Source: Ectothiorhodospiraceae bacterium BW-2
Lineage (GTDB): Bacteria > Pseudomonadota > Gammaproteobacteria > Thiohalomonadales > Thiohalomonadaceae
DNA length: 64,000 nt
Direction of reading: 5' to 3'
NCBI GenBank assembly: GCA_008375315.1
Contig: CP032507.1
Location: 2,727,001 to 2,791,000, forward strand
How positions within the stretch are numbered: the first letter of the stretch is position 1; the number at the start of each line of letters is the position of its first letter. The notes under the pieces were generated by a model, which saw nothing but the letters and a program-made list of their open reading frames with translations, was not told where the DNA came from and did not search any database. Positions 1-64,000 of the stretch are shown here, in pieces. A program made the position numbers and the translations under genes.

Positions 1-84
1 CATCGGGGTGAGGTCTGGGTCGATATTAACGCTTTAAAGTCGTCGTCCCCCTCAGGGCAGGATTGTCCCCGTAACCGGAGCTGA
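1..84 (+). CDS. possible 3' end of an upstream gene
   Basis: One forward frame is open from the first base to a TGA at 82-84, while the other two forward frames stop within this stretch. It would encode the last 27 residues of a protein that begins outside the window. The tail is hydrophilic and shows no recognisable motif. It lies only 10 bases before the next start codon, so it could belong to the same operon, but a chance open frame of this length is quite possible. Confidence 0.25.
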   Translation, partial: HRGEVWVDINALKSSSPSGQDCPRNRS

Positions 85-94
85 TAGCGCGATT

Positions 95-1432
95 ATGGAG
101 CTATTGGCCAGCTGGTTATGGCAGCCGCTACTCAGTTTTATCTATCTGGAGCTAGGGGTGCTATTTCTGCTCGTGACCGGTTTTGCCGCTTGGCGCTATA
201 TGGGGTTGGCGTTTAGTGATCTGCTCCATCTGCGCCGCCACGAATCGCAGTTGCCAGCGAGCGATAACCCGCATCAACGCCATATTTCACAATCGAAAGG
301 GTTTATGGCGGCTTTAGCCGCTACCGTTGGGGTAGGTAATTGGGCCGGGGTCAGTACCGCTATCCATCTCGGTGGTCCGGGGGCGCTGTTCTGGATCTGG
401 GTCTCGGCGCTCGTGGGGATGAGTATGCGAATGTGCTCGGTCTGGTTGACGATGTACTATCAACCTAAAGATCCCGACTCGCCCCTGTTTGCCACCCCGA
501 TGAGCTATCTGGAAAAGTTCAGCGGCGGCCGTACTTGGCTACCGCTGACCTTTGCGGTACTGCTGCTAGTGCAGGGGCTCTTTAGCGCCTTTATCCAGTC
601 GAACTCAGTGGCACATGCGATAGAGAATGAGGTGGGTGAGTCGCATCTGGTGGTGAGTCTGCTCCTGGCCACGCTGGTGGGTATCGTGATTTTGGGGGGT
701 GTGCAGAAAATTGTCGCTGTGACCACCCAAATTGTCCCCTTGATGGTAGCTATCTACCTATTGGCCGGGCTCTATATTTTGCTTAGCGATCCGTTACTGA
801 CGCTAAATACGCTGGGCGAGGTGTTTACCTACGCCTTTACCCCCTACGCGGTTGGTGGCGGCGTAGCCGGTTATTCGGTGCTGGTTGCGATTCAGTTCGG
901 TGTGGCGCGAGGGGTTTTCTCGCATAGTTCTGGTTTGGGGTTAGCGCCCTTTTTGCAGGCCTCTCATCAGGAACAGCGACATCGTAGTGCGCTATTAGCG
1001 GGGCAGGTGCCGGTGATCGATACGCTGATTATCTGCTCGGTGACCGGGTTGGTGGTGCTCTCTTATGGCGACTGGCAGGCTCTAAACGGTGCCTTTTTGA
1101 CGGTGGAGTCGTTTGCCGTTACCTTTGGCAGTGAGGGACGACTGGTGTTGATTACGCTACTGCTCTTCTTCGCCTACACCACCTTGGTTACTTGGGCCTA
1201 CTTTGCCGAGCGGAGTCTCCACTATTTGCGTATTGAGCGTGATACGGAGTTCCGCTGGCTCTTTATCCTCTGTGTCGCTATCGGCCCTTGGTTTCCGGTG
1301 ACATTTATCTGGTCGCTAGGCGATCTGATTATCGGTGTGGCACTGCTACTGAATATGATCCCGCTGTTTTGGTTAACGCTACAGCATCAGCAGCAGATGC
1401 GGCGAGAGTTAACTGTTCGCTTTGGAAGATAG
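95..1432 (+). CDS. alanine/glycine:cation symporter (AGCS) family protein
   Basis: This is a multi-spanning inner-membrane protein of 445 residues, the normal length for sodium- or proton-coupled alanine/glycine symporters. The family signature is visible at residues 79-100, where GVGNWAGV is followed by a GGPGALFW segment, and about ten hydrophobic segments follow. The usual acidic residue after this signature (family pattern K-F-A-E) is not obvious here (RMCSVW), so this is a divergent member and its substrate is uncertain. The ATG at 95 is chosen because the homology begins shortly after it. The 3' end overlaps the convergent response-regulator gene by 24 bases. Confidence 0.8.
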   Translation: MELLASWLWQPLLSFIYLELGVLFLLVTGFAAWRYMGLAFSDLLHLRRHESQLPASDNPHQRHISQSKGFMAALAATVGVGNWAGVSTAIHLGGPGALFWIWVSALVGMSMRMCSVWLTMYYQPKDPDSPLFATPMSYLEKFSGGRTWLPLTFAVLLLVQGLFSAFIQSNSVAHAIENEVGESHLVVSLLLATLVGIVILGGVQKIVAVTTQIVPLMVAIYLLAGLYILLSDPLLTLNTLGEVFTYAFTPYAVGGGVAGYSVLVAIQFGVARGVFSHSSGLGLAPFLQASHQEQRHRSALLAGQVPVIDTLIICSVTGLVVLSYGDWQALNGAFLTVESFAVTFGSEGRLVLITLLLFFAYTTLVTWAYFAERSLHYLRIERDTEFRWLFILCVAIGPWFPVTFIWSLGDLIIGVALLLNMIPLFWLTLQHQQQMRRELTVRFGR

Positions 1433-1819
1433 GCGCTTTTTGCGATACTCTTCCAGCATCTTTATTAGGCGCTCAAACGAAAACGGCTTAACAATAAAAC
1501 CGTTTGCACCGGCACTAATAATTTGTCGTACCAGATCGGCTTTAGTCTCGCCGCTGACGATGACAACATGGCTCTCTGGGCTCTCTGCTCGCACCGCTTT
1601 TAAGACATCAAGACCGCTCATCTCTCCTGGCATGGAGATATCGAGTAGCAGGATATCGGGCCGATACTTTTGAAAAGCGGCGAGCGCTGATCTGCCATCT
1701 TTAGCGGTATCGGCAACTTCGCAGCTAAGTTTGCGGAGCATGTTATCGAGCAAGGAGCGCATGCTCTCCTCATCATCGGCTAAAACGATCTTAACTCCTT
1801 TGCCAATCTCTTCATTCAT
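1409..1819 (-). CDS. single-domain response regulator (CheY-like)
   Basis: A stand-alone receiver domain of about 136 residues without an output domain. The acidic pocket (Asp15, Asp16), phosphoacceptor Asp60 in LLLDISMPG, the conserved Ser after VIV and the Lys in VKPF are all present. The ATG at 1819 is preferred over an upstream in-frame start at 1855 because the receiver fold begins about ten residues later. It is divergent from the hybrid histidine kinase at 1904, which makes that kinase a plausible partner. Such proteins act by protein contact, for example with flagellar or signalling targets; the real target is unknown. Confidence 0.85.
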   Translation of the reverse strand: MNEEIGKGVKIVLADDEESMRSLLDNMLRKLSCEVADTAKDGRSALAAFQKYRPDILLLDISMPGEMSGLDVLKAVRAESPESHVVIVSGETKADLVRQIISAGANGFIVKPFSFERLIKMLEEYRKKRLSSKANS

Positions 1820-1903
1820 GACGATATAGTGCCTTTTGATTAAATAACCTCTCAATTATTGCTATTATCTTATCTATCGATAGTGATAGCAACAGGAGCG
1901 AAG

Positions 1904-4393
1904 ATGAGTTGTGACGGCGAAGAGGGGGACAACAAGGGGACGGCGGTACGGCGGAGCGGGAGTCGTAGTGACTATCTCGCCTCAACACTACAACGGGTAA
2001 GTTATCTACAGCACGCCTTTGAGCAGCACGCCATCGTCAGTATTGCCGATGTGGCGGGGAATATTGTCTATGCGAATGAGAAGTTTTGCCAAATCAGTGG
2101 CTATCGTCGTGAAGAGCTGATGGGGCAGAACCACCGTATTGTTAAATCGGACGAACACCCCCCCGAATTTTTTCAACAGCTTTGGACGACCATTGTGAAC
2201 GGGGAGATTTGGCACGGCGAGATAAAGAACCGTGCTAAAGATGGGAGCCCCTACTGGGTTAACGCCACCATCGTGCCGATTTTGGATGATAACGGCAGGC
2301 CGGAGCAATATATTGCGGTGCGTACCGATGTGACCGAGAATAAACTCAATGAGCAGCATCTACAGCGACAGCAGATGCAGATAGCGACTATTAATCAGGC
2401 GCAGTCGATGTTTATCTACAACCCTAATCCAGAGATTATCTTTAACGCACTCCTGCCCGATATGTTGCAGCTTACTTCGAGCCGTTTTGGCCTAATCGCC
2501 GAACTGTTTAACGATGGGTTAGAGGGGGAGCAGCTCTTAGTCTATGCGGTCAATGATGAGCAAGAGAGCCCTCAGAGACTCCCCTTGAGCGGGCTGTTGC
2601 AACAAGTGGTGGCTGAGTCTGGTGAGTGTGCGATTATCGATAACCATCTCTCTATCGACGAGCAAGCGGCGCTTCCGGACTGTTTCCCCCCCCTGACCAA
2701 TTTTTTGGGCCTCCCGATCAAAAGCGGTGGCAAAAGAGTTGGTGCGATTGTGTTAGGGAATCACCCAGAGGGGTATGATGAGGAGTCGCTCACGCCGATT
2801 GAACCTTTGATCAATACCTGCGGTTACCTCTTTTTTGCTCTAAAGAGGGAGCGTGAACGGGTCGCCAAAGAGGTGGAGTTAGATCGAGCCAAACAGGCAG
2901 CTGAGGCGGCCAATGTTGCTAAAAGCCAGTTTCTGGCCACCATGAGCCACGAGCTTCGCACACCACTGACCACCATTCTCGGTTTTAGTGAGTCGCTACA
3001 GCAGACGCCGCTAACCGAACAGCAACGCGAGATGCTGCACAATGTCTATATATCAGGTACCTCACTACTCTCACTGATTAACGATATTCTCGATCTCTCT
3101 AAAATTGAGTCGGGTAACTTCACGATCGATCTGAACCCCTTTAATCTGCAACAGCTACTAAAGGATGTTATCGCCATCTTTACGGTACGGGCACAGCAGG
3201 AGCAGACACAACTGAGGCTACAGAGTGATGCGAACCACCCGGCGGCGAGTTGGCAGCTAGTGAGCGATGGTAATCGTCTGCGTCAGGTGCTGATTAACTT
3301 AGTCGGTAATGCCCTTAAGTTCAGCAAAGGGAACGAAGTGACCCTCTCACTACGCTATAGCGAGATAGTCGATAACCGAGTCGAGGTGGCGTTTAAGGTG
3401 ATCGACACCGGGATAGGGATGTCGCCTGAGGTGATGGCGCGGCTATTTCGGCCATTTGAGCAGGCCGATAACTCGATTTCACGCCGCTTTGGAGGGACAG
3501 GGTTGGGGCTCTATATCTCACAGCAGTTGGTGAAGTTGATGGGGGGCTATATTGAGGTGAACAGTGTGGTGGGGGAGGGGAGCTGTTTTCAGTTTGTGCT
3601 GCCGATGGAGCTATATGAGCCAGTGGTCGAAAGGAGTCAAGGGAGGATGGACGAGTTGATACCGCCTCGTTTGCAGGGTCGAGTCTTAATTGTCGATGAT
3701 ACCCCCGAAATACGGCTACTGTTAGGAGGCATTCTCACCTCTATCGGAGTTGAGTTTGATAGCGCCGAAGAGGGTGAACAGGGATTTGGGAAGGCGATGA
3801 GCGGTAGCTACGATATGATTTTGATGGATATGCAGATGCCGGTGATGGATGGGATAGAGACGACCACCATGCTGCGTCAACTCGGCAACGATACCCCCAT
3901 CTACGCCCTCACAGCCAATGTGATGCAGAGTCAACGGCAACAGTTTTTGGCAGCAGGGTGTGATGGCTTTCTCTCTAAACCGATTGAGCGCCGAGCCCTG
4001 TTCGCCGCTTTGAGCGAACATCTGCAACCGCGCGAACAGGAGGGTGGGGAGAGCCAGAGTCGCCGAGATGAGGGCGGGGATGATGCGGCGGCTGCCATGT
4101 TGGCCGAAGCTGGGGCGCTCTTTCTCAACTCCCTAGAGGATAAATTGAGCGCAATTAAGGCGGCGATTAGCGCCAACAGGTGGGAGGAGGCTGATAAGCA
4201 GGTGCATACGATTAAGGGAGGAGGCGGAACCTTTGGCTATCCCCGTTTAACCGCGCTAGCGCGAGAGTTGGAGCAGCAGTTGCGTCGTGAGAGAGTTAGT
4301 GTTAAGGGGGTTAGCTCAGCATTGGCGGCGCTATGCCGAGAGGGGGAGGCTATTTTGGCCGCTCGGTGTGCTAGAGTTGATCCCGAAACATAA
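1904..4393 (+). CDS. hybrid sensor histidine kinase (PAS-GAF-HisKA-HATPase-REC-Hpt)
   Basis: An 829-residue signalling protein with no convincing membrane segment, so probably cytoplasmic. Domains in order: PAS (about 31-145), GAF (about 165-313), HisKA with phosphoacceptor His349 in [10 protein letters not shown], HATPase with the N box and a [10 protein letters not shown]-box, a receiver with Asp642 in ILMDMQMP, and a C-terminal Hpt domain with His768 in HTIKGGGG. All four phosphorelay residues are present in one chain. The ATG at 1904 follows AGGAG at a good distance; an upstream TTG in frame at 1859 is less likely. The 3' end overlaps the convergent downstream gene by 23 bases. The signal sensed is unknown. 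Confidence 0.9.
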
Positions 4394-4727
4394 AATAGAC
4401 CGCCCCCATCAGACAGAGTCCAGCCCAGAGATAGTCGAGCTTAAGGGGCTCTTTCATATAGTAGAGCGAGAAAGGGACAAAGAGGCTAAGGGTAATCACC
4501 TCCTGAATAATTTTTAGCTGGGCAACGCTGAGTACCGTATAGCCGATACGGTTGGCCGGTACCTGTAGCAGATACTCAAACAGAGCGATGCCCCAGCTAA
4601 TTAAGGCGGCGATAATCCACGGCTTGCTCCCTAGCTCCTTTAGATGGGCATACCAAGCGAAGGTCATAAAGACATTACTGCAAATGAGCAGAATGATCGT
4701 GGTCAGGATGGGGTGGTGAGCGAGCAA
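4371..4727 (-). CDS. DMT-superfamily small membrane protein (DUF486-like)
   Basis: A 118-residue protein with four hydrophobic segments, typical of the short drug/metabolite-transporter-like DUF486 family. Characteristic stretches include TFAWYAHL near the N-terminus and an EYLLQVPANRIGY segment in the middle. It would sit in the inner membrane, probably as a dimer, with unknown substrate. Its end overlaps the convergent histidine kinase gene. Confidence 0.8.
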   Translation of the reverse strand: MLAHHPILTTIILLICSNVFMTFAWYAHLKELGSKPWIIAALISWGIALFEYLLQVPANRIGYTVLSVAQLKIIQEVITLSLFVPFSLYYMKEPLKLDYLWAGLCLMGAVYFMFRDQL

Positions 4728-4757
4728 ACTGGCTAGAGACTCTCTGTGAGGGGGCGG

Positions 4758-5513
4758 TTATGGCAGCCTGTTTTGTCCCTGTTGTGGCCATGGTGGAGTC
4801 AGAGGGAGCGCGAATGGGGCATGCACAATCTCATCAACTCGCGACTGTGGTAACACCACCGCTTGGTAGCGTTGGCCAAACTGCTCAATCGAGTGGACAA
4901 ACCCCTGTAGATGGCGGTAGGAGCCCTGCTGAATATTGTGATAGACCTGGGTAATATCCTGATGGGCGCTGTTAGCCATCGCTTTATCGAGATCGTCGAT
5001 ATCGACCTCTTCAATCAGTGCGCCGACACGCAACGCCTCCAGTGTCGATTGCTCTCCCCGCTGAATGAGATCGCGGTAGAGGGTGGCTAAGTGGCGGTTC
5101 TGAAACTGGCCTGGGGCTAAATTGGCCGCAGGATCGGGAATTTGGTAGCGCTGTAATAGCATCAGCACCCTATCGGTGTGAATCTGTTCAGAGCGCGAAA
5201 TCGCGGCAAAGATAGATAAACCCCACCGTTGATAGAGCTGTTGATAGACATCCCGAGCTAGTTTCTCCTCCTCTCGCATATAGCGCAGATCGCTCAACTC
5301 TTGTTGGGAGAGTGCGGCGGTAGTAGCGGCTGTTGCCGCGACCGGCTGGAAAGTGACCTCCGCGTTCAAAAAGGGGTTATTGATGCGAGTGAGTGATTCA
5401 CTTATCGATTGATCTTCCTCCTTACTTAGGAGTAGGTGGGCAAAGGCGAGGCTAATGAGCACTACAATCGCCACGATAAAGTGGGGGATAAAGTCGCGCG
5501 GGGTGATGAGCAT
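4758..5513 (-). CDS. ferritin-like DUF2202 domain protein, membrane-anchored
   Basis: The 251-residue product begins with one hydrophobic segment (about residues 8-28), a signal anchor, followed by a DUF2202 region from about residue 65. That family has a ferritin-like four-helix fold; candidate metal ligands are in EEEKLARDVY, SEQIHTDR and a later EEVDIDDL stretch. It would be periplasmic and membrane-tethered. It lies five bases after the CZB-domain gene, so the two probably form an operon. Whether it binds iron here is inference, though a ferritin-like protein beside a magnetosome cluster is worth noting. Confidence 0.75.
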   Translation of the reverse strand: MLITPRDFIPHFIVAIVVLISLAFAHLLLSKEEDQSISESLTRINNPFLNAEVTFQPVAATAATTAALSQQELSDLRYMREEEKLARDVYQQLYQRWGLSIFAAISRSEQIHTDRVLMLLQRYQIPDPAANLAPGQFQNRHLATLYRDLIQRGEQSTLEALRVGALIEEVDIDDLDKAMANSAHQDITQVYHNIQQGSYRHLQGFVHSIEQFGQRYQAVVLPQSRVDEIVHAPFALPLTPPWPQQGQNRLP

Positions 5514-5518
5514 CGCTA

Positions 5519-5863
5519 TTAGATCTTCTGCTCAAGAGCGACTAGCAGCTCAACGAGTCGATCTTTAGCCTGTTCGATTTGGCCATACTCATAGCGGGAG
5601 CGCATATAGAGCTGTTGGCGATCGAGCAGCTTTTCGACATGAAGATGGAGGTTACGATGGGCGTGGTCGAGCTGGTTCATCTCATTAAGGTGGGGGTATT
5701 TTTTTAATCCCTCCTCTTTCAACCATCTACCTAAATCGCACTCTTCACTGCGAATCGCCACACTTTGATCGAGTTGGCCTTGGTGGTTGATAATCGACTG
5801 CATAAAGGAGTCGAACCACTTTTCGTGAATGGTTCTGGCTTGCTGAATGAACTCACGATCCAT
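5519..5863 (-). CDS. CZB (chemoreceptor zinc-binding) domain protein
   Basis: A 114-residue stand-alone protein with the CZB pattern: an N-terminal His in IHEKWF, Cys in the CDLGRWL motif, and two more His residues in a LDHAHRNLHLHV helix. This domain binds zinc in chemoreceptors and diguanylate cyclases; here it has no receptor or enzyme attached. The start is supported by AGGAGAG just upstream of the ATG. It is the first gene of a probable pair with the DUF2202 gene. Confidence 0.75.
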   Translation of the reverse strand: MDREFIQQARTIHEKWFDSFMQSIINHQGQLDQSVAIRSEECDLGRWLKEEGLKKYPHLNEMNQLDHAHRNLHLHVEKLLDRQQLYMRSRYEYGQIEQAKDRLVELLVALEQKI

Positions 5864-5905
5864 AACGGGACTCTCCTAAGCGGGTTTATTAAGGAAGATT
5901 TAAGG

Positions 5906-6517
5906 TTAAAAGTTCCACTCTTTTACCGTGCGAGCGTGGTAGAAGCGGTAAGCAAGCAGCAGAACCAAGATGGTAGCATAGCCGAGAACATCGGTTGGAT
6001 TCCAAGTGCGCACTAAAAGATAGTGGAGCACTGACAAAAAGGTGATAGCGTAGATCATGCTGTGGACTCGCTTCCAGTTTTTGCCCAGCTTCTTCATGGT
6101 GTCGTTGTTGGCTGATGTCGCTAGCGGAATGAGCAGTAGCCAAGCGAGAATACCTACGGTAATGTAGGGCAGTTTGACGGTATCGAGCAGGAACTCGCGC
6201 AAAATGAAGTTATCTTCACGCCAAATATAGACCATAAAGTGCAGTGTGGCGTAGAAGAAGGCAAACAGGCCGAACATTCTGCGCAGTTTAAGCAGGATAT
6301 TCCAGCCAAATTGGCGTCGAATTGGGGTAACCGAGAGGGTGATAAGCAGAAAGACCAACGCGGCCTCACCGGTAATGCCGATAATCTCCCACGAGGGGTA
6401 GTCGCCAAAGTGGCCGCCGACAGCATACCAAATCATCTCGTAAAGAGGCGAGAGACAGAGGATGAAGGTAATAATCTTAATCAGTTGTAGTTTTGGATCT
6501 GTAGATTGCGCCGCCAT
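5906..6517 (-). CDS. msrQ: MsrQ/YedZ-like haem-binding inner-membrane protein
   Basis: A 203-residue protein with about six membrane segments and the ferric-reductase-like domain of MsrQ (YedZ), which passes electrons from the quinone pool or flavin to the periplasmic methionine sulfoxide reductase MsrP. Candidate haem-ligand histidines lie in ATLHFMVY, RVHSMIY and VLHYLLV. No msrP gene is adjacent. It is divergent from mamL across a 274-base intergenic region. In alphaproteobacterial magnetotactic bacteria MamZ carries a YedZ-like domain, so a redox link to magnetite formation is possible but only inferred. Confidence 0.8.
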   Translation of the reverse strand: MAAQSTDPKLQLIKIITFILCLSPLYEMIWYAVGGHFGDYPSWEIIGITGEAALVFLLITLSVTPIRRQFGWNILLKLRRMFGLFAFFYATLHFMVYIWREDNFILREFLLDTVKLPYITVGILAWLLLIPLATSANNDTMKKLGKNWKRVHSMIYAITFLSVLHYLLVRTWNPTDVLGYATILVLLLAYRFYHARTVKEWNF

Positions 6518-6623
6518 AAGTTATCGCCATGGGTTATCGATTGGTTTATCCGAGTTAAGTTGCTACAGCGACGGATCATAACCGAATCGACAAGCCTTGC
6601 CAAATTTAGTTACCTTCGCGTTG

Positions 6624-6651
6624 TCAAATCGCCGTTCGGGTCGCGATTTGA
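6624..6651. promoter_or_regulatory. inverted repeat in the msrQ-mamL intergenic region
   Basis: Two perfect 9-base arms, TCAAATCGC and GCGATTTGA, are separated by ten bases. The site is central in the 274-base gap between divergent msrQ and mamL, where the promoter of the first magnetosome operon must lie. The geometry suits a dimeric regulator. No T-run follows, so it does not look like a terminator. The binding protein is unknown. Confidence 0.4.
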
Positions 6652-6791
6652 GCGCAAGCAGGTAGTGTTTCTCCCTGAATCAATGGTAAACTAACCGCCT
6701 TGATCTTTAGGTCGGGTCAAGCTTCGTGATGGCTATCGGGGGGCTGGCTGGGCAATTGTGGTGGTAAAAAGGCGATTTTAAGAGACTTTTT

Positions 6792-7037
6792 GTGGCGCGA
6801 GCATTTATTTCACTGATTGTTATCATCGTACTGCTGATCTTTGCCTCGCAAAATATGGAGGAGGCGGAGATTCATGTCGTAACGGGCAAACCGATGGCGA
6901 TCCCGATGATCCTAATTATCGCGGTTTCGTTTATCTGCGGCTATGCAGTGGCTATGTTTTCGTGCATCATTATCACGGCTCGTAAGCGCAAAAGCCGTGA
7001 CGGTGACAACAAGCTACCTAGGCGTTATCCGCGCTAG
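6792..7037 (+). CDS. mamL: magnetosome protein MamL
   Basis: An 81-residue membrane protein with two hydrophobic segments (about 4-19 and 36-58) followed by a basic tail rich in Arg and Lys. This matches MamL, a LapA-like protein needed for magnetosome membrane formation, whose positively charged tail is thought to contact the membrane. The start is a GTG at 6792 with a weak purine-rich leader. It is the first gene of the run mamL-M-O-A-Q-R-B-S-T. Confidence 0.85.
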   Translation: MARAFISLIVIIVLLIFASQNMEEAEIHVVTGKPMAIPMILIIAVSFICGYAVAMFSCIIITARKRKSRDGDNKLPRRYPR

Positions 7038-7104
7038 GGGTCGGGTAGAGGGGGGAGATGAGTTGTCAGTTGTAGTTGTTTTGACTGGGGTGAATTAAGG
7101 GGTT

Positions 7105-8058
7105 ATGAGATATTCCAAGTGTGTCCGCTGTGCTGGAATGGTGGGTTGGATTGGTCTGGTGGTCAATTTAACCTTGCTAATCCTTAAAGGCTTTGTCGGT
7201 GTGATTGCAGGTTCCCAAGCCTTGGTGGCGGACGCGATGTACTCGGCTAAGGATGTTGTCAGCTCCGTATTGGTGATTGTCGGACTCAAAGTCTCGAATC
7301 GACCGCTCGATCGAGAACACCCCTATGGCCATGGCAAGATAGAGTTTATTTTGTCGATGATTATCAGTATCGTCTTTTTAGCCGTGACGGCCTTTCTGTT
7401 TGTCCATGCGGTACAGGTGTTGATGGGGGATGGGGAGCACAAAGCGCCGCACCTAATTGCGCTATGGGTGGCGCTCATCTCCATTTTGGTCAATGTTTTC
7501 ATGTATTTTTACACTCGCTGTGTCTCGATTGAGATTAACAGCCCGATGGTGCGAACGCTGTCGAAACACCACTACGCTGATGCGACCTCCTCAATCGCAG
7601 TGGCGGTGGGGATTATTGGCGCACACTACCTCAATATGCCGTGGATCGACACTTTAGTGGCGGTGTTTGAGACGCTCCACCTGATGTATCTGGGCAGTGA
7701 GGTCTTTCGTGAGTCGTACAAGGGGTTAATGGATAGCAGTGCGCCGGATGAGGTGCGTGACAAAATCCATACGCTAGTGAGGCGCGTTGACGGAGTTAAA
7801 GAGGTGGATGAGCTGCGTACCCGTCTGGTAGGCCAAGAGGTCTGCGTTGACCTATTGATTCAGGTCGATGCGGAGGAGACGGTCGAAAGTGCTGATCTGA
7901 TTAGTGAGCGAATCGTTGAACGGCTGACAGCGCGAATACCCCATTTAGGCAGTGTGCAGGTGAAATTTACCGCACATGAGGTGACTCGCCACCATAGCGA
8001 TGGATCCATTGATGAGACGAGTCGGGATAGAGGGCTACCTTCGGAGGGTGGGGCATGA
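7105..8058 (+). CDS. mamM: magnetosome cation diffusion facilitator MamM
   Basis: A 317-residue CDF transporter with six membrane segments and a C-terminal cytoplasmic dimerisation domain. The four transport-site residues known for MamM are all in place at the same numbers: Tyr46, Asp50, His155 and Asp159. An N-terminal CxxC (Cys6, Cys9) is shared with MamB below. MamM is thought to move iron into the magnetosome and to stabilise MamB. An AAGGGG ribosome site precedes the ATG. The stop overlaps the mamO start by four bases, suggesting translational coupling. Confidence 0.92.
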   Translation: MRYSKCVRCAGMVGWIGLVVNLTLLILKGFVGVIAGSQALVADAMYSAKDVVSSVLVIVGLKVSNRPLDREHPYGHGKIEFILSMIISIVFLAVTAFLFVHAVQVLMGDGEHKAPHLIALWVALISILVNVFMYFYTRCVSIEINSPMVRTLSKHHYADATSSIAVAVGIIGAHYLNMPWIDTLVAVFETLHLMYLGSEVFRESYKGLMDSSAPDEVRDKIHTLVRRVDGVKEVDELRTRLVGQEVCVDLLIQVDAEETVESADLISERIVERLTARIPHLGSVQVKFTAHEVTRHHSDGSIDETSRDRGLPSEGGA

Positions 8059-9947
8059 GCCGCAATAGCGCCCTCTATCGGGCTGAAAATACGATTCTCT
8101 TCTGTCATCGCGGTTGGCGGCCAATAGCGCTGCTGCTGATTATGGCTATTGTCACCACTACCCTCTGGGCCTTCTACCTGTTGGGATATTCGTTGGATGA
8201 TGTTCAGACCGATAACTATGCTATTAGCCACTTCCCGCCCCTGAAGCAGAGCATGGGAGGGATGCAGGTTGTGGTTAATAATCAGACTCTGGTCGCTCAG
8301 CTTGAACCCCTACAGGCTGCGGTGGCACCAGCGATTGCCCATATTCACAGCGATTTGACTCCGGTAGGGCAGCAGAAGTTGCCGCTGGTTCTCGCCTCAG
8401 GGGTCTTTGTTCATCCTAGTGGCTACTTGATAACCGCCGCCCATCCGCTGCAAAATCAATCTCCTCTTAAGGTCGATGTCAAGACTCGAAACGGCATCAA
8501 ACGCTATGACGCCTCCATCGTTAAGCAGACGCTAGGATATAATCTAGCGATGCTTAAACTTGAGACTCAGGATCGCTTTCTCTTTTTGCCTCTAGCCGAT
8601 ACCGCTGAGCTGGGTACTGGGGTGCCACTCTACGCCTTTGGCTTGGGAATGCAGAGCACGATTATCGGCGCTCATGGCGTACTACAGCAGCGTGGCGTGG
8701 CGTTACGGGTAGGGCAGATGCCACTGTCACGCCTATTTCAGAGTGATGCTATCTATAGCTGGGAGCAGACCGGGGGAGCGCTGGTGAACAGCAGTGCCGA
8801 ACTGGTCGGGATCAACCTCCCCATCGCTGATGCGGCGGGGCAGGTGAGTGGGTATGCGGTTCCCGCCCATGTGATCGCTGCTGAGTTTAGTCGCTATCTG
8901 CCGCCGGCTAAAAAAAAAAATAGCCCCCCTAAAACCGGAAGCGATGTCGCTGTGATCCCCTCGCCTCAAGCTGCGGCAGTTTGGCCAGTGCTAGGAGTGA
9001 CTGTGGCTGCGACGACAGCAGTGGCCGATTCGGCACCGATTGCCGATAGCGAACACCAGTCGGGGTTTGTCGTTGCGGGCCACACACTGGAGTCGCTGGT
9101 TGGTTTAGGGTTGCTAGGGCTTCTCTCTGGGGTGACCGGTGGCATGGTGACGATGGGAGGGGGGATCATTCTAGTGAGTGGTATGTTTATCTTCTTCGGT
9201 TACGGCATGATGCTAATTCGTCCGGTCGCCTTTGTGACTAATGTCTTCACCTATGGGGCGGCATCAATTAAAAATCAGGCGGCCGGGCTGATTATGTGGC
9301 CAAAGGTGAAGCAGTTGACCCCTTGGGCAGTGGCGGGGGTGCTCTTAGGGCTGCTACTCGGGACTGAACTGGACGATACGGTCATTGGCTATCTGCTAGG
9401 TATCTTTGCGCTGCTTATTGCGGCTAAGACGCTGCATGAGGTGACGCAGCGTGATGATGAGGAGTTAGAGACTGTTATCGCCAACAGCGCAGCGCCATCG
9501 AAGCGGGGTGACCACTCTGCCTTGGAGGATGCGCTGCATCGTTCTGCGCCGGCTGCAGGTGAGCTTTCGCCTACGGTCAAAAATGGTCTTTTGGGGCTAC
9601 CGATGGGGTTGGTCAGTGGACTGTTGGGGATTAGTGGTGGCGTTATTGAGGTGCCTCTACAACGCTACTATGCTCGCATTGCACTGCATAACGCCATTGC
9701 TAATAGTGCGGTGATGGTCTTTTGGGCGTCATTGACTGCTGCGGTTGTATCGCTCATCTATGGCAATAAAATAGGTGCTTTTGAGTGGGAGACCCCGTTT
9801 ACTATCGCGCTGATTATGATCCCCACCTCCTATTTGGGAGGAATGTTGGGGGCGAGGTTGTTGTCACATATCTCCCCGGATAAGCTGAAGTGGCTCTTTG
9901 CTGGGTTGATGTTTGTGGTCGGCATTAAAATGTTATTTGCCCAGTAG
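8055..9947 (+). CDS. mamO: magnetosome protein MamO (degenerate trypsin domain + TauE/SafE transporter domain)
   Basis: A 630-residue protein with an N-terminal membrane anchor (about 21-44), a trypsin/HtrA-like domain (about 90-282) and a C-terminal eight-segment TauE/SafE-like region (about 345-630). The protease triad is degenerate: His130 remains in TAAH, the Asp position reads Asn163 (NLAML) and the nucleophile position reads Thr239 (QTGGAL) instead of Ser. This agrees with studied MamO, which is considered a pseudoprotease that promotes magnetite nucleation and MamE activation. It is translationally coupled to mamM. Confidence 0.92.
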   Translation: MSRNSALYRAENTILFCHRGWRPIALLLIMAIVTTTLWAFYLLGYSLDDVQTDNYAISHFPPLKQSMGGMQVVVNNQTLVAQLEPLQAAVAPAIAHIHSDLTPVGQQKLPLVLASGVFVHPSGYLITAAHPLQNQSPLKVDVKTRNGIKRYDASIVKQTLGYNLAMLKLETQDRFLFLPLADTAELGTGVPLYAFGLGMQSTIIGAHGVLQQRGVALRVGQMPLSRLFQSDAIYSWEQTGGALVNSSAELVGINLPIADAAGQVSGYAVPAHVIAAEFSRYLPPAKKKNSPPKTGSDVAVIPSPQAAAVWPVLGVTVAATTAVADSAPIADSEHQSGFVVAGHTLESLVGLGLLGLLSGVTGGMVTMGGGIILVSGMFIFFGYGMMLIRPVAFVTNVFTYGAASIKNQAAGLIMWPKVKQLTPWAVAGVLLGLLLGTELDDTVIGYLLGIFALLIAAKTLHEVTQRDDEELETVIANSAAPSKRGDHSALEDALHRSAPAAGELSPTVKNGLLGLPMGLVSGLLGISGGVIEVPLQRYYARIALHNAIANSAVMVFWASLTAAVVSLIYGNKIGAFEWETPFTIALIMIPTSYLGGMLGARLLSHISPDKLKWLFAGLMFVVGIKMLFAQ

Positions 9948-9958
9948 GAGTTAGCTGA

Positions 9959-10732
9959 ATGAATATTCACACGGATCTCTCCGATCTGATTGGGCTCTAC
10001 CTCAGAGCCGGTTCTACGCTGCTGCAGCGATTAGCGGCAAGTATCGTTGATGGGTTTCACCAAATTTTTACTGTCGATGATGAGTTAAAATATAACTATT
10101 TTCGCGATAGAGGTATTGGTCATGCTAGAGGGCGGCGCTACCGCCAAGCGGCTGAGGTGTTAATCCAACTCTATAGGGTGCGGCCTGACGATAGCGAGAT
10201 GGCGACCTATCTGGGGGTGAGCCTGTTAAAAGTTGGCGAGGGGCAGCAGGGTGTTGAGATTTTGCAGCGAATTCGTCAGCAGCAGCAACAAGGGGAGGAT
10301 CTGAAGCGGATTAACACGATTCTGCTGGCCGCCTATCAACAGCTTGATGAGCGAGAAAACTACTTAATGTTGCTGATGGAGCAGGTAAAAGGGGAACCGC
10401 AAAAGCTGGAGCACTATCTAACCCTTGCAGAGGGCTACTGTTACTATGAGGCGTGGGTACAGGCGATTTCGGTCTATGAGAAGGCGCTGATTCTCGATAA
10501 AGATCACATCGCAACTCATGAAGGGCTGCTGCGCTGCTATCAGGCGCTAGAAGATCACGACGCTGAACAGCGCCAGCAACAGAAGTTATCTCAACTGCGA
10601 GGAGAGGGGGCTGTGGCCTCGAAAGAGGAGGCAGAGCCGCCGCTATCGCAACCGAATGATAAGATATTGCGGGAGTTACAACATTTGCAACTTACGCCCC
10701 GTGCGGTTGAGACAGAGACGGTGGTACGCTAG
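9959..10732 (+). CDS. mamA: magnetosome TPR scaffold MamA
   Basis: A 257-residue soluble protein containing about four to five tetratricopeptide repeats between residues 40 and 205 (for example the A-x-Y-L-G-V-S-L-L and Y-E-K-A-L-I-L patterns). MamA forms a protein coat on the cytosolic face of magnetosomes and helps activate them. The N-terminal 35 residues and the charged C-terminal tail beyond residue 210 make it longer than the roughly 217-residue Magnetospirillum protein. A clear AGGAG lies before the ATG, 11 bases after mamO. Confidence 0.88.
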   Translation: MNIHTDLSDLIGLYLRAGSTLLQRLAASIVDGFHQIFTVDDELKYNYFRDRGIGHARGRRYRQAAEVLIQLYRVRPDDSEMATYLGVSLLKVGEGQQGVEILQRIRQQQQQGEDLKRINTILLAAYQQLDERENYLMLLMEQVKGEPQKLEHYLTLAEGYCYYEAWVQAISVYEKALILDKDHIATHEGLLRCYQALEDHDAEQRQQQKLSQLRGEGAVASKEEAEPPLSQPNDKILRELQHLQLTPRAVETETVVR

Positions 10733-10740
10733 GCGCTGTT

Positions 10741-11721
10741 ATGGCTGACTATGCCCCGAATCCTAACGAGCGGATAAGAGTGTCGCAACAGCGGTTGCGA
10801 GAGCTCTACCACGAGGAGGTTAATCGTCGTTTCCATGTGCCGAAGATGCCGGCGGTACGGACGATTATGGTGGTTTCGTTTTTGATGCTGCTCTTTTTAA
10901 CCGCCACCTTCCTCTTTAAATATAACAGCTTTGTTACCATGCAGGAGGAGGTCTATGCCAAGTATGGCCACCTGCAAGGGGCGTTTCAGCGCCGCAGTAA
11001 CCTGTTTGAGAATCTACTTAAGCTGACATTGAATCACGCCGCCTTAGAACATGCGGTCTTCTCCCATGTGGCGGATGTGCGCAAACAGATTATCAAAAAG
11101 TTACAGCTCCCCCCTGAGGTAGAGCAGTCGCTACAGCAGACATTGGTTTATAGCGACAATCCCCAGTTAACCGATATTGGTGATGCCCTCTCTGCGATGG
11201 AGAGTGGCGGATTAGAGGCGAGTATTGGTCGTCTGCTCGGGTTAGTGGAGAACTACCCCGATATTAAGTCGTCTGAAACTTATGCTCACATGATGTCTTC
11301 ACTGGTGGAGATTGAGGATCGTATTGCTGATCGGCGGATGATCTATCAGGAGACGATTTTGATGTTTAATCGTGAAATCTCCCGTTTTCCTTGGTATATG
11401 TTGGCTAAATTGACCGAATTTGAGCGGTTTGACTACTTTCATGCTGAAGAGGGGGCTGATCGGCGTCCTGAGATCCACTCTGACCACTTTGAGATGCTAC
11501 TACCAGTCGTGTCGAGTCATGGTGCCCATACCGGATCATCCAAAGAGGATAGAGCAGAGAGTAAGAGGCTACAAACCCTGATTCAGGCACCTCAAATGGA
11601 TGAGCCCGAAGAGGCGCTAGCGGGCGCGATACCTCCCGACACCCGCGTCGAACCGAAGCCGCGAGGAGGAGACGAAGAGGGAGCGGTCGTGATCCAGATA
11701 GAAGATAACAGGGGAGAGTAG
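10741..11721 (+). CDS. mamQ: magnetosome LemA-like protein MamQ
   Basis: A 326-residue protein with one membrane segment (about 41-59) and a LemA-family helical domain (about 75-240), including the family-type stretch GAFQRRSNLFENLL and an IYQETILMFNREI segment. MamQ is required for magnetosome membrane formation. A hydrophilic tail of about 70 residues after residue 245 (SSHGAHTGSS onward) goes beyond the LemA core and is longer than in Magnetospirillum. It starts nine bases after mamA. Confidence 0.9.
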   Translation: MADYAPNPNERIRVSQQRLRELYHEEVNRRFHVPKMPAVRTIMVVSFLMLLFLTATFLFKYNSFVTMQEEVYAKYGHLQGAFQRRSNLFENLLKLTLNHAALEHAVFSHVADVRKQIIKKLQLPPEVEQSLQQTLVYSDNPQLTDIGDALSAMESGGLEASIGRLLGLVENYPDIKSSETYAHMMSSLVEIEDRIADRRMIYQETILMFNREISRFPWYMLAKLTEFERFDYFHAEEGADRRPEIHSDHFEMLLPVVSSHGAHTGSSKEDRAESKRLQTLIQAPQMDEPEEALAGAIPPDTRVEPKPRGGDEEGAVVIQIEDNRGE

Positions 11722-11723
11722 CG

Positions 11724-11984
11724 TTGTTCTGGACAGTTATCACCCGTATTGGCACACTATTTAGCTTTATCTATACCGTTAAACAGGTCAGTGATGAGCA
11801 TCAGGATCGTCGGCAGATTGTAAAGCCGGAGAGAGTGTATGATACCAGAGAGGTCGCCCGAATTTTGGGCATAGAGCGCCAAGAGGTGATCAGCCTGCTG
11901 GAGTCGGGTCAAATTAAGGGGCGTCTGATTGGGCGCAATTTCCGTATTCCCGGTTACAACATATTGGAATATTTGAAAAAATGA
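11724..11984 (+). CDS. mamR: magnetosome protein MamR (small helix-turn-helix protein)
   Basis: An 86-residue protein with a short hydrophobic N-terminus, then an excisionase/MerR-like helix-turn-helix of about 50 residues (YDTREVARILGIERQEV). It matches MamR in length, order and N-terminal FWTVI-like start. MamR affects crystal number and size in Magnetospirillum by an unknown mechanism. The start is TTG at 11724 preceded by GGGGAGAG. Its stop overlaps the mamB start by four bases. Confidence 0.85.
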   Translation: MFWTVITRIGTLFSFIYTVKQVSDEHQDRRQIVKPERVYDTREVARILGIERQEVISLLESGQIKGRLIGRNFRIPGYNILEYLKK

Positions 11985-12901
11985 AATTTGAACATTGCAG
12001 ACAATGCCGTGATGAAGTGGTCTGGTGGGCCTTTTTCGTCAATATCGCCCAGATGATCTACAAAGGTTTACTGGGGGTAATGACAGGCAGTGCCGCTCTA
12101 ATTGCCGATGCGATGCACTCTGGGGCTGATGTGGTTGCTAGTAGCGTAACGATGATGAGCCTGAAAATCTCCAATCGCCCAGCGGATGATCAACACCCCT
12201 ACGGCTATGGCAATATTCAATTTATCTCCTCCTCTATCGTGGGAATTATTCTGATTTTAGGGGCGATCTATCTCATCTATGAGTCATTTATGGCGATTAT
12301 GTTAGGTGACATCAGCTCCCCTAATGCTGCGGCCGTATTAGGCGCGGGGTTGTCGGCATTAACGAATGAGCTGATGTATCGCTATCAGAGCTGTGTCGGC
12401 AAGGAGAACAACAGTCCGGCGATTATTGCTAATGCTTGGGATAATCGCTCCGATGCGCTCTCCTCTGTGGCCGTGCTGGTGGGCATTGTGATTGCGGTGA
12501 TGGGCTTTCCCATTGCCGATAACCTTGCCGCGATTGCGGTCGGTTTTATGGTTATTCGTATTGGGGTTGAGCTTAATACCGATGCCATTAATGGCTTGAT
12601 GGACTCTTCAATGGAGATTGATGATCTGAAGCTAGTCTATGACGGTGTGAGTGAGATTGAGGGGGTGGAGGGGATCGCCTACCTGCGTGGCCGCAATATT
12701 GGTGAGGAGCTCTATGTTGAAATCAATATCAAAATTGATCGAAAATTGAGTGTTAAAGAGGCCGACCAGATTGGTGACTGGGTGGAGGAGAAGATTCGTT
12801 ACGAGCTTGTCCATGTCAAAGATGTCTTGGTGCTCTACACACCCGTGGAGTTGGTTGGTCGCCGTAGCGACAAACCGTTGATTCCTTCACACGGGGGTTA
12901 A
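11981..12901 (+). CDS. mamB: magnetosome cation diffusion facilitator MamB
   Basis: A 306-residue CDF protein with six membrane segments and a C-terminal domain. The expected MamB site residues are His46, Asp50, Asp154 and Asp158, and an N-terminal CxxC (Cys6, Cys9) is present. The His at 46 rather than Tyr separates it from MamM. MamB is needed both for vesicle formation and for iron transport, and depends on MamM for stability. The mamR-mamB overlap suggests translational coupling. Confidence 0.92.
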   Translation: MKFEHCRQCRDEVVWWAFFVNIAQMIYKGLLGVMTGSAALIADAMHSGADVVASSVTMMSLKISNRPADDQHPYGYGNIQFISSSIVGIILILGAIYLIYESFMAIMLGDISSPNAAAVLGAGLSALTNELMYRYQSCVGKENNSPAIIANAWDNRSDALSSVAVLVGIVIAVMGFPIADNLAAIAVGFMVIRIGVELNTDAINGLMDSSMEIDDLKLVYDGVSEIEGVEGIAYLRGRNIGEELYVEINIKIDRKLSVKEADQIGDWVEEKIRYELVHVKDVLVLYTPVELVGRRSDKPLIPSHGG

Positions 12902-12904
12902 GCT

Positions 12905-13489
12905 ATGCAGTCTAAGTTGGGAGTCGAACACGCTATTTTTGTGGTCGGGGTGCTGTTTTTTGTAGTGATTAGCGTGATAGCCCTAATCCCTGAATCGTTC
13001 CCATCGCCCCCCCCAGAGAGAGAGATAACGGCGACAACGGCTAACGAACAGCCTGCCAGTGCGATCGCTCCTGCCGCTACCAATGTGAACCGTTTTCTCT
13101 CGCCACAACAGTCGCAGGTGGTGCCAGCGCCGCAGCCACAGGGGTGGGCAGCTGCTCAACTACAGCCGACTCAGGCTGTTCAGGCTCAACCATACCATGG
13201 ACGCATTCAGCAGCTACTTAATATGGGGCAGAATGGCTGGGGACAGCAGCATATTATGGTAAGTGATGGACTCAATGGCCAGATTGAGATATCGCTCGCA
13301 CCGCAGTGGTACCTTCAGTTTCAGGGGTGTACTCTGGCAGAGGGGTTGATGGTTGAGGGCGAGGCGTTTAATTTCGATACCACGGGTGCGACTAATCTGC
13401 TCTATGCTAAAAATATTATCGTCAACGGAGTGCGTTGTCGGCTACGAACAGTCGATGGCCTAGCGTTATGGACTGATCAAATTGGCTAG
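12905..13489 (+). CDS. mamS: magnetosome protein MamS
   Basis: A 194-residue protein with one N-terminal membrane segment (about 8-28), a Pro/Gln/Ala-rich linker and a small beta-rich C-terminal domain (about 95-194). Position between mamB and mamT and the C-terminal pattern, including CRLRTVDGLALW, fit MamS, which influences magnetite crystal size. It begins four bases after mamB and ends directly before mamT. Confidence 0.8.
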   Translation: MQSKLGVEHAIFVVGVLFFVVISVIALIPESFPSPPPEREITATTANEQPASAIAPAATNVNRFLSPQQSQVVPAPQPQGWAAAQLQPTQAVQAQPYHGRIQQLLNMGQNGWGQQHIMVSDGLNGQIEISLAPQWYLQFQGCTLAEGLMVEGEAFNFDTTGATNLLYAKNIIVNGVRCRLRTVDGLALWTDQIG

Positions 13490-13993
13490 ATGGAGCTAAG
13501 TCGTCACAGATGGCAACAACGGGCGGGCGTGGTGCTCGTACTGCTGTTGATTGTTGGCTTTGTCGCCTTTTGGCAGATGGTGCTCACAGAGCAGCCGGAA
13601 CGAGCACTGCATACCATATTTATGGGGCGTCTTCCTAAACCGACTGAGCCGGGGTTAATTGAAGGGGCTGGCGATTTGGTGATGCCCCAAGATCAGTTTC
13701 AACCGATGACAATTACCCACATTCCCAATATCACGATGCAGGAGCGGCTGCCTCACCCCTATGTTGGCCCCTGCATTAATTGCCATCTTATTACAGGGGG
13801 AGCAGAGCCAGGCTCCCAGTTTAAGACCCCCTACGGAGCTGTGATGGAGAGTTTAAGTAAAAATCTAATGAAGATGGGGCCACCGATTAAACCGGTCTCC
13901 AAACGCCCTCACCCCCCTGCGGGGCGCTGCATCAAATGCCACGATATCGTCGTCATGGTACCGGTCAAGAAGAGCCCCTTTATCTGGCAATAG
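13490..13993 (+). CDS. mamT: magnetochrome protein MamT
   Basis: A 167-residue protein with an N-terminal membrane anchor (about 12-32) and two CXXCH haem-attachment motifs, CINCH at 95-99 and CIKCH at 147-151, each within a magnetochrome unit (P-H-P near each motif). MamT is a c-type cytochrome facing the magnetosome lumen, probably helping set the Fe(II)/Fe(III) balance. It starts at the base after the mamS stop and is the last gene before the group II intron. Confidence 0.9.
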   Translation: MELSRHRWQQRAGVVLVLLLIVGFVAFWQMVLTEQPERALHTIFMGRLPKPTEPGLIEGAGDLVMPQDQFQPMTITHIPNITMQERLPHPYVGPCINCHLITGGAEPGSQFKTPYGAVMESLSKNLMKMGPPIKPVSKRPHPPAGRCIKCHDIVVMVPVKKSPFIWQ

Positions 13994-14008
13994 CCAACTC
14001 TATTTTTT

Positions 14009-14707
14009 GTGTACGCCCGGCATGGGCATGAGCTAATGAGGTGAAAGTCCTCTGTAGGAAGGTCACCGTTATTCACTGAGGAGTGAAAAGACGATAACTA
14101 CTAGCGAAAGGCAAGGGCTAATCCGCGAGGAGAGGTCTGAAGGAAGCCGGCCGCAAAACTGCGAGCTGATGAACAAGAACATCATCTGAGGCGTATTCTG
14201 GAGGCGAGATGGCACAAGACATCGAAGCCGTGTGATCTAACGGACAGCGTAAATGATGCAGCAGTGCAGAGAAAGTTCATGTTCTTATCCGGGGAGGTCT
14301 GCTTAACAAGCGATCGTGAAAAGACCTGTTGAGGTTCAGGTTTATCAATCTCGGCCCCTTTGAATCCATCGACGAAGGGAGAGCAAATAGATGGAAAGCG
14401 ATAGCGCCTCATGGGGCAACCGATGAGGAGATTAAGCAGAAGTCAGCAGAGGCCATAGTAGCCAAACGCCTGCTGTAATGGGCAGGACAAGGTGAAGGGC
14501 TGAACATTTAGATAAAGGAGGAGCCATGAGCGACTTGAACGAACAAACGCCGACCGGCGGTGATGCGACTCAGCGTGGCGAAATGAAGCCAGCCTTTAGC
14601 TATAACCCGGATGGGTTAAGCTTCATCATGCTAAATGAACCGCCCTGTGCGGAGCCGCACGCAGGGTGGTGTGGGGAGGGCTGAAGAGATGTCAGCCCTT
14701 ACCCGAT
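14009..14707 (+). mobile_element. group II intron with deleted reverse-transcriptase ORF
   Basis: The segment starts GTGTACGCCC and carries the conserved 5' ribozyme regions of bacterial group II introns, including GTGAAAGTCC and GAGGAAGCCGG-like blocks (14041-14160). Near the 3' end a domain V hairpin is visible at about 14638-14674: an outer stem ACCGCCCT/AGGGTGGT and an inner stem GTGCG/CGCAC around a GAGC loop. A domain VI-like hairpin (GGGCTG/CAGCCC) follows and the element ends in CCCGAT. Full-length introns carry a reverse transcriptase of about 1.3-1.8 kb in domain IV, which is missing. Boundaries are my estimate from the 5' and 3' consensus. It lies between mamT and the Mms6-like gene. 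Confidence 0.85.
14526..14683 (+). pseudogene. remnant of the group II intron-encoded protein
   Basis: A GGAGGA ribosome site at about 14517 leads to an ATG at 14526, the place where the intron-encoded reverse transcriptase normally begins. After about 23 residues (MSDLNEQTP onward) the frame passes into domain V and stops at a TGA. No reverse-transcriptase, maturase or endonuclease motif is present. I infer that an internal deletion joined the start of the gene to the 3' part of domain IV, so splicing could only occur with a maturase supplied from elsewhere. Confidence 0.6.
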
Positions 14708-15018
14708 CGCCTCGCCACGCCTTAACTCTCCCATGTTTGACGGGAAGGGGGATGGCGTGCGGGCTAAAAAATGCTTGTCAATGGGTGTTGCGGTCGCTAT
14801 CATACTTGGGTGTAACGCTTTAAATGATTGTAATTACGAAACAAATTTTTTTACGAATGTAAATTGGTTGCATTTGATTGGCTTGTTCACTTTTTCGTTG
14901 TCTCCCCTTTCGAGCCACTCTCTGCTGGGGGGTAGGGGCAAAATTGTAAGATGAACAAGTCCTATTTAAGTAGTAAGGTTTTTAAGTTAGATGTTTTACC
15001 AAATGTGGGGGTAGATCT
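14708..15018 (+). other. intergenic region between the intron and the Mms6-like gene
   Basis: This 311-base stretch holds no convincing gene. Its second half (about 14815-14880) is clearly AT-rich compared with the flanks and includes a short inverted repeat TTTAC-GAAT-GTAAA, so a promoter for the Mms6-like/mamF unit probably lies here. I cannot assign -35 and -10 boxes with confidence. A weak GGGGG stretch at about 15007 is the likely ribosome site for the ATG at 15019. Confidence 0.4.
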
Positions 15019-16305
15019 ATGTTGGCAGGACAACAGAACGGTGCGGCAACCAATGCGATGTTGGGTAATTTGAATCGCCCCGAAATTGAGGCCGAGGCGA
15101 TGCGTAATGCCGCGGGTGCCAAAATGGGGGCAGGCAATGCGGCAGGCGCTAAGGCGGGGGCGGCAGGAGGAGCTAAAGCGGGTGCCATGGGAGGCGCGAT
15201 GCCGATGCCTGAGATGGAGATGGAGGCGGCTCGTAATGCTGCGGGTGCCAAAATGGGGGCAGGCGCTAAGGCGGGCACAGCCGGTGGAGCAAAAGGGGGA
15301 GCGATGGCCAAGGCGGCTGCCGCTAAAACGGCCGGTGCCACCGGAGTGAAGGGTGCCGCCGCCGCACCGGGTGGGGCGATGGCTGCCAAAGGGGGCGCGA
15401 TGAGCAAAGGGGCGATGATTGCCAAGGGGGCAACGGTGAGCCCCATGGCGATGATCGATCCCTCTGCTGTGATAGGTAAGGGAGCGACTGTCTCGGCTGG
15501 TGCCACGGTGGGTGAAAGTGCCATCGTGGGTGAGGGCGCGACTGTCGGTAAGGGGGCCTCCATCGGTAAAGGGGTGACCTTGGGTGCCGATGCAACGGTT
15601 CGAGGGGGAGCCACTGTTTCTAAGGGGGCGGTTATTGGTCAAGATGCCACTATCGGAAAAATGGCGACTGTCTCCAAAGGGGCCGTTGTCGGCCAAGATG
15701 CAACAGTGATGAAGGGTGCCACTGTCGCTAAAGGGGCAGTGGTTAAGGATGGCGCAACCGTGATGGCCCAAAAAGGGGCCGCGACAGGCGCTATGAAAGG
15801 GGGAGCCGCTACAGGAGCTAAGGCGGGAGGGGTAGCTAAAGCCACCGTCGGAGCCAAAGCGGGTGCGGGTGGGGCGGCCAAGGCGGCTGCTGGAGCCAAA
15901 ATGGCGACAGGTGCTAAAGGGGGCGCGGCTTGTATGGGCGGGGCAACTAAAGCGATGGGAGCCAAGGCCGCTATGGGAGGCGCAACTAAAATGGGGGGAG
16001 CCAAAATGGTCACCGCCGCAGCCACGATGTCAACAACGCCTAAGATGATGACAGTTGCCATGGCTAGCAACGGTAGCTCTGCTGTCGCTAATGGTACCGC
16101 TACCGCTTCCACAGCGGGTTGGAGTAGTAAAGGGCTTGGGCTAGGGCTAGGGATGGGTGTTTGGGGATTCGCTCTACTAGGGGGAGTCTCGGCACTGGCG
16201 GTCTATGGCTATGTGCGTAGCCGTAAAACCGAAGCGGAGCAGAGTTCGAAAGAGCAGGAGCACGCCTTTCAAGTCGAAGAGGCGCTCGATAGCGGCCTAG
16301 CCTAG
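15019..16305 (+). CDS. mms6: Mms6-like magnetosome protein with embedded hexapeptide-repeat beta-helix region
   Basis: A 428-residue protein in three parts. Residues 1-130 are low-complexity Ala/Gly/Lys/Met, with a repeated RNAAGAKMGAG block (residues 29-39 and 72-82). Residues about 131-249 form about 18 imperfect hexapeptides of the type A-[TV]-[VI]-G-[KEQ]-[GD], the signature of a left-handed beta-helix. After another Ala/Gly/Lys-rich arm, residues 371-428 closely resemble the Mms6 C-terminus: GLGLGLGMG, a membrane segment (381-399), YVRSRK and an acidic tail. Mms6 binds iron and shapes magnetite through that tail. Known Mms6 proteins are much shorter, and the hexapeptide region is not part of them. 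The C-terminal call is firm; the beta-helix is inference from the repeat pattern. Confidence 0.8.
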   Translation: MLAGQQNGAATNAMLGNLNRPEIEAEAMRNAAGAKMGAGNAAGAKAGAAGGAKAGAMGGAMPMPEMEMEAARNAAGAKMGAGAKAGTAGGAKGGAMAKAAAAKTAGATGVKGAAAAPGGAMAAKGGAMSKGAMIAKGATVSPMAMIDPSAVIGKGATVSAGATVGESAIVGEGATVGKGASIGKGVTLGADATVRGGATVSKGAVIGQDATIGKMATVSKGAVVGQDATVMKGATVAKGAVVKDGATVMAQKGAATGAMKGGAATGAKAGGVAKATVGAKAGAGGAAKAAAGAKMATGAKGGAACMGGATKAMGAKAAMGGATKMGGAKMVTAAATMSTTPKMMTVAMASNGSSAVANGTATASTAGWSSKGLGLGLGMGVWGFALLGGVSALAVYGYVRSRKTEAEQSSKEQEHAFQVEEALDSGLA

Positions 16306-16397
16306 CTCTCTGAGGAGAGCTAGGTGGTAGCCATCGATTAAGGCTTAACAGATTAAAGTTCAATAATAGTTTGAACCAATACAGGAGAAGATAAGTT

Positions 16398-16724
16398 ATG
16401 GCCGTTGAGGTTGTTGTTCACACAGATCGCAGCATGCACTCCAGAATTATGTCGCTATTTAGCTACTTGGGGGTACTGGTGTTTGTGCCTCTGGTCTCAA
16501 ATCGTAGCGATGAGTATGTCAATTTTCACGCGCGTCAAGGGCTGGTGATTTGGATCATCGGGATTGTGGCGATCTTTATGCTCTATATCCCCGGTCTGGG
16601 AAAGTTGGCCTTTGGCTTTTTGGCGTTGATGGTGATGATCTACTCCCTAATGGGAATTGTTTCGGTGATGCTGTTTCGTGCGTGGCGGTTACCGATTGTC
16701 TATAGGCTCTCAACTATGTTATAA
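16398..16724 (+). CDS. mamF: magnetosome membrane protein MamF
   Basis: A 108-residue protein with three hydrophobic segments, matching MamF/MmsF (DUF4870-like). Shared features include FSYLGVLVFVPLV, the EYVNFHARQGLVIW block and an RAWRLP motif near the end. Members of this family control crystal size and shape and are abundant in magnetosome membranes. An AGGAGAA site precedes the ATG. It probably forms a unit with the Mms6-like gene and is followed by a strong terminator. MamF and MmsF are hard to tell apart from sequence alone. Confidence 0.85.
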   Translation: MAVEVVVHTDRSMHSRIMSLFSYLGVLVFVPLVSNRSDEYVNFHARQGLVIWIIGIVAIFMLYIPGLGKLAFGFLALMVMIYSLMGIVSVMLFRAWRLPIVYRLSTML

Positions 16725-16732
16725 CTTGGCTT

Positions 16733-16805
16733 GGGCCGATAGGTCGGCCCGACTGGTTGTCTGCCCTAGTGTCTGGAGCTGCCCTCTGTTCGGGCAGCTC
16801 TTTTG
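16733..16805 (+). terminator. intrinsic terminator after mamF
   Basis: A first hairpin (GGGCCGA/TCGGCCC, 16733-16750) has no T-run. A second at 16776-16800 has a perfect 9-base stem GAGCTGCCC/GGGCAGCTC and is followed by TTTTGTTGT. This should end transcripts from the Mms6-like/mamF unit, so mamH onward needs its own promoter, or readthrough. Confidence 0.85.
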
Positions 16806-16842
16806 TTGTCTGTAGCTACTTACTGTCCTTCGTTAACTGTTT

Positions 16843-18138
16843 ATGAGTGTTGAAGATCACCATCGAAATGCCCTCTACCTGATTGCAGCTTTGTGCATGA
16901 TCTTTATGACCATGATTTTGGCGCTGCAGCCTATCTATCTGCGCAGCGTGCTCAATATTCCGCTCGAAGATGCTGGCGCCATTAATGCTAATGTTCAGGT
17001 GCTGACCGAAATAATGGATCTGCTCGTTATCGGCTATCTAGGTTACCTCTCCGATATCTATGGCCGTACTAAAGTGGTCTTCTATGGTTTTATTTTGGCC
17101 GGCATTGCAGCACTCATTATCCCCTTTAGCCTTGAGGTGGGAGCCGTTATGGGGGTGAGTGGGTTAGCTATCTTCTACTTGATGCGGGTCTTTATGTCGC
17201 TCGGTACAACAGCGGTCTGGCCACAGTTAGCCGCTGCGGGGGGTGACTTCTCGACCCCACATAATCGGGCAAAGTTGATGGCAAATATGGCCTTTATGAT
17301 GGCCTTTGGTGCAACACTGGTCTATGGTATTTTGATGCAACTCCCTAAGTATGCCGGCCTAACTGTCAGTATGCTGTTAATTCCTCTGGTCGCCTTTGTG
17401 GGGGCTTGGCTCTCACGCAAGATTTTGGTTGATGTCGCGACCCGCTATGAGGAGGAGGAGATTCCGTGGCGTAAGGTGTGGCAGTTGGTGAAGCGGGATC
17501 GGCGTCTTAGACTTACCTTTATGTCGGCGTTTGCTTCGCGCAACGATATGGTGCTTGTCGGCCTCTTTTTAATGCTCTGGTTTGTCTATTTCGCCGATGT
17601 GGTCGGTATGTCACACGAGGAGGCCGCCGCTAGGGGCGGGATGACGGTGGCGCTGATTGGCTTGGTGATTCTGCTCTCAATACCGTTTTGGGGGTGGTTT
17701 ATTCAGCGTTATGGTCGGATTCCGGCGTTGGCGCTGGGGCTCTTCTTCTCTAGTAGCGGTTTTATGGCGATGTTTTTTGTGGTTAATCCCTATGACTGGG
17801 GGATATTTATTCCCGCTGTGCTGTTGGCGATTGGCCAAGCCGGTACCCTGTTAGCTCCTCAGGTTTTAACTGTCGATCTCTCCCCCTCCTCAATGAGAGG
17901 TACCGTGCTAGGGGCCTTCAATACCGTCGGGGGGATTGGGATCATCTTTTTTGTCCAAATCGGCGGCTTTCTGTTTGATCTCTTTGGCCCTTATGCACCG
18001 TTTGTCTTTACCGGCGTTGGAAATTTACTTATCATGCTCTACGCTATTACGCTGTTAAAGAGTGAACGAGAACCGGTGGAGACCGACTTGGATGCGCTGG
18101 TAGTTGATGATTCGCTCGATATGACTCAATCTAAATGA
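16843..18138 (+). CDS. mamH: magnetosome major facilitator transporter MamH
   Basis: A 431-residue major facilitator superfamily protein with about twelve membrane segments, including the loop motif GYLSDIYGRTK after segment 2. Position directly before mamI and mamE is the conserved mamHIE order. MamH is proposed to take part in iron transport into the magnetosome. No clear ribosome site is seen before the ATG at 16843, which lies in a short gap after the terminator. Confidence 0.88.
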   Translation: MSVEDHHRNALYLIAALCMIFMTMILALQPIYLRSVLNIPLEDAGAINANVQVLTEIMDLLVIGYLGYLSDIYGRTKVVFYGFILAGIAALIIPFSLEVGAVMGVSGLAIFYLMRVFMSLGTTAVWPQLAAAGGDFSTPHNRAKLMANMAFMMAFGATLVYGILMQLPKYAGLTVSMLLIPLVAFVGAWLSRKILVDVATRYEEEEIPWRKVWQLVKRDRRLRLTFMSAFASRNDMVLVGLFLMLWFVYFADVVGMSHEEAAARGGMTVALIGLVILLSIPFWGWFIQRYGRIPALALGLFFSSSGFMAMFFVVNPYDWGIFIPAVLLAIGQAGTLLAPQVLTVDLSPSSMRGTVLGAFNTVGGIGIIFFVQIGGFLFDLFGPYAPFVFTGVGNLLIMLYAITLLKSEREPVETDLDALVVDDSLDMTQSK

Positions 18139-18157
18139 TGACTCACAGGATACTGAT

Positions 18158-18436
18158 ATGCCGAATATAATCGTTGGACTACTGGCACTCTCCATGGGAC
18201 TATGGGGGATGGCGGTATGGTGGTACTCGGTAGAGGAGTTTTTGCGTGGAGCGGTGCCGCTGCTCTTAATCCTGTTCGGATTGGTCGCGCTCATGGCGGG
18301 GGTGAGTCGGGTGAAGCGTTTCGATGATTCGGCGATTCGGAGGGAGCAGCAGCTGGATGACATCGATTTGATGCAACGCTCCTCCGCGAGAGAGGAGACG
18401 AACGATAGCTCTAAGATCGAAGGAGAGGATAGGTAG
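18158..18436 (+). CDS. mamI: magnetosome membrane protein MamI
   Basis: A 92-residue protein with two membrane segments (about 3-23 and 30-50) matching MamI, including LALSMGLWGMAVWW and the RGAVPLLLILFGLVAL block. MamI is essential for magnetosome membrane invagination. The C-terminal 40 residues are a charged hydrophilic tail, longer than in the roughly 70-residue Magnetospirillum protein. AGGA precedes the ATG. Confidence 0.88.
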   Translation: MPNIIVGLLALSMGLWGMAVWWYSVEEFLRGAVPLLLILFGLVALMAGVSRVKRFDDSAIRREQQLDDIDLMQRSSAREETNDSSKIEGEDR

Positions 18437-18442
18437 GGCACC

Positions 18443-20986
18443 ATGATTGAACTGATGAATGAGAGCCGCAATGAGATCGACGAGGGGTTGAAGTGCGGCA
18501 AAGATAATCGCAAATATCTCTATATCATGGCTGCGCTGGCGATTATGATCTTGTCGGCGACCTACATCTACGAGTTTCACTACCTACCGGCCCGTCAAGC
18601 GGCGGCTCAGGGGATAACCCCGGTCAATGGATTGATGAACGCACCGGCAAATGGAGCCAATATCGCTGCCATGGCTCAACCTAGCACTGCTAATCAGATG
18701 CCTTTTATGGCGCAAAATGGCGTAGGTAACAGTTGGCCGCAAGGGGCCAATGTTGCAGCTCAACCCGGTACACCGCCGGTGATTGCGGCTAATGCCGTCC
18801 CTCCAGCCTCGCATCGACAAGATGGCCGAGCACAGATGGTCTGTAGTAGCTGCCATCTAGTACAGGGGGGCGGTACTCAAGGCCAAGGTAATAATGTAGC
18901 GGCCGTGATGCAGCCGATTGATCAAAATCGTCCAGCTAACCCTAATCCACAAGGGAATATGGCGCTGCAACAGCCGCAGCTCCCCCCTACTCAGCCCATG
19001 ATGCCGCAGGGTGTGCAGCAAGGCAACCGGGTAGAAATTGAGGGACAGATTCCGTTTGCTCAAATCGTGCGTCGGGTGCGGCCGGGGATAGTCAACATTA
19101 ACTCTGTGCGCACCCATAGCCCCTCTCAGGTGCAGCAGGATGGCGGAACGGCCCGTTTTGCTAACCCCTTTAGTGGTACTAGCGTCGAGAGCGTCGGCTC
19201 TGGGGTGATGGTTAGTATTGATGGCTTTATTGTGACTAACTACCATGTCATCAAAGATAGCGCCGGTATTGCAGTTACCGTGTTTAGTGATACTGGGACT
19301 CAGCGCTATAGTGCCGAGATTGTTAAGATTGATGAGCGGCGAGATATGGCGCTGTTAAAGATCCGTCCCGATACTTTAATGAAACCGATTCCGCTTGGGG
19401 ATAGTTCACGAGTCGATATTGCCGATTCGGTATTGGCTATTGGAAGCCCATACGGCCTAGACCAGACGGTGAGTCGGGGTATTATCTCCGGTCTGCGCAA
19501 ATCGGTGATGATCGAGAATGTGACCCATGAACAGCTACTTCAGACCGACGCGGCGATTAACCAAGGTAACTCGGGTGGTGCGTTGATCAATCGCGATGGT
19601 GAATTGATTGGGATCAATACCGCTATCTATACACCTAATGGTGCCTTCTCTGGAATCGGCTTTGCTATTCCAGTCAATAAGGTTAAAGAGTTTATTGCTG
19701 AGCATGTGCCGCCAGAGATGCAGGCAAGGGGAGGAGGGCGGCAACAACAGCAGGTAGTCGCTTGGCAGGGCGGCGGTGCAACCTTAGGACAGACGATTGC
19801 CGCTGTGGCCGCGCCACCGATTAGAGCCAATGCCACACCACCGGGAAGCCATAGTGATGGTCGTAACCAGATGGCCTGTACCACTTGCCATCAGATCGTC
19901 GGTGGGGCGAATCCGCCACAGGCTAATGGTGTTGCTTGGCCAGGTGCCATGGGGGGGGCGATGGGACAAAATGTAGCGGCTCAACAGGGGCCACCGATTA
20001 CGGCTGATGCCCCGATTCCGGGGAACCACCGCCGCGATGGTCGCGATAAGGTCGATTGCGCCGTTTGTCACCAAATTAATGGCACCGGTCGCTGGAAGCC
20101 GGTCGCCTGGCCAGGTGCCATGGGGGGGGCGATGGGACAAAATGTAGCGGCTCAACAGGGGCCACCGATTACGGCTGATGCCCCGATTCCGGGGAACCAC
20201 CGCCGCGATGGTCGCGATAAGGTCGATTGCGCTGTTTGTCACCAAATTAATGGCACCGGTCGCTGGAAGCCGGCCGCCTTTACTCAGGCACAGGGGGGAG
20301 CGGTACCGTTTCCCCTACCGATGGTGGTAGCGAATACGGTTGCGGCCCAAATCTACTTTGACGGAGCGGTATTGGAGCCCCTAACCCCCGTTATTATTCA
20401 ACGAATTAATGCCCAAGTAGAGGATGGTGCCTTTGTGACGACGGTCTATCCCGATACCGCTGCCGCTAGAGCAGGTCTCCATGCCGGGGATATCATCTTT
20501 AAACTGAATGGCCGCTGGGTACTCAGTCCGGACGAGTTGATGGCCAGTACCGCGACCTATCAGGTGGGAGATAATCTCCGCCTAGGGGTCTATAGCGGAG
20601 GACAGCGGCGCAATCTCTACTTGGTCTATTCGGGGCAGCTACAGCAGCCTAGTCGCGGTGCAACAGCGACTTTAGCGCAGCAGCAGACGGGTGCTGGTAA
20701 CGAGATGCGTTGGCTCGGTATGGAGTTAAAACCGGTGACTGATGCGCTAATTGTGAAAAATCCGCAGCTCATGGGTAAGCAGGGGGCATGGATCAGTGAT
20801 GTGGATCGTAACTCGGTTGCTGAAGCGAATGGATTGCAAAAAGGTGATCTGCTGAAACGGATTAATGGTCAACCCGTCACCGATATGGCGACATTAGAGT
20901 CGGCGATTAACGGAGCTGATATATCGCAAGGAGTCCTGCTGCTGCTCGAACGCAACGGCCGCAACCTCTATTTGACACTACAGTAG
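18443..20986 (+). CDS. mamE: magnetosome protease MamE with four magnetochrome motifs and two PDZ domains
   Basis: An 847-residue protein: membrane anchor (about 25-44), a first magnetochrome unit with CSSCH at 134-138, an HtrA/trypsin domain (about 205-425) with intact triad His268, Asp301 and Ser377 (GNSGGAL), three further magnetochrome units with CTTCH at 479-483, CAVCH at 539-543 and CAVCH at 596-600, then two PDZ domains (about 655-735 and 755-847). MamE processes magnetosome proteins and is needed for protein sorting and crystal growth. Magnetospirillum MamE has two such haem motifs, both after the protease domain, so four motifs with one placed before it is unusual. Units 3 and 4 come from a 171-base tandem duplication. 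Confidence 0.93.
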   Translation: MIELMNESRNEIDEGLKCGKDNRKYLYIMAALAIMILSATYIYEFHYLPARQAAAQGITPVNGLMNAPANGANIAAMAQPSTANQMPFMAQNGVGNSWPQGANVAAQPGTPPVIAANAVPPASHRQDGRAQMVCSSCHLVQGGGTQGQGNNVAAVMQPIDQNRPANPNPQGNMALQQPQLPPTQPMMPQGVQQGNRVEIEGQIPFAQIVRRVRPGIVNINSVRTHSPSQVQQDGGTARFANPFSGTSVESVGSGVMVSIDGFIVTNYHVIKDSAGIAVTVFSDTGTQRYSAEIVKIDERRDMALLKIRPDTLMKPIPLGDSSRVDIADSVLAIGSPYGLDQTVSRGIISGLRKSVMIENVTHEQLLQTDAAINQGNSGGALINRDGELIGINTAIYTPNGAFSGIGFAIPVNKVKEFIAEHVPPEMQARGGGRQQQQVVAWQGGGATLGQTIAAVAAPPIRANATPPGSHSDGRNQMACTTCHQIVGGANPPQANGVAWPGAMGGAMGQNVAAQQGPPITADAPIPGNHRRDGRDKVDCAVCHQINGTGRWKPVAWPGAMGGAMGQNVAAQQGPPITADAPIPGNHRRDGRDKVDCAVCHQINGTGRWKPAAFTQAQGGAVPFPLPMVVANTVAAQIYFDGAVLEPLTPVIIQRINAQVEDGAFVTTVYPDTAAARAGLHAGDIIFKLNGRWVLSPDELMASTATYQVGDNLRLGVYSGGQRRNLYLVYSGQLQQPSRGATATLAQQQTGAGNEMRWLGMELKPVTDALIVKNPQLMGKQGAWISDVDRNSVAEANGLQKGDLLKRINGQPVTDMATLESAINGADISQGVLLLLERNGRNLYLTLQ
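19937..20278 (+). repeat. 171-bp tandem duplication inside mamE
   Basis: Two adjacent copies (19937-20107 and 20108-20278) of 171 bases, exactly 57 codons, differ at only a few positions, for example GCGCCG versus GCGCTG before the haem motif and GTC versus GCC near the end. Each copy encodes one complete magnetochrome unit with its CAVCHQ haem site. Near-identity at silent sites points to a recent in-frame duplication. Confidence 0.95.
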
Positions 20987-20996
20987 GTAGAGCGGC

Positions 20997-22649
20997 GTGA
21001 ATCGCGAACCCCGTTCTGAGAGAAGACATCGCCGTAAATCGACTCAAATAGGCCAACGAGTCTATCAACCAAAGCAACGGTCGAACACAGAAGCGCCAAA
21101 ATATAGCACGATACCTGACGAGAAGAGAATGGAGACTGAACAGAGAGTGAGCGAGATTGAAGCACCCACTGAGAGGGCCATCAATCCGATGTTGAAGGGG
21201 ATTCAAGCGAAAGAGCGGCAGGAGAGAGAGCTGCGAGAGCGTAAACGGCAGCTACCCCAGCGCAGTAATCTAGTTCCTGACTGGCAAAAACCGATTGCCG
21301 ATGCAGCTCGTACCCTGTTAAAGCGTGCCGTTGCCGAGCCCCCTAAGATTGCGACGAGCAGTCGTAGTGCTGTCAGACAACAGCAGCTGCATAGTGCGAT
21401 GTTAGTTAACCGTCGTCTCGAAGCGGTCACCCAAGCAACACCTGCGACGGTGAAACGGGAGCGTACTCCAGAGTCCGGTAACCCGTTTCGGTATCGCAAA
21501 GAGGGCGAATCGCAACAGCAGCAGAGTCGCCCACAGCAGCGCCGTCTTGAAGCGCAGGCGCTTTTTCTGCAGCGTCGTACTGTGGGGGAGGGGGACGGGA
21601 GCGAGAGACCCGAAGCTCATCCCGACAGCGAGCTTGATAGAGAGAGTTATCCTGTGCCTCAAAAGGGTGCGGAGGGTATCGACGCTGCTTTGGTGGCAAC
21701 GGACGAATTATCTGCACCCGTCGCTGTTGCTGATGAGTTACCGTTGCTAAATGAAGAGGTGTCTATTGAGGAGGTGTGTATTGAAGAGCTCTCCTCTGAT
21801 ACCGCTGCGGTTTTAAAACCGGTAGAGGTTGATCCTGCGGCGATTGAGGCAGAACACGCTGAGCGAATGGCTTGGATGAGCCGCTATGCTGCGTTGGTTA
21901 AACAGCAGCAAGATGAGAATAAGCAGCAACAAAAAGGGGCTGAACAGGAGGAAAAGAGCGAGTTACCAGTGCAAGAGGGACAAGAGATAGTGGAGAAGAG
22001 AGAGTCAACAGAGAGTCCGCCCGAGGATCCCATAGAGGAGGAGAGTCTCTTGCTAGTTAATCAACCGCCGCACGAGGAGATCGAGCAAGAGCCAGAAGAG
22101 CCCGAAGAGCCGACGGAAGAGTATCACGAACCACAGCCTGAATATCGGGAGTTAACTCCTGACATTGAGCTGCTCTGTGATCATCTGCAGCAGTTCTATG
22201 GGCGGATCGAACGGTCTAGGGCTGAAAGTGGCATTGAAGTAGATAGAGGCGCTGAAACTGAGACTGAGCCTGAGATCGAGGGTGAGTTGGTAGAAGAGAT
22301 CGAGATGACTGCTGATCAAGTTGAGAGGGAGGTAGAGATGGAGATGGAGAGTGACATAGACGATGAGGCTTTTAGTGATGCACTAGATAAGGTCGATTCG
22401 TTGCGACTCACCTCAATAGCAGAGCCTGAAGTCGAGAGTCAAGAGGTCAGGGTGACCTGCCAACCGATTGCGGTAGAGTCGGTCGGTAGTGGTATGTTGC
22501 AAATCGTCGGAAGTGTGGTAGCACCCTTTGCCGCAGCGAGCCACTATGCCGTCATGGGTGTGCGCTATTCGGTACAAGATAGCGCTGGGTTTGTTAAAAA
22601 GGCCGGTGGCCTGTTAAAAAAACGGAAGCAGACAAGTGCAACAGAGTGA
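20997..22649 (+). CDS. acidic MamJ-like linker protein (candidate)
   Basis: A 550-residue hydrophilic protein with no membrane segment. The first 200 residues are basic and Gln/Arg-rich, residues about 210-480 are dominated by Glu with several E-P and E-E runs, and the last 60 residues form a more ordered Gly/Ala/Val segment ending in a Lys-rich tail. Position between mamE and mamK, overlapping the latter by 14 bases, is the place of mamJ, whose acidic product links magnetosomes to the MamK filament. I see no direct sequence homology beyond acidic bias, so the role is inferred from position and composition. Start GTG at 20997. Confidence 0.6.
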   Translation: MNREPRSERRHRRKSTQIGQRVYQPKQRSNTEAPKYSTIPDEKRMETEQRVSEIEAPTERAINPMLKGIQAKERQERELRERKRQLPQRSNLVPDWQKPIADAARTLLKRAVAEPPKIATSSRSAVRQQQLHSAMLVNRRLEAVTQATPATVKRERTPESGNPFRYRKEGESQQQQSRPQQRRLEAQALFLQRRTVGEGDGSERPEAHPDSELDRESYPVPQKGAEGIDAALVATDELSAPVAVADELPLLNEEVSIEEVCIEELSSDTAAVLKPVEVDPAAIEAEHAERMAWMSRYAALVKQQQDENKQQQKGAEQEEKSELPVQEGQEIVEKRESTESPPEDPIEEESLLLVNQPPHEEIEQEPEEPEEPTEEYHEPQPEYRELTPDIELLCDHLQQFYGRIERSRAESGIEVDRGAETETEPEIEGELVEEIEMTADQVEREVEMEMESDIDDEAFSDALDKVDSLRLTSIAEPEVESQEVRVTCQPIAVESVGSGMLQIVGSVVAPFAAASHYAVMGVRYSVQDSAGFVKKAGGLLKKRKQTSATE

Positions 22650-23667
22650 TCTTCTGATAGGTATCGATTTAGGTACCGCCAAAACTTCGTTAGTGACTAA
22701 TCGCCAACACCAGGTGAGTTTTAGTTCCGTGGTAGGTTATCCGCGTGATCTAATTGGGGTACGACTGTTAGGTGAGTCACATATTGTCGGTAGCGATGCG
22801 CTAGGCAAGAGCTATCTTGACCTAGTCTATCCTCTGGAGAATGGACTACTCAAAGAGGGGGGAGAACGAGAGCGCGATGCGGCTCGACGCCTCTTTGTCC
22901 ATATCGTTGAGCAGGCCGACATCAAAGAGGGGGAGCGGCTCTGTGCGGTGATAGGAGTCCCGGCGGGGGCTAGTAAGGTCAATCGGCGCATGGTGCTCGA
23001 TCTTGCACGCGAACACTTCGATATTTCGTTAGTTATGTCGCAGCCGTTTCTCTCAGCGTATGCGATCGAAAAGCTGACAAATGCCATTGTGATCGATTTT
23101 GGAGCTGGAACGATAGATCTTTGTGCGATGAAGGGTCATGTACCGCGCTCGGGTGATCAGGTGAGTCTAATTCGGGCCGGCAACGAGATCGATGCAATCT
23201 TTGCCGAAAGCGTGGCGGTTCGCTATCCCCAAACTCAGATGAGTCAGTCGATGGCGCGTCAGATCAAGGAGCGGTTCAGCTTTGTTAAGCGGACTAATAG
23301 TGAACGGGTGATGGTTACTTTACGAGAGGAGGGACGACCGGTCGAGGTTGATGTGACCGATGAGTTGCGTCAGGCGTGTGAGTCGTTACTACCAGAGCTT
23401 CTGGAGCAGACCGAAAAGCTCATTGCCACTTTTAGCCCTGATGATCAGGCCGAAGCGGTAGCTAATGTTATCCTAACCGGTGGCGGGAGTCGGATCAGAG
23501 GGCTGGCCGATGCGATAGCCGATGGACTACAAGCCTATGGGGAGGTGGGGGTCACGACTATGGATGATGTGCTCTTTAATGGCTGTTTGGGGGCGCTTAA
23601 ACTGGCTAGCGAACTTCCGCCCGACTATTGGGAGCAGATGGGCGAAGTGGCGTTGCGTTCTAACTAA
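22636..23667 (+). CDS. mamK: actin-like magnetosome filament protein MamK, copy 1 (Glu-to-Gln at the catalytic position)
   Basis: A 343-residue actin-like protein. Phosphate-1 motif GIDLGTAKTS (9-18), phosphate-2 motif IDFGAGTID (153-161) and adenosine motif TGGGSRI are present. Residue 136 is Gln (codon CAG at 23041) in MSQPFLSAY, where MamK, including copy 2 here (SEPFLVAY) and Glu143 of AMB-1, has the Glu implicated in ATP hydrolysis. The phosphate-2 motif also departs from the usual IDIGAGTTD. It can probably bind nucleotide and polymerise, but may hydrolyse ATP poorly. GTG start within the end of the upstream gene. Confidence 0.9.
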   Translation: MQQSDLLIGIDLGTAKTSLVTNRQHQVSFSSVVGYPRDLIGVRLLGESHIVGSDALGKSYLDLVYPLENGLLKEGGERERDAARRLFVHIVEQADIKEGERLCAVIGVPAGASKVNRRMVLDLAREHFDISLVMSQPFLSAYAIEKLTNAIVIDFGAGTIDLCAMKGHVPRSGDQVSLIRAGNEIDAIFAESVAVRYPQTQMSQSMARQIKERFSFVKRTNSERVMVTLREEGRPVEVDVTDELRQACESLLPELLEQTEKLIATFSPDDQAEAVANVILTGGGSRIRGLADAIADGLQAYGEVGVTTMDDVLFNGCLGALKLASELPPDYWEQMGEVALRSN

Positions 23668-23693
23668 CCCCGCTCTCTAGGTGAGACTCTGCC

Positions 23694-24206
23694 GTGAATA
23701 AAACGGATACCCTTCCTGCCTGTGGGCGTAGCAACCGTCGCTATCTCTATATGATGGGGGTCGCGGCAGCGCTAATTTTGGCCTCTACCTATGTTTATGA
23801 ATTTAAATATCTCCCCTATCAGGCTGACAAAACGGTGCTGGCGATCAACGATACCCGTTCCCCGTCTGTTCTCACCCCGAGCTCCCGACCGGTTGCGCTA
23901 GGAGTGGCTAGGGGAGGAGCAGAGCCATCGCCACAAGCGCCAGTTTATGTTGCTGGTGCTAAGTTGGTGCCGAACGATAACGGCGTTTTTGTCAGTGGAG
24001 TAGCGGCCAATTCCGTTGCCGCAGAGGCAGATATTCAAGCAGGCGATCTTATCTTTAAAGTTAACGGGCAAAGGGTCAACCATCCGCAACAGTTGTTACG
24101 CTTAGCTAGTGAGGGGGCGTTTGTCGGCGGGGATTCGGTTCGGGTTAGTCTCTATCGTCAGGGACGGCGTCTCAATCGCTACCTGCCGCTCGACCCCTTT
24201 CGTTAA
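23694..24206 (+). CDS. short MamE-derived PDZ protein without protease or haem motifs
   Basis: A 170-residue protein with a membrane anchor (about 17-36) and one PDZ domain (about 85-165). Its first 40 residues parallel those of MamE: C-G-x-x-N-R-x-Y-L-Y near the start and a Y-E-F-x-Y-L-P ending after the anchor, and the PDZ resembles the MamE C-terminal PDZ (AGDLIFKVNG). There is no CXXCH and no trypsin domain, so it is not a canonical MamP, although it sits where a MamP-like gene might be expected. I infer descent from mamE by internal deletion after duplication. It could act as a docking competitor or adaptor. GTG start. Confidence 0.7.
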   Translation: MNKTDTLPACGRSNRRYLYMMGVAAALILASTYVYEFKYLPYQADKTVLAINDTRSPSVLTPSSRPVALGVARGGAEPSPQAPVYVAGAKLVPNDNGVFVSGVAANSVAAEADIQAGDLIFKVNGQRVNHPQQLLRLASEGAFVGGDSVRVSLYRQGRRLNRYLPLDPFR

Positions 24207-24232
24207 CTCTGCAACCGCGTGGTGATTTAGGT

Positions 24233-24571
24233 ATGAGCGTGCTAGCAGAGCCTCTGTTACAGCAGCGATTTCTAGTCGCAGAAGAGAGTGATGCGCACAG
24301 TATGGCGGCGCAAATTATTCAGGGGGCGCTGATTACAGATAGCAGAGCTGAGATGGCTCCGTTTTGGCTAAATGAGCTGCCGACCGTTTCCATCGCGCTC
24401 GATAGTGGTTTGACACCGGGGAGTCTTTCGGTGGTGGTCGCCGTGGGGAGTGGGGCGAGTGCTATAACGAAGCAGCAAGAGCAGACGCTAGCGTCTAAGC
24501 GAGAAACGGTGGGCTGGTTAGAGGAGCTGCAGCAAGAGATGCAGGAGCTGATTCGAAGAGAATCGATTTGA
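24233..24571 (+). CDS. unknown protein in the magnetosome cluster
   Basis: A 112-residue soluble protein I do not recognise. It has a mixed N-terminal region, a central beta-type stretch (TVSIALDSG, LSVVVAVGSG) and a C-terminal charged helix that could form a coiled coil (about 80-110). It lies 26 bases after the mini-MamE gene and 57 bases before mamK2, on the same strand, so co-expression with filament genes is likely. A role with MamK is only suggested by position. Confidence 0.6.
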   Translation: MSVLAEPLLQQRFLVAEESDAHSMAAQIIQGALITDSRAEMAPFWLNELPTVSIALDSGLTPGSLSVVVAVGSGASAITKQQEQTLASKRETVGWLEELQQEMQELIRRESI

Positions 24572-24628
24572 CTTGGTATAGCGTTTAACGCAACAGTAAT
24601 TCGACTAAAACCGATATGAGGGAGAGAT

Positions 24629-25651
24629 ATGGAACAGCGTGATCTGTTTATTGGCATCGATCTGGGTACTTCCAGAAGTGCCATCATTACCAATCGTGGC
24701 ACTCGGGCTAATTTTGTCTCTGCGGTGGGTTATCCGCGAGATCTGATTGGGGTACGCCTCCTAGGCGATAGCTTTGTCGTTGGCGATGAGGCGTGCGGTA
24801 AGAGCTATCTGGATGTGACCTATCCGCTTGAAGATGGTGTTTTTAAAGAGAGTGCGGATCGGGAGAGCGATGCGGCGCGTAAACTGATTGCCCACACAGT
24901 ACAGATGGCTGATCCGAAAGAGGGGGAGCGAATTTGCGGCATTATCGGTGTGCCGGCCAATGCGAGTAATGTCAATAAAGAGATGGTGCTGCGCTTTGCG
25001 CGTGAGGTGATGGATGTGGCGCTGGTAGTCTCAGAGCCGTTTTTGGTCGCCTACGGGGTTGAGAAATTGGTGAATAGTATTGTGATCGATATCGGTGCTG
25101 GTACGACCGATATTTGTGCTCTAAAAGGGCAGCTACCGCAGCGGGATGATCAAGATAGTATGATTAAAGCGGGTGACTATATCGATAAACTGCTGATGGA
25201 GTCGATTCAGCGCCGCTATCCCGAAGTACAAGTGACCAAATATCTGGTGCGCCAACTCAAGGAGCGCTACGCCTTTGTCGGGGTGCCGGCCGAAAAGGTG
25301 GTGGTGACGCTGCGTCAAAACGGCAAGCCGGTCGAGGTCGATATTACCGAAGATATTCGTCTTGCCTGTGAGTCTATTATCTCGGAAGTGGTCGAACGGA
25401 CTGCTAAATTGATAGCCTCGTTTGATCCCTCCTATCAAGAGCTGGCGGTGGCCAATATTATCCTTGCTGGGGGTGGGTCGCGCATTAGCGGTCTGTCACA
25501 GATGATTGGTGACGGTTTAGCCGAATTTGGTCGGGTCGGTATCAGTTTGGTGGATGATGTTATCTATGCCGGCTGTGAGGGGGCGATTAAACTCGCCTCG
25601 GAGCTTCCGCCGGAGTATTGGGAGCAGGTGGGAGAGACTAGCATCGGCTAG
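24629..25651 (+). CDS. mamK: actin-like magnetosome filament protein MamK, copy 2 (canonical)
   Basis: A 340-residue actin-like protein with all expected motifs: phosphate-1 GIDLGTSRSA, catalytic Glu136 in VVSEPFLVAY, phosphate-2 VIDIGAGTTDIC and adenosine LAGGGSRI. It aligns with copy 1 without gaps for at least the first 160 residues. MamK filaments align magnetosomes in a chain, and ATP hydrolysis makes them dynamic. GAGGGAGA precedes the ATG. It is the last gene of the cluster and the next gene is on the opposite strand. Confidence 0.92.
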   Translation: MEQRDLFIGIDLGTSRSAIITNRGTRANFVSAVGYPRDLIGVRLLGDSFVVGDEACGKSYLDVTYPLEDGVFKESADRESDAARKLIAHTVQMADPKEGERICGIIGVPANASNVNKEMVLRFAREVMDVALVVSEPFLVAYGVEKLVNSIVIDIGAGTTDICALKGQLPQRDDQDSMIKAGDYIDKLLMESIQRRYPEVQVTKYLVRQLKERYAFVGVPAEKVVVTLRQNGKPVEVDITEDIRLACESIISEVVERTAKLIASFDPSYQELAVANIILAGGGSRISGLSQMIGDGLAEFGRVGISLVDDVIYAGCEGAIKLASELPPEYWEQVGETSIG

Positions 25652-25671
25652 TTATGACAGCCATTGATAGC

Positions 25672-26124
25672 CTAATCGTTAGCCATTAACCAGAGTTGAC
25701 AGGCGGCGCGACTCTGTCGCGCCCACTCTGGAAGCATCTCCTGCTTCTCCTCCGCGACTGCCTCGGCATAGCTGAGCATCACTTCAGGCGGGGCGCGGTG
25801 GTCGTGACTGACTCGGTGGAGGGCAATCTCAAGTGCCTGCTGCAGATCATCCGATGGGGTATCGCGGTGGCGGGAGAGAGCGTAGAGCGACCAAGCCATG
25901 GCGGGAAACCAACCAATTAGGGTAGTTTGTAGCAATAAACAGGCGACAGCAGAGAGAGGACGACCGAGCGTATAGAGCTGTAGCCAAGGGAGTAAGATAG
26001 CCAGAGCGATGCGCGTCGGCAGCGATAGCTTGACAAAGGTGAGTTGGTGAAGCTCGCGGCTCGGATTAAAGAGCCGCTTTAAATTGAAGCCTTTGATATC
26101 ACTCTCGTCAAAAGGCTGAGACAG
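25672..26124 (-). CDS. Pmp3/YqaE-like membrane protein with C-terminal extension
   Basis: The reverse frame encodes a Pmp3/UPF0057-type unit: TRIALAILLPWL, a short loop, then LLLQTTLIGWFPAMAWSLYAL, two hydrophobic segments with the family's L-L-P and G-W-x-P pattern. Around it are an N-terminal extension of about 30 residues and a soluble C-terminus of about 65 residues. No ATG, GTG or TTG lies before the first segment. A CTG at 26124, nine bases after GGAG, is the best start I can find; TTG at 25935 would cut off the first segment. It follows rubredoxin by six bases. Confidence 0.55.
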   Translation of the reverse strand: MSQPFDESDIKGFNLKRLFNPSRELHQLTFVKLSLPTRIALAILLPWLQLYTLGRPLSAVACLLLQTTLIGWFPAMAWSLYALSRHRDTPSDDLQQALEIALHRVSHDHRAPPEVMLSYAEAVAEEKQEMLPEWARQSRAACQLWLMAND

Positions 26125-26130
26125 CGTACT

Positions 26131-26286
26131 CTACTCCACTTCGAAATCGTGTTTGCTAGCACCGCAGTCGGGACAGACGAAATCATCGGGAATATCTTCC
26201 CACGCTGTGCCGGGGGCGATACCGTGTTCTAGGTCGCCTTTTTCTTGATCATAGACATAGTTACAGAGCAGGCATTTGTGTCGCAT
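26131..26286 (-). CDS. rubredoxin
   Basis: A 51-residue protein with the two iron-binding knuckles of rubredoxin, CLLC (Cys5, Cys8) and CPDC (Cys38, Cys41), and the family stretch [17 protein letters not shown] between them. It holds one iron in a tetrahedral Cys4 site and carries single electrons in the cytoplasm. It is probably co-transcribed with the Pmp3-like gene. It lies just downstream of and convergent with mamK2, outside the core cluster. Confidence 0.93.
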
Positions 26287-26391
26287 GAAGTTAGGTCTCC
26301 TTTTAAAACCGTAGATGAGTCCCTAAGATAGGATGGCCGGAGGGGGATTTCAAGAGGGTTAAAAATAGAGCAGGGAGCAATTAACAGTTGC

Positions 26392-26419
26392 TTGATTTAT
26401 ACTCGAATATGTCTATAAT
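26392..26419 (+). promoter_or_regulatory. sigma-70-type promoter for tnpA
   Basis: TTGATT (26392-26397) and a perfect TATAAT (26414-26419) are separated by 16 bases. The tnpA ATG is at 26428, only eight bases beyond the -10 box, so the transcript would be nearly leaderless, and no ribosome site is visible. Confidence 0.6.
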
Positions 26420-26427
26420 TACGTGTT

Positions 26428-27057
26428 ATGAGCAGTAGATACAGCATAGGTGAGTTTGCTAAGCGCATTGGGCGGTCAGTGCAAACCGTGCGGCGTTGGG
26501 AAAGAGAGGGGAAGTTGCAGTCCAAGCGCCTGCCATCGGGGCATCGGTATTTCGATGAGTCCGATGTTCGCCTGATGCTGGGCGGGGCGCCTAAGAGGCG
26601 AGATGTGGTGGTGTATTGCCGAGTCTCCAGTGCGGGACAAAAAGACGATCTTGCCTCCCAGGTCAAAGCGATGGAAACCTACTGTCTGGGCGCAGGGATT
26701 GCGGTCGATGAGTGGGTGCAAGAAATCGGCGGCGGGATGAACTTCAAGCGCAAGCGCTTTCTCGCTCTGGTCGATCGGATTCATCGTGGGGAAGTGCGCC
26801 TACTGCTGATTGCCCACAAGGATCGGTTGATGCGCTTTGGCTTCGATTTGTTGGCGCATATCGCAGCAGAAAATGGCTGTGAGATAGTCGTTGTGAACCA
26901 GGAGTCTCTCTCCCCTGAGCAAGAGATGGTTGAGGATTTACTGGCGATTGTGCATACCTTCAGTTGCCGACTGTATCGGATGCGCAAGTACAAGCAGCAG
27001 ATCAAGGAGGATTTTCCCGATAGTCCCATTCAGTTACCAAAGGATGTGTGCGAATGA
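26428..27057 (+). CDS. tnpA: IS607-family transposase TnpA (serine recombinase)
   Basis: A 209-residue protein: N-terminal MerR-like helix-turn-helix (SIGEFAKRIGRSVQTVRRWE) and a serine-recombinase domain from about residue 58 with catalytic Ser67 in YCRVSS and the conserved Arg in KDRLMRFG. IS607 transposases move a circular intermediate by a resolvase-type mechanism with low target specificity. The stop overlaps the tnpB ATG by four bases. It looks intact. Confidence 0.92.
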   Translation: MSSRYSIGEFAKRIGRSVQTVRRWEREGKLQSKRLPSGHRYFDESDVRLMLGGAPKRRDVVVYCRVSSAGQKDDLASQVKAMETYCLGAGIAVDEWVQEIGGGMNFKRKRFLALVDRIHRGEVRLLLIAHKDRLMRFGFDLLAHIAAENGCEIVVVNQESLSPEQEMVEDLLAIVHTFSCRLYRMRKYKQQIKEDFPDSPIQLPKDVCE

Positions 27058-28454
27058 AGGTCACGCGAGTTTTGAACGCAAAACGCCCGAACAAGGGCAA
27101 AGTCGCCGCATTGCGCGAGCAGGCGCGTCGGCTTGGCCAAGTGCGTACCGAGGTCTGGCAGAGGTTTGGGTCGGTCGGTGGCGTGGGTCTCTCGGATCGC
27201 AAGATTCGCGATGGCTGGCTGAAGGAAGGTCGCGCCTTTCCGGTTTCCGCCAACGCTTGGAAAGAGACCCTACGCGATGCGAAGGGCAACATCACCGCCT
27301 GCATGGAAGCGGCCAAGGTTAAGGTTCGCCAATCTGTCTTTCGTCACACCCGGGACGAAGCCGAGCAAAAACGCCTGTTCACTGCCCTCAAGCGCAACGA
27401 ATGGACGGGCGATTCTTATCTGCGCCGGCTCATGCGTAAGCACTGGCATCATGGCCATAACCATACCCATAACCAGATTATTGTCCGTTCAGATAATTAC
27501 ACTACCTTCCTCCTGGGTGGGTGCGTCTGGATCAAGATCCCCGGCCTTGTTAAAGGTCAGCGTATCGCCATTTTGCTCAATACCACGATCACGCCAACTG
27601 GCACTCTGCGCGTCATTATCAAAGACGATGACCGTATTGAGGTTCACACCACCGTTAATGTCGAAACCAAACAGGATTGCGGCAAGCGCACCCTCGGCAT
27701 TGATAAAGGCTACTCCGAAGTGCTTGTGGATTCAGACGGCGATCACCACGGCCAGGAGCTCGGTCAAGTACTGACCGAACAATCCGATAAGCTAAAAGCC
27801 AAATATCAGCGCCGATCAAAACTGCGAGCGCTCGCCAACACGACCCGTAACCCGCATAAACGCGAGCACATTCGTCGCTTTAACCTTGGGCGCAAAAAGC
27901 TAAACCGGCAGATGGACAAAACCCATGCAAGCATCCGTGATGTGGTGTTTCAGTCGGTTCATAAGGTTGTTGATAAAGCCGCCGTGATTGCGGCGGAAGA
28001 CCTCACCGCCCCGATGTCGGGCAAGTCCTTCGGCAAGAACGTCAATCGTCGGCTGGCAAGCTGGACGAAAGGCGTCATTGCCGAAGCACTTGATAGTGTT
28101 TCAAGCCGCAGAGGTTCTGCGGTCGTTCTGGTCAATCCTGCCTACACATCGCAAATTGATTCCCGCAACGGATGCCTACTCGGCAAACGCCAGGGGGATC
28201 GGTTTTACTGTTTCGACGGGGTTGTGTTGCAGGCAGACCAGAACGCTGCGCGAAACGTGCTGGCACGGTTGTCCGATCTTGACATCGATCGGTTCATGCC
28301 GTACCGACAGGTGAAGACGATCTTGCAAGCACGGACTGAGCGCCTCCGGTTGGGACTGCTCAACCAGGACTCCAGTTGCTCGCCCGTACGGGTGTTATCA
28401 ACGGAGAGCGAATTACCGAAAAACTGCCATGAGCAACTTTGCTTAGGTTTTTAG
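27054..28454 (+). CDS. tnpB: TnpB (RNA-guided nuclease family, OrfB)
   Basis: A 466-residue protein with the split RuvC-like triad: Asp217 in TLGIDKG, Glu315 in IAAEDL and Asp395 in LQADQNAARN. TnpB proteins are RNA-guided nucleases that help keep the element in place. The zinc-binding part between the last two RuvC segments is degenerate: where typical proteins have two CxxC pairs, this one reads SQIDSRNG and FYCFDG, leaving about one ligand. This variant is known in some TnpB lineages, so it does not by itself show inactivity. The ATG at 27054 (ATGA overlap with tnpA) is preferred to the upstream GTG. Confidence 0.88.
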   Translation: MKVTRVLNAKRPNKGKVAALREQARRLGQVRTEVWQRFGSVGGVGLSDRKIRDGWLKEGRAFPVSANAWKETLRDAKGNITACMEAAKVKVRQSVFRHTRDEAEQKRLFTALKRNEWTGDSYLRRLMRKHWHHGHNHTHNQIIVRSDNYTTFLLGGCVWIKIPGLVKGQRIAILLNTTITPTGTLRVIIKDDDRIEVHTTVNVETKQDCGKRTLGIDKGYSEVLVDSDGDHHGQELGQVLTEQSDKLKAKYQRRSKLRALANTTRNPHKREHIRRFNLGRKKLNRQMDKTHASIRDVVFQSVHKVVDKAAVIAAEDLTAPMSGKSFGKNVNRRLASWTKGVIAEALDSVSSRRGSAVVLVNPAYTSQIDSRNGCLLGKRQGDRFYCFDGVVLQADQNAARNVLARLSDLDIDRFMPYRQVKTILQARTERLRLGLLNQDSSCSPVRVLSTESELPKNCHEQLCLGF

Positions 28455-28472
28455 GAACAGTAAAACATTGAC

Positions 28473-29357
28473 ATGAGTTCCAATACCACACATTCGACTG
28501 CAAGTGAGCTGGCCAAAGCCTTCATTGCCGAACTACTCGCCGAACTAAAAAAAGGGACGCTCATTCTGCCCACTCTGCCCGATGTGGTGGTGCGAATCCG
28601 TCAGGCGATTAATAATCCTGAGATTGCACTAAAGGAGATTGTTCAGGTTATCGGCAGCGATCCGGCGATTAGCGCGCGGCTAGTTCTGATTGCAAACAGC
28701 TCACTAATGCGAGGCTCGAAGCGGGTGGAGACGGTTGAACGGGCGGTTAATCGTCTAGGGCTGAAGATGGTGCGCGATGTGGTGACCGCTATCGTGATTG
28801 AGCAGCTATTTGAGCCGAAACACCCCGCGACCGCTAGGCGGTTGCGGGCGGTCTGGGAGCACAGTACGGCGGTTGCGGCGATCTCCTATATGGTGGCGAG
28901 TCGCTACACTCCCCACCTCTCAGCTGAAGAGGCGCTGCTCGCCGGCCTGATTCACGATATCGGTACGCTGCCAATTTTAACCCATGCCGAACAGCACCCA
29001 CAGCTATTAAAAGACGAGCGAATCCTTGAGGCTGTGATTCGTAAATATCACACCTATTTAGGGCGGGTGATTTTGACCGCATGGGATTTCCCCGAACGGA
29101 TTACGATCGCTGTGGCTGAGCACGAAATACTCGACCGCGAGAGTCGTGAAGGGCGACGAGCCGATCTGACCGATGTGGTGATTGTGGCCAATCTACAGAG
29201 CTATATCGGTACGGCTCATCCGCTAATGCAGCAGAACTGGAGCGGTGTCACTGCGTTTGGTCGTACCGGCATCGATCCTAATAGCAACCTACTTGATACC
29301 GCCGATCTAAACGAGGTCGTTGACGAAGCTAAAAGTCTGTTGCGCCACCGCGAGTGA
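28473..29357 (+). CDS. HDOD domain protein
   Basis: A 294-residue protein with one HDOD domain (about 30-230), recognisable from LPTLPDVVVRIRQAI, SDPAISARL and the LAGLIHDIGTLP segment. HDOD domains are inactive relatives of HD phosphohydrolases used in signalling. It resembles two tandem HDOD genes near 41-42.7 kb, so the organism has at least three. The IS607 element ends at or just before its start codon, so its original promoter may have been displaced. Confidence 0.85.
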   Translation: MSSNTTHSTASELAKAFIAELLAELKKGTLILPTLPDVVVRIRQAINNPEIALKEIVQVIGSDPAISARLVLIANSSLMRGSKRVETVERAVNRLGLKMVRDVVTAIVIEQLFEPKHPATARRLRAVWEHSTAVAAISYMVASRYTPHLSAEEALLAGLIHDIGTLPILTHAEQHPQLLKDERILEAVIRKYHTYLGRVILTAWDFPERITIAVAEHEILDRESREGRRADLTDVVIVANLQSYIGTAHPLMQQNWSGVTAFGRTGIDPNSNLLDTADLNEVVDEAKSLLRHRE

Positions 29358-29378
29358 TTGCCGCCATCTACCCCATCC

Positions 29379-30332
29379 CTACCAACCGATAGCATAGCCG
29401 TAGCGGTCGAGAAGATAGTGACTGTTGACACTGTCGAGTCGGCCAAAGGTCAGATCGGGCTGTACATTGGTCACAATAAAGTCGGCGACCGCTCTATATT
29501 CGTAGAGCGAATTGCCCTTAGGATCAACATCGACCTCAATCCCATGAATTAGCGAGAAGCGATCTCCGGGTTTTAAACCACTCCGCATTCCTAGTTTTAG
29601 CACCACGCTGTTTTGATCCTGCACAATGAGGTGCGCCATAAGGGGGAGGCAGCTAGAGATAATTTGGGTCTGCTCTAGGTGGCTAGCGAGTAGCAGATCG
29701 CTCCCTTGTCCGGTTAAGGTACGATAGAAGCCGTGCTCTAACAGAGGAAAAACGGTATTGGCCTCGGTATCACTGATTTCAACGCCATTGATAAAGCTCT
29801 GTAGCAGCAGACCGGAGAAGCCATCATAGATATCGTATCGAACCGAGAGGTGGCGGTTATGCTCCCTAAATAGCCCCTTCGCCGGCTTAAGGCGAGTATC
29901 GAGCACCTCTCCCCCGACCACTAACTGGGCGTTAAACTCCCGCGCTAGAGACTGAATCTGCTGTCGGTTATCGACATCATCGACCCCATTAGGGGCCAAA
30001 TTGCGTGGAGTTAGCCGCAAATGGAGCGCATCACGCACTAAAAACTGGCCAGTTTCGAGCAGCCGCTCCTTGAGTGCTCGACCGAAATGGAGCTGGTAGT
30101 CGGGCAGATCGGCAGAGCCGTGTTGTGGCTCCATACTAAAACCGGTCACCACAACGGCTTTCGGTAGCCTCGCTGAGCCCTTCTCTAGTCCGCGACAATC
30201 CTGTAGCGCCTTAATGGGGGGGATTAACTCAAGCTGAATCGCCTCTGCACCGTAGGTGGTGACGACCGTTGACGCGCAGCCGCTAAGGAGCAGCAGCGAT
30301 AGCAGTAACAAGAGAGTCAGGGAACGGGGCAT
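29379..30332 (-). CDS. FlgT-like flagellar assembly lipoprotein (tentative)
   Basis: A 317-residue protein beginning with a lipoprotein signal (LLLSGC, Cys19). The middle part (about 60-200) has an ancient ABC-ATPase-like beta fold pattern and the C-terminus (about 225-310) reads as a small beta domain (GLKPGDRFSLIHG), the layout of FlgT, a flagellar basal-body H-ring protein of polar flagella. ATG at 30332 is chosen because of GGAG nine bases upstream. FliA is encoded nearby, which supports a flagellar role. The family assignment comes from pattern recognition only. Confidence 0.55.
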   Translation of the reverse strand: MPRSLTLLLLLSLLLLSGCASTVVTTYGAEAIQLELIPPIKALQDCRGLEKGSARLPKAVVVTGFSMEPQHGSADLPDYQLHFGRALKERLLETGQFLVRDALHLRLTPRNLAPNGVDDVDNRQQIQSLAREFNAQLVVGGEVLDTRLKPAKGLFREHNRHLSVRYDIYDGFSGLLLQSFINGVEISDTEANTVFPLLEHGFYRTLTGQGSDLLLASHLEQTQIISSCLPLMAHLIVQDQNSVVLKLGMRSGLKPGDRFSLIHGIEVDVDPKGNSLYEYRAVADFIVTNVQPDLTFGRLDSVNSHYLLDRYGYAIGW

Positions 30333-30359
30333 GGCGATGAACTCCAGTTTGCTCAAGAT

Positions 30360-30791
30360 TTACTCAAAGAGCCTAATTAGGCGGGTTTTAGAGAGGATAT
30401 CGTGCCAACTCCGCTGTTCGCGATCAACCCCTATCCACAAGAAACCGAGACCGAGCAGCGACCAGCTAACCAAGGCGGCGATAAATCGCATCGCGGCCAT
30501 ACTCCAGCTAAGCGGCTCACCATTGAGATTAACCACCTTAACCCGCCACGCCTTCATGCCCAGAGTCTGTCCGCCGTGGGTCCAAAACCCGCCGAGAAAG
30601 AGAAACGCCACCAGCAGTGTATAGAGAAAAAGCAGCGGATGGCCGGAGCCGGTTAGTTCAGGGCCAAGCAGCAGCAGTAGCAGCCAGTGGGCGATAAAGA
30701 TCACCCCGAACAGCAGTAGGGAGTCGTAGAGCAGAATCGCCAGCAGCCGCCATAAACCACAGGTTGAGGGGGCGAAGGGGGGAGGGCTCAT
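30360..30791 (-). CDS. RDD family membrane protein
   Basis: A protein of about 143 residues with three to four membrane segments and the RDD pattern: LWRLLAILLYDSLLL near the start and a conserved GMKAWRV stretch in the second half. RDD proteins are small membrane proteins often with unknown function, some linked to ion exchange. The ATG at 30791 is chosen over the TTG at 30851 since homology begins right after it. It lies just upstream of the FlgT-like gene on the same strand. Confidence 0.8.
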   Translation of the reverse strand: MSPPPFAPSTCGLWRLLAILLYDSLLLFGVIFIAHWLLLLLLGPELTGSGHPLLFLYTLLVAFLFLGGFWTHGGQTLGMKAWRVKVVNLNGEPLSWSMAAMRFIAALVSWSLLGLGFLWIGVDREQRSWHDILSKTRLIRLFE

Positions 30792-31002
30792 AGCAAAAGA
30801 GCGTGCGGTAATGGGGTAAGCTGAAACGGTCTCAAGGCGCTCTCCTGGCAAAAAATAGAGGTGGGTAGGCCTCTTGCAACGGCTCTCTACCCAAGATGGG
30901 GGCGATTATAGCCAATATTCGCGCTTTTGGGGTGCTACAGGGGCAATTTTATGGCAAAATCTGCCCCACTTCGAACAACCCGAAATGGATACGACACCTG
31001 CC

Positions 31003-31725
31003 ATGTACGATGCCAAAGGCCTTCAACAACTTAACCGTGACCAACTGGTCAACCAGCATGCGCCACTGGTAAAAAAGATAGCCTACCACCTTATCGGTCG
31101 CCTGCCAGCTAGCGTTCAGGTCGATGATCTGATTCAGGCTGGCATGATGGGGCTACTCGACGCTGCGGTGCAGTACGATCAGTCGCAGGGGGCACAGTTT
31201 GAGACCTACGCCACTATTCGAGTGCGCGGGTCGATGCTAGATGAGTTGCGTCGCAACGACTGGGTACCCAAATCGGTGCATCGCAAGTCGCGGGAGTTGA
31301 CCGAGGCGATTAACCGAGTCGAAGGGAGGCTCGGGCGAGACGCCTCAGATCGTGAAGTGGCGGCGGAGATGGGGCTGGCGCTGGAGGAATACCATAAGAT
31401 TCTACAAGACCATACCAACTGCCGCATGACCAGTCTTGAGACTTTGACTGTCGATGAGGAGGGGGACGATCCGCTTGAGCGCCACGCCAGTAGTGACTTA
31501 ACCCCCAGCGAACACCTAATAGATTTTCAGTTTCAGGAGGGGTTGGTCGATGCCATTGAACATCTGCCGGAGCGGGAGAAGCTCATTATGTCGCTCTACT
31601 ACGAGCAGGACCTTAACCTCAAGGAGATTGGACTGATTCTGGAGGTGAGTGAGTCTCGAATCAGCCAGTTAATGAGTCAGGCCCATGGTAGGCTGCGTTC
31701 ACGACTACGGGATCATATCCATTAG
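31003..31725 (+). CDS. fliA: flagellar sigma factor FliA (sigma-28)
   Basis: A sigma-70-family protein of about 240 residues with regions 2, 3 and 4 but no region 1. Hallmarks are HAPLVKKIAYHLIGRLPASV, DDLIQAGMMGLLDA, MLDELRRNDWVPKSVHR and LNLKEIGLILEVSESRISQL. It directs transcription of late flagellar and chemotaxis genes. Two ATG codons (30985 and 31003) are possible; 31003 (MYDAKG) fits the usual FliA N-terminus better. The organism is therefore flagellated, as expected of a magnetotactic swimmer. Confidence 0.9.
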   Translation: MYDAKGLQQLNRDQLVNQHAPLVKKIAYHLIGRLPASVQVDDLIQAGMMGLLDAAVQYDQSQGAQFETYATIRVRGSMLDELRRNDWVPKSVHRKSRELTEAINRVEGRLGRDASDREVAAEMGLALEEYHKILQDHTNCRMTSLETLTVDEEGDDPLERHASSDLTPSEHLIDFQFQEGLVDAIEHLPEREKLIMSLYYEQDLNLKEIGLILEVSESRISQLMSQAHGRLRSRLRDHIH

Positions 31726-31730
31726 ATCTT

Positions 31731-32396
31731 ATGAATCTTGATGCCAATCTTTTCTCTATGGCAGTGGCGATAGGCGGCTATCTGCTCTATGGGGCGGTGC
31801 TACTAGCTTCGCTGTTCACAGCCCCTTGGCATAAGGTGCGTTCGCTGGAAAATCTCAATATTTTACTGCTCAGTACTGCGCTGCTCTCAGTGGTGTGGCA
31901 GTTAAAAATTGGGCTCCATCCCAGTCTCGGCTTTCATCTGTTAGGGGCGACCCTCTTTACGCTGATGTTCGGCTGGCAGTTTGCGTTAATGGCGCTAACG
32001 CTCATTTTGCTAGTGACCTTTGGGGTGAGCGATATGCTCTGGCCGGCTCTGGGCTGGAGTGGGCTGATTTCGGTCATTATCCCTATTCTGTTTAGCTATA
32101 CGCTGCTAAAGGTCGCGCAGTCGCATCTGCCGCACAACTTTTTCATCTATGTGTTGTTAAACGGCTTTTTGTGTGGCGGCCTCTCGCTGCTGTTAGCGGT
32201 AGGTTCGACAGCTAGCCTGCTGCTCCTTACTGAGAGTTATAGCTGGGAGTTTCTCTCGACCAAATATCTCCCCTTTCTGCCGATGATGATGCTGGTTGAG
32301 GGGTTTTTCTCTGGGATGTTAATTACCAGTTTGGTCATTTTCCGCCCCGAATGGGTGAGTACTTTCGATGATAGACGCTATCTTTACGGTAAGTAG
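31731..32396 (+). CDS. CbiM-like energy-coupling-factor permease
   Basis: A 221-residue protein with six to seven hydrophobic segments. The stretch around GLHPSLGFHLLGATLFTLMFGWQ and the later MMMLVEGFFSGM match the CbiM-like group that includes substrate-binding membrane parts of cobalt or nickel ECF transporters. The typical N-terminal metal-binding Met-His start of true CbiM is absent (MNLDANLF), so the substrate is uncertain. It begins five bases after fliA. Confidence 0.7.
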   Translation: MNLDANLFSMAVAIGGYLLYGAVLLASLFTAPWHKVRSLENLNILLLSTALLSVVWQLKIGLHPSLGFHLLGATLFTLMFGWQFALMALTLILLVTFGVSDMLWPALGWSGLISVIIPILFSYTLLKVAQSHLPHNFFIYVLLNGFLCGGLSLLLAVGSTASLLLLTESYSWEFLSTKYLPFLPMMMLVEGFFSGMLITSLVIFRPEWVSTFDDRRYLYGK

Positions 32397-32399
32397 ATA

Positions 32400-32474
32400 G
32401 TGTTCATTGAGCTCGCTATCTTGGTGGTTATTGTGGCGCTGGTGGTGTGGGCGATTCGTCCCCCGAGAAGATAG
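32400..32474 (+). CDS. possible 24-residue single-span membrane protein
   Basis: A GTG-started frame encodes a hydrophobic helix (about 16 residues of Ile, Leu and Val) ending in RPPRR, the size and charge of many small bacterial membrane proteins. It fills the gap between the CbiM-like gene and ubiA, with a weak purine stretch before it. It may be chance; there is no homology evidence. Confidence 0.3.
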   Translation: MFIELAILVVIVALVVWAIRPPRR

Positions 32475-32480
32475 CTCTCT

Positions 32481-33365
32481 GTGTCGATCGTCGCCTCTCG
32501 CCTCTGGCTCTATGCACGGTTACTGCGACTTGATAAGCCGATTGGGATTCTATTGCTGTTATGGCCCACTATTTGGGCGCTACTCTTTGCCGCTGAAGGG
32601 AGCCCTTCACTCTCACTTTTACTGATCTTCACGGTGGGAGTGGTGTTGATGCGTTCAGCGGGGTGCGCGATGAACGACTTTGCCGATCGCCATATCGATG
32701 GCTCGGTAGAGCGGACGGTAGCTAGGCCGTTAGCTACCGGAGAGTTGCAACCTTTGGAGGCCGTGGCGCTCTTTATCGGCTTAAGTCTGGCGGCTTTTGC
32801 CTTGGTGTGGCAGTTAAATCAGCTAACTATCTGGCTCTCACTACCCGCGGTGCTGTTAGCTGGGCTCTACCCCTTTACCAAACGCTTTACCTATATGCCG
32901 CAGGCGGTGTTAGGGGTGGCGTTTGCTATGGCGGTGCCGATGGCGTTTGCAGCGACCCTAAATAGCGTTCCGCTAGCGGCGTGGTGGCTCTTTGCCGCTG
33001 TGGTTGCATGGGCTATCGCCTACGATACGATGTATGCGATGGCGGATCGACCAGATGATCTTAAAATTGGGGTCAAATCGAGCGCGATTCTGTTTGGTCG
33101 TTATGATCGGCTGTTAGTCGGGCTGTTTCAGGTGCTAGTTTGGGGACTGTTAACGCTCTCTGGTGCTCTGTTTGGGGCCACGCCGCTCTATTTTATGGCG
33201 TTAATGCTACTGTCACTCAGCTTGTTTGGCTACCAACAGTGGTTGATTCGGCAGCGTGAGCGAGCGGCCTGTCTGCGTGCTTTTTTGAATAACCACTACT
33301 ACGGTTTGGGGGTTACGCTGGTGATTGTGGCCGACTACTCTCTAGGCCATCGCTGGTTAATATGA
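32481..33365 (+). CDS. ubiA: 4-hydroxybenzoate polyprenyltransferase UbiA
   Basis: A 294-residue inner-membrane prenyltransferase with about eight membrane segments. Both Asp-rich prenyl-diphosphate/magnesium motifs are visible: NDFADRHIDGSVERT (first) and YDTMYAMADRPDDLKIG (second). It attaches the polyprenyl tail in ubiquinone synthesis. The end overlaps the next gene by four bases. Confidence 0.93.
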   Translation: MSIVASRLWLYARLLRLDKPIGILLLLWPTIWALLFAAEGSPSLSLLLIFTVGVVLMRSAGCAMNDFADRHIDGSVERTVARPLATGELQPLEAVALFIGLSLAAFALVWQLNQLTIWLSLPAVLLAGLYPFTKRFTYMPQAVLGVAFAMAVPMAFAATLNSVPLAAWWLFAAVVAWAIAYDTMYAMADRPDDLKIGVKSSAILFGRYDRLLVGLFQVLVWGLLTLSGALFGATPLYFMALMLLSLSLFGYQQWLIRQRERAACLRAFLNNHYYGLGVTLVIVADYSLGHRWLI

Positions 33366-34912
33366 ATCCGATAGAGCTTGGCCTCTTCTCTGGCCGTATT
33401 AATGCCATTTGTGCCGAAATGGGGGCCGTGTTGCAGCGTAGTGCCCTCTCCCCCAACATTCGTGATCGACTCGACTTCTCGTGTGCGCTGTTTGATGCAA
33501 CCGGAGAGCTGCTGGGGCAAGCGGCCCATATTCCAGTTCACTTAGGGAGTATGGCCTATGCGATGCGAGATCTAGTTAGCCGCTGTGACTGGGAGATGGG
33601 GAGCATGGTGGTGCTGAACGATCCGTTTCAGGGGGGGACTCACCTGCCCGATGTGACGCTGATTGCGCCGCTCTTTATAGACCATCAATTAATCGCCTTT
33701 GTGGTCAATCGGGCACACCACGCCCATATCGGTGCCGTCACTCCCGGCTCGATGCCGCTCTCGACCACGCTGGAGGAGGAGGGGGTGTTACTCTCACCGC
33801 AGCGGCTGTTGCGAAACGGTGCTATCGATGAGCCGCTGTTTGAGTCGCTGATGGCCAAACTAGGTCACAATCAGCAGTCACGCGGCGATTTTCAGGCACA
33901 AGTGAGTGCCAATCGTATCGGCTTGCAGCGGCTGCAGCAGCGGGTCACACAGATGGGTTTGGCGGCCTTTGATGAGGCTGGGGTAGCCTTAAACCGCTAT
34001 GGTGAACGGTTAGCGCGTCAGACGATAGCGGCAATGGCCGATGGCTGTTACCGCTTTAGCGATCAGCTCGATAGTGATGGGGTAGGCGATCAACCGCTGC
34101 GGCTACAGGTGGCGGTCACGATTGCCGGTGAACAGATGGAGGTCGATTTTAACGGGAGTGCGCCCGAGTGTCGCGGTAACTTAAATGCTCCGCTCTCAGT
34201 CGCGGCTGCCGGCGTTTACTATCTATTTCGCTGTCTCATGGCCACAGATACCCCCGCTTGTGGGGGGATTTTTCGTCCGGTGGCTATTAAAGCCCCCGCA
34301 GGATCACTACTCAATGCCAACGCACCGGCGGCGGTGGCGGCAGGTAATGTGGAGACGAGTACCCGAGTGGTCGATCTAGTGGCTGGGGCGCTGGCGCAGG
34401 TGGTGCCGGATAAGATGGCCGCTGCTAGCCATGGTAGTATGAATAATGTCGCGATGGGGAGTCGTCATCCTAGCTACCCCCCCTGGGACTACTACGAGAC
34501 CCTTGGGGGGGGGATGGGGGCAGGTGCCACTGGAGGGGGGGTATCGGGGCGGCATACCCACATGACTAACACCCTCAACACCCCGATTGAAGTGGTCGAA
34601 CAGAACTACCCGCTGCGGGTGAGTGAGTATCGACTGCGGCGCCACTCTGGCGGGGAGGGGGTTCGTCGTGGGGGGGACGGGGTGGTGCGCAGCTACACCT
34701 TTTTGCAACCGGCTGAGGTGACGCTACTGACCGAACGACGCCACTCCTCACCTTGGGGGTTACAGGGGGGAGGAGAGGGGTGTCGGGGAGAGAACGCGCT
34801 AAATGGTGAACTGCTACCAGATAAGTGCCAGTTAACGGTGCAGGCGGGGGATAAGTTGACCATTGCTACCCCCGGGGGTGGGGGGTGGGGCGTTTGTGAC
34901 GCAAAAACTTAA
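33362..34912 (+). CDS. hydantoinase B/5-oxoprolinase B-type protein
   Basis: A 516-residue HyuB-family protein with typical blocks such as RSALSPNIRDRLDFSCALFD, a NDPFQGGTHLPD segment and GGGMGAGATGGGVSGRHTHMTNT near residue 380. The family normally works with a HyuA partner in ATP-dependent opening of hydantoin, oxoproline or acetone-type substrates, but no hyuA lies next to it here. It is translationally coupled to ubiA by a four-base overlap. The substrate cannot be told from sequence. Confidence 0.85.
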   Translation: MNPIELGLFSGRINAICAEMGAVLQRSALSPNIRDRLDFSCALFDATGELLGQAAHIPVHLGSMAYAMRDLVSRCDWEMGSMVVLNDPFQGGTHLPDVTLIAPLFIDHQLIAFVVNRAHHAHIGAVTPGSMPLSTTLEEEGVLLSPQRLLRNGAIDEPLFESLMAKLGHNQQSRGDFQAQVSANRIGLQRLQQRVTQMGLAAFDEAGVALNRYGERLARQTIAAMADGCYRFSDQLDSDGVGDQPLRLQVAVTIAGEQMEVDFNGSAPECRGNLNAPLSVAAAGVYYLFRCLMATDTPACGGIFRPVAIKAPAGSLLNANAPAAVAAGNVETSTRVVDLVAGALAQVVPDKMAAASHGSMNNVAMGSRHPSYPPWDYYETLGGGMGAGATGGGVSGRHTHMTNTLNTPIEVVEQNYPLRVSEYRLRRHSGGEGVRRGGDGVVRSYTFLQPAEVTLLTERRHSSPWGLQGGGEGCRGENALNGELLPDKCQLTVQAGDKLTIATPGGGGWGVCDAKT

Positions 34913-34917
34913 CCTAT

Positions 34918-34946
34918 TTGCCATCATCTTGCCATAAAGTTGAGTT
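34918..34946 (+). promoter_or_regulatory. Pho-box-like triple direct repeat
   Basis: Three seven-base units, TTGCCAT (34918), TTGCCAT (34929) and TTGAGTT (34940), are spaced exactly 11 bases apart, the geometry of PhoB binding sites (CTGTCAT repeats with 11-base period). The units match the consensus at about five of seven positions. The site is about 60 bases before the start of a PhoX-like protein, a family commonly under phosphate control. Confidence 0.45.
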
Positions 34947-35002
34947 ACCCTGCGGCCATGCGTGATATGCGGTTTTTTTAATTTAGCTAAAGGAAATGAT
35001 TG

Positions 35003-36940
35003 ATGTCTCAACTCCGTTCTAATCCCAACTCCCCCTTTAAACTACGGTCACTAAACCTTGCCATCATGGCCTCTCTATCTTTAGGTTTGATCGCCTGTAA
35101 TAGTGACGATGATTCCCCAAAAACCGTCACTTCAGTCGCTTTCACCGAAACCTCCATTCCCACCGATAAAGCCGATTTGCTAAAGGGTGCGACTACCTCC
35201 AAAGCGGTTTATACCTATAGCGATGGTAGCACCGCTGAGTTTCCACTAAGCTACAACACCCTGTTCAAAAACACCGACAAGGTGGCCGGCAGCGCCAACG
35301 AAGCTGCGCGTCTGTATGATATGAACATGAAACCCTTGGTTGACTTACACGGCGATCCGGTGATCGCAGAGACCCCCGATGCCAATAGCCTACTCAATGT
35401 CGATGGTAAGCTATTTCTAGTCACCCACTACGAATATGACGGTATTCTTGCCGATGGCCAAAAGGCCTATAAAGTCGAAGATTGGTACTCGCGGATGCCG
35501 ATGAGCATGACCTTAACCGATATCGCTCAAGGTAGCGACGGCAAACTCAGCCCAACTGCGCAAAAACCGATCGACTTCTCCGAAGTAAATGGTCTCTGGA
35601 TTCCCTGTTTTGGCTCGCAGACACCGTGGAATACCCATTTTGGCTCAGAAGAGGACTACGATCTCTACTTCATCGATCCAACCGCCGGTGGCTATGGTGC
35701 CAGCACAGCTGCGGGTGTCAAAGCCATGAGTGAGATCTATTTCGGTAGCTCCAAACAGGCCAACCCCTACCACTACGGCTACATCACCGAAGTGGAGGTG
35801 AAGGGTGACAGCAGCTACGAAGTGAAAAAACACTACAACATCGGTCGCGGCACTTGGGAGATGGCGAAGGTCATGCCGGATCAGCGCACCATCTACTTTG
35901 GTGATGACGGTACCAATGTCTTAATGGCGATGTTTGTTGCGGATAAAGCAGCCGATCTATCCGCCGGTGCGATTTACGCGGCAAAATGGAATCAGACTAG
36001 CGATGCTAACGGCGGTGAGGCCGATTTGACATGGATTAAACTCGGTCACGGCACTTATGACGAAGCCAAAGCCCTTATCGACAGCGGCACTACCTTTTGG
36101 GATATCTTCGACATCACCACTCCAGAGGCCACACCTGATTGGGTAGCGCAAGGTTATAAAGAGATCCGCGCTGGACAGAGTAGTTCCGAATACATTCGCT
36201 TAAAAGCCGGTCAAGAGAAGGCTGCAATGTTCCTCGAAACCCGCCGTTACGCCGCCTATTTGGGTGCGACCACTGAGTTTAATAAAATGGAAGGTATCGC
36301 GCTTAACGAAAAAGACAAAAAGCTCTACATGGCAATGTCCTACATTGATAAAGGGATGAAAGCCGATGAGACCGCGCCAGCCGACCACATTCGAATCGCT
36401 AAAATCAACGCCGGCGGCACCTATGAAATCGGCATGGCGGCTGGTCAAAAAGATATCAGTGGCGCAGCGATTAACAGCGATTGGGTCGGTGTAACTATGT
36501 ATGTACCTGAGGCCTTATTGGGTGAAGACATGGAGGCCGATGAATGGGGCAATGTCGCCGATCCTAACAAAGTGGCTAATCCTGATAATGTATTTTTCGC
36601 TGAAAAAATGCGTACTCTGTTCATCGGTGAAGACTCCGGTACCCACGCCAATAATATGGTATGGGCCTACAATGTCGATACCAAAAAGCTGACCCGTATC
36701 ATGTATCTTGCCAGTGGAGCGGAATCGACCGGTCTGCAAGTGGTGGAGAATATGAATGGCCACGCCTATATCATGAGCAACAACCAGCATCAAGGCGATT
36801 GGGTGGGTGCCATGCCTGATGAGTTGAAAGCTGAGTTGGAAGCGGAAGCTAGAAAACAGTATGGCGTCAACCATCACGACACGCCTAACTACTATCTGGA
36901 AGCGCAAGTTGGCTATATCGGTGGTATGCCGGGGCTCTAA
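35003..36940 (+). CDS. PhoX-like (DUF839) lipoprotein
   Basis: A 645-residue secreted protein with a lipoprotein signal (LGLIAC, Cys32) rather than the twin-arginine signal of classical PhoX. The DUF839 beta-propeller family is suggested by blocks such as SQTPWNTHFGSEE, GRGTWEMAKVMPDQRTIYFGDDG and a later KMEGIAL metal-site stretch. PhoX enzymes are calcium/iron-dependent phosphatases. The ATG at 35003 follows AAAGGAAA. A Pho-box-like repeat lies upstream and a terminator downstream. It may have lost or changed its phosphatase activity. Confidence 0.75.
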   Translation: MSQLRSNPNSPFKLRSLNLAIMASLSLGLIACNSDDDSPKTVTSVAFTETSIPTDKADLLKGATTSKAVYTYSDGSTAEFPLSYNTLFKNTDKVAGSANEAARLYDMNMKPLVDLHGDPVIAETPDANSLLNVDGKLFLVTHYEYDGILADGQKAYKVEDWYSRMPMSMTLTDIAQGSDGKLSPTAQKPIDFSEVNGLWIPCFGSQTPWNTHFGSEEDYDLYFIDPTAGGYGASTAAGVKAMSEIYFGSSKQANPYHYGYITEVEVKGDSSYEVKKHYNIGRGTWEMAKVMPDQRTIYFGDDGTNVLMAMFVADKAADLSAGAIYAAKWNQTSDANGGEADLTWIKLGHGTYDEAKALIDSGTTFWDIFDITTPEATPDWVAQGYKEIRAGQSSSEYIRLKAGQEKAAMFLETRRYAAYLGATTEFNKMEGIALNEKDKKLYMAMSYIDKGMKADETAPADHIRIAKINAGGTYEIGMAAGQKDISGAAINSDWVGVTMYVPEALLGEDMEADEWGNVADPNKVANPDNVFFAEKMRTLFIGEDSGTHANNMVWAYNVDTKKLTRIMYLASGAESTGLQVVENMNGHAYIMSNNQHQGDWVGAMPDELKAELEAEARKQYGVNHHDTPNYYLEAQVGYIGGMPGL

Positions 36941-36953
36941 CGCTGTCTAATAA

Positions 36954-36983
36954 CCTAGCGAGTTGCTACAACTCGCTAGGTTT
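36954..36983 (+). terminator. hairpin after the PhoX-like gene
   Basis: A perfect 12-base stem, CCTAGCGAGTTG paired with CAACTCGCTAGG around a CTA loop, ends at 36980 and is followed by TTTGC. The stem is strong but the T-run short. It lies 14 bases after the PhoX-like stop and just before the two-haem lipoprotein gene, so it may act as a partial terminator. Confidence 0.7.
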
Positions 36984-37005
36984 GCTATGTCTGTTAGGAG
37001 CTAAA

Positions 37006-39006
37006 ATGCACGCGCTGCGCCCTTTTATCTACCCCATTTTAGGTATCGCCTTAGCGAGCTGCGGTGGCAGTGACGACGACGAAATCGCCCCCGTTACCCC
37101 CCCCTCCGCGTCCAAAAAAGCCCCCCTTATTGGCGAATATATCGATCGCATCACCTTTACCAATCCCTACGCCCACATTCCCGCCCAATGCTATATTGAG
37201 ACCTCTGGCGGTACCCAAAACGCCTGCCTATTTTGTCACAGCAATGGTCTATTTAAACTCGGTTTGGGCAACAACAACCCGCAAGCCGGTTATGAACCGA
37301 TTATCGGTAATCTGCAACTAGAATATGCCTTTGTCGCGCTGAACTATCCGCATCTGATTAACGGTAGCGTGATGCCGTGGCAGAACACCTTGCAGCCGGA
37401 CAAGCTTCGCGCTGTGTTGACTGCGCAGGGCATCGATCCGACAAGCTGGCAGATGCAGGCCTATATTCGCGAAGATAACTGGACGGCGGCCTATCAGCAG
37501 CGCCCCGGCACTCCACTCGATTGGGAGAGTGGCGTAGAGAGCGACTGGCGCCTCTTTCCAGGCCTAGATCCCGCCGATCTACCCGCCGATAGCGATGGCT
37601 TTGTGCGCAGCAGTAAAGCGCAAAACGGCCATTTTCACGATGGGCAAGGCTATCAAACGGGTTGGCGGGCGGTTAATTTTATGCCTTATGGCATTTTCAT
37701 CCCGCATAGCGGTAGCGTCTCTGGCATCTACCTGCGCTTGCCAACAATCTTTATGCAAAATGGGCAAGGGGAGTTTGACTTGGCTACTTATCAGGCCAAT
37801 CTCGATTTAGTCGCCCGCGCTATTCAGGATCGTCTGCGCGATGAGGATAAAACCTATCAAGGCGCAGCGGCCAACATAGCACTACGGCGAGGCCTCTATC
37901 CGCTCGGTACCGAGATTGCCCACCCGTTGCACTATGTCGATGTTGCCGCTGATGGTACCCATCACGCCATCAGCCCCTTTCCTGGCACCCGCTCACGGCG
38001 AGTTAAGGAGATTCGCTATATGTATAAATACCAAAGTTTTGAGCCAGACAGCGTCACCCCTGGTAACAAAAACGAGGATGCTGCGGTGTATGCTCATCGT
38101 CAACAGGGTTGGATCGATAACGGTGCGGGTTGGTATCTGTCGGGCTTCATCGAAGCGGCCGACGGTGCGCTGCGCCCGCAAACCCCCAGCGAGCTGACCC
38201 AGTGTGTCGGTTGCCACAGCGGCAATGTCTATCAAGCGGGTGCGATCCATCCGCCGTTTAACTCCGGCACCGGTAATACCGTTGACAGCACTTGGAGCTT
38301 GCCGCGTCAGTGGCGCGATGGTGGCTGGGCGGAGATGGACTACTTCGGTTATCGCGCTAAGTCGCAAGTCGCTGCAGACGAGACGCCCGGCAACGCCACT
38401 CGAAGCGGCGATCCGCTCAATCGTGGCCACGGTCGCGGTGAATTTGCCTTTTTCCTAGATCATGTGGTGGGCGCGAGCCTGTACGGTGATATGCCAGCGG
38501 CAATGGAGAGCTTTTTTGCCACCAATATCCAGACCGGCAACGGCTATAGCGCAAATTGGCCGGCACTGGAGAGTGATAGCGCGGAGGGGCTGCTCGCCAG
38601 TCAACAGCTACGCCAAAGTTTGCTACGCGAAATGACCGCTCGCGGTGGCTATCTCGACGCCCAAGGGCGGATTCATGCTGAACTGCTCTATCCGCCGCCG
38701 GCAGCTAGCCTCGCTAGTGCGATGGGGTATCGTCAAGTGGTGGTAACGCAACGCTACGATTTTGGGAAAGATATGTTCCCAGATACCCCCTTCACCTTAC
38801 GCTACTATCGCCGTGAGCAAGAGGCCTTTGCCCATCAGGATGGCCGTCCCTACCAGCTAGGTGAAGTGATCACCGATCGCCCGATCGATACCACCCCTGC
38901 TAGCTTTACCTATGGTTTTGGTATCGGCGAGACGCTGATTGATGAAGCGCTACCGTTTGAGCAGGGCGGAACCTACTACGACAACTATGTGCCGTTGTTA
39001 GAGTGA
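37006..39006 (+). CDS. lipoprotein with two CXXCH haem motifs, unknown family
   Basis: A 666-residue secreted protein with a lipoprotein signal (GIALASC, Cys19), a short acidic and Pro-rich linker, and two haem-attachment motifs: CLFCH at residues 74-78 and CVGCH at about residue 400. The rest contains no domain I recognise. It would be a membrane-anchored c-type cytochrome on the outer or periplasmic side. The ATG at 37006 with GGAG upstream is preferred to a TTG at 36982. It probably works with the PhoX-like protein next to it, but that is inferred from position only. Confidence 0.75.
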   Translation: MHALRPFIYPILGIALASCGGSDDDEIAPVTPPSASKKAPLIGEYIDRITFTNPYAHIPAQCYIETSGGTQNACLFCHSNGLFKLGLGNNNPQAGYEPIIGNLQLEYAFVALNYPHLINGSVMPWQNTLQPDKLRAVLTAQGIDPTSWQMQAYIREDNWTAAYQQRPGTPLDWESGVESDWRLFPGLDPADLPADSDGFVRSSKAQNGHFHDGQGYQTGWRAVNFMPYGIFIPHSGSVSGIYLRLPTIFMQNGQGEFDLATYQANLDLVARAIQDRLRDEDKTYQGAAANIALRRGLYPLGTEIAHPLHYVDVAADGTHHAISPFPGTRSRRVKEIRYMYKYQSFEPDSVTPGNKNEDAAVYAHRQQGWIDNGAGWYLSGFIEAADGALRPQTPSELTQCVGCHSGNVYQAGAIHPPFNSGTGNTVDSTWSLPRQWRDGGWAEMDYFGYRAKSQVAADETPGNATRSGDPLNRGHGRGEFAFFLDHVVGASLYGDMPAAMESFFATNIQTGNGYSANWPALESDSAEGLLASQQLRQSLLREMTARGGYLDAQGRIHAELLYPPPAASLASAMGYRQVVVTQRYDFGKDMFPDTPFTLRYYRREQEAFAHQDGRPYQLGEVITDRPIDTTPASFTYGFGIGETLIDEALPFEQGGTYYDNYVPLLE

Positions 39007-39012
39007 GATGGG

Positions 39013-39047
39013 GAGCCATTCACAGGCTCTGTGAACGCTAATGGCTC
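39013..39047. terminator. hairpin between convergent genes
   Basis: GAGCCATT and AATGGCTC enclose a second inverted pair (CACAG/CTGTG), giving a nested stem between the convergent two-haem lipoprotein and coiled-coil genes, overlapping the 3' end of the latter. There is no T-run on either side, so termination would need help or the hairpin may stabilise mRNA ends. Confidence 0.4.
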
Positions 39048-39676
39048 TTGCCGTAGCCACTTTTGAGTTGTAAAAAACGCTGCTTTTCCGCGTTAAACTT
39101 TTTAACAATCGCCTCGTGCTCTGCCTCCTTGTCGGCAATATAGCTGCGACGATTACTGATATCACCGCGCAAATTATCGATCTTCTTTTGCAGATTATCG
39201 TTCACCGGCTTGCCTTGGCGCTCTAAATTGGCGGCATCGCGGCGAGCCTCCTCTAGGCTCAGTTGCAGCTTATCGATAGTGTATTGGGCGCTGTCGATGT
39301 AGCCGCTAATCACGCTAATGTTGCGAGCCATCGCCTTATCGATGTCGTCTGCGGTTAGGTAGGTTGAGAGCAACATGTGATCAAAAGCGGCCTGCTCCCG
39401 CTGCAGACGCTCCTGCTCTGCCTGCCGCTGTGCCGCCTCCTGCTCTTGGCGCTGCTTTTCGGCGAGCTCTTCAGCGGTTAGCGCTCGGCTCTGCACCTCG
39501 GTGGTGATACCGCGCTCGTTCAGGGTACGGCTGCCGCTTTGACTATACTCTGGCGGTACATAATTACCGCACTCTCGCACGCCATCGTTGTTTGTCCAGC
39601 ACTTAATAGCGGCGTTGGTATCGGCGAGGGGGAGAGTGAGTGATAACAGGAGAAGAAGAGGAGGGTATCTGTTCAT
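39038..39676 (-). CDS. secreted coiled-coil protein (DUF4124-like N-terminus)
   Basis: A 212-residue protein with a signal peptide (about 1-22, cleaved near ADTNAA), a short DUF4124-like segment (IKCWTNNDGVRECGNYVPP) with two Cys, and a long Glu/Gln/Arg-rich helix (about 65-205) likely to form coiled coils. Periplasmic location is likely. DUF4124 proteins are common in Gammaproteobacteria but of unknown function. Confidence 0.7.
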   Translation of the reverse strand: MNRYPPLLLLLSLTLPLADTNAAIKCWTNNDGVRECGNYVPPEYSQSGSRTLNERGITTEVQSRALTAEELAEKQRQEQEAAQRQAEQERLQREQAAFDHMLLSTYLTADDIDKAMARNISVISGYIDSAQYTIDKLQLSLEEARRDAANLERQGKPVNDNLQKKIDNLRGDISNRRSYIADKEAEHEAIVKKFNAEKQRFLQLKSGYGKSH

Positions 39677-39736
39677 AGTGGGGACTCACGGTTACAATAG
39701 GTTTAACGGATTTAAGCATAACGGGGGGGGATTTCG

Positions 39737-40414
39737 ATGTCAATTCGACAGTGGCCCGCATCGGAGAGACCACGCGAGAAGTTGTTACAACGGGGGGCAG
39801 AGGCGCTGTCTGACGCCGAGCTGCTAGCGATCTTTCTGCGCACGGGGGTACGGGGTAAGAGTGCGGTCGAGCTAGCACGCGATATGTTAACCCACTTTGG
39901 CTCTCTGCGAGCGCTGTTGCAGGCCTCGTTGGAGCAGTTTTGTGAAGTGTATGGTCTGGGGGCGGCAAAATATTGTCAGCTACAGGCCTCTTTAGAGATG
40001 GCGCAGCGCCATCTGCAAGAGAGTATTCAACTCGGGGAGGGGTTTACTAGTCCGGCGATGGTGCGCCAATATTTAACGCATCGACTGCGCAGTAGCCAGC
40101 AGGAGCAGTTTTTGGTGCTCTTTCTTGATAACCACCATCGCCTACTAGCCGATGAGGTGATGTTTAAGGGGACGATTAATCAGGCGGCAGTCTATCCGCG
40201 AGAGGTGGTTAAGCGGGCGCTCGAACGCAATGCAGCGGCGCTCATTTTAGCCCATAACCACCCCTCGGGGATCGCCGATCCGAGTCAGGCCGATATCGAT
40301 TTAACCCATCGGCTCAATTCGGTCTTAAGCGTGGTTGAAGTTCGAGTGTTAGATCACTTTATTGTCGGTGATGGCGAGGTGGTGTCGATGGCGGAGCGGG
40401 GGTTGATCGGGTAG
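39737..40414 (+). CDS. radC: RadC-family JAB-domain protein
   Basis: A 225-residue protein with the UPF0758 N-terminus ([20 protein letters not shown]) and a C-terminal JAB/MPN domain whose metal motif [14 protein letters not shown] is intact. Despite the name, the role in DNA repair is doubtful. Single gene, divergent from the coiled-coil gene upstream. Confidence 0.92.
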
Positions 40415-40456
40415 GATGGGTATCACTATCACTAACACACAATGGGAGAGGATCTA

Positions 40457-40939
40457 GTGCAAAAAATCGACATTCTATTTGTCTGCATGGGGAATATCTG
40501 CCGCTCACCGCTAGCGCACGCTATTTTTGAAGAGGAGGTGCGGCAGCGAGGCTGGCAAGAACGGGTAGCGGTTGACTCTTGTGGTACCCACGCTTACCAC
40601 ATCGGCAACCGACCCGATCCCCGCTCGTGTGAGATTGCCGCCCGTCATGGTCTCACGCTCGATAACCAGCGAGCCCGCCAGGTGATGTTGGGGGATTTTG
40701 AGCGTTTTGATTACATCGTTGCGATGGATAACGATAACTATCACCACCTGCTGCAGCTAGCGCCGGAGTCGATGCGGCAACGGGTACATCGCCTGCTCGA
40801 TTTTGTCACCGACAGCCCGATCCGAGAGGTGCCCGATCCCTACTATGGGGGGGCAGATGGGTTTAATAATGTCTATCAGCTAGTGACGGCGGGGGCGACA
40901 GCATTAGCCGATCATCTAGCTGAGCGGTTTAAACTTTAG
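40457..40939 (+). CDS. low-molecular-weight protein tyrosine phosphatase
   Basis: A protein of about 160 residues with the P-loop VCMGNICRSPLA (nucleophile Cys, then Arg-Ser) near the start and the general-acid motif DPYYGG near residue 135. These enzymes dephosphorylate phosphotyrosine, often of bacterial tyrosine kinases. An in-frame ATG at 40442 is possible, but GGGAGAGG lies right before the GTG at 40457, which fits the family N-terminus better. Confidence 0.9.
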   Translation: MQKIDILFVCMGNICRSPLAHAIFEEEVRQRGWQERVAVDSCGTHAYHIGNRPDPRSCEIAARHGLTLDNQRARQVMLGDFERFDYIVAMDNDNYHHLLQLAPESMRQRVHRLLDFVTDSPIREVPDPYYGGADGFNNVYQLVTAGATALADHLAERFKL

Positions 40940-40942
40940 TGG

Positions 40943-41797
40943 CTACTGTAAATTTTTAATTAGCTGGTCGATCTCTAGCTGCGCCTCTTCTAGTAGCTCT
41001 AGGGTAGCCCCACTACCGAGCCTGCTTAGACTGATTTTTTGATAGGCGGGGATCTGTTCTAACTGGCGCAAACTCTGCTCCCGATTAGCGTCGTTGATGC
41101 GACTATGGAGCCTAGCAATTAGAATCAGCTCAGATAGATCGACCCCCTCCTGAGGGTTGGTATAGTCGAGGTGGCTGCTCTTAGAGGGGATGTCGATATA
41201 GGCGCTATCGAAGCTCCAGAACTTGAGCAGCAGCGTCCCTAATGCCCCTTGATAGTGCTGCGCTAGATGGTGTAGCTCTTCGGCGCTCAGCGCGTGGGGG
41301 TGGCGCTCCAGATAGCCGACCAGTGGCAGCGTGCCGATGTTGTGTAGCATGCCGCCGAGCATCGCCTGATCGGGGCGAATGCCGATATTGAGTGAGGCGA
41401 GGACATGAGCAATCGCCCCGACCCGACAGCTACGCTGCCACGCCGACTTGACCAGTTGATTAATTTCAGCAGAGCGCTGGCGTTGCCAGGCATTTTTTAG
41501 CGTTAGGCTGGTGACCACATTGCGCGTCACCCCTAACCCTAGTTTGGTGATGGCCCCGCGACAGTCGGAGATGGTCTCGGCACCGCGATAGCTAGCGCTG
41601 TTGGCCATTTGGATGAGTCGAGTGGAGAGGGAGGGATCTAGCTGAATTAGCCGCGAGATAGTATCTAGATTACTCTTATCGTCATAGAGGCTTTTACGAA
41701 TTCGAAAAGTGAGCTCTGGCAGAGTCGGCAGCTCGACTTCACCATGACGGAAGTCGCGCTGTAGCTGCTCTAAGAGCGCTTTAAGTGGCGATGTCAT
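40943..41797 (-). CDS. HDOD domain protein (second of a tandem pair)
   Basis: A 284-residue HDOD protein with VELPTLPELTFRIRKSLYD, DPSLSTRLIQMANSA and the LGGMLHNIGTLP segment, where the HD metal motif is replaced (HN), as in other HDOD domains. It shares its domain plan with the gene directly upstream, whose end it overlaps by 17 bases, pointing to a local duplication. Probably a signalling adaptor. Confidence 0.87.
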   Translation of the reverse strand: MTSPLKALLEQLQRDFRHGEVELPTLPELTFRIRKSLYDDKSNLDTISRLIQLDPSLSTRLIQMANSASYRGAETISDCRGAITKLGLGVTRNVVTSLTLKNAWQRQRSAEINQLVKSAWQRSCRVGAIAHVLASLNIGIRPDQAMLGGMLHNIGTLPLVGYLERHPHALSAEELHHLAQHYQGALGTLLLKFWSFDSAYIDIPSKSSHLDYTNPQEGVDLSELILIARLHSRINDANREQSLRQLEQIPAYQKISLSRLGSGATLELLEEAQLEIDQLIKNLQ

Positions 41798-42665
41798 GGT
41801 TCAGTATCTGCATCAGCGAGCGAATTTCGTCATCGGCCTCCTCTAGGAGTTGAATCGTAGCATCGGCACCGAGTTTGCTGATACTGAGCTTATGGTAGGC
41901 TGGCATCCGTTGCAGCTTCTCTATGCTCGCCTCGCGCTCCTGTGGCTGTTTAATGCGCAGGTGGACGCGGGCGACAACGACAATATCGACTACCGAGATA
42001 CGGCTCGAACCGGAGTCGTAGTAGGGGTTACGGCTTAGCTCAGGCACGGAGGTTAAGTCGGTATCAAACTGCCAGTGGGCGAGCATCTTCTGCCCTAACC
42101 GCCCCTGAAACTGGCGAATGAGCTGGTTCATGGCGAGGGTGTGCTCTAACAGCTCATCGGCATGGTGCTCAAAGTAGCCTAACAGCGGTAACATGCCGAT
42201 ATTGTGAATAATTCCGCCGAGCATCGCCCGATCAGCCCGCATACCGGGGGTAAATGAGCCGATAATTTGGCAGAGGGCACCGATATGGCAGCTTCGTTGC
42301 CACGACTGCGCGACCATCTGGGTTAGGCGCGGATCGCGCACGCTCTGATACGCCTTTTGCATCATTAAAGCGGTCACGATGTTGCGCGTCGCCTCTAGCC
42401 CGAGCAGGGTGAGCGCCCCTTTGCAGTCGGCTACTTTAGCGGTGCCCATAAAGCTGGCGCTATTGGCTAGTTTAATGAGCTGCGAGGCGACACTGCCATC
42501 GAGCTGCACGGTTCGGCCTAACTCCTCAATGGTTTTACCCTCATCGTAGAGCGCCTGACGGATATGGAACAGCACATCGGGCATGGAGGGGAGCTCAATT
42601 CGCCCCTGACAGAGCTCCTCCTGTAGCCGTGCGGTGTGGTAGTGGATTAGCTCTCTGCTTAACAT
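41781..42665 (-). CDS. HDOD domain protein (first of a tandem pair)
   Basis: A 294-residue HDOD protein with IELPSMPDVLFHIRQALYD, LIKLANSASFMG and the LGGIIHNIGMLP segment. It is paralogous to the downstream gene and similar to the HDOD gene at 28.5 kb. It lies 16 bases after ffh on the same strand and may be transcribed with it. Confidence 0.87.
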   Translation of the reverse strand: MLSRELIHYHTARLQEELCQGRIELPSMPDVLFHIRQALYDEGKTIEELGRTVQLDGSVASQLIKLANSASFMGTAKVADCKGALTLLGLEATRNIVTALMMQKAYQSVRDPRLTQMVAQSWQRSCHIGALCQIIGSFTPGMRADRAMLGGIIHNIGMLPLLGYFEHHADELLEHTLAMNQLIRQFQGRLGQKMLAHWQFDTDLTSVPELSRNPYYDSGSSRISVVDIVVVARVHLRIKQPQEREASIEKLQRMPAYHKLSISKLGADATIQLLEEADDEIRSLMQILNHDIAT

Positions 42666-42681
42666 AGCCGCTGGGTGTCGC

Positions 42682-44040
42682 TTAGAAGGGGAGCCCTGGC
42701 ATCTTACCCTGTAGCTGGCGCATCATCTTCTGCATATTGCCCCCTTTGCGCATTTTGCGCATCGTCTTTTGCATCTGGGTGAACTGCTTTAACATCTGGT
42801 TAACATCCTGCACCTGGGTACCTGAGCCGGCGGCGATGCGTTTTTTGCGCGAGCCTTTGATAATGGCCGGAAAGCGGCGCTCCTGCGGGGTCATGGAGTT
42901 AATGATCGCCTCCATGCGGCGAAACTGCTGGTCGTTAACCATCCCTTTAGCCGCTGCGGGCATCTGGTTCATGCCCGGCAGCTTATCCATTAGCGCCCCG
43001 ATACCGCCGAGGTTTTTTAGCTGCTGTAGCTGTTCGAGAAAATCTTCTAGGTCAAAATCTCTGCCTTTACGAAACTTCTCCTCCATCGCCTGAGCTTTTT
43101 GGCGATCAACCTTGCGCTCAACCTCTTCGACTAGCGAGAGGACATCCCCCATATCGAGCAGTCGCGAGGCGATACGATCAGGGTAGAAGGGCTCTAGCGC
43201 TACTACCTTTTCACCAACCCCCATAAACTTAATCGGTTTGCCGGTGATATGGCGTACCGATAGCGCCGCACCGCCGCGAGCATCGCCATCGGTTTTGGTC
43301 AGAACCACGCCGGTCAGTGGCAGGGCGTCACCGAAGGCGCGGGCGGTGTTGGCCGCATCTTGGCCGGTCATACTATCCACAACAAATAGCGTCTCGGTCG
43401 GGGCTGTCGCTTGATGGAGCTGTTGAATCTCCGCCATCATCGCCTCATCGATATGGAGGCGACCGGCGGTATCGATAATCACCACATCGAGGAGCTGCTT
43501 GCGGGCGCTCTTTAGTGCCGCCTTGGCGATATCGACCGGCTTTTGGTGGCTCTCGCTAGGAAAAAAGTTGAGCTCGGTCTCATTTGCCAGTCGCTTTAAC
43601 TGCTCAATTGCCGCCGGACGATAGACATCGGTACTGACCACCATGACCGACTTTTTTTGCCGCTCTTTAAGCCAGAGACCGAGTTTGGCGACTGAGGTGG
43701 TTTTACCTGCCCCCTGTAGCCCCGCCATCAGTACCACGACGGGCGGTTGAGCGTTTAGATTAAGCTCGCTATTTTCAGAGCCCATAATCGTCACTAGCTC
43801 ATCGTGGACTACCTTAATTAGCGCCTGACCTGGGGTGAGGCTCTGTAGCACATCTTTACCCACGGCTCGTTCACGCACCTGTTCAATAAAGACTTTGACC
43901 ACCGGCAGGGCAACATCGGCCTCTAGCAGCGCTTTGCGCACTTCACGCAGCGTCTCTTTAATATTATCTTCAGTCAGACGACCGCTACCACGGAGTTTGC
44001 GTAGCGTCTCGTTAAGGCGCTCGGTTAACGAATCAAACAT
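42682..44040 (-). CDS. ffh: signal recognition particle protein Ffh
   Basis: A 452-residue GTPase with N, G and M domains. The G domain shows GLQGAGKTTSVAKL (G1), DTAGRL (G3) and TKTDGDARGG (G4/G5), and the Met-rich M domain (about 300-452) ends in a KMMRQLQGKMPGL tail. It binds 4.5S RNA and signal sequences to target membrane proteins. Length and motifs are complete. Confidence 0.97.
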   Translation of the reverse strand: MFDSLTERLNETLRKLRGSGRLTEDNIKETLREVRKALLEADVALPVVKVFIEQVRERAVGKDVLQSLTPGQALIKVVHDELVTIMGSENSELNLNAQPPVVVLMAGLQGAGKTTSVAKLGLWLKERQKKSVMVVSTDVYRPAAIEQLKRLANETELNFFPSESHQKPVDIAKAALKSARKQLLDVVIIDTAGRLHIDEAMMAEIQQLHQATAPTETLFVVDSMTGQDAANTARAFGDALPLTGVVLTKTDGDARGGAALSVRHITGKPIKFMGVGEKVVALEPFYPDRIASRLLDMGDVLSLVEEVERKVDRQKAQAMEEKFRKGRDFDLEDFLEQLQQLKNLGGIGALMDKLPGMNQMPAAAKGMVNDQQFRRMEAIINSMTPQERRFPAIIKGSRKKRIAAGSGTQVQDVNQMLKQFTQMQKTMRKMRKGGNMQKMMRQLQGKMPGLPF

Positions 44041-44062
44041 AACAGTAATCCTTGGGTTCGGG

Positions 44063-44833
44063 TTAGAGGGAGAAGGTATCTCCTCGCTGTAGATGGTGCA
44101 GCTCGCGCCCCTTAATCAACTGTCGGCACTCTTGCAGAATTTGTCGAGTTGAGCCGGGCTTGGTGTGGCTGAGGCAGATTGTAGTCGGTAAACGCAGTTT
44201 TTCCAAATCGAGCGCGAGTGTTTCGGGGCAGTAGTGCCTGGCCGAGTGGCACAATTGGCGATCTTTATTGGGGAAAGCGGTCTCAATAAAGAGTAGATCG
44301 AGCTTTTTGAGCCGGTTTAGCCGCTTCCAGAGGGTCTCATTGGTCGTGGTATCACCGCTAAAGGCGAAGTTGCCGCCGCTGCGCCTATCGTGCAGCAGGT
44401 AACCGACAGTCGGGACGACATGGTTGACCGGTATCGCCTCAATGGTAATATCCTCTAAGGTCGTGAGCTGGTTATCGGCAAGGGTATTAAAGGCGAGTAC
44501 CGGTGCCTCTGGGGTCGGTAGCTTAGAGAAGTCGGGCCAGATAACCCAGTTAAATAGGTGCTGTTTGAGCGCCTGAATAGTTCGCTCAATTGCATAGACC
44601 TGTACTGGGGAGCAGACGCTGTCAAAAATAGTATCGATGAGCAGTGGGATAGAGAGGATATGATCTAAGTGAGAGTGGGTAATGAAGATATGCTCAATCG
44701 CCTGCATCTCAGCTACCGAGAGATCGCTCACTCCTGTGCCGGCATCAATTAAGATAGTTCGATTAATCAGGAAGGAGGTAGTGCGCTCATCATCGCCAAT
44801 GCCACCACTGCAACCTAGAACACGAATCTCCAT
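44063..44833 (-). CDS. metallo-beta-lactamase-fold phosphodiesterase (class II cAMP phosphodiesterase-like)
   Basis: A 256-residue enzyme with the metal motif THSHLDHI near residue 51, further ligands in AIPVNHVVPTVGYLL and FSGDTT, and a late CLSHTKPG His. The pattern, especially H-S-H-L-D-H-I and the long loop after it, fits class II 3',5'-cyclic nucleotide phosphodiesterases better than RNase Z. A CRP-like site lies 128 bases upstream of its start. Substrate is inferred. Confidence 0.7.
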   Translation of the reverse strand: MEIRVLGCSGGIGDDERTTSFLINRTILIDAGTGVSDLSVAEMQAIEHIFITHSHLDHILSIPLLIDTIFDSVCSPVQVYAIERTIQALKQHLFNWVIWPDFSKLPTPEAPVLAFNTLADNQLTTLEDITIEAIPVNHVVPTVGYLLHDRRSGGNFAFSGDTTTNETLWKRLNRLKKLDLLFIETAFPNKDRQLCHSARHYCPETLALDLEKLRLPTTICLSHTKPGSTRQILQECRQLIKGRELHHLQRGDTFSL

Positions 44834-44960
44834 CTCGCTGCCTGTCTCTGCCTCTTGCTGTTTTTGATTATCGACCGAAATATGTTACTTGAACCAAGGG
44901 AGGCGACAATACCCGCGGTTGGGGTAAACATCAAGCAAAAAGCGTTATCTACGAGGTAAC

Positions 44961-44976
44961 AGTGAACTAGGTCACA
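44961..44976. promoter_or_regulatory. CRP-like binding site
   Basis: AGTGA-ACTAGG-TCACA matches the CRP consensus TGTGA-N6-TCACA at nine of ten positions. It lies between the divergent phosphodiesterase-like and rsmJ genes, 128 bases from the former and about 100 from the latter. If functional it could give feedback control of cAMP breakdown. Confidence 0.45.
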
Positions 44977-45075
44977 CTTTCTGCCCCCTTTTGAGAAGGG
45001 GAGGGGGCTAAATTTGATCGGGGTCAAATCTAATGCTAGGCTTGATACAGTCAATACTAATATAGTAGCGAAGAG

Positions 45076-45882
45076 ATGGGCGAGGCAGGAGTGAGTGAGT
45101 TGGATGGCGGGGGAGCGGAAAGCACCGTGTGGCATAACTTAAGCGCCCCGCGTGAGAGTTGGCCGCTACTACAGCCACTGGCAGAGCGGTTTGAGCTAAC
45201 ATTGACCGAAGCTGGCGCAGAGTGTGGCTTGGTGTGGCGTGATGGGGCGGTCGAATTGGCCTATCGAGAGCCGCAAGGGGAGCCTAACCGGCTAGGCATC
45301 GACTGGCAGCAGGGGCGACTGCGTTACCGTCTGCAGCAGCTAGGCCAGCGGCGGGAGCTGCTGTTACGGGCGGTGCAGGGGCGACGGTGTCAGCAACCGT
45401 TGCAGATTGTCGATATGACCGCCGGTCTCGGTAGCGATGCGCTGCTATTAGCGGTGGCCGGCCACCACTTAACGCTATTTGAGCGCTTTCTGCCGCTAGC
45501 GGTGCTGTTGGCCGATGCGATGCACCGCAGTCGTGCCGATACTCTGCTAGCCGAGGCGCTATCGCGAATGTCGCTCTACTATGGTGATAGCAGCCAGTTT
45601 GCCCCTCGGTTGATGAGGACGCAGATCGATGTGGTCTGTCTCGATCCGATGTTTCCGGCGCGACAAAAGAGCGCCAAAACCCGTAAGGAGCTCTCTTTGC
45701 TACAGCAGCTCTTAGGGCACGCTACTGAGGCAGATCAGGCGCAGCTACTCACACTGGCAAAAGAGGTGGCAGAGCGGCGAGTCGTGGTCAAACGGCCATT
45801 AAAGGCCGCTCCACTAGCGCAGAGCAAGCCCGATACCGCCCTGTGCGGTAGCCACTATCGTTACGACATCTATCTAAACTGA
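45076..45882 (+). CDS. rsmJ: 16S rRNA (guanine-1516-N2)-methyltransferase RsmJ
   Basis: A 268-residue SAM-dependent methyltransferase with the RsmJ pattern: VDMTAGLGSDALLLA (SAM site, about residue 113), LDPMFPARQKSA (catalytic N/D-P-P-F-like motif, about 193) and a KRPLKAAPLA segment. It modifies 16S rRNA. The ATG at 45076 is the first in frame, though a later GTG is possible. Confidence 0.88.
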   Translation: MGEAGVSELDGGGAESTVWHNLSAPRESWPLLQPLAERFELTLTEAGAECGLVWRDGAVELAYREPQGEPNRLGIDWQQGRLRYRLQQLGQRRELLLRAVQGRRCQQPLQIVDMTAGLGSDALLLAVAGHHLTLFERFLPLAVLLADAMHRSRADTLLAEALSRMSLYYGDSSQFAPRLMRTQIDVVCLDPMFPARQKSAKTRKELSLLQQLLGHATEADQAQLLTLAKEVAERRVVVKRPLKAAPLAQSKPDTALCGSHYRYDIYLN

Positions 45883-45893
45883 GGAGAATCCGC

Positions 45894-47000
45894 ATGATTA
45901 AATGGTTACTACTACTCACGCTACTCTTAAACGCTGCGAATACGATGGCGCACCGTATCGCCCCGGCAGTCGCCGAGTTAGTGTGGTTAGAGGGTGAGCG
46001 AGTTGAGTTGTCACTCAGAGGCAACCTAGAGTCGATGGTGGCCGGTATCGCCCCTGAGCATAGCGACGACACGAATAGCTCTCCCCAAGCGGCTGACTAT
46101 AACCGACTACGGACGCTCTCAACGGCGTTACTCGCTGAAGAGGCGTGGGATTGGCAGGGGTGGGATAGCTATTTAGGGATGAGCTGCGATGGTGCGCCGC
46201 TACAGTGGCAGCTACAGCAGGTGACGACCGAGGAGCAGTCCGATCTCGCTCTAGCCCGTCAAAGTCAGCTCCGTTTTGAGGGGCAGTGTCACGATAGGGC
46301 AACGGTTGAAGTTAACTGGCAGGGGGGCGATATCGCCTTTAAGTTGCATCGTCCACAGGGGGAGCTTGAAAGCGCTTGGTTAGTGGCCGGTAGCGAACCA
46401 TACCAATTCACCGTACAAGGTGGCGAGGCTAGCGAGACTCAGAACACGGCGCTGACCTATACCGTGCTCGGCTTTACCCATATTTTACCGCTAGGGCTAG
46501 ATCACATTCTGTTTGTGTTAGGGATCTTTTTACTGACCCTACGGTTAAGTTCGCTGCTGTGGCAGGTGACCGCCTTTACCCTCGCCCACTCGATTACTTT
46601 AGGGTTGACCATCTATGGCGTGATTGAGGTAAGTGCCGCCATTGTCGAGCCGCTAATTGCCGCCTCAATTATCTATATTGGCATTGAGAATACGCTCCAT
46701 CGAGAGCTGCACCGAGCACGAATTGCCGTCATCTTTCTGTTTGGCCTACTGCACGGCATGGGCTTTGCTGGCGTGCTGCACGAGATTGGGCTGCCCGAAT
46801 CGCAGTTTCTGCTAGCGTTGCTGACCTTTAATATCGGGGTGGAGCTGGGGCAGTTGGCGGTCATTGGGTTGGGGTTTATCACCGTGGGCTACTGGTTTGG
46901 ACAGAGGGCGTGGTATCGTCAGCGGGTGGTGATTCCCGCCTCACTACTGATTGCCATGGTTGGGGGGTGGTGGCTGCTGGAGCGCACCGTATTGGCTTAA
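45894..47000 (+). CDS. HupE/UreJ-like membrane protein
   Basis: A 368-residue protein with a signal peptide (about 1-18), a periplasmic domain of about 170 residues and a C-terminal HupE/UreJ_2-type region with six to seven membrane segments, including GFTHILPLGLDHILFVLG and FLFGLLHGMGFAGVL with their His residues. HupE-type proteins are linked to nickel or cobalt uptake. It starts 11 bases after rsmJ. A nickel role would fit the hyp genes at 55-60 kb, but is inferred. Confidence 0.8.
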   Translation: MIKWLLLLTLLLNAANTMAHRIAPAVAELVWLEGERVELSLRGNLESMVAGIAPEHSDDTNSSPQAADYNRLRTLSTALLAEEAWDWQGWDSYLGMSCDGAPLQWQLQQVTTEEQSDLALARQSQLRFEGQCHDRATVEVNWQGGDIAFKLHRPQGELESAWLVAGSEPYQFTVQGGEASETQNTALTYTVLGFTHILPLGLDHILFVLGIFLLTLRLSSLLWQVTAFTLAHSITLGLTIYGVIEVSAAIVEPLIAASIIYIGIENTLHRELHRARIAVIFLFGLLHGMGFAGVLHEIGLPESQFLLALLTFNIGVELGQLAVIGLGFITVGYWFGQRAWYRQRVVIPASLLIAMVGGWWLLERTVLA

Positions 47001-47103
47001 TTGGGGGGGGAGGCCTAATTCACCTTTTATCGTGTTGTCACTATCGCTATAATCGTGGCTCATTTTTGCTTTCGGGAACCTAAATCAACATAAAACGAGG
47101 TAA

Positions 47104-47505
47104 ATGAGAATGGCGGAGCTTTTTTCTGACGAGTGGATGAGACGATATGCAGAGGAGTGGAACAACGAGCCGGAGTTAGCGGGTAAACTGGCCGACATCG
47201 GCTTCTCCTCTAACATCGGCTACGGTTTTGATGGTGCCGATAAGCCAGCTGGCATCATTATGATTGAGAACGGCCAAGCCGTCGCTGCCGGTGCGTATCA
47301 GGGCGAGACCCTGAACTGGGATCTCCGCGCAAAAGAGGAGAACTGGGATAAGTGGATTAAAAAGGGGCTCGGCATGGCCGGTTTGGGAATGGCCTACGCC
47401 TCGCGCAAGCTCAAATTTGAGGTGGGTGACTATGCGGCGATGGTAAAAGATCCCCGCATGGCAGCGCCATTTATCAAAAGCTTCTCTGTGATGTCGAAAA
47501 TTTAG
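47104..47505 (+). CDS. SCP2-like sterol-carrier domain protein
   Basis: A 133-residue soluble protein resembling SCP2-type lipid-binding domains: an N-terminal helix (FSDEWMRRYAEEWNN), a central beta part and a LKFEVGDYAAMVKD segment before a PFIKSFSVM end. Possible role in binding lipids or hydrophobic ligands. GAGG precedes the ATG. Assignment rests on overall pattern. Confidence 0.65.
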   Translation: MRMAELFSDEWMRRYAEEWNNEPELAGKLADIGFSSNIGYGFDGADKPAGIIMIENGQAVAAGAYQGETLNWDLRAKEENWDKWIKKGLGMAGLGMAYASRKLKFEVGDYAAMVKDPRMAAPFIKSFSVMSKI

Positions 47506-47597
47506 TCGCGACAGAGCGAGCGTTACTAACTAACGGGGCGGTGACTCTGCCCCGTTTCTGTTGCTAGAGCCATTAACAGCAAGCAGGTGGCCAATTT

Positions 47598-49022
47598 ATG
47601 ACCGAACAGACCCTGTTTTGGTACGACTATGAGACTAGCGGTACCCACCCCGCGCTCGACAGGCCGCTGCAGGTGGCGGCAGTGCGAACTAATCTGGCGC
47701 TAGAACCGATTGAAGAGCCGCTATCGTTCTATGTTCGTCCCTCCCCCGACTACCTAATCCATCCGGAAGCGGCGCTGGTGACCGGGATCTCACCGCACCA
47801 ACTGCTGGAGGAGGGGGTGAGTGAGGCTGAGCTAAGTCAGCGACTATTTGAAGAGCTAAGTCGTCCCGGAACCTGTAGCGTCGGTTATAACTCGATTCGG
47901 TTCGATGATGAATTTACCCGCTACCTCTTCTACCGCAATCTGCTACCTGTCTATGATCGTGAGTGGCAAAATGGCAACAGTCGTTGGGATTTAATTGATG
48001 TAGTACGCCTAGCGCACGACTTAAGGCCAGAGGGGATGCACTGGCCACAGCGTGAGAGTGGCCACGCCGATTTTCGACTAGAGGCGTTGAGCGCGGCGAA
48101 CGGTATTAGCCATGAGCAGGCGCATGACGCCCTCGCTGATGTCTATGCCACCGTTGCACTAGCGAAACTGATTCGTGACCGACAGCCGAAGCTATTTGAC
48201 TACTGCTTTGAGATTCGTCTAAAGAGCGAATTGAAAAAGCGGCTCAAGCCCGGCAGTGGTGAGCTGCTGCTCCATACCTCAGGCATGTATAACCGGCAAG
48301 AGGGGGCGACCACCGTCGTCATGCCGCTACTCTGGCACCCGTTAAATACCAATAGCGTGATCGTATGGGACTGTCGTTTCGACCCGCAACTCCTACTCGA
48401 TCTGGAGCTAGAGGAGCTGCGACGGCGGCTCTATAGCCCTAAAGAGGCGCTTACCGATTCAGAGCCGCGGCCGGCGCTGAAAGAGTTACATGTCAATAAA
48501 GCCGCCGTGGTTGCGCCACTGAATACCCTACGAGATGACGACGCGGTTCGATTAGGGATCGATAGGGCGGCAGTCAAACAGCACCAACGACTACTGCTGC
48601 AGCAGCAGCGAACCGTTGAGCGGAAGCTGCGCTCGCTCTACCAGCAGCGCTACCAGCCAGAGGGGCAGTTTGATGTCGATCAGCAGCTCTATCACGGCTT
48701 TTTTGAGCGAGAGGATCTGCGCCAGATGGCGATACTGCGTCAGCTTACACCGGCAGAGTTAGCGCAAAGAAGCGTTCAGTTTCGCGATGAGCGCCTCACT
48801 GAGCTGCTATTTCGCTTTCGTGCCCGTAACTATCCCGACAGCTTAAGCGAGAGCGAAATGGCTCTCTGGAGAGCCCACTGTCGCCAGCGGTTACAGCACG
48901 ATGGCGAAAATCCGCCGGGATTTAGCCACTATTTTGCACTATTACAGCAGCTACCCGCATCGGAGCTACGGCAAGAGCTGGCCGATTATGGCCAACAGCT
49001 ACAGCATATATTGGCAGCTTAG
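47598..49022 (+). CDS. sbcB: exodeoxyribonuclease I (SbcB)
   Basis: A 474-residue DnaQ-fold 3'-5' exonuclease. The first catalytic motif WYDYETSGTHP (Asp, Glu), second SVGYNSIRFDDEFTRY and third HDALADVYATVAL (His, Asp) form the DEDDh site, followed by the SH3-like and helical C-terminal domains of SbcB. It degrades single-stranded DNA in recombination and mismatch repair. Confidence 0.94.
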   Translation: MTEQTLFWYDYETSGTHPALDRPLQVAAVRTNLALEPIEEPLSFYVRPSPDYLIHPEAALVTGISPHQLLEEGVSEAELSQRLFEELSRPGTCSVGYNSIRFDDEFTRYLFYRNLLPVYDREWQNGNSRWDLIDVVRLAHDLRPEGMHWPQRESGHADFRLEALSAANGISHEQAHDALADVYATVALAKLIRDRQPKLFDYCFEIRLKSELKKRLKPGSGELLLHTSGMYNRQEGATTVVMPLLWHPLNTNSVIVWDCRFDPQLLLDLELEELRRRLYSPKEALTDSEPRPALKELHVNKAAVVAPLNTLRDDDAVRLGIDRAAVKQHQRLLLQQQRTVERKLRSLYQQRYQPEGQFDVDQQLYHGFFEREDLRQMAILRQLTPAELAQRSVQFRDERLTELLFRFRARNYPDSLSESEMALWRAHCRQRLQHDGENPPGFSHYFALLQQLPASELRQELADYGQQLQHILAA

Positions 49023-49202
49023 TGCGGTAGAGTATCATTTTTGCGAGAAAGGGTTGAACTACTGAACATATTTAATATATGGTATCGGCTCTCGTACGGA
49101 GGGCAGGTCTTGTTGCCACCCCTTCGACGCTATAAATGGCAGCTACTAATCGCTATCGCTAAAGTAAGCTGTCGATCAAAATAGTCCATTTAGGAGGAGA
49201 AA

Positions 49203-49595
49203 ATGGTGAGATATTTGGTGCTAAATGCGCCGGCGACAGCGTTGGCTGTCGTTCTAGGCCTCTTTTCAGTCGCCCCAGCGTCTGCCGATTCGGCTGCTGA
49301 CGGGGCCGATATTGTCTTCGGTAAAAACTTTGTGTTTGATCGAAAATTGGGTAACTGCGTTGCCTGTCATGCCATGCCCGGCGTGCAGGATGACCCAGGC
49401 GCTGCGATGCCGGGAAATATTGGCCCCCCTCTGGTGGCGATGAAACAGCGTTTTAAAACAAAGGACGATCTCTATCAGCAGATATACGATCCTACCCAAG
49501 CAAATCCTAACTCAATTATGCCCCCTTTTGGCAAGCATGAGATTTTAACTCAAGAGCAATTAACTAAAGTCGTTGACTTTGTCTATTCCCTCTAA
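49203..49595 (+). CDS. soxX: SoxX, mono-haem cytochrome c of thiosulfate oxidation
   Basis: A 130-residue secreted cytochrome with a signal peptide (cleavage near PASA-DS, about 28) and one haem motif CVACH at 52-56; a conserved Met near the end (SIMPPFG) is the likely axial ligand. With SoxA it joins thiosulfate to the SoxYZ carrier. AGGAGGAG precedes the ATG. First of four sox genes in a row. Confidence 0.93.
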   Translation: MVRYLVLNAPATALAVVLGLFSVAPASADSAADGADIVFGKNFVFDRKLGNCVACHAMPGVQDDPGAAMPGNIGPPLVAMKQRFKTKDDLYQQIYDPTQANPNSIMPPFGKHEILTQEQLTKVVDFVYSL

Positions 49596-49624
49596 TTTTT
49601 GATATTTACGGAGCATACAACATT

Positions 49625-50089
49625 ATGAATCGTCGTATTTTTTTAAAAGGTAGCGTTGCCGGTGGTACTGTAGCCTTGGCAGCCGGTGCGGGTCTGATTA
49701 CGCCAGGACAGCTATTGGCTGCGTGGCCAAAGTCGGCGTTTGAGGCTAAGTCGGTAGGCGATGCCCTGAACAGTGCCGCCGGTAGTAGCGCCTTCGGTGA
49801 GAGCAGCAGCGTCATTGTCAAAGCCCCCGATATTGCTGAAAACGGTGCGGTGGTACCGATTAATGTGAAGGTCGAAGGTGGCAATGTCGAGTCGATTTCG
49901 ATTTTGGTTGAAGGCAATAACACGCCGTTAGTGGCCAATTTTAACTTAGCGGCTAATACTCAAGCCGATGTCTCCACTCGAATCAAAATGGGCAAAACCT
50001 CTAATGTGATGGCAGTAGCTAAGGTCGATGGCAAGCTGGTGAGTGCCAAAAAAGAGGTCAAAGTTACCATTGGTGGTTGTGGCGGTTAG
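49625..50089 (+). CDS. soxY: SoxY, sulfur-carrier subunit
   Basis: A 154-residue protein with a twin-arginine-type signal (NRRIFLKG) and the C-terminal GGCGG swinging arm (carrier Cys152). The Cys holds sulfur intermediates during thiosulfate oxidation in the periplasm. It pairs with SoxZ, encoded next. Confidence 0.96.
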   Translation: MNRRIFLKGSVAGGTVALAAGAGLITPGQLLAAWPKSAFEAKSVGDALNSAAGSSAFGESSSVIVKAPDIAENGAVVPINVKVEGGNVESISILVEGNNTPLVANFNLAANTQADVSTRIKMGKTSNVMAVAKVDGKLVSAKKEVKVTIGGCGG

Positions 50090-50146
50090 GCCGATAGAGC
50101 TCACAATTTTGCATTACTCCAGTTTTTAGATTGAGGATATTTCAGT

Positions 50147-50461
50147 ATGGCAGATTCAATTAAAGTTCGGGCGAAGGTTAAAGGTGATATTTGCGAAGTC
50201 AAGGCGCTTATTAAACACCCGATGGAGACCGGTTTGCGTAAAGATAGCAAGACCGGTAAGGTGATTCCGGCACACTTCATTCAGGAGGTTATCGTCACCC
50301 ATAAGGGCGCTGAGGTGATGAGAGCGAATTGGGGGGGGGCTATCTCTCAAAATCCCTACCTCTCATTCAGCTTTTCCGGTGCGGCTAAGGGGGAGGAGTT
50401 GACGCTTACTTGGAATGATAACACCGGTGAGAGCGACTCAAGCACTGCTAAAATTGGATAG
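50147..50461 (+). CDS. soxZ: SoxZ, partner of SoxY
   Basis: A 104-residue protein without its own signal peptide; SoxZ is exported bound to SoxY. The fold-typical blocks KVRAKVKGDICEVKALIKHPMETG and LTWNDNTGES are present. Length is normal for the family. Confidence 0.95.
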   Translation: MADSIKVRAKVKGDICEVKALIKHPMETGLRKDSKTGKVIPAHFIQEVIVTHKGAEVMRANWGGAISQNPYLSFSFSGAAKGEELTLTWNDNTGESDSSTAKIG

Positions 50462-50551
50462 ATAATCCGTGCTCTTCGGCATGAGCTAGAATAAAAATAG
50501 CCCGCCGAAGGGCAAAAATTAAACCAATAAAGAGATGTGAGGAGAACCACA

Positions 50552-51403
50552 ATGCTGCGTCAACTAACGCAAATAACGACAGCGATCGCGCTCTGCTTAG
50601 GCGTAACTGCCATCAATGCAGCGGAGATCGATCCGGAAGCGGAGCGAATGAAGTTTGTCAACCACTATCAGGAGAAGTTTCCAACCGTTGAGTTTGCCGA
50701 CTTTACCAACGGTGCCTATTCACTGCCACAGTACCGACACGGGCGCGAAAACTGGGAGGCGATTGAAGAGTTCCCCCCATACGACGAGGCGGTAGAGCAG
50801 GGTAAAGAGATGTTTGAGACCCCCTTTGCTAATGGCCAGACCTATGCGAGCTGTTTTGAGAACGGCGGTATCGCTATTCGGCAAAACTACCCTAAATTTA
50901 ACCCCGAAACGGGTGATATCGAGACCCTAGAGGGGCAGATTAACGCCTGTCGGGTTAACAATGGCGAGGAGCCGTTAAAGTGGAAGAAGGGCGATATAGC
51001 CAAAATCTCCGCCTATATGGGCTCTACCTCGCACGGCAAGAAGATTAATATCGAGATCCCAGACGATCCGCGAGCCTTAGCCTGGTTTAAACGGGGTAAG
51101 GAGCACTACTACACCAAACGGGGACAGTTGAACCTTGCTTGCGCTAACTGCCATTTTGACTATGTCGGTGCTCAACTGCGCTCCGAAATTCTCAGTCCGG
51201 CGGTCGGTCAGTTGACCCACTTTCCGGTCTATCGCCAAAAGTGGAGAGAGTTAGGTACCGTGCATCGCCGTTTTGGCGGCTGTAACGAACAGGTGCGAGC
51301 TAAAGCCTACCCAGCGCAGAGTGATGAGTATAAGGCGCTGGAGTACTATTTAACCTACCTCTCCAACGGCTTAGAGGTGTCACAGTACCGTTACCGTAAA
51401 TAG
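50552..51403 (+). CDS. soxA: SoxA, cytochrome c subunit of the SoxAX complex
   Basis: A 283-residue secreted cytochrome with a signal peptide (to about INAA, residue 24), one CXXCH motif (CANCH, 197-201) and the catalytic axial Cys in FGGCNEQVR (Cys244). SoxA with SoxX attaches thiosulfate to SoxYZ. This is the one-haem type, since the first haem site of di-haem SoxA is replaced (CFENGG). The ATG at 50552 after GTGAGGAG is preferred to the in-frame GTG at 50537. soxB and soxCD are not in the window. Confidence 0.93.
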   Translation: MLRQLTQITTAIALCLGVTAINAAEIDPEAERMKFVNHYQEKFPTVEFADFTNGAYSLPQYRHGRENWEAIEEFPPYDEAVEQGKEMFETPFANGQTYASCFENGGIAIRQNYPKFNPETGDIETLEGQINACRVNNGEEPLKWKKGDIAKISAYMGSTSHGKKINIEIPDDPRALAWFKRGKEHYYTKRGQLNLACANCHFDYVGAQLRSEILSPAVGQLTHFPVYRQKWRELGTVHRRFGGCNEQVRAKAYPAQSDEYKALEYYLTYLSNGLEVSQYRYRK

Positions 51404-51434
51404 TTTTTGATCCTATCTACCTCATATTGTGATC

Positions 51435-51461
51435 GCCCGGTTAACCACCGGGCATTTTTTT
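51435..51461 (+). terminator. intrinsic terminator after soxA
   Basis: A 7-base stem GCCCGGT/ACCGGGC with a short TAACC loop is followed by a run of seven T after one A. It ends the soxXYZA unit about 30 bases after the soxA stop. Confidence 0.88.
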
Positions 51462-51539
51462 GGTTATAATGGGTCTGTCTTTTTGGCTACAGGTAGTCTT
51501 AACGCTTGAATCTCTCCCCTTTTCTAAGCCGTTGGTACG

Positions 51540-52490
51540 ATGGAAATTACCCTCGAACCGGTAGATAACGCCCGACTCGCCAACCTCTGTGGCCAGTTTG
51601 ATGAACATTTGCGCCAAATTGAGCAACGCATGGGGGTAGAGATCAACCATCGGGGCAGCCTGTTTCGCATTATTGGCGAAGCTGACTCACAACGGTTGAC
51701 CCACCAGCTACTACAACAGCTCTACCAACTAGCAGAAGATGAGGCGGTCACCCCGCAGCGGGTTCACCTCTACCTACAGCAGTCGGGAGTAGAGGCGGGA
51801 TTTGCACCCGATCGCACCGAGGAGATTGTGATTCGTACCCGCCGTGGGGTGGTGCGCGGTCGGGGCATTAACCAGCAGCGCTACTTACAGCGAATCACCG
51901 CACACGATATTAACTTTGGTATCGGGCCAGCCGGTACCGGTAAAACCTATCTAGCGGTCGCCTGCGCCGTGGCCGCGTTAGAGAGCGATAGGGTAAGACG
52001 GATTATCTTGACACGACCTGCGGTTGAGGCGGGGGAGCGACTCGGTTTTCTTCCCGGCGACTTAGCGCAAAAGGTCGATCCCTATCTGCGCCCCCTCTAT
52101 GATGCCCTCTATGAGATGCTCGGCTTTGAAAAGGTCGCCAAACTGATGGAGCGCCATGTCATCGAAGTCGCACCGCTAGCCTATATGCGGGGACGAACGC
52201 TAAATGAGGCCTTTATTATCCTAGATGAGGCGCAAAATACCACCGCTGAACAGATGAAGATGTTTTTGACTCGAATCGGCTTTGGCTCCTCTGCGGTCAT
52301 TACCGGCGATTTGACCCAGGTGGATCTACCGCGCGGAGTCGGTTCGGGGCTGCGCCATGCGGCCGATATTTTGCAGGGGGTGAAGGGGATTGCCACCACC
52401 CGTTTTGAGGCCAAAGATGTCGTGCGCCACCCCTTAGTACAGAAGATTGTGAGTGCCTATGAAGAGGCCGAAGCAGGCGACCATGGCTAA
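51540..52490 (+). CDS. ybeZ: PhoH-like ATPase (YbeZ)
   Basis: A 316-residue protein with the PhoH domain: Walker A GPAGTGKTYLA (about 129) and a Walker B FIILDEAQNTT segment. It acts with YbeY in rRNA maturation and ribosome quality control. A TATAAT-like box at 51464-51470 just after the sox terminator may be its promoter. It overlaps ybeY by eight bases. Confidence 0.94.
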   Translation: MEITLEPVDNARLANLCGQFDEHLRQIEQRMGVEINHRGSLFRIIGEADSQRLTHQLLQQLYQLAEDEAVTPQRVHLYLQQSGVEAGFAPDRTEEIVIRTRRGVVRGRGINQQRYLQRITAHDINFGIGPAGTGKTYLAVACAVAALESDRVRRIILTRPAVEAGERLGFLPGDLAQKVDPYLRPLYDALYEMLGFEKVAKLMERHVIEVAPLAYMRGRTLNEAFIILDEAQNTTAEQMKMFLTRIGFGSSAVITGDLTQVDLPRGVGSGLRHAADILQGVKGIATTRFEAKDVVRHPLVQKIVSAYEEAEAGDHG

Positions 52491-52974
52491 AAACCAGACT
52501 CAGTGTCCGCTAACCCTCGATCTGCAGTGGGGGGAGGGGGTGGACGCGATGGAGGAGCCACTCCCGAGCGAAGTGGAGCTCTATCAGTGGCTACAACAGG
52601 CGTTAGAGCAGCTCGATTATCGTCGCGAAGCGGAGGTGACGCTGCGCATTGTGACCGCCGCTGAGATAGCCACCCTCAACCAGAACTATCGTGGGAAAAC
52701 GGGGCCGACCAATATCCTCTCCTTCCCCTTTGAGCTAGCCGAATTGACCCAACTACCGCTGTTAGGCGATATAGTCGTTGCCGCTGAGATTGTGGCTAAA
52801 GAGGCGCGGCAGCAGCAGAAATCGCTGCCTGACCACTGGGCACACCTAGTGGTGCATGGGCTGTTGCACCTGCTCGGTTACGACCATCAACAGCCGGATG
52901 AGGCCGAGGTGATGGAGCAGCTAGAGATCGAAATTCTGACACAGTGGGGGATCGCTAACCCTTATGTTACTTAA
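52483..52974 (+). CDS. ybeY: endoribonuclease YbeY
   Basis: A protein of about 163 residues with the metal motif HLVVHGLLHLLGYDHQ (H-x3-H-x5-H) near the C-terminus. It processes 16S rRNA 3' ends. The ATG at 52483 is used rather than a GTG at 52453, because it sits at the usual coupled position within the end of ybeZ. Confidence 0.94.
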   Translation: MAKNQTQCPLTLDLQWGEGVDAMEEPLPSEVELYQWLQQALEQLDYRREAEVTLRIVTAAEIATLNQNYRGKTGPTNILSFPFELAELTQLPLLGDIVVAAEIVAKEARQQQKSLPDHWAHLVVHGLLHLLGYDHQQPDEAEVMEQLEIEILTQWGIANPYVT

Positions 52975-53011
52975 CTAATGATTCATGGGATTAACATAGA
53001 GCATCAATGTT

Positions 53012-53884
53012 ATGAGTAGTGCGACACAGACCGATGAGAGTAGCCAGCACATCCCTTGGCTAGAACGAATCGGTAGTCTGTTAGGACTAAGCATCAAAGT
53101 TCGCGGACAGGAGAGCTTAAGGGAGATGCTGGAGGAGGCCGAGCAGGTCGATAACCCCGATCTACAGGCGCTAGAGATGATGCGCGGTGTACTCGATGTG
53201 GTTGAGATGCAGGCGCGGGATATCATGATTCCCCGCTCTCAGATGGCGGTTTTAGAGCGAGACCAATCGTTAGAGACGCTGCTCCCTATTGTGATTGAGA
53301 CCGCCCACTCGCGATTTCCGGTCGTTGGCGATAATCGTGATGAGGTGATCGGTATTTTGCTCGCGAAAGATCTGCTCGGCTACCTAACCCGGCAGGAGAG
53401 TAGCGGCAGTTTTAACATAAAAGATCTCGTCCGACCGGCGATGATTATTCCCGAAAGTAAGCGCCTGAACACGCTTTTGCGCGAGTTTCGATATACCCGT
53501 AACCACATGGCGATTGTGGTCGATGAGTATGGTGGGGTGAGCGGGTTGATTACCATCGAAGATGTGTTAGAGCAGATTGTGGGTGACATTGAGGATGAGC
53601 ACGATCTGGAGGAGGAGGATGACGAGCGCAATATCCAGCGCCTTGAGGGGGGCGAGGTGCTGGTAAGCGCCTTGACGCCAATTGACGATTTTAACAACTT
53701 TTTTGGGACTCAATACAGCGATGATGAGTTTAATACCATTGGTGGGGTGGTGATGAACCACTGTGGTCGAATGCCTAAAAAGGGGGAGAAGATTACCCTA
53801 AGGCCGCTCTCGGTAGTGGTGGAGGAGGCCGATAGGCGCCGAATCTACAAACTGAGGATCTGTCAGAGCGAACTAGAGCGATAG
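53012..53884 (+). CDS. corC: CorC/HlyC-type CBS-domain protein (YbeX)
   Basis: A 290-residue protein with two CBS domains (about 70-195; motifs MIPRSQM and YGGVSGLITIEDVLEQIVG) and a C-terminal CorC_HlyC domain. It is the cytoplasmic YbeX type without membrane segments, linked to magnesium or cobalt efflux and to ribosome metabolism through its ybeZYX neighbours. Confidence 0.93.
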   Translation: MSSATQTDESSQHIPWLERIGSLLGLSIKVRGQESLREMLEEAEQVDNPDLQALEMMRGVLDVVEMQARDIMIPRSQMAVLERDQSLETLLPIVIETAHSRFPVVGDNRDEVIGILLAKDLLGYLTRQESSGSFNIKDLVRPAMIIPESKRLNTLLREFRYTRNHMAIVVDEYGGVSGLITIEDVLEQIVGDIEDEHDLEEEDDERNIQRLEGGEVLVSALTPIDDFNNFFGTQYSDDEFNTIGGVVMNHCGRMPKKGEKITLRPLSVVVEEADRRRIYKLRICQSELER

Positions 53885-53888
53885 ATAG

Positions 53889-55427
53889 ATGGCGTGGCGG
53901 CGCCCCCTGTTAGGGCTACTCGCTGGAGCGGTAGCGCCGGCGGCCTTTGCACCGCTCGGGTGGTATCTCCTCCTGCCGCTCTCGTTAGCGCTGCTGTTCT
54001 GGTTGAGTTGGCCGCTATCGTCGGTTCGTCGAGCGGCGCTACTGGGCTGGGGGTATGGTTTGGGCTACTTTGGGGTCGGGATCTCGTGGATCTCAGTCGC
54101 CATTGTCGATATGGGCCAGACACCTTGGCCACTGGCGGCGCTACTCACACTGCTATTTGTCGCCTACTTGGCGCTCTTTCCGGCGCTGGCGCTAGCGCTC
54201 TTTATCGCGCTTAGAGGCTATTTGGCACTACAGCAGGCACCGATGCGGGCGCTGCTGCTACTGCTACCGCTGCTATGGACGGCGACGGAGTGGTTACGAG
54301 GCGAGCTCTTTACCGGATTCCCGTGGCTTAACCCCGGCTACATCGTCACCGACTCGGTATTGGCGGGTTGGGCACCGCTGTTGGGCAGTTATGGCGTGGG
54401 CGGGGGGGTGGTGCTACTGGCGGCGCTCTTAGCGCTACTGCTGCTTAGAACTACCGTAAAAACAGCGATGCTGGTCGCCCTCATGGTGGGGGGAATCTAC
54501 CTCTCTGCGGCGCTGCTGCAACAACAGCAGTGGACAGAACCGGTGGGGGAGAGGATCTCAGTGGCGCTGATTCAGGGCAATGTCTCTCGCCAGAGTCGGT
54601 GGCAGGGCCACTCACTGTCGCAGCGACTGGCGCGCTATCGTGAGCTGACGGAGCCCTATTTTGGGCAAGCGGCGCTCATCATTTGGCCTGAAAATGCGAT
54701 TCCGACCTACTATCGCCACCTAGAGGCAGATTTTTTTACCCCACTGGCAAAGAGAGCTAGCGCTAGCGGCTCGACCATCATTAGTGGCGGCATTCGCTAT
54801 CGTCACGATGGCGAGGGGTATCACACCAGCCTGACGGTGGTGGGGAGGCCGGAGCAGAGCTACCATAAACGCCATTTAGTCCCCTTCGGTGAGTATCTGC
54901 CGCTAGAGTCGTGGTTGCGCGGGGCGATCAATTTTTTCAATATGCCCATGAGTAACTTCTCCCCAGGTCCAGAGCAGCAGTCGCCGTTACAGGTAGGCGA
55001 GTGGCGCTTGGCGGCGACTGTCTGCTATGAGGATCTCTTTGCCGCTGAGATGCGACCTCTCGTTAAAGAGGCGACCTTACTGGTTAACGGTAGTAATAAT
55101 GGTTGGTATGGCGATTCGCTCGCACCGCATCAGCATCTACAGATTGCTAGAATGCGTAGCCTTGAGTTTCAACGCCCGACACTTAGGGCGACGACTAGCG
55201 GCATTTCAGCACTTATTGAGCGTGATGGCAAGGTGTTGGCGCGTAGCCAACAGTTTGTGGCCGCGACCCTCTCAGGCTCGGTACAACCGATGACAGGCCT
55301 GACCCCCTATCTGCGTTGGGGGGAGTGGCCGCTCGTTGGTTGGGCGGTGGTAGTGGCTATCGGATTAGGGTTATCGGCGGGGGGCAGCTCTCGACGCGAA
55401 GAGGGTAGCGCCTCGCTTCCCCCTTAG
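53889..55427 (+). CDS. lnt: apolipoprotein N-acyltransferase Lnt
   Basis: A 512-residue inner-membrane enzyme: about six to seven N-terminal membrane segments, a nitrilase-type periplasmic domain (about 220-480) and a final membrane helix. Catalytic Glu (IWPENAIP), Lys (YHKRHLVPFGEY) and Cys (TVCYEDLF) are all present. It adds the third acyl chain to lipoproteins. It ends in a four-base overlap with the convergent hypE. Confidence 0.95.
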   Translation: MAWRRPLLGLLAGAVAPAAFAPLGWYLLLPLSLALLFWLSWPLSSVRRAALLGWGYGLGYFGVGISWISVAIVDMGQTPWPLAALLTLLFVAYLALFPALALALFIALRGYLALQQAPMRALLLLLPLLWTATEWLRGELFTGFPWLNPGYIVTDSVLAGWAPLLGSYGVGGGVVLLAALLALLLLRTTVKTAMLVALMVGGIYLSAALLQQQQWTEPVGERISVALIQGNVSRQSRWQGHSLSQRLARYRELTEPYFGQAALIIWPENAIPTYYRHLEADFFTPLAKRASASGSTIISGGIRYRHDGEGYHTSLTVVGRPEQSYHKRHLVPFGEYLPLESWLRGAINFFNMPMSNFSPGPEQQSPLQVGEWRLAATVCYEDLFAAEMRPLVKEATLLVNGSNNGWYGDSLAPHQHLQIARMRSLEFQRPTLRATTSGISALIERDGKVLARSQQFVAATLSGSVQPMTGLTPYLRWGEWPLVGWAVVVAIGLGLSAGGSSRREEGSASLPP

Positions 55428-56446
55428 CAGATTCGTGGTAGCGGATCATCCTCCAGCTCATGTAGTAGCCTCTCACCGCCTAGTTCGGTCTGCAAGGTGA
55501 GGTGGGCGGGGGTGGCCACCACTTCGCCAATAATGGCACTCTGGGCCCCCAAACGGTGGCTGCGCCAGCGCTGGCAGAGCGCTTCGGCTTGTGCGGCAGC
55601 TATGACAGCAACCACCTTGCCCTCGTTCGCCAAATAGAGCGGATCGTAGCCGAGCATGTCACAGAGCGTGGTGACACTACCGTTAATGGGCAGCTGTCTC
55701 TCAAACAGACGCACTCCTAAGCCGGTTAAACGGCAGAGATCGTGGCAGAGGGTGGCGACCCCGCCCCGAGTCGGATCACGCAAAAACCGTAGCGACTCAA
55801 ACTCAAGCGCCTGCTGGCACAGCGGGGTGATATTGGCGCTATCGGAGGCGAGTGGGCCGCTTAATCCGAACGCTTCGCGGGCTAACATGACCGCACTGCC
55901 ATGATCGCCAATCGAGCCGTTAATAACCAGTCTGTCCCCGGGGGTGATGGCGGCGGGGCCGGGAAGCGGGCGAGAGCGCTGACCCACACCGGTGGTGGCC
56001 AGATAGAGGCCACTCCCTTCCCCTCGCGGCACCACTTTCGTATCGCCGGCGACGATGGTGATGTTAGCCTCTCGCGCTGCCGTGGCCATATCGTCAATAA
56101 TCTGTCGTAGCAGAGCAATCTCTAACCCCTCCTCAATAAACAGATTGAGCGTCAGGGAGTGGGCAATAGCGCCAGCGACGGCCAGATCGTTCACCGTGCC
56201 GTGAATCGCCAGTGAGCCGATGGAGCCGCCGGGGAAGATGAGCGGCTTAACGGTAAAGCCATCGGTAGTAATCAGACTCTCACCCGACATTGTCGGCAGT
56301 GGCGCACTATCGAGCTCACACTGCGCTGCGCTTAGGGAGAGAGAGGGGAGGAGTAGCGCCTCAATTAGCTGACGCATTAAGCGCCCACCGTTACCGTGGG
56401 CGAGGGTGATACGGGGCGAGTCGATCATAGAGTATGTTCCCTCCAT
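55424..56446 (-). CDS. hypE: hydrogenase maturation protein HypE
   Basis: A 340-residue PurM/AIR-synthase-fold protein ending in PRIC, whose final Cys is thiocarboxamidated to make the cyanide ligand of NiFe-hydrogenase. The N-terminal HGNGGRLM and a central GDTKVVPRGEG stretch are typical. Last gene of the minus-strand hyp operon, overlapping hypF by 22 bases. Confidence 0.95.
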   Translation of the reverse strand: MEGTYSMIDSPRITLAHGNGGRLMRQLIEALLLPSLSLSAAQCELDSAPLPTMSGESLITTDGFTVKPLIFPGGSIGSLAIHGTVNDLAVAGAIAHSLTLNLFIEEGLEIALLRQIIDDMATAAREANITIVAGDTKVVPRGEGSGLYLATTGVGQRSRPLPGPAAITPGDRLVINGSIGDHGSAVMLAREAFGLSGPLASDSANITPLCQQALEFESLRFLRDPTRGGVATLCHDLCRLTGLGVRLFERQLPINGSVTTLCDMLGYDPLYLANEGKVVAVIAAAQAEALCQRWRSHRLGAQSAIIGEVVATPAHLTLQTELGGERLLHELEDDPLPRIC

Positions 56447-58818
56447 AACTGGGTGATCGTTTGACCATAGGCGATAGCGGCATCGTTAAATGGCAACTTT
56501 TGCGGCAGATAGAGGCTAAAACCGGCCTGCTGCACGCTAGCGCTGGCCAGAGTGGTTAAGAGGCTGTTCTGAAAGACGCCGCCACTGAAACCGATGGCGC
56601 TTATGCCGTGTTGGGTCTGGGCTAAGGTGGCTAGCGTGACTAGCTGCTGGGCTAGGGTCGTATGGCAACGAAGGGCGGCAACGGCGTCTGTATCGTCGCT
56701 CTGTTGCAGATAGTCGATAAGAGGCTGCCAATCGATCCGAAATCGGGGGCAGTTCGGTGCTGCTCCATCGGCCTCGGTGGCGATAGTGGGCAGAGTGAGG
56801 GGGGGGGCGAGCTGCCAACTTTGGTGCCACTGCGAGGGGGTGGCGCTATCGAGCAGCGTCATCGCCAGCGCCTCCAACATGGCGGGGGCTTGCCCCTCAT
56901 AGCTGCTCTGGTAGTTAACGCCTAGGAGTGCGGCACAGCCATCGAGTAGGCGGCCGGTCGCGCTGGTGAGGGGGGCGTTCTGTTGGCGCTGCCAGAAGTG
57001 GAACAGCAGTTGTCGTTCGGCGTAGGGCTGCTCTTTAGGCCAAGGTCGGCGTGGTTTGGTAGGATTATCGCTATCGCCACACTGCCATAATAGACCTGCA
57101 CCACTGCGCCACGGCTCCCGGGCTGCCTTATCCCCCCCGGGGAGTCGAAATTGACGCCAACTAGCCAGAGGCTGCCACTGATTGGGGCGACCTAGCAGCA
57201 GCTCGCCGCCCCAAAGGGTGCCGTCAGGCCCCAAACCGACACCATCCCAGGTAAAGATAGCCATCTTTTGGTTCAGCTCCAGTCCCTGCTGTAGCGCCTC
57301 GCCATAGAGTGCGGCGGCGTGGGCGTGGTGGTGCCAGACGGTGTGGTGGGGCAGGGGGTGGGCTTTGGCCCAGCGAAAGGTGTCAAATTGGCGGTGGCTA
57401 TCGCTCACCAGCGCCTCGGCTCGAACTTGGTAGAGGCGCTGTAGATCATCGCCTAACTGCTGCAGCGTCTGCAGGCTGCGTAGGGTACCCATATCGCCAA
57501 TGTGGGGCGAGATGACGACTCGCTCTCCCCAAGCGAGCGCTAGGGTGGTCTTACTCTGTGCCCCAAGCGCTAGGAGCGGGGTCGTTAGCGGTAGCGGGAG
57601 GGGTAACGCTAGCGGGGCGATCCCTCGGCCGACTCGAAGAGGCACGATCCGCTCCCCTAGGCGGCGATAGACCGAATCGTCCGCAGGACGGACAATCGGT
57701 CGGTTATGGTCTAAAAAGGCGTCGGCTATTGTGGCGAGTCGCGCTGTCGCCTCACTATTTTGGGTGATGACCGGCTCACCACTGAGATTGCCTGAGGTGG
57801 CGATGAGGGGTCGATTGAAGAGCGGTAGCAGCAGATGGTGTAGCGGGGAGTAGGGGAGCAGCGCTCCTATCTCACTTAGATCGGGGGCGATGGCGGCGGT
57901 CAGGGTAGAGTCGCGGCGCTTCGGTAGCAGCACAATCGGCCGCGCTGGGCTCGATAGTGCTACACGGCTAAGAGGATTGAGCTGTAGTTCAGCCTCTATG
58001 GCGTTTAGATCGGCAAACATCACCGCAAGGGGCTTATCTGGCCGCTGTTTGCGTTGCCGTAGTCGTTTAATGGCAGGCTCACAGGTGGCATCGCAGCAGA
58101 GGTGGTAGCCGCCAATCCCCTTAATGGCGACAATCTCCCCGGCAAGAAGGGCGGTGACGGCAGCGTTTAGAGCCGCCTCACCCTCTAGTGCCATCGAGTT
58201 ACTAGAGTCAGCGCGACACCGGCGGAAGTGTAACCGAGGGCCGCAGTGGGCGCAGGCGATAGGTTCGGCATGGAAGCGGCGATCATAGGGGTTGAGATAG
58301 TCGGCCTCACACAGCGGGCAGAGGGGAAAGTCGGCCATTGAGGTGGTGGCGCGATCATAGGGGAGGCTAGTGATAATCGTATAGCGTGGGCCGCAGGCGG
58401 TACAGTTGATAAAGGGGTAGCGGTAGCGAGGGTTAGCGGGGGTAGTGAGTTCGGTGAGGCACGCCTCACAGGTGTCGATATCGGTGGGGAGATGGATATC
58501 GGCCTCAGCAGTGCGGCGACTAGGTAAGATGGTGAACTCGGCGTACCCTTGACGGGGGATCGGCTGTTGTGAGGTTAGCGTAGGCTTGGCGCGGGGGGGG
58601 GGCTGGGTGAGGAGGGCGGCGATAAATGGCTCGATCGCCGCTACCGCGCCTTCAATATGAATCTCCACGGTTCCCTGACAGTTCTGTACCCACCCTGTTA
58701 GCGCAAACTGCGCGGCTAGACGGTAGATAAAGGGGCGAAAACCGACCCCCTGTACTTCGCCGCTAACGATGAGATGGTAGGCGGCCCTTTGGCTAGGTGT
58801 GGGCTGGGGCTTAGCCAC
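56425..58818 (-). CDS. hypF: carbamoyltransferase HypF
   Basis: A 797-residue protein with an acylphosphatase domain (about 12-100), two zinc-finger parts (CEAC...CTAC and CPLC...CAHC), a YrdC-like domain (about 210-390) and a Kae1-like C-terminal domain with metal His residues (HHHAHAAALYGE). HypF makes the carbamoyl group that HypE turns to cyanide. All domains look complete. Confidence 0.95.
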   Translation of the reverse strand: MAKPQPTPSQRAAYHLIVSGEVQGVGFRPFIYRLAAQFALTGWVQNCQGTVEIHIEGAVAAIEPFIAALLTQPPPRAKPTLTSQQPIPRQGYAEFTILPSRRTAEADIHLPTDIDTCEACLTELTTPANPRYRYPFINCTACGPRYTIITSLPYDRATTSMADFPLCPLCEADYLNPYDRRFHAEPIACAHCGPRLHFRRCRADSSNSMALEGEAALNAAVTALLAGEIVAIKGIGGYHLCCDATCEPAIKRLRQRKQRPDKPLAVMFADLNAIEAELQLNPLSRVALSSPARPIVLLPKRRDSTLTAAIAPDLSEIGALLPYSPLHHLLLPLFNRPLIATSGNLSGEPVITQNSEATARLATIADAFLDHNRPIVRPADDSVYRRLGERIVPLRVGRGIAPLALPLPLPLTTPLLALGAQSKTTLALAWGERVVISPHIGDMGTLRSLQTLQQLGDDLQRLYQVRAEALVSDSHRQFDTFRWAKAHPLPHHTVWHHHAHAAALYGEALQQGLELNQKMAIFTWDGVGLGPDGTLWGGELLLGRPNQWQPLASWRQFRLPGGDKAAREPWRSGAGLLWQCGDSDNPTKPRRPWPKEQPYAERQLLFHFWQRQQNAPLTSATGRLLDGCAALLGVNYQSSYEGQAPAMLEALAMTLLDSATPSQWHQSWQLAPPLTLPTIATEADGAAPNCPRFRIDWQPLIDYLQQSDDTDAVAALRCHTTLAQQLVTLATLAQTQHGISAIGFSGGVFQNSLLTTLASASVQQAGFSLYLPQKLPFNDAAIAYGQTITQLWREHTL

Positions 58819-59521
58819 AACTTCGCTGATGAGTGAGAGCTGAGAGGAGCTGATCCATCATCTGATTGAGCGCGACATAGTGGCTCGGCGGCGCGGCGAG
58901 CATCTCTTTGGCAGTCTGAATGGCGGGGGCTGAAGGCGCCTCCGTTAGCTCATCGCCACAGTGCGTTATGAGTGCCTGTACCGACTCGGGGGTGATCTCG
59001 ATATGGAACTGGAGTCCGAGCGCATAGTCGCCGATGAGAAAGGCTTGGTGGCGACAGAGGGCGGAGCTAGCGAGTCGTTGACTGTTTGGGGGGAGATCAA
59101 AGGTCTCACCGTGCCAGTGAAATGCGTTAAACTGCCTCGGTAGTGGCAGTCGGGAGGGGGGGGCGGTCACCTTAAACCAGCCGATCTCCTTCTCTGGATT
59201 AGGATAGACCGCCGCACCGAGGGCGTTCGCCATGAGCTGGGCACCGAGACAGATCCCCACGGTGGGGATCTGTAGGCTAATAGCGGTCGCAATAGCCGAC
59301 TTTTCGGCCACTAGCCATGGGTAGAACTCTTCATCGTTGACGCTCATCGGCCCACCCATAATAATGAGCAGACTGAGACTCTCTACCTTCGGCAGTGGAT
59401 CGCCGCGATAGAGGTGGCAGATCTGGCTCTGGTAGTGGTGTCTATTAAGCCACGGCTCAATGGAACCGGCCCCTTCAAAGGGGACATGCTGCAAAATTAG
59501 CGCCTGTTTGGGAGTTGGCAT
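58811..59521 (-). CDS. class I glutamine amidotransferase (GMP synthase-like)
   Basis: A 236-residue stand-alone amidotransferase domain with nucleophile Cys in GICLGAQ, a preceding LLIIMGGPMSVND block and a late FHIEIT His-Glu pair. It may supply ammonia or hydrolyse glutamyl groups; the partner is unknown. It sits between hypA and hypF and overlaps hypF by eight bases. ATG at 59521 is chosen over 59569 because the homology starts right after it. Its presence in a hyp operon is not standard. Confidence 0.85.
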   Translation of the reverse strand: MPTPKQALILQHVPFEGAGSIEPWLNRHHYQSQICHLYRGDPLPKVESLSLLIIMGGPMSVNDEEFYPWLVAEKSAIATAISLQIPTVGICLGAQLMANALGAAVYPNPEKEIGWFKVTAPPSRLPLPRQFNAFHWHGETFDLPPNSQRLASSALCRHQAFLIGDYALGLQFHIEITPESVQALITHCGDELTEAPSAPAIQTAKEMLAAPPSHYVALNQMMDQLLSALTHQRSCG

Positions 59522-59613
59522 GATCTTTTCGCCTATGGGGTTAGAGAGGGGGGCGGGTGGGCCGACCACCAGATATGGCAGGCCCCCTCATCATTCACAA
59601 CTATCACACATCG

Positions 59614-59958
59614 TTAATCCTCCAGTTCTATACGCTGTAAAATCATCTCATCCCCGCTTAACAGTCGGGTCTGCCAGTGACCGCAGTGGGGGCAGATCAG
59701 GCGGTTGGCGCGGGCGGTTACCTCAAGGCCACACGGCTCGCAGTAGAGGGTAATGGGCGAGGGGGTTATCACCAGCTCCGCCTCGGCGGCAGCGCTAGCG
59801 GCAGCGGCGATAGGGAAGGCGTGCTTTAGTAGCGCAGGCTCGATACCGGCTAATGGGCCGATGGTCAGCTCCACTCGTACAATGGTTTTGCCGGGGTAGT
59901 CGGCGGCTAGCTGCTCTAACTGCCGCACCAGCCCTTGACAGAGGGAGAGCTCATGCAT
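59614..59958 (-). CDS. hypA: hydrogenase nickel-insertion protein HypA
   Basis: A 114-residue protein beginning MHELS, where Met1-His2-Glu3 bind nickel, with a zinc site of two CxxC motifs (CEPCG and CPHCG). It helps load nickel into NiFe-hydrogenase. It overlaps hypC by eight bases. hypB, its usual GTPase partner, is not in the window. Confidence 0.95.
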   Translation of the reverse strand: MHELSLCQGLVRQLEQLAADYPGKTIVRVELTIGPLAGIEPALLKHAFPIAAAASAAAEAELVITPSPITLYCEPCGLEVTARANRLICPHCGHWQTRLLSGDEMILQRIELED

Positions 59959-60196
59959 GGGGCGGCGGGGTGTCGCTAGCGCTCAATACCTCATCGAGTA
60001 GTTCCCAGCTACTACGAGCCTCGGCGGCGGTCATCTTTTGGATGGCATAACCGACATGAATCATTACATAATCTCCCACGCTAACCGACTCATCTTGCAA
60101 CATAAACAGGCTCACTTCGCGCTCAACCCCCTTCGCTTCACAGCGGGCGTTGTAGCCGTCGATAGCGATAATTTGCATCGGGATTCCAAGACACAT
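59951..60196 (-). CDS. hypC: hydrogenase maturation chaperone HypC
   Basis: An 81-residue protein with the HypC/HupF start MCLGIP, whose Cys2 carries the Fe(CN)2CO group, and a GDYVMIHVGYAIQKM core. First gene in the minus-strand block hypC-A-amidotransferase-F-E. HypD, its partner, is not in the window. Confidence 0.95.
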   Translation of the reverse strand: MCLGIPMQIIAIDGYNARCEAKGVEREVSLFMLQDESVSVGDYVMIHVGYAIQKMTAAEARSSWELLDEVLSASDTPPPHA

Positions 60197-60292
60197 CGGC
60201 TCTACTCCGGTTGGTGTTTGTAAACTTGGGGGTAGTATGGTGCGCGAGTGAGTTGGCTGTCAACAGGCCATGTTGACGATACGCTGATGGCT

Positions 60293-61435
60293 CTATAATA
60301 CTTCACCACTCTCCCACGGCGAAGTCTGAAAATAGGCCTCAGCATGAGTCACCCAAATACCATGCTGCTCATAACTATAGGAGAGATTAGCCACAATTTG
60401 CGTAGTGCGCTGCGGCTGCAGGCTCTGCTGATAGTAGCGCAACCCTCGTGAGGGGGAGCTGTCGGAGAGTTTGACTTCGATTAGCTCCTCAATCACGCTA
60501 TTGACCACAATGACAAAGTCGATCTCACGCCCCTCTTTATCGCGTAAGTAGCAGAGCTCACACCGATCACCCTCATAATCTTCCCGAAACTGCAGCCATT
60601 TCAGTAGATGCGTGGCGACTAAATTTTCAAAGATAGCTCCCTCATCACCCAGCACATCGCCATTATCGTAAAAGTAGATTTTAGGCGGCTTTTGAATCGC
60701 CCGGGCAATTTTTTGGCTATAGGGCTTAATCTGAAACAGCAGGTACATATTAGCCAGCGCTTCAATCCACGACTTGACGGTCTGCGGTGCCACCTGAATA
60801 TCTGCGGCTAAATGGGAGATCACTACCTGACCACCGACACGCTGGCGCAACAGATCGGTTAACAGGCGCAGGCTCTGAATATTGCGAATCGACTCCAGAT
60901 CACGAATATCCTCTTGCAGCACCCGATCAAACCGCTCCCGACGCCACCGTTTCGCTTCACGCAGATTGTTTAGCAGTAGCGGTTCAGGAAAGCCCCCCAT
61001 CACCATAAGCCGCTTCAGGCGTGCCGTCGTATCCTCTAGCGGCGACTCATCCAGACTCATCGGATGGAGACGCCAGTAGTGGTATCGTCCCATAAGCGAA
61101 TCTTCCCCCTGACGGTAGATATCCAGTCTCGCGGAGCCGGTGACTAAAATCGTATGGCGCTCGCCGCAGGTATCGTAGAGTCCTTTTAGCCACTGTTTCC
61201 AGTGGGGGTATTTATGCAGCTCATCAAACACCAGCAGGTGATCACTCTGTTGCCACTTTTTCTGCAAAATACGCTGCCGATCCTCATCACTATCCCAGTT
61301 AAGATAGCAGCCACCGGCGCTATGTTCGGCCAGAATCGCTTTAGCTAAAGTCGTCTTACCAACCTGGTGCGGGCCACCAATAAAGACCATTTTCCGGCTC
61401 AAATCGTGACGAACAAAGGGGGTTAAGTAACGCAT
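60293..61435 (-). CDS. AAA ATPase with DUF4143 domain
   Basis: A 380-residue protein: AAA_14-type ATPase with Walker A GGPHQVGKTTLA (about 20) and Walker B LLVFDELHKY, then a DUF4143 domain with a PD-(D/E)xK-like end (KEGREIDFVIVVNSVIEELIEVKLS). This widespread family moves between genomes and lacks a firm function; toxin-like or DNA-related roles have been proposed. It marks the start of the accessory right end. Confidence 0.88.
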   Translation of the reverse strand: MRYLTPFVRHDLSRKMVFIGGPHQVGKTTLAKAILAEHSAGGCYLNWDSDEDRQRILQKKWQQSDHLLVFDELHKYPHWKQWLKGLYDTCGERHTILVTGSARLDIYRQGEDSLMGRYHYWRLHPMSLDESPLEDTTARLKRLMVMGGFPEPLLLNNLREAKRWRRERFDRVLQEDIRDLESIRNIQSLRLLTDLLRQRVGGQVVISHLAADIQVAPQTVKSWIEALANMYLLFQIKPYSQKIARAIQKPPKIYFYDNGDVLGDEGAIFENLVATHLLKWLQFREDYEGDRCELCYLRDKEGREIDFVIVVNSVIEELIEVKLSDSSPSRGLRYYQQSLQPQRTTQIVANLSYSYEQHGIWVTHAEAYFQTSPWESGEVL

Positions 61436-61502
61436 TCGCCCATTTTAGAGCCTACTTAAAAACAGTCAAGGCTATTTTAGAACAGACTTTAAAACGGAAA
61501 TG

Positions 61503-61568
61503 GGGTCAGGTCTTGCAATCTAGCATCCGTAACGCAATACCCAGATGCGTGATTGCAAGACCTGACCC
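61503..61568. repeat. 66-bp palindromic element with 18-bp perfect arms
   Basis: GGGTCAGGTCTTGCAATC (61503-61520) and its exact reverse complement (61551-61568) flank a 30-base centre that contains a further short pair (GCATC/GATGC). The whole would fold as a long hairpin. It resembles non-coding palindromic mobile repeats of the REP/MITE kind. No coding capacity. Confidence 0.8.
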
Positions 61569-61620
61569 TCACTCTCTGCTTCTACTTGGGATTTGCGACC
61601 GATTCAGTTACACTTGCTTC

Positions 61621-61701
61621 TGACATGACACTTCCTCTTTTGTGGCGATAAATGGTTTTCGTCAACAGATTTTACGCCTCAGAAGTGTGGGTGTCATGTC
61701 A
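61621..61701. repeat. 81-bp segment bounded by an 11-bp inverted repeat
   Basis: TGACATGACAC (61621) and GTGTCATGTCA (61691-61701) are perfect inverted copies 59 bases apart. The enclosed DNA has no gene. It could be a second small palindromic repeat or a relic of an insertion sequence; I cannot tell which. The rest of 61569-61780 shows nothing I recognise. Confidence 0.5.
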
Positions 61702-61784
61702 CTTGTAAAATCGGGCAAGCTGCCGGTTTATGGCTGTCCCTGACGAAACGATGAACAAGGCCCGCAGGGCTAATCGTTGGCGGC

Positions 61785-62225
61785 TAATTCCGGAGTATTG
61801 GATAATTGAAACTTTGGGGACTGCTAGCTCATTTATTAATGGCAGAGCCTATTCTTTACACGAATGGAAAAATAGCGACCTTTGATCTTGTGATTTGGAG
61901 AGGACAAAAGGCAATCTATCACTATCATATTTGGAAAATTGCGTGTAAAAATGGTTATAGCTAGTTCTACTTATTCTATTTGCTTGATGATATGACAGAA
62001 AAATTGAAACGCAGCTCCTCTAACGGTGGAACGATATTGCATGTCACTAAAGAAAAAACGGAGTCAACCAAGGCAGCTTTTCCAAAAGAAGAAGAACAAA
62101 CCGCTATTGCTACCATTCTCTCCGATATGGACGATGAGATTCAGGCGCTGGAACAACGCCTGAGCAAAACCTGCCATGATGCAAGAACTGCTGATGGGAA
62201 AGACACGGTTGATACAAAGGAGTGA
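61785..62225 (+). pseudogene. decayed type I restriction specificity subunit (hsdS remnant)
   Basis: One forward frame reads as pieces of HsdS: SSFINGRAYSL (61827-61859), the start of a target-recognition domain, then YHYHIWKIA, an in-frame TAG stop at 61962-61964, then FYLFYLLDDMTEKLKR and the typical C-terminal EEEQTAIATILSDMDDEIQALEQRL. A normal HsdS has about 400 residues, so most of both recognition domains is missing in addition to the nonsense codon. It ends six bases before the OLD-family nuclease gene. No hsdM or hsdR lies in the window. Confidence 0.7.
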
Positions 62226-62231
62226 TGCCGC

Positions 62232-63992
62232 ATGAATATTCAAATAGATGTTGTGCGTATTAGCGGCTTTCGGGCTATATCAAATATCGAGTTAACCCTA
62301 CCAAGAGTAACCGTATTACTTGGGCAAAATAATGCGGGAAAAACTTCAGTCATTAAAGCGATGCAGTTAGCGTTGGGTGACTACTCGCGCTACTTGTCTG
62401 ATGAAGACTTTCATATTGGGAGTGATGAAAAATGCCAGGAAATTATCACGATTGATGTTCGATTTATTGCTATTGATGGCACAACCAGAGTCAATGAATT
62501 TACCGAGGCCTGGCAACAGGCGTTTGGTGACAAAATTCAGGCCGAAGCCGATGGAAAGCAATTTGTTGCGATTCGGACTATGGCTAAACCCGACAAAATC
62601 AAAGGCGGTTATATCGTTGAGCGTTTCGAGATGGATACCTGGCCAGAAAAAAACGAATGGCTAAATGTAAGATTCAGAAAAAAACTGAGCAAACGGCTGG
62701 ACTCGATCCTATTTATTTCAATTGATGCCCAGAGAGATATTCATAATGAACTGAAAGAGAAAACCTCATTTATCGGTCGTGTTTTAGCAAGTGTTGAGTA
62801 TGACGATAAGGATGTGGCTGAACTGGAACGGATGGTAGCCGATGTTAATAGAGAAGCCATCAATAAGAGTGAACCGCTTAAGCAATTGAAGAGTCATCTG
62901 GACAATCTGAATCAATCATTTGATGGCTGTGGCAAAACCGAGCTTACCCCGTTTCCGAAGAAGATTCGTGATCTTTCAAAGCGATTTAGTGTGAATTTTG
63001 GCGAATCAGATAAAAGCTCATTCTCAATGGAATATCACGGCATGGGTACCCGTAGCTGGGCATCTATGCTAGCGGTAAAAGCCTTTACCGAACTGTTGGC
63101 TAAGAATCACCAAGAGGAAGCCGAGCCGTTCTACCCAATTTTGGCCGCTGAAGAGCCAGAAGCACACCTGCATCCCAATGCGCAAAGAACCTTATATGCT
63201 CAACTTAGTGATATACCTGGACAAGCGATTATTAGTACCCATTCGCCTTATTTGATTGGGATATCAAATCTTAAAGATTTAAGAGGGTTGGTACGCACAT
63301 CGAAAGCGCTTCATACAACTCAACTCATCGAAGGATTAGATCCTGAAGATATTAATATATTGCAGCGTGAAGTTATGCGATTTCGAGGTGAGCTTCTTTT
63401 TTCCAAAGCCTTAATACTTTTTGAGGGAGTTACCGAAGAACAGATTATACCGGCAATGTTTCAAGCGTATTTCGGAAAATCAAGTTTTTCACTTGGTATT
63501 AACTGTCTTAGCGTTGCTGGAAAGAATTATCCACCATTCATCAAGATGGCTATCAGTTTTGGTATTCCTGTCTGTATCATTAGTGATAATGATGGAAATA
63601 CCCAAAACGAAATCAACGCACAGATGAGTAAAATACGACAAAATACATCATTGGATATCTCTGTGGATAACTTTTACTGCTCATTTCTTTCTAATGAAAA
63701 TGATATTGAAGCTGAATTAATTTATGTGCTTGCCCTGCAAAGTGAAGTAATCGAGGCACTTGTAAAGACTGAAACTAGAGGAAATGAAAATTTTCGTTAT
63801 ATTGAAGCAAAAACCAATGAGCTGAATAAATTAAGCGATAAGGAGCTCGTTGAAAGAATGCGTGCGTCAAAGGCATCATATGCTGGTTTTTTAGCTGATG
63901 TTATTACTAGAAACCCAAATAATAAATTAATTGAATCACTTGTCCCTCAAGCAGCCATTGCTGTTTTTACTAAATTGCAGAAGTGGGTATAG
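62232..63992 (+). CDS. OLD-family ATP-dependent nuclease, GajA-like
   Basis: A 586-residue protein with an ABC-type ATPase domain (Walker A GQNNAGKT at 31-38; Walker B LAAEEPEAHLHP; His switch STHSPYL) and a C-terminal TOPRIM nuclease domain (ILFEGVTEEQ Glu, then ISDNDGNT Asp-x-Asp). This is the layout of OLD nucleases and of GajA, the nuclease of the Gabija anti-phage system, which is also about 580 residues. The DNA is AT-richer than its neighbours, suggesting transfer. Whether a UvrD-like gajB follows cannot be seen, because the window ends eight bases later. Confidence 0.85.
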   Translation: MNIQIDVVRISGFRAISNIELTLPRVTVLLGQNNAGKTSVIKAMQLALGDYSRYLSDEDFHIGSDEKCQEIITIDVRFIAIDGTTRVNEFTEAWQQAFGDKIQAEADGKQFVAIRTMAKPDKIKGGYIVERFEMDTWPEKNEWLNVRFRKKLSKRLDSILFISIDAQRDIHNELKEKTSFIGRVLASVEYDDKDVAELERMVADVNREAINKSEPLKQLKSHLDNLNQSFDGCGKTELTPFPKKIRDLSKRFSVNFGESDKSSFSMEYHGMGTRSWASMLAVKAFTELLAKNHQEEAEPFYPILAAEEPEAHLHPNAQRTLYAQLSDIPGQAIISTHSPYLIGISNLKDLRGLVRTSKALHTTQLIEGLDPEDINILQREVMRFRGELLFSKALILFEGVTEEQIIPAMFQAYFGKSSFSLGINCLSVAGKNYPPFIKMAISFGIPVCIISDNDGNTQNEINAQMSKIRQNTSLDISVDNFYCSFLSNENDIEAELIYVLALQSEVIEALVKTETRGNENFRYIEAKTNELNKLSDKELVERMRASKASYAGFLADVITRNPNNKLIESLVPQAAIAVFTKLQKWV

Positions 63993-63994
63993 CT

Positions 63995-64000
63995 ATGTTG
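63995..64000 (+). CDS. possible start of the next gene (cut by window edge)
   Basis: An ATG at 63995 follows the nuclease stop by two bases. If it is a start, the gene is tightly coupled to the nuclease gene, as gajB is to gajA, but only two codons are visible, so nothing more can be said. Confidence 0.2.

Follow-up and report, generated by a model that had tools for sequence, protein, structure and literature searches.

A long Mms6-type protein in a magnetosome gene cluster

The gene at 15019-16305 raises the question of what an extended hexapeptide repeat might do in a protein that otherwise ends like the biomineralization protein Mms6. The DNA analyzed is a stretch of 64,000 nucleotides of Ectothiorhodospiraceae bacterium BW-2 (hereafter the window; G+C 53.4%), from a genome that consists of one contig of 4,074,140 bases. 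Upstream of the gene lie mamM, mamO, mamA, mamQ, mamB, mamS and mamT, and downstream a DUF4870 gene, mamH, mamI, mamE and two mamK genes, with the matches of mamO, mamA, mamS, mamT, mamE and DUF4870 falling below the curated cut-offs. Its neighbors include:

13490-13993, + strand: MamT (177.8 bits, below the cut-off of 200)
16398-16724, + strand: DUF4870 protein that resembles MamF/MmsF in family and position (23.2 bits, E = 7.1e-5, below the cut-off of 25)
16843-18138, + strand: MamH (profile match)
18158-18436, + strand: MamI (profile match)
18443-20986, + strand: MamE protease (545.7 bits, below the cut-off of 800)

The gene itself was divided as follows:

15019-16305, + strand: gene of the Mms6-type protein with a predicted hexapeptide beta-helix domain (ORF of 428 aa, ATG start)
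15019-15408, + strand: N-terminal Ala/Gly/Lys-rich arm, residues 1-130 (low model confidence; no Pfam match at E<=1)
15088-15108, + strand: acidic E-x-E-x-x-R-N motif, first copy, residues 24-30 (motif scan)
15223-15237, + strand: second such motif, EAARN, residues 69-73 (motif scan)
15373-15441, + strand: imperfect tandem repeat at the DNA level, with 1.9 copies of a 36-nt period (18-nt period over 15373-15431), spanning the N-terminal boundary of the hexapeptides
15412-15771, + strand: residues 132-251, hexapeptide domain of 20 hexamers and probable beta-helix (Pfam, shuffles, model, alignment)
15772-16128, + strand: C-terminal Ala/Gly/Lys-rich arm, residues 252-370 (13 K/R and 0 D/E over 251-370)
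16129-16212, + strand: GL repeat and membrane segment, residues 371-398 (Mms6 model; predicted helix 380-427, pLDDT about 58)
16213-16302, + strand: C-terminal tail, residues 399-428, RSRK followed by acidic residues (sequence)

The Mms6-type C-terminus that the first-pass annotation had recognized from the sequence alone was borne out by the Mms6 model NF040917, which matched residues 301-414 (E = 1.6e-10), the GL segment starting at residue 373. The protein thus displays the GL repeat, the membrane helix and the acidic C-terminal tail (7 D/E and 4 K/R over 399-428) by which an Mms6 is recognized, and its gene has an mmsF-type neighbor inside the magnetosome cluster, given the DUF4870 match of 23.2 bits against a cut-off of 25. 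While the Mms6 score of 41.4 bits lay below the curated cut-off of 200, that value was reached by 0/20, 0/369, 0/398, 0/2 and 0/4 genomes in successive searches, and the cut-off therefore fits a narrow group. The C-terminus also matched the MamD model NF040916 (E = 1.7e-7), again under the curated cut-off. The length of 428 residues and the Ala/Gly/Lys-rich arms noticed earlier were likewise in agreement with our measurements (A+G fraction of 0.57 in the N-terminal and 0.53 in the C-terminal arm), and no secretion signal was evident in the protein by eye.

The GL repeat, membrane segment and acidic tail, as well as an A/G-rich stretch before the GL segment, are shared with Mms6 of Magnetospirillum and with Mms6-L. 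The position beside a MamF/MmsF-type gene is also that of mms6 in Magnetospirillum, where we take the two genes to adjoin. The differences from Mms6 lie in the added hexapeptide domain, in the low model score given above, and in the length, since the window protein has 428 and its longest homologue 713 residues, compared with 157 in AMB-1 Mms6 according to the residue numbering in PMC11332177. Proteins of the MamD (Mms7, NF040916), MamG and Mms5 group resemble the window protein in having an Ala-rich soluble part followed by a glycine-rich membrane helix (PMC11628618) and a motif of the E-G-x-R-[NQ] type, and the MamD model matches weakly; as judged by eye, MamD-type proteins differ in carrying other repeats, of the GKTFTV type.

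Evidence for the hexapeptide domain

Counting an aliphatic residue at position i and a small residue at i-2, with one miss allowed, the longest in-phase hexapeptide run in the protein was 21, whereas no run exceeded 8 when the whole protein was shuffled 2000 times, or 7 in as many shuffles of the domain. The register adopted comprises 20 uninterrupted hexamers at residues 132-251; the first-pass annotation was therefore right in describing an in-phase repeat domain, and its count of about 18 hexapeptides at 131-249 has been revised. The suggested search against hexapeptide families gave a clear match to Pfam Hexapep PF00132 (E = 2.1e-17 for the whole protein, 62.4 bits against a cut-off of 27; E = 4.3e-20 for the domain alone), which was found in none of five shuffles, one reversed sequence and two arms used as controls, and which was kept in the one column-preserving shuffle. 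The two homologues described below scored 60.3 and 65.3 bits, above the Pfam cut-off, and Ala occupied i-2 in 52 of the 60 hexamers of the three proteins.

A profile of the domain matched 220 PDB sequences, and among the 60 listed, 55 were hexapeptide-type by name, one was uncharacterized and four were designed 'Cake' proteins. Since the latter match as well (best 1.4e-9 among the matches listed), repetition may inflate the profile E-values. The domain shares the hexapeptide consensus and phase with left-handed beta-helix proteins such as LpxA, LpxD, gamma carbonic anhydrase and eIF2B epsilon, a group represented among the PDB sequence and profile matches. It differs from these proteins in lacking, in the window protein, His, Asn, Cys and aromatic residues, in its 20 uninterrupted hexamers, in the frequent Ala at i-2, and in being joined to an Mms6-type membrane C-terminus. 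Histidine was absent from the domain in the window protein and in L017 and occurred once in L018, and all hexapeptide runs measured elsewhere in the same genome contain both His and aromatics. Hexapeptide acyltransferases use a catalytic histidine in the helix; considering that the window domain is devoid of His, Asn, Cys and aromatics, an acyltransferase reading was rejected.

Within the window domain, the coils share 4-13 of 18 residues and 20-36 of 54 nucleotides. A recent DNA-level expansion of the whole domain is thus unsupported, the only tandem repeat in the DNA being that at the N-terminal edge.

Homologues and distribution

Matches to the Mms6 model were found in three of 20 genomes of the order, namely the window's genome, G002 and G003, the latter two belonging to another genus within the family. 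G003 encodes a protein of 713 residues (L017) and G002 a protein of at least 335 residues that is cut by the contig end (L018). Both share the hexapeptide domain, the GL segment and the tail with the window protein, and the suggested search for this architecture in other genomes thus succeeded. The three domains align without a gap over 120 residues, with 61 and 68 identical positions between the window protein and its homologues and 83 between L017 and L018, and the arms differ greatly in length. The six-residue phase, whose drift had been named as a point against the domain, was accordingly kept in both homologues. The pS/pN values were 0.70/0.19 (L017-L018), 0.62/0.33 (window-L017) and 0.70/0.30 (window-L018), pS being near saturation and the ratios rough. 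Judging from this comparison of three homologous sequences, which stem from a single family and are not independent, the hexapeptide domain is under constraint at the protein level. The gene next to that of L017 is of the DUF4870 type (weak, 20.0 bits) and is followed by the contig end; by eye, the L018 gene is followed by a DUF4870-type gene and then by mamH-, mamI- and mamE-like genes.

In wider searches the Mms6 model matched in six of 369 genomes of the class, 47 of 398 of the phylum and all four of another order, of which one had not come up in the other searches, making 55 genomes in total when the window's genome is counted once. Among the 1469 frames that reached 100 aa in 104 loci, with a further locus (L111) scanned separately, hexapeptide runs of at least 7 occurred only in the three proteins and in the hexapeptide-enzyme loci of the window's genome; the domain is therefore seen in one family and two genera. 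Of the 52 remaining genomes with an Mms6 match, 50 showed no such domain in the frames read, which included at least one match per genome, and G401 and G497 had only short Mms6-matching frames that were left out. For phylum-search matches without a locus, frames of at least 240 aa were read, and shorter ones, too short for the architecture seen here, only inside fetched stretches. The other GL-type frames had hexapeptide runs of at most 5 (list of 77 GL-pattern frames, including a few that do not resemble Mms6). In L015 and L016 the Mms6-like proteins are devoid of the domain, and the L015 gene precedes, by eye, DUF4870-like and mamH-like genes.

In the literature searched, which was mostly outside subscription journals, we found no description of an Mms6 or other magnetosome protein with a hexapeptide repeat or left-handed beta-helix, in line with the earlier impression that no such Mms6 had been described; papers naming bactofilins together with magnetosomes were present in it. 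Mms6-L proteins have already been described (PMC9840458), and it is possible that the supplements of that paper mention the combination that appears new here, an Mms6-type protein with a predicted hexapeptide beta-helix domain.

Fold and handedness of the predicted helix

The full-length AlphaFold2 model built on the three-sequence alignment had a mean pLDDT of 52.4, with confidence confined to the hexapeptide segment: ten-residue blocks over 131-250 reached 77-89, the arms stayed mostly below 50, and helix 380-427 was at about 58. The domain modeled alone gave a mean pLDDT of 77.1 and a pTM of 0.68. The repeat region was thus predicted to be ordered, where disorder would have counted against the original proposal. 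Among the matches listed, the structures nearest to the domain model were bactofilins (6rib_A, Z 12.5, rmsd 1.7, 101 aligned residues), which were likewise closest to the full-length model (Z 13.0). Behind them came chiefly pectate lyases, autotransporters and further beta-helices. We take all of these to be right-handed helices, triangular ones in the bactofilins. Foldseek retrieved no match at E<=0.001 from the PDB and none from viral models, where the best was 3.9e-3 and a few LpxA-like names appeared at E 0.05-0.2. Among the 50 PDB entries listed per structural search, CcmM (rmsd about 12) was the sole recognized hexapeptide-type chain, an outcome that is still compatible with a hexapeptide fold.

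The sequences pointed in the other direction. Scored with a model of 20 LpxA sequences, less three with inner stops, the three domains reached 26.8, 39.0 and 28.5 bits, compared with a maximum of 2.4 among shuffles, whereas a model of 19 bactofilin matches gave 0.0, -0.1 and -1.0 bits, values outscored by 31, 33 and 44 of 50 shuffles (50 shuffles of window-domain composition for both models, 47 of 50 scores being reported for LpxA). The hexapeptide runs were 19-21 long in the three domains, compared with 7-10 among the 20 LpxA matches and 3-4 among the 19 bactofilin ones, and bactofilin PF04519 had no Pfam match at E<=1 in the window protein or its homologues. A bactofilin identity, which the first-pass annotation had wanted checked, was thus rejected by sequence, even though bactofilins are the closest in structure to the AlphaFold2 models. 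On the same evidence an LpxA-type, left-handed fold seems likelier than a bactofilin-type one; because sequence favors the LpxA type and the best AlphaFold2 structural matches are bactofilins, the left-handed assignment is tentative. AlphaFold2 has been described to over-predict beta-solenoids for repeats, and its models for diverged repeats to agree with other methods (PMC11795689).

A conserved hydrophobic face

With three hexamers per coil and i-1 taken as the outward position, hydrophobic residues at i-1 in the three proteins were concentrated on one face of the predicted helix, occupying 17/21 positions on face A, 0/21 on face B and 3/18 on face C. The joint permutation p was about 1e-4, or about 3e-4 when allowing for the choice of the face after inspection, and the single proteins gave p values of 0.001, 0.00015 and 0.023. 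Such a conserved hydrophobic face would suit self-association or the binding of a partner.

Proposed role and alternatives

Taken together, the domain and its phase, conservation, hydrophobic face pattern and missing catalytic residues, and the gene neighborhood, all observed at the level of sequence, are consistent with an Mms6-type (Mms6-L-like) protein that has, on its N-terminal side, a non-catalytic beta-helix of the hexapeptide type, left-handed by sequence and comprising about 20 hexamers or just under seven coils. We propose, with about as much weight for as against, that this helix clusters Mms6-type tails at the magnetosome membrane. It would fold in the cell as a rigid oligomerization module on the cytoplasmic side, its single hydrophobic flat face being packed against a further copy of itself or against a partner; oligomerization would present several C-terminal GL/membrane/acidic tails jointly at the membrane, and the clustered tails may influence crystal growth, as for Mms6-type tails. 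Among the points against such a module are the possible inflation of the profile E-values and the common family of the three sequences, both mentioned above. The hydrophobic ladder could also be masked by the protein's own arms, and, under the positive-inside rule, by which positive residues flanking a membrane segment face the cytosol, the RSRK trailing the membrane segment would place the C-terminus, and not the N-terminus, in the cytosol. Mms6 topology and the role of its N-terminus are themselves described as open (PMC11332177). In the same source, Mms6 that lacks the N-terminal domain assembles into micellar homopolymers in vitro, in AMB-1 the N-terminal domain keeps the protein in the cytosol and controls its conditional localization, and the acidic tail is the iron-binding part. 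MamF-like (DUF4870) proteins are needed for the targeting of MamD, Mms5 and MamJ, which combine an alanine-rich soluble N-terminus with a glycine-rich C-terminal membrane helix (PMC11628618). On account of these published data on AMB-1 Mms6 and MamF-like proteins, we favor the clustering of tails over the alternatives below. Since the N-terminal part contains an apparently foldable, rigid and deletable domain, topology, oligomer state and crystal effect would be separately testable. Were the domain to order the tails, it would be a natural solenoid controlling a mineral and useful for template design.

The helix may instead be a cytosolic spacer or tether, the protein being inserted with the aid of the neighboring MamF/MmsF-like protein and the rigid helix holding a binding surface off the magnetosome, in contact with another component. 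The comparable architecture of MamD, Mms5 and MamJ would fit this (PMC11628618), whereas Mms6 itself showed no interaction with MamF-like proteins in that study, and the partner would be putative. A DUF4870-type gene lies directly 3' in the window and in L017 (weak matches) and in L018 (by eye), and polar residues predominate on faces B and C. We consider such a tether rather improbable.

The first-pass annotation had suggested that a flat face could template a crystal; the helix would then lie in the magnetosome lumen, a location assumed in that annotation, with a flat Thr-rich or polar face bound to a magnetite face, and a comparison is offered by insect antifreeze beta-helices, which carry Thr ladders. 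In the window protein, i-1 on face B is Thr in 7/7 hexamers (p 0.010, window alone), Thr/Ser fill 17 of the 40 flat positions, and acidic residues in the three proteins favor the corner after face A (15 versus 2 and 4; p 0.005, post hoc). The Thr ladder is nevertheless lost in both homologues, which read K T R S T T K and A T R T A S T. Furthermore, of the 120 flat positions counted over the three proteins, 17 are K/R (2 in the window protein, 9 and 6 in the homologues) and one is D/E, the latter in the window protein, so that these acid-poor faces appear ill suited to iron-oxide templating by acids, and the iron-binding part of Mms6 is the acidic tail (PMC11332177). Considering also that no secretion signal was evident by eye, the templating idea did not hold up well, and we regard it as improbable.

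A regulatory role, in which the module would bar the protein from membranes until biomineralization and might then be cleaved, the helix conferring only solubility and stability, overlaps the clustering proposal, as all readings overlap in part. The N-terminal domain of AMB-1 Mms6 is required for conditional localization, and MamE may cleave it (PMC11332177); mamE, mamO and mamM homologues are present in the cluster. Any similarity of that domain to the hexapeptide domain would be putative, though, and the Mms6-like proteins of L015 and L016 lack the domain; we thus judge this role to be distinctly unlikely. We are similarly doubtful of an ordered lattice, in which the coil spacing of the beta-helix would array Mms6 tails, or a Thr-rich flat face, and set crystal size or habit, the helix having been recruited or grown de novo from the low-complexity arms. 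Were it true, the protein would encode a periodic scaffold for magnetite.

Finally, it is very hard to credit that the domain is a low-complexity Ala/Gly/Lys/Val tract without stable structure whose ordered model reflects AlphaFold2 bias: the over-prediction of beta-solenoids for repeats (PMC11795689), the conflict over handedness and the 'Cake' matches would be in keeping with it, but the in-phase gap-free conservation, the protein-level constraint, the three-face asymmetry, the profile matches beyond shuffles and the divergence of the repeats (4-13/18 residues shared between coils) all argue against it.

Further observations on the locus

E-x-x-R-[NQ]-type motifs occur twice in the N-terminal arm of the window protein (15088-15237) and six times in the L017 protein (residues 17-261); a similar EG-x-RQ motif turned up across many further GL-type frames. 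Between mamT and the gene, about 1 kb (13994-15018) is without a convincing gene, and a promoter scan upstream of 15019 gave no more hits than shuffles. A second GL-repeat protein of 159 aa lies outside the window (L109, G000 2718538-2721891), with feoA- and feoB-like genes adjacent by eye.

Within mamE, a 171-nt unit is present twice at 19937-20279 with 98% matches, duplicating a CxxCH-bearing stretch, and Pfam detected four magnetochrome stretches in the MamE protein. The two mamK genes (22636-25651) enclose an ORF with a MamE-like PDZ domain (23694-24206), and just past the magnetosome genes, an IS607-type transposase and TnpB pair is located at 26428-28451.
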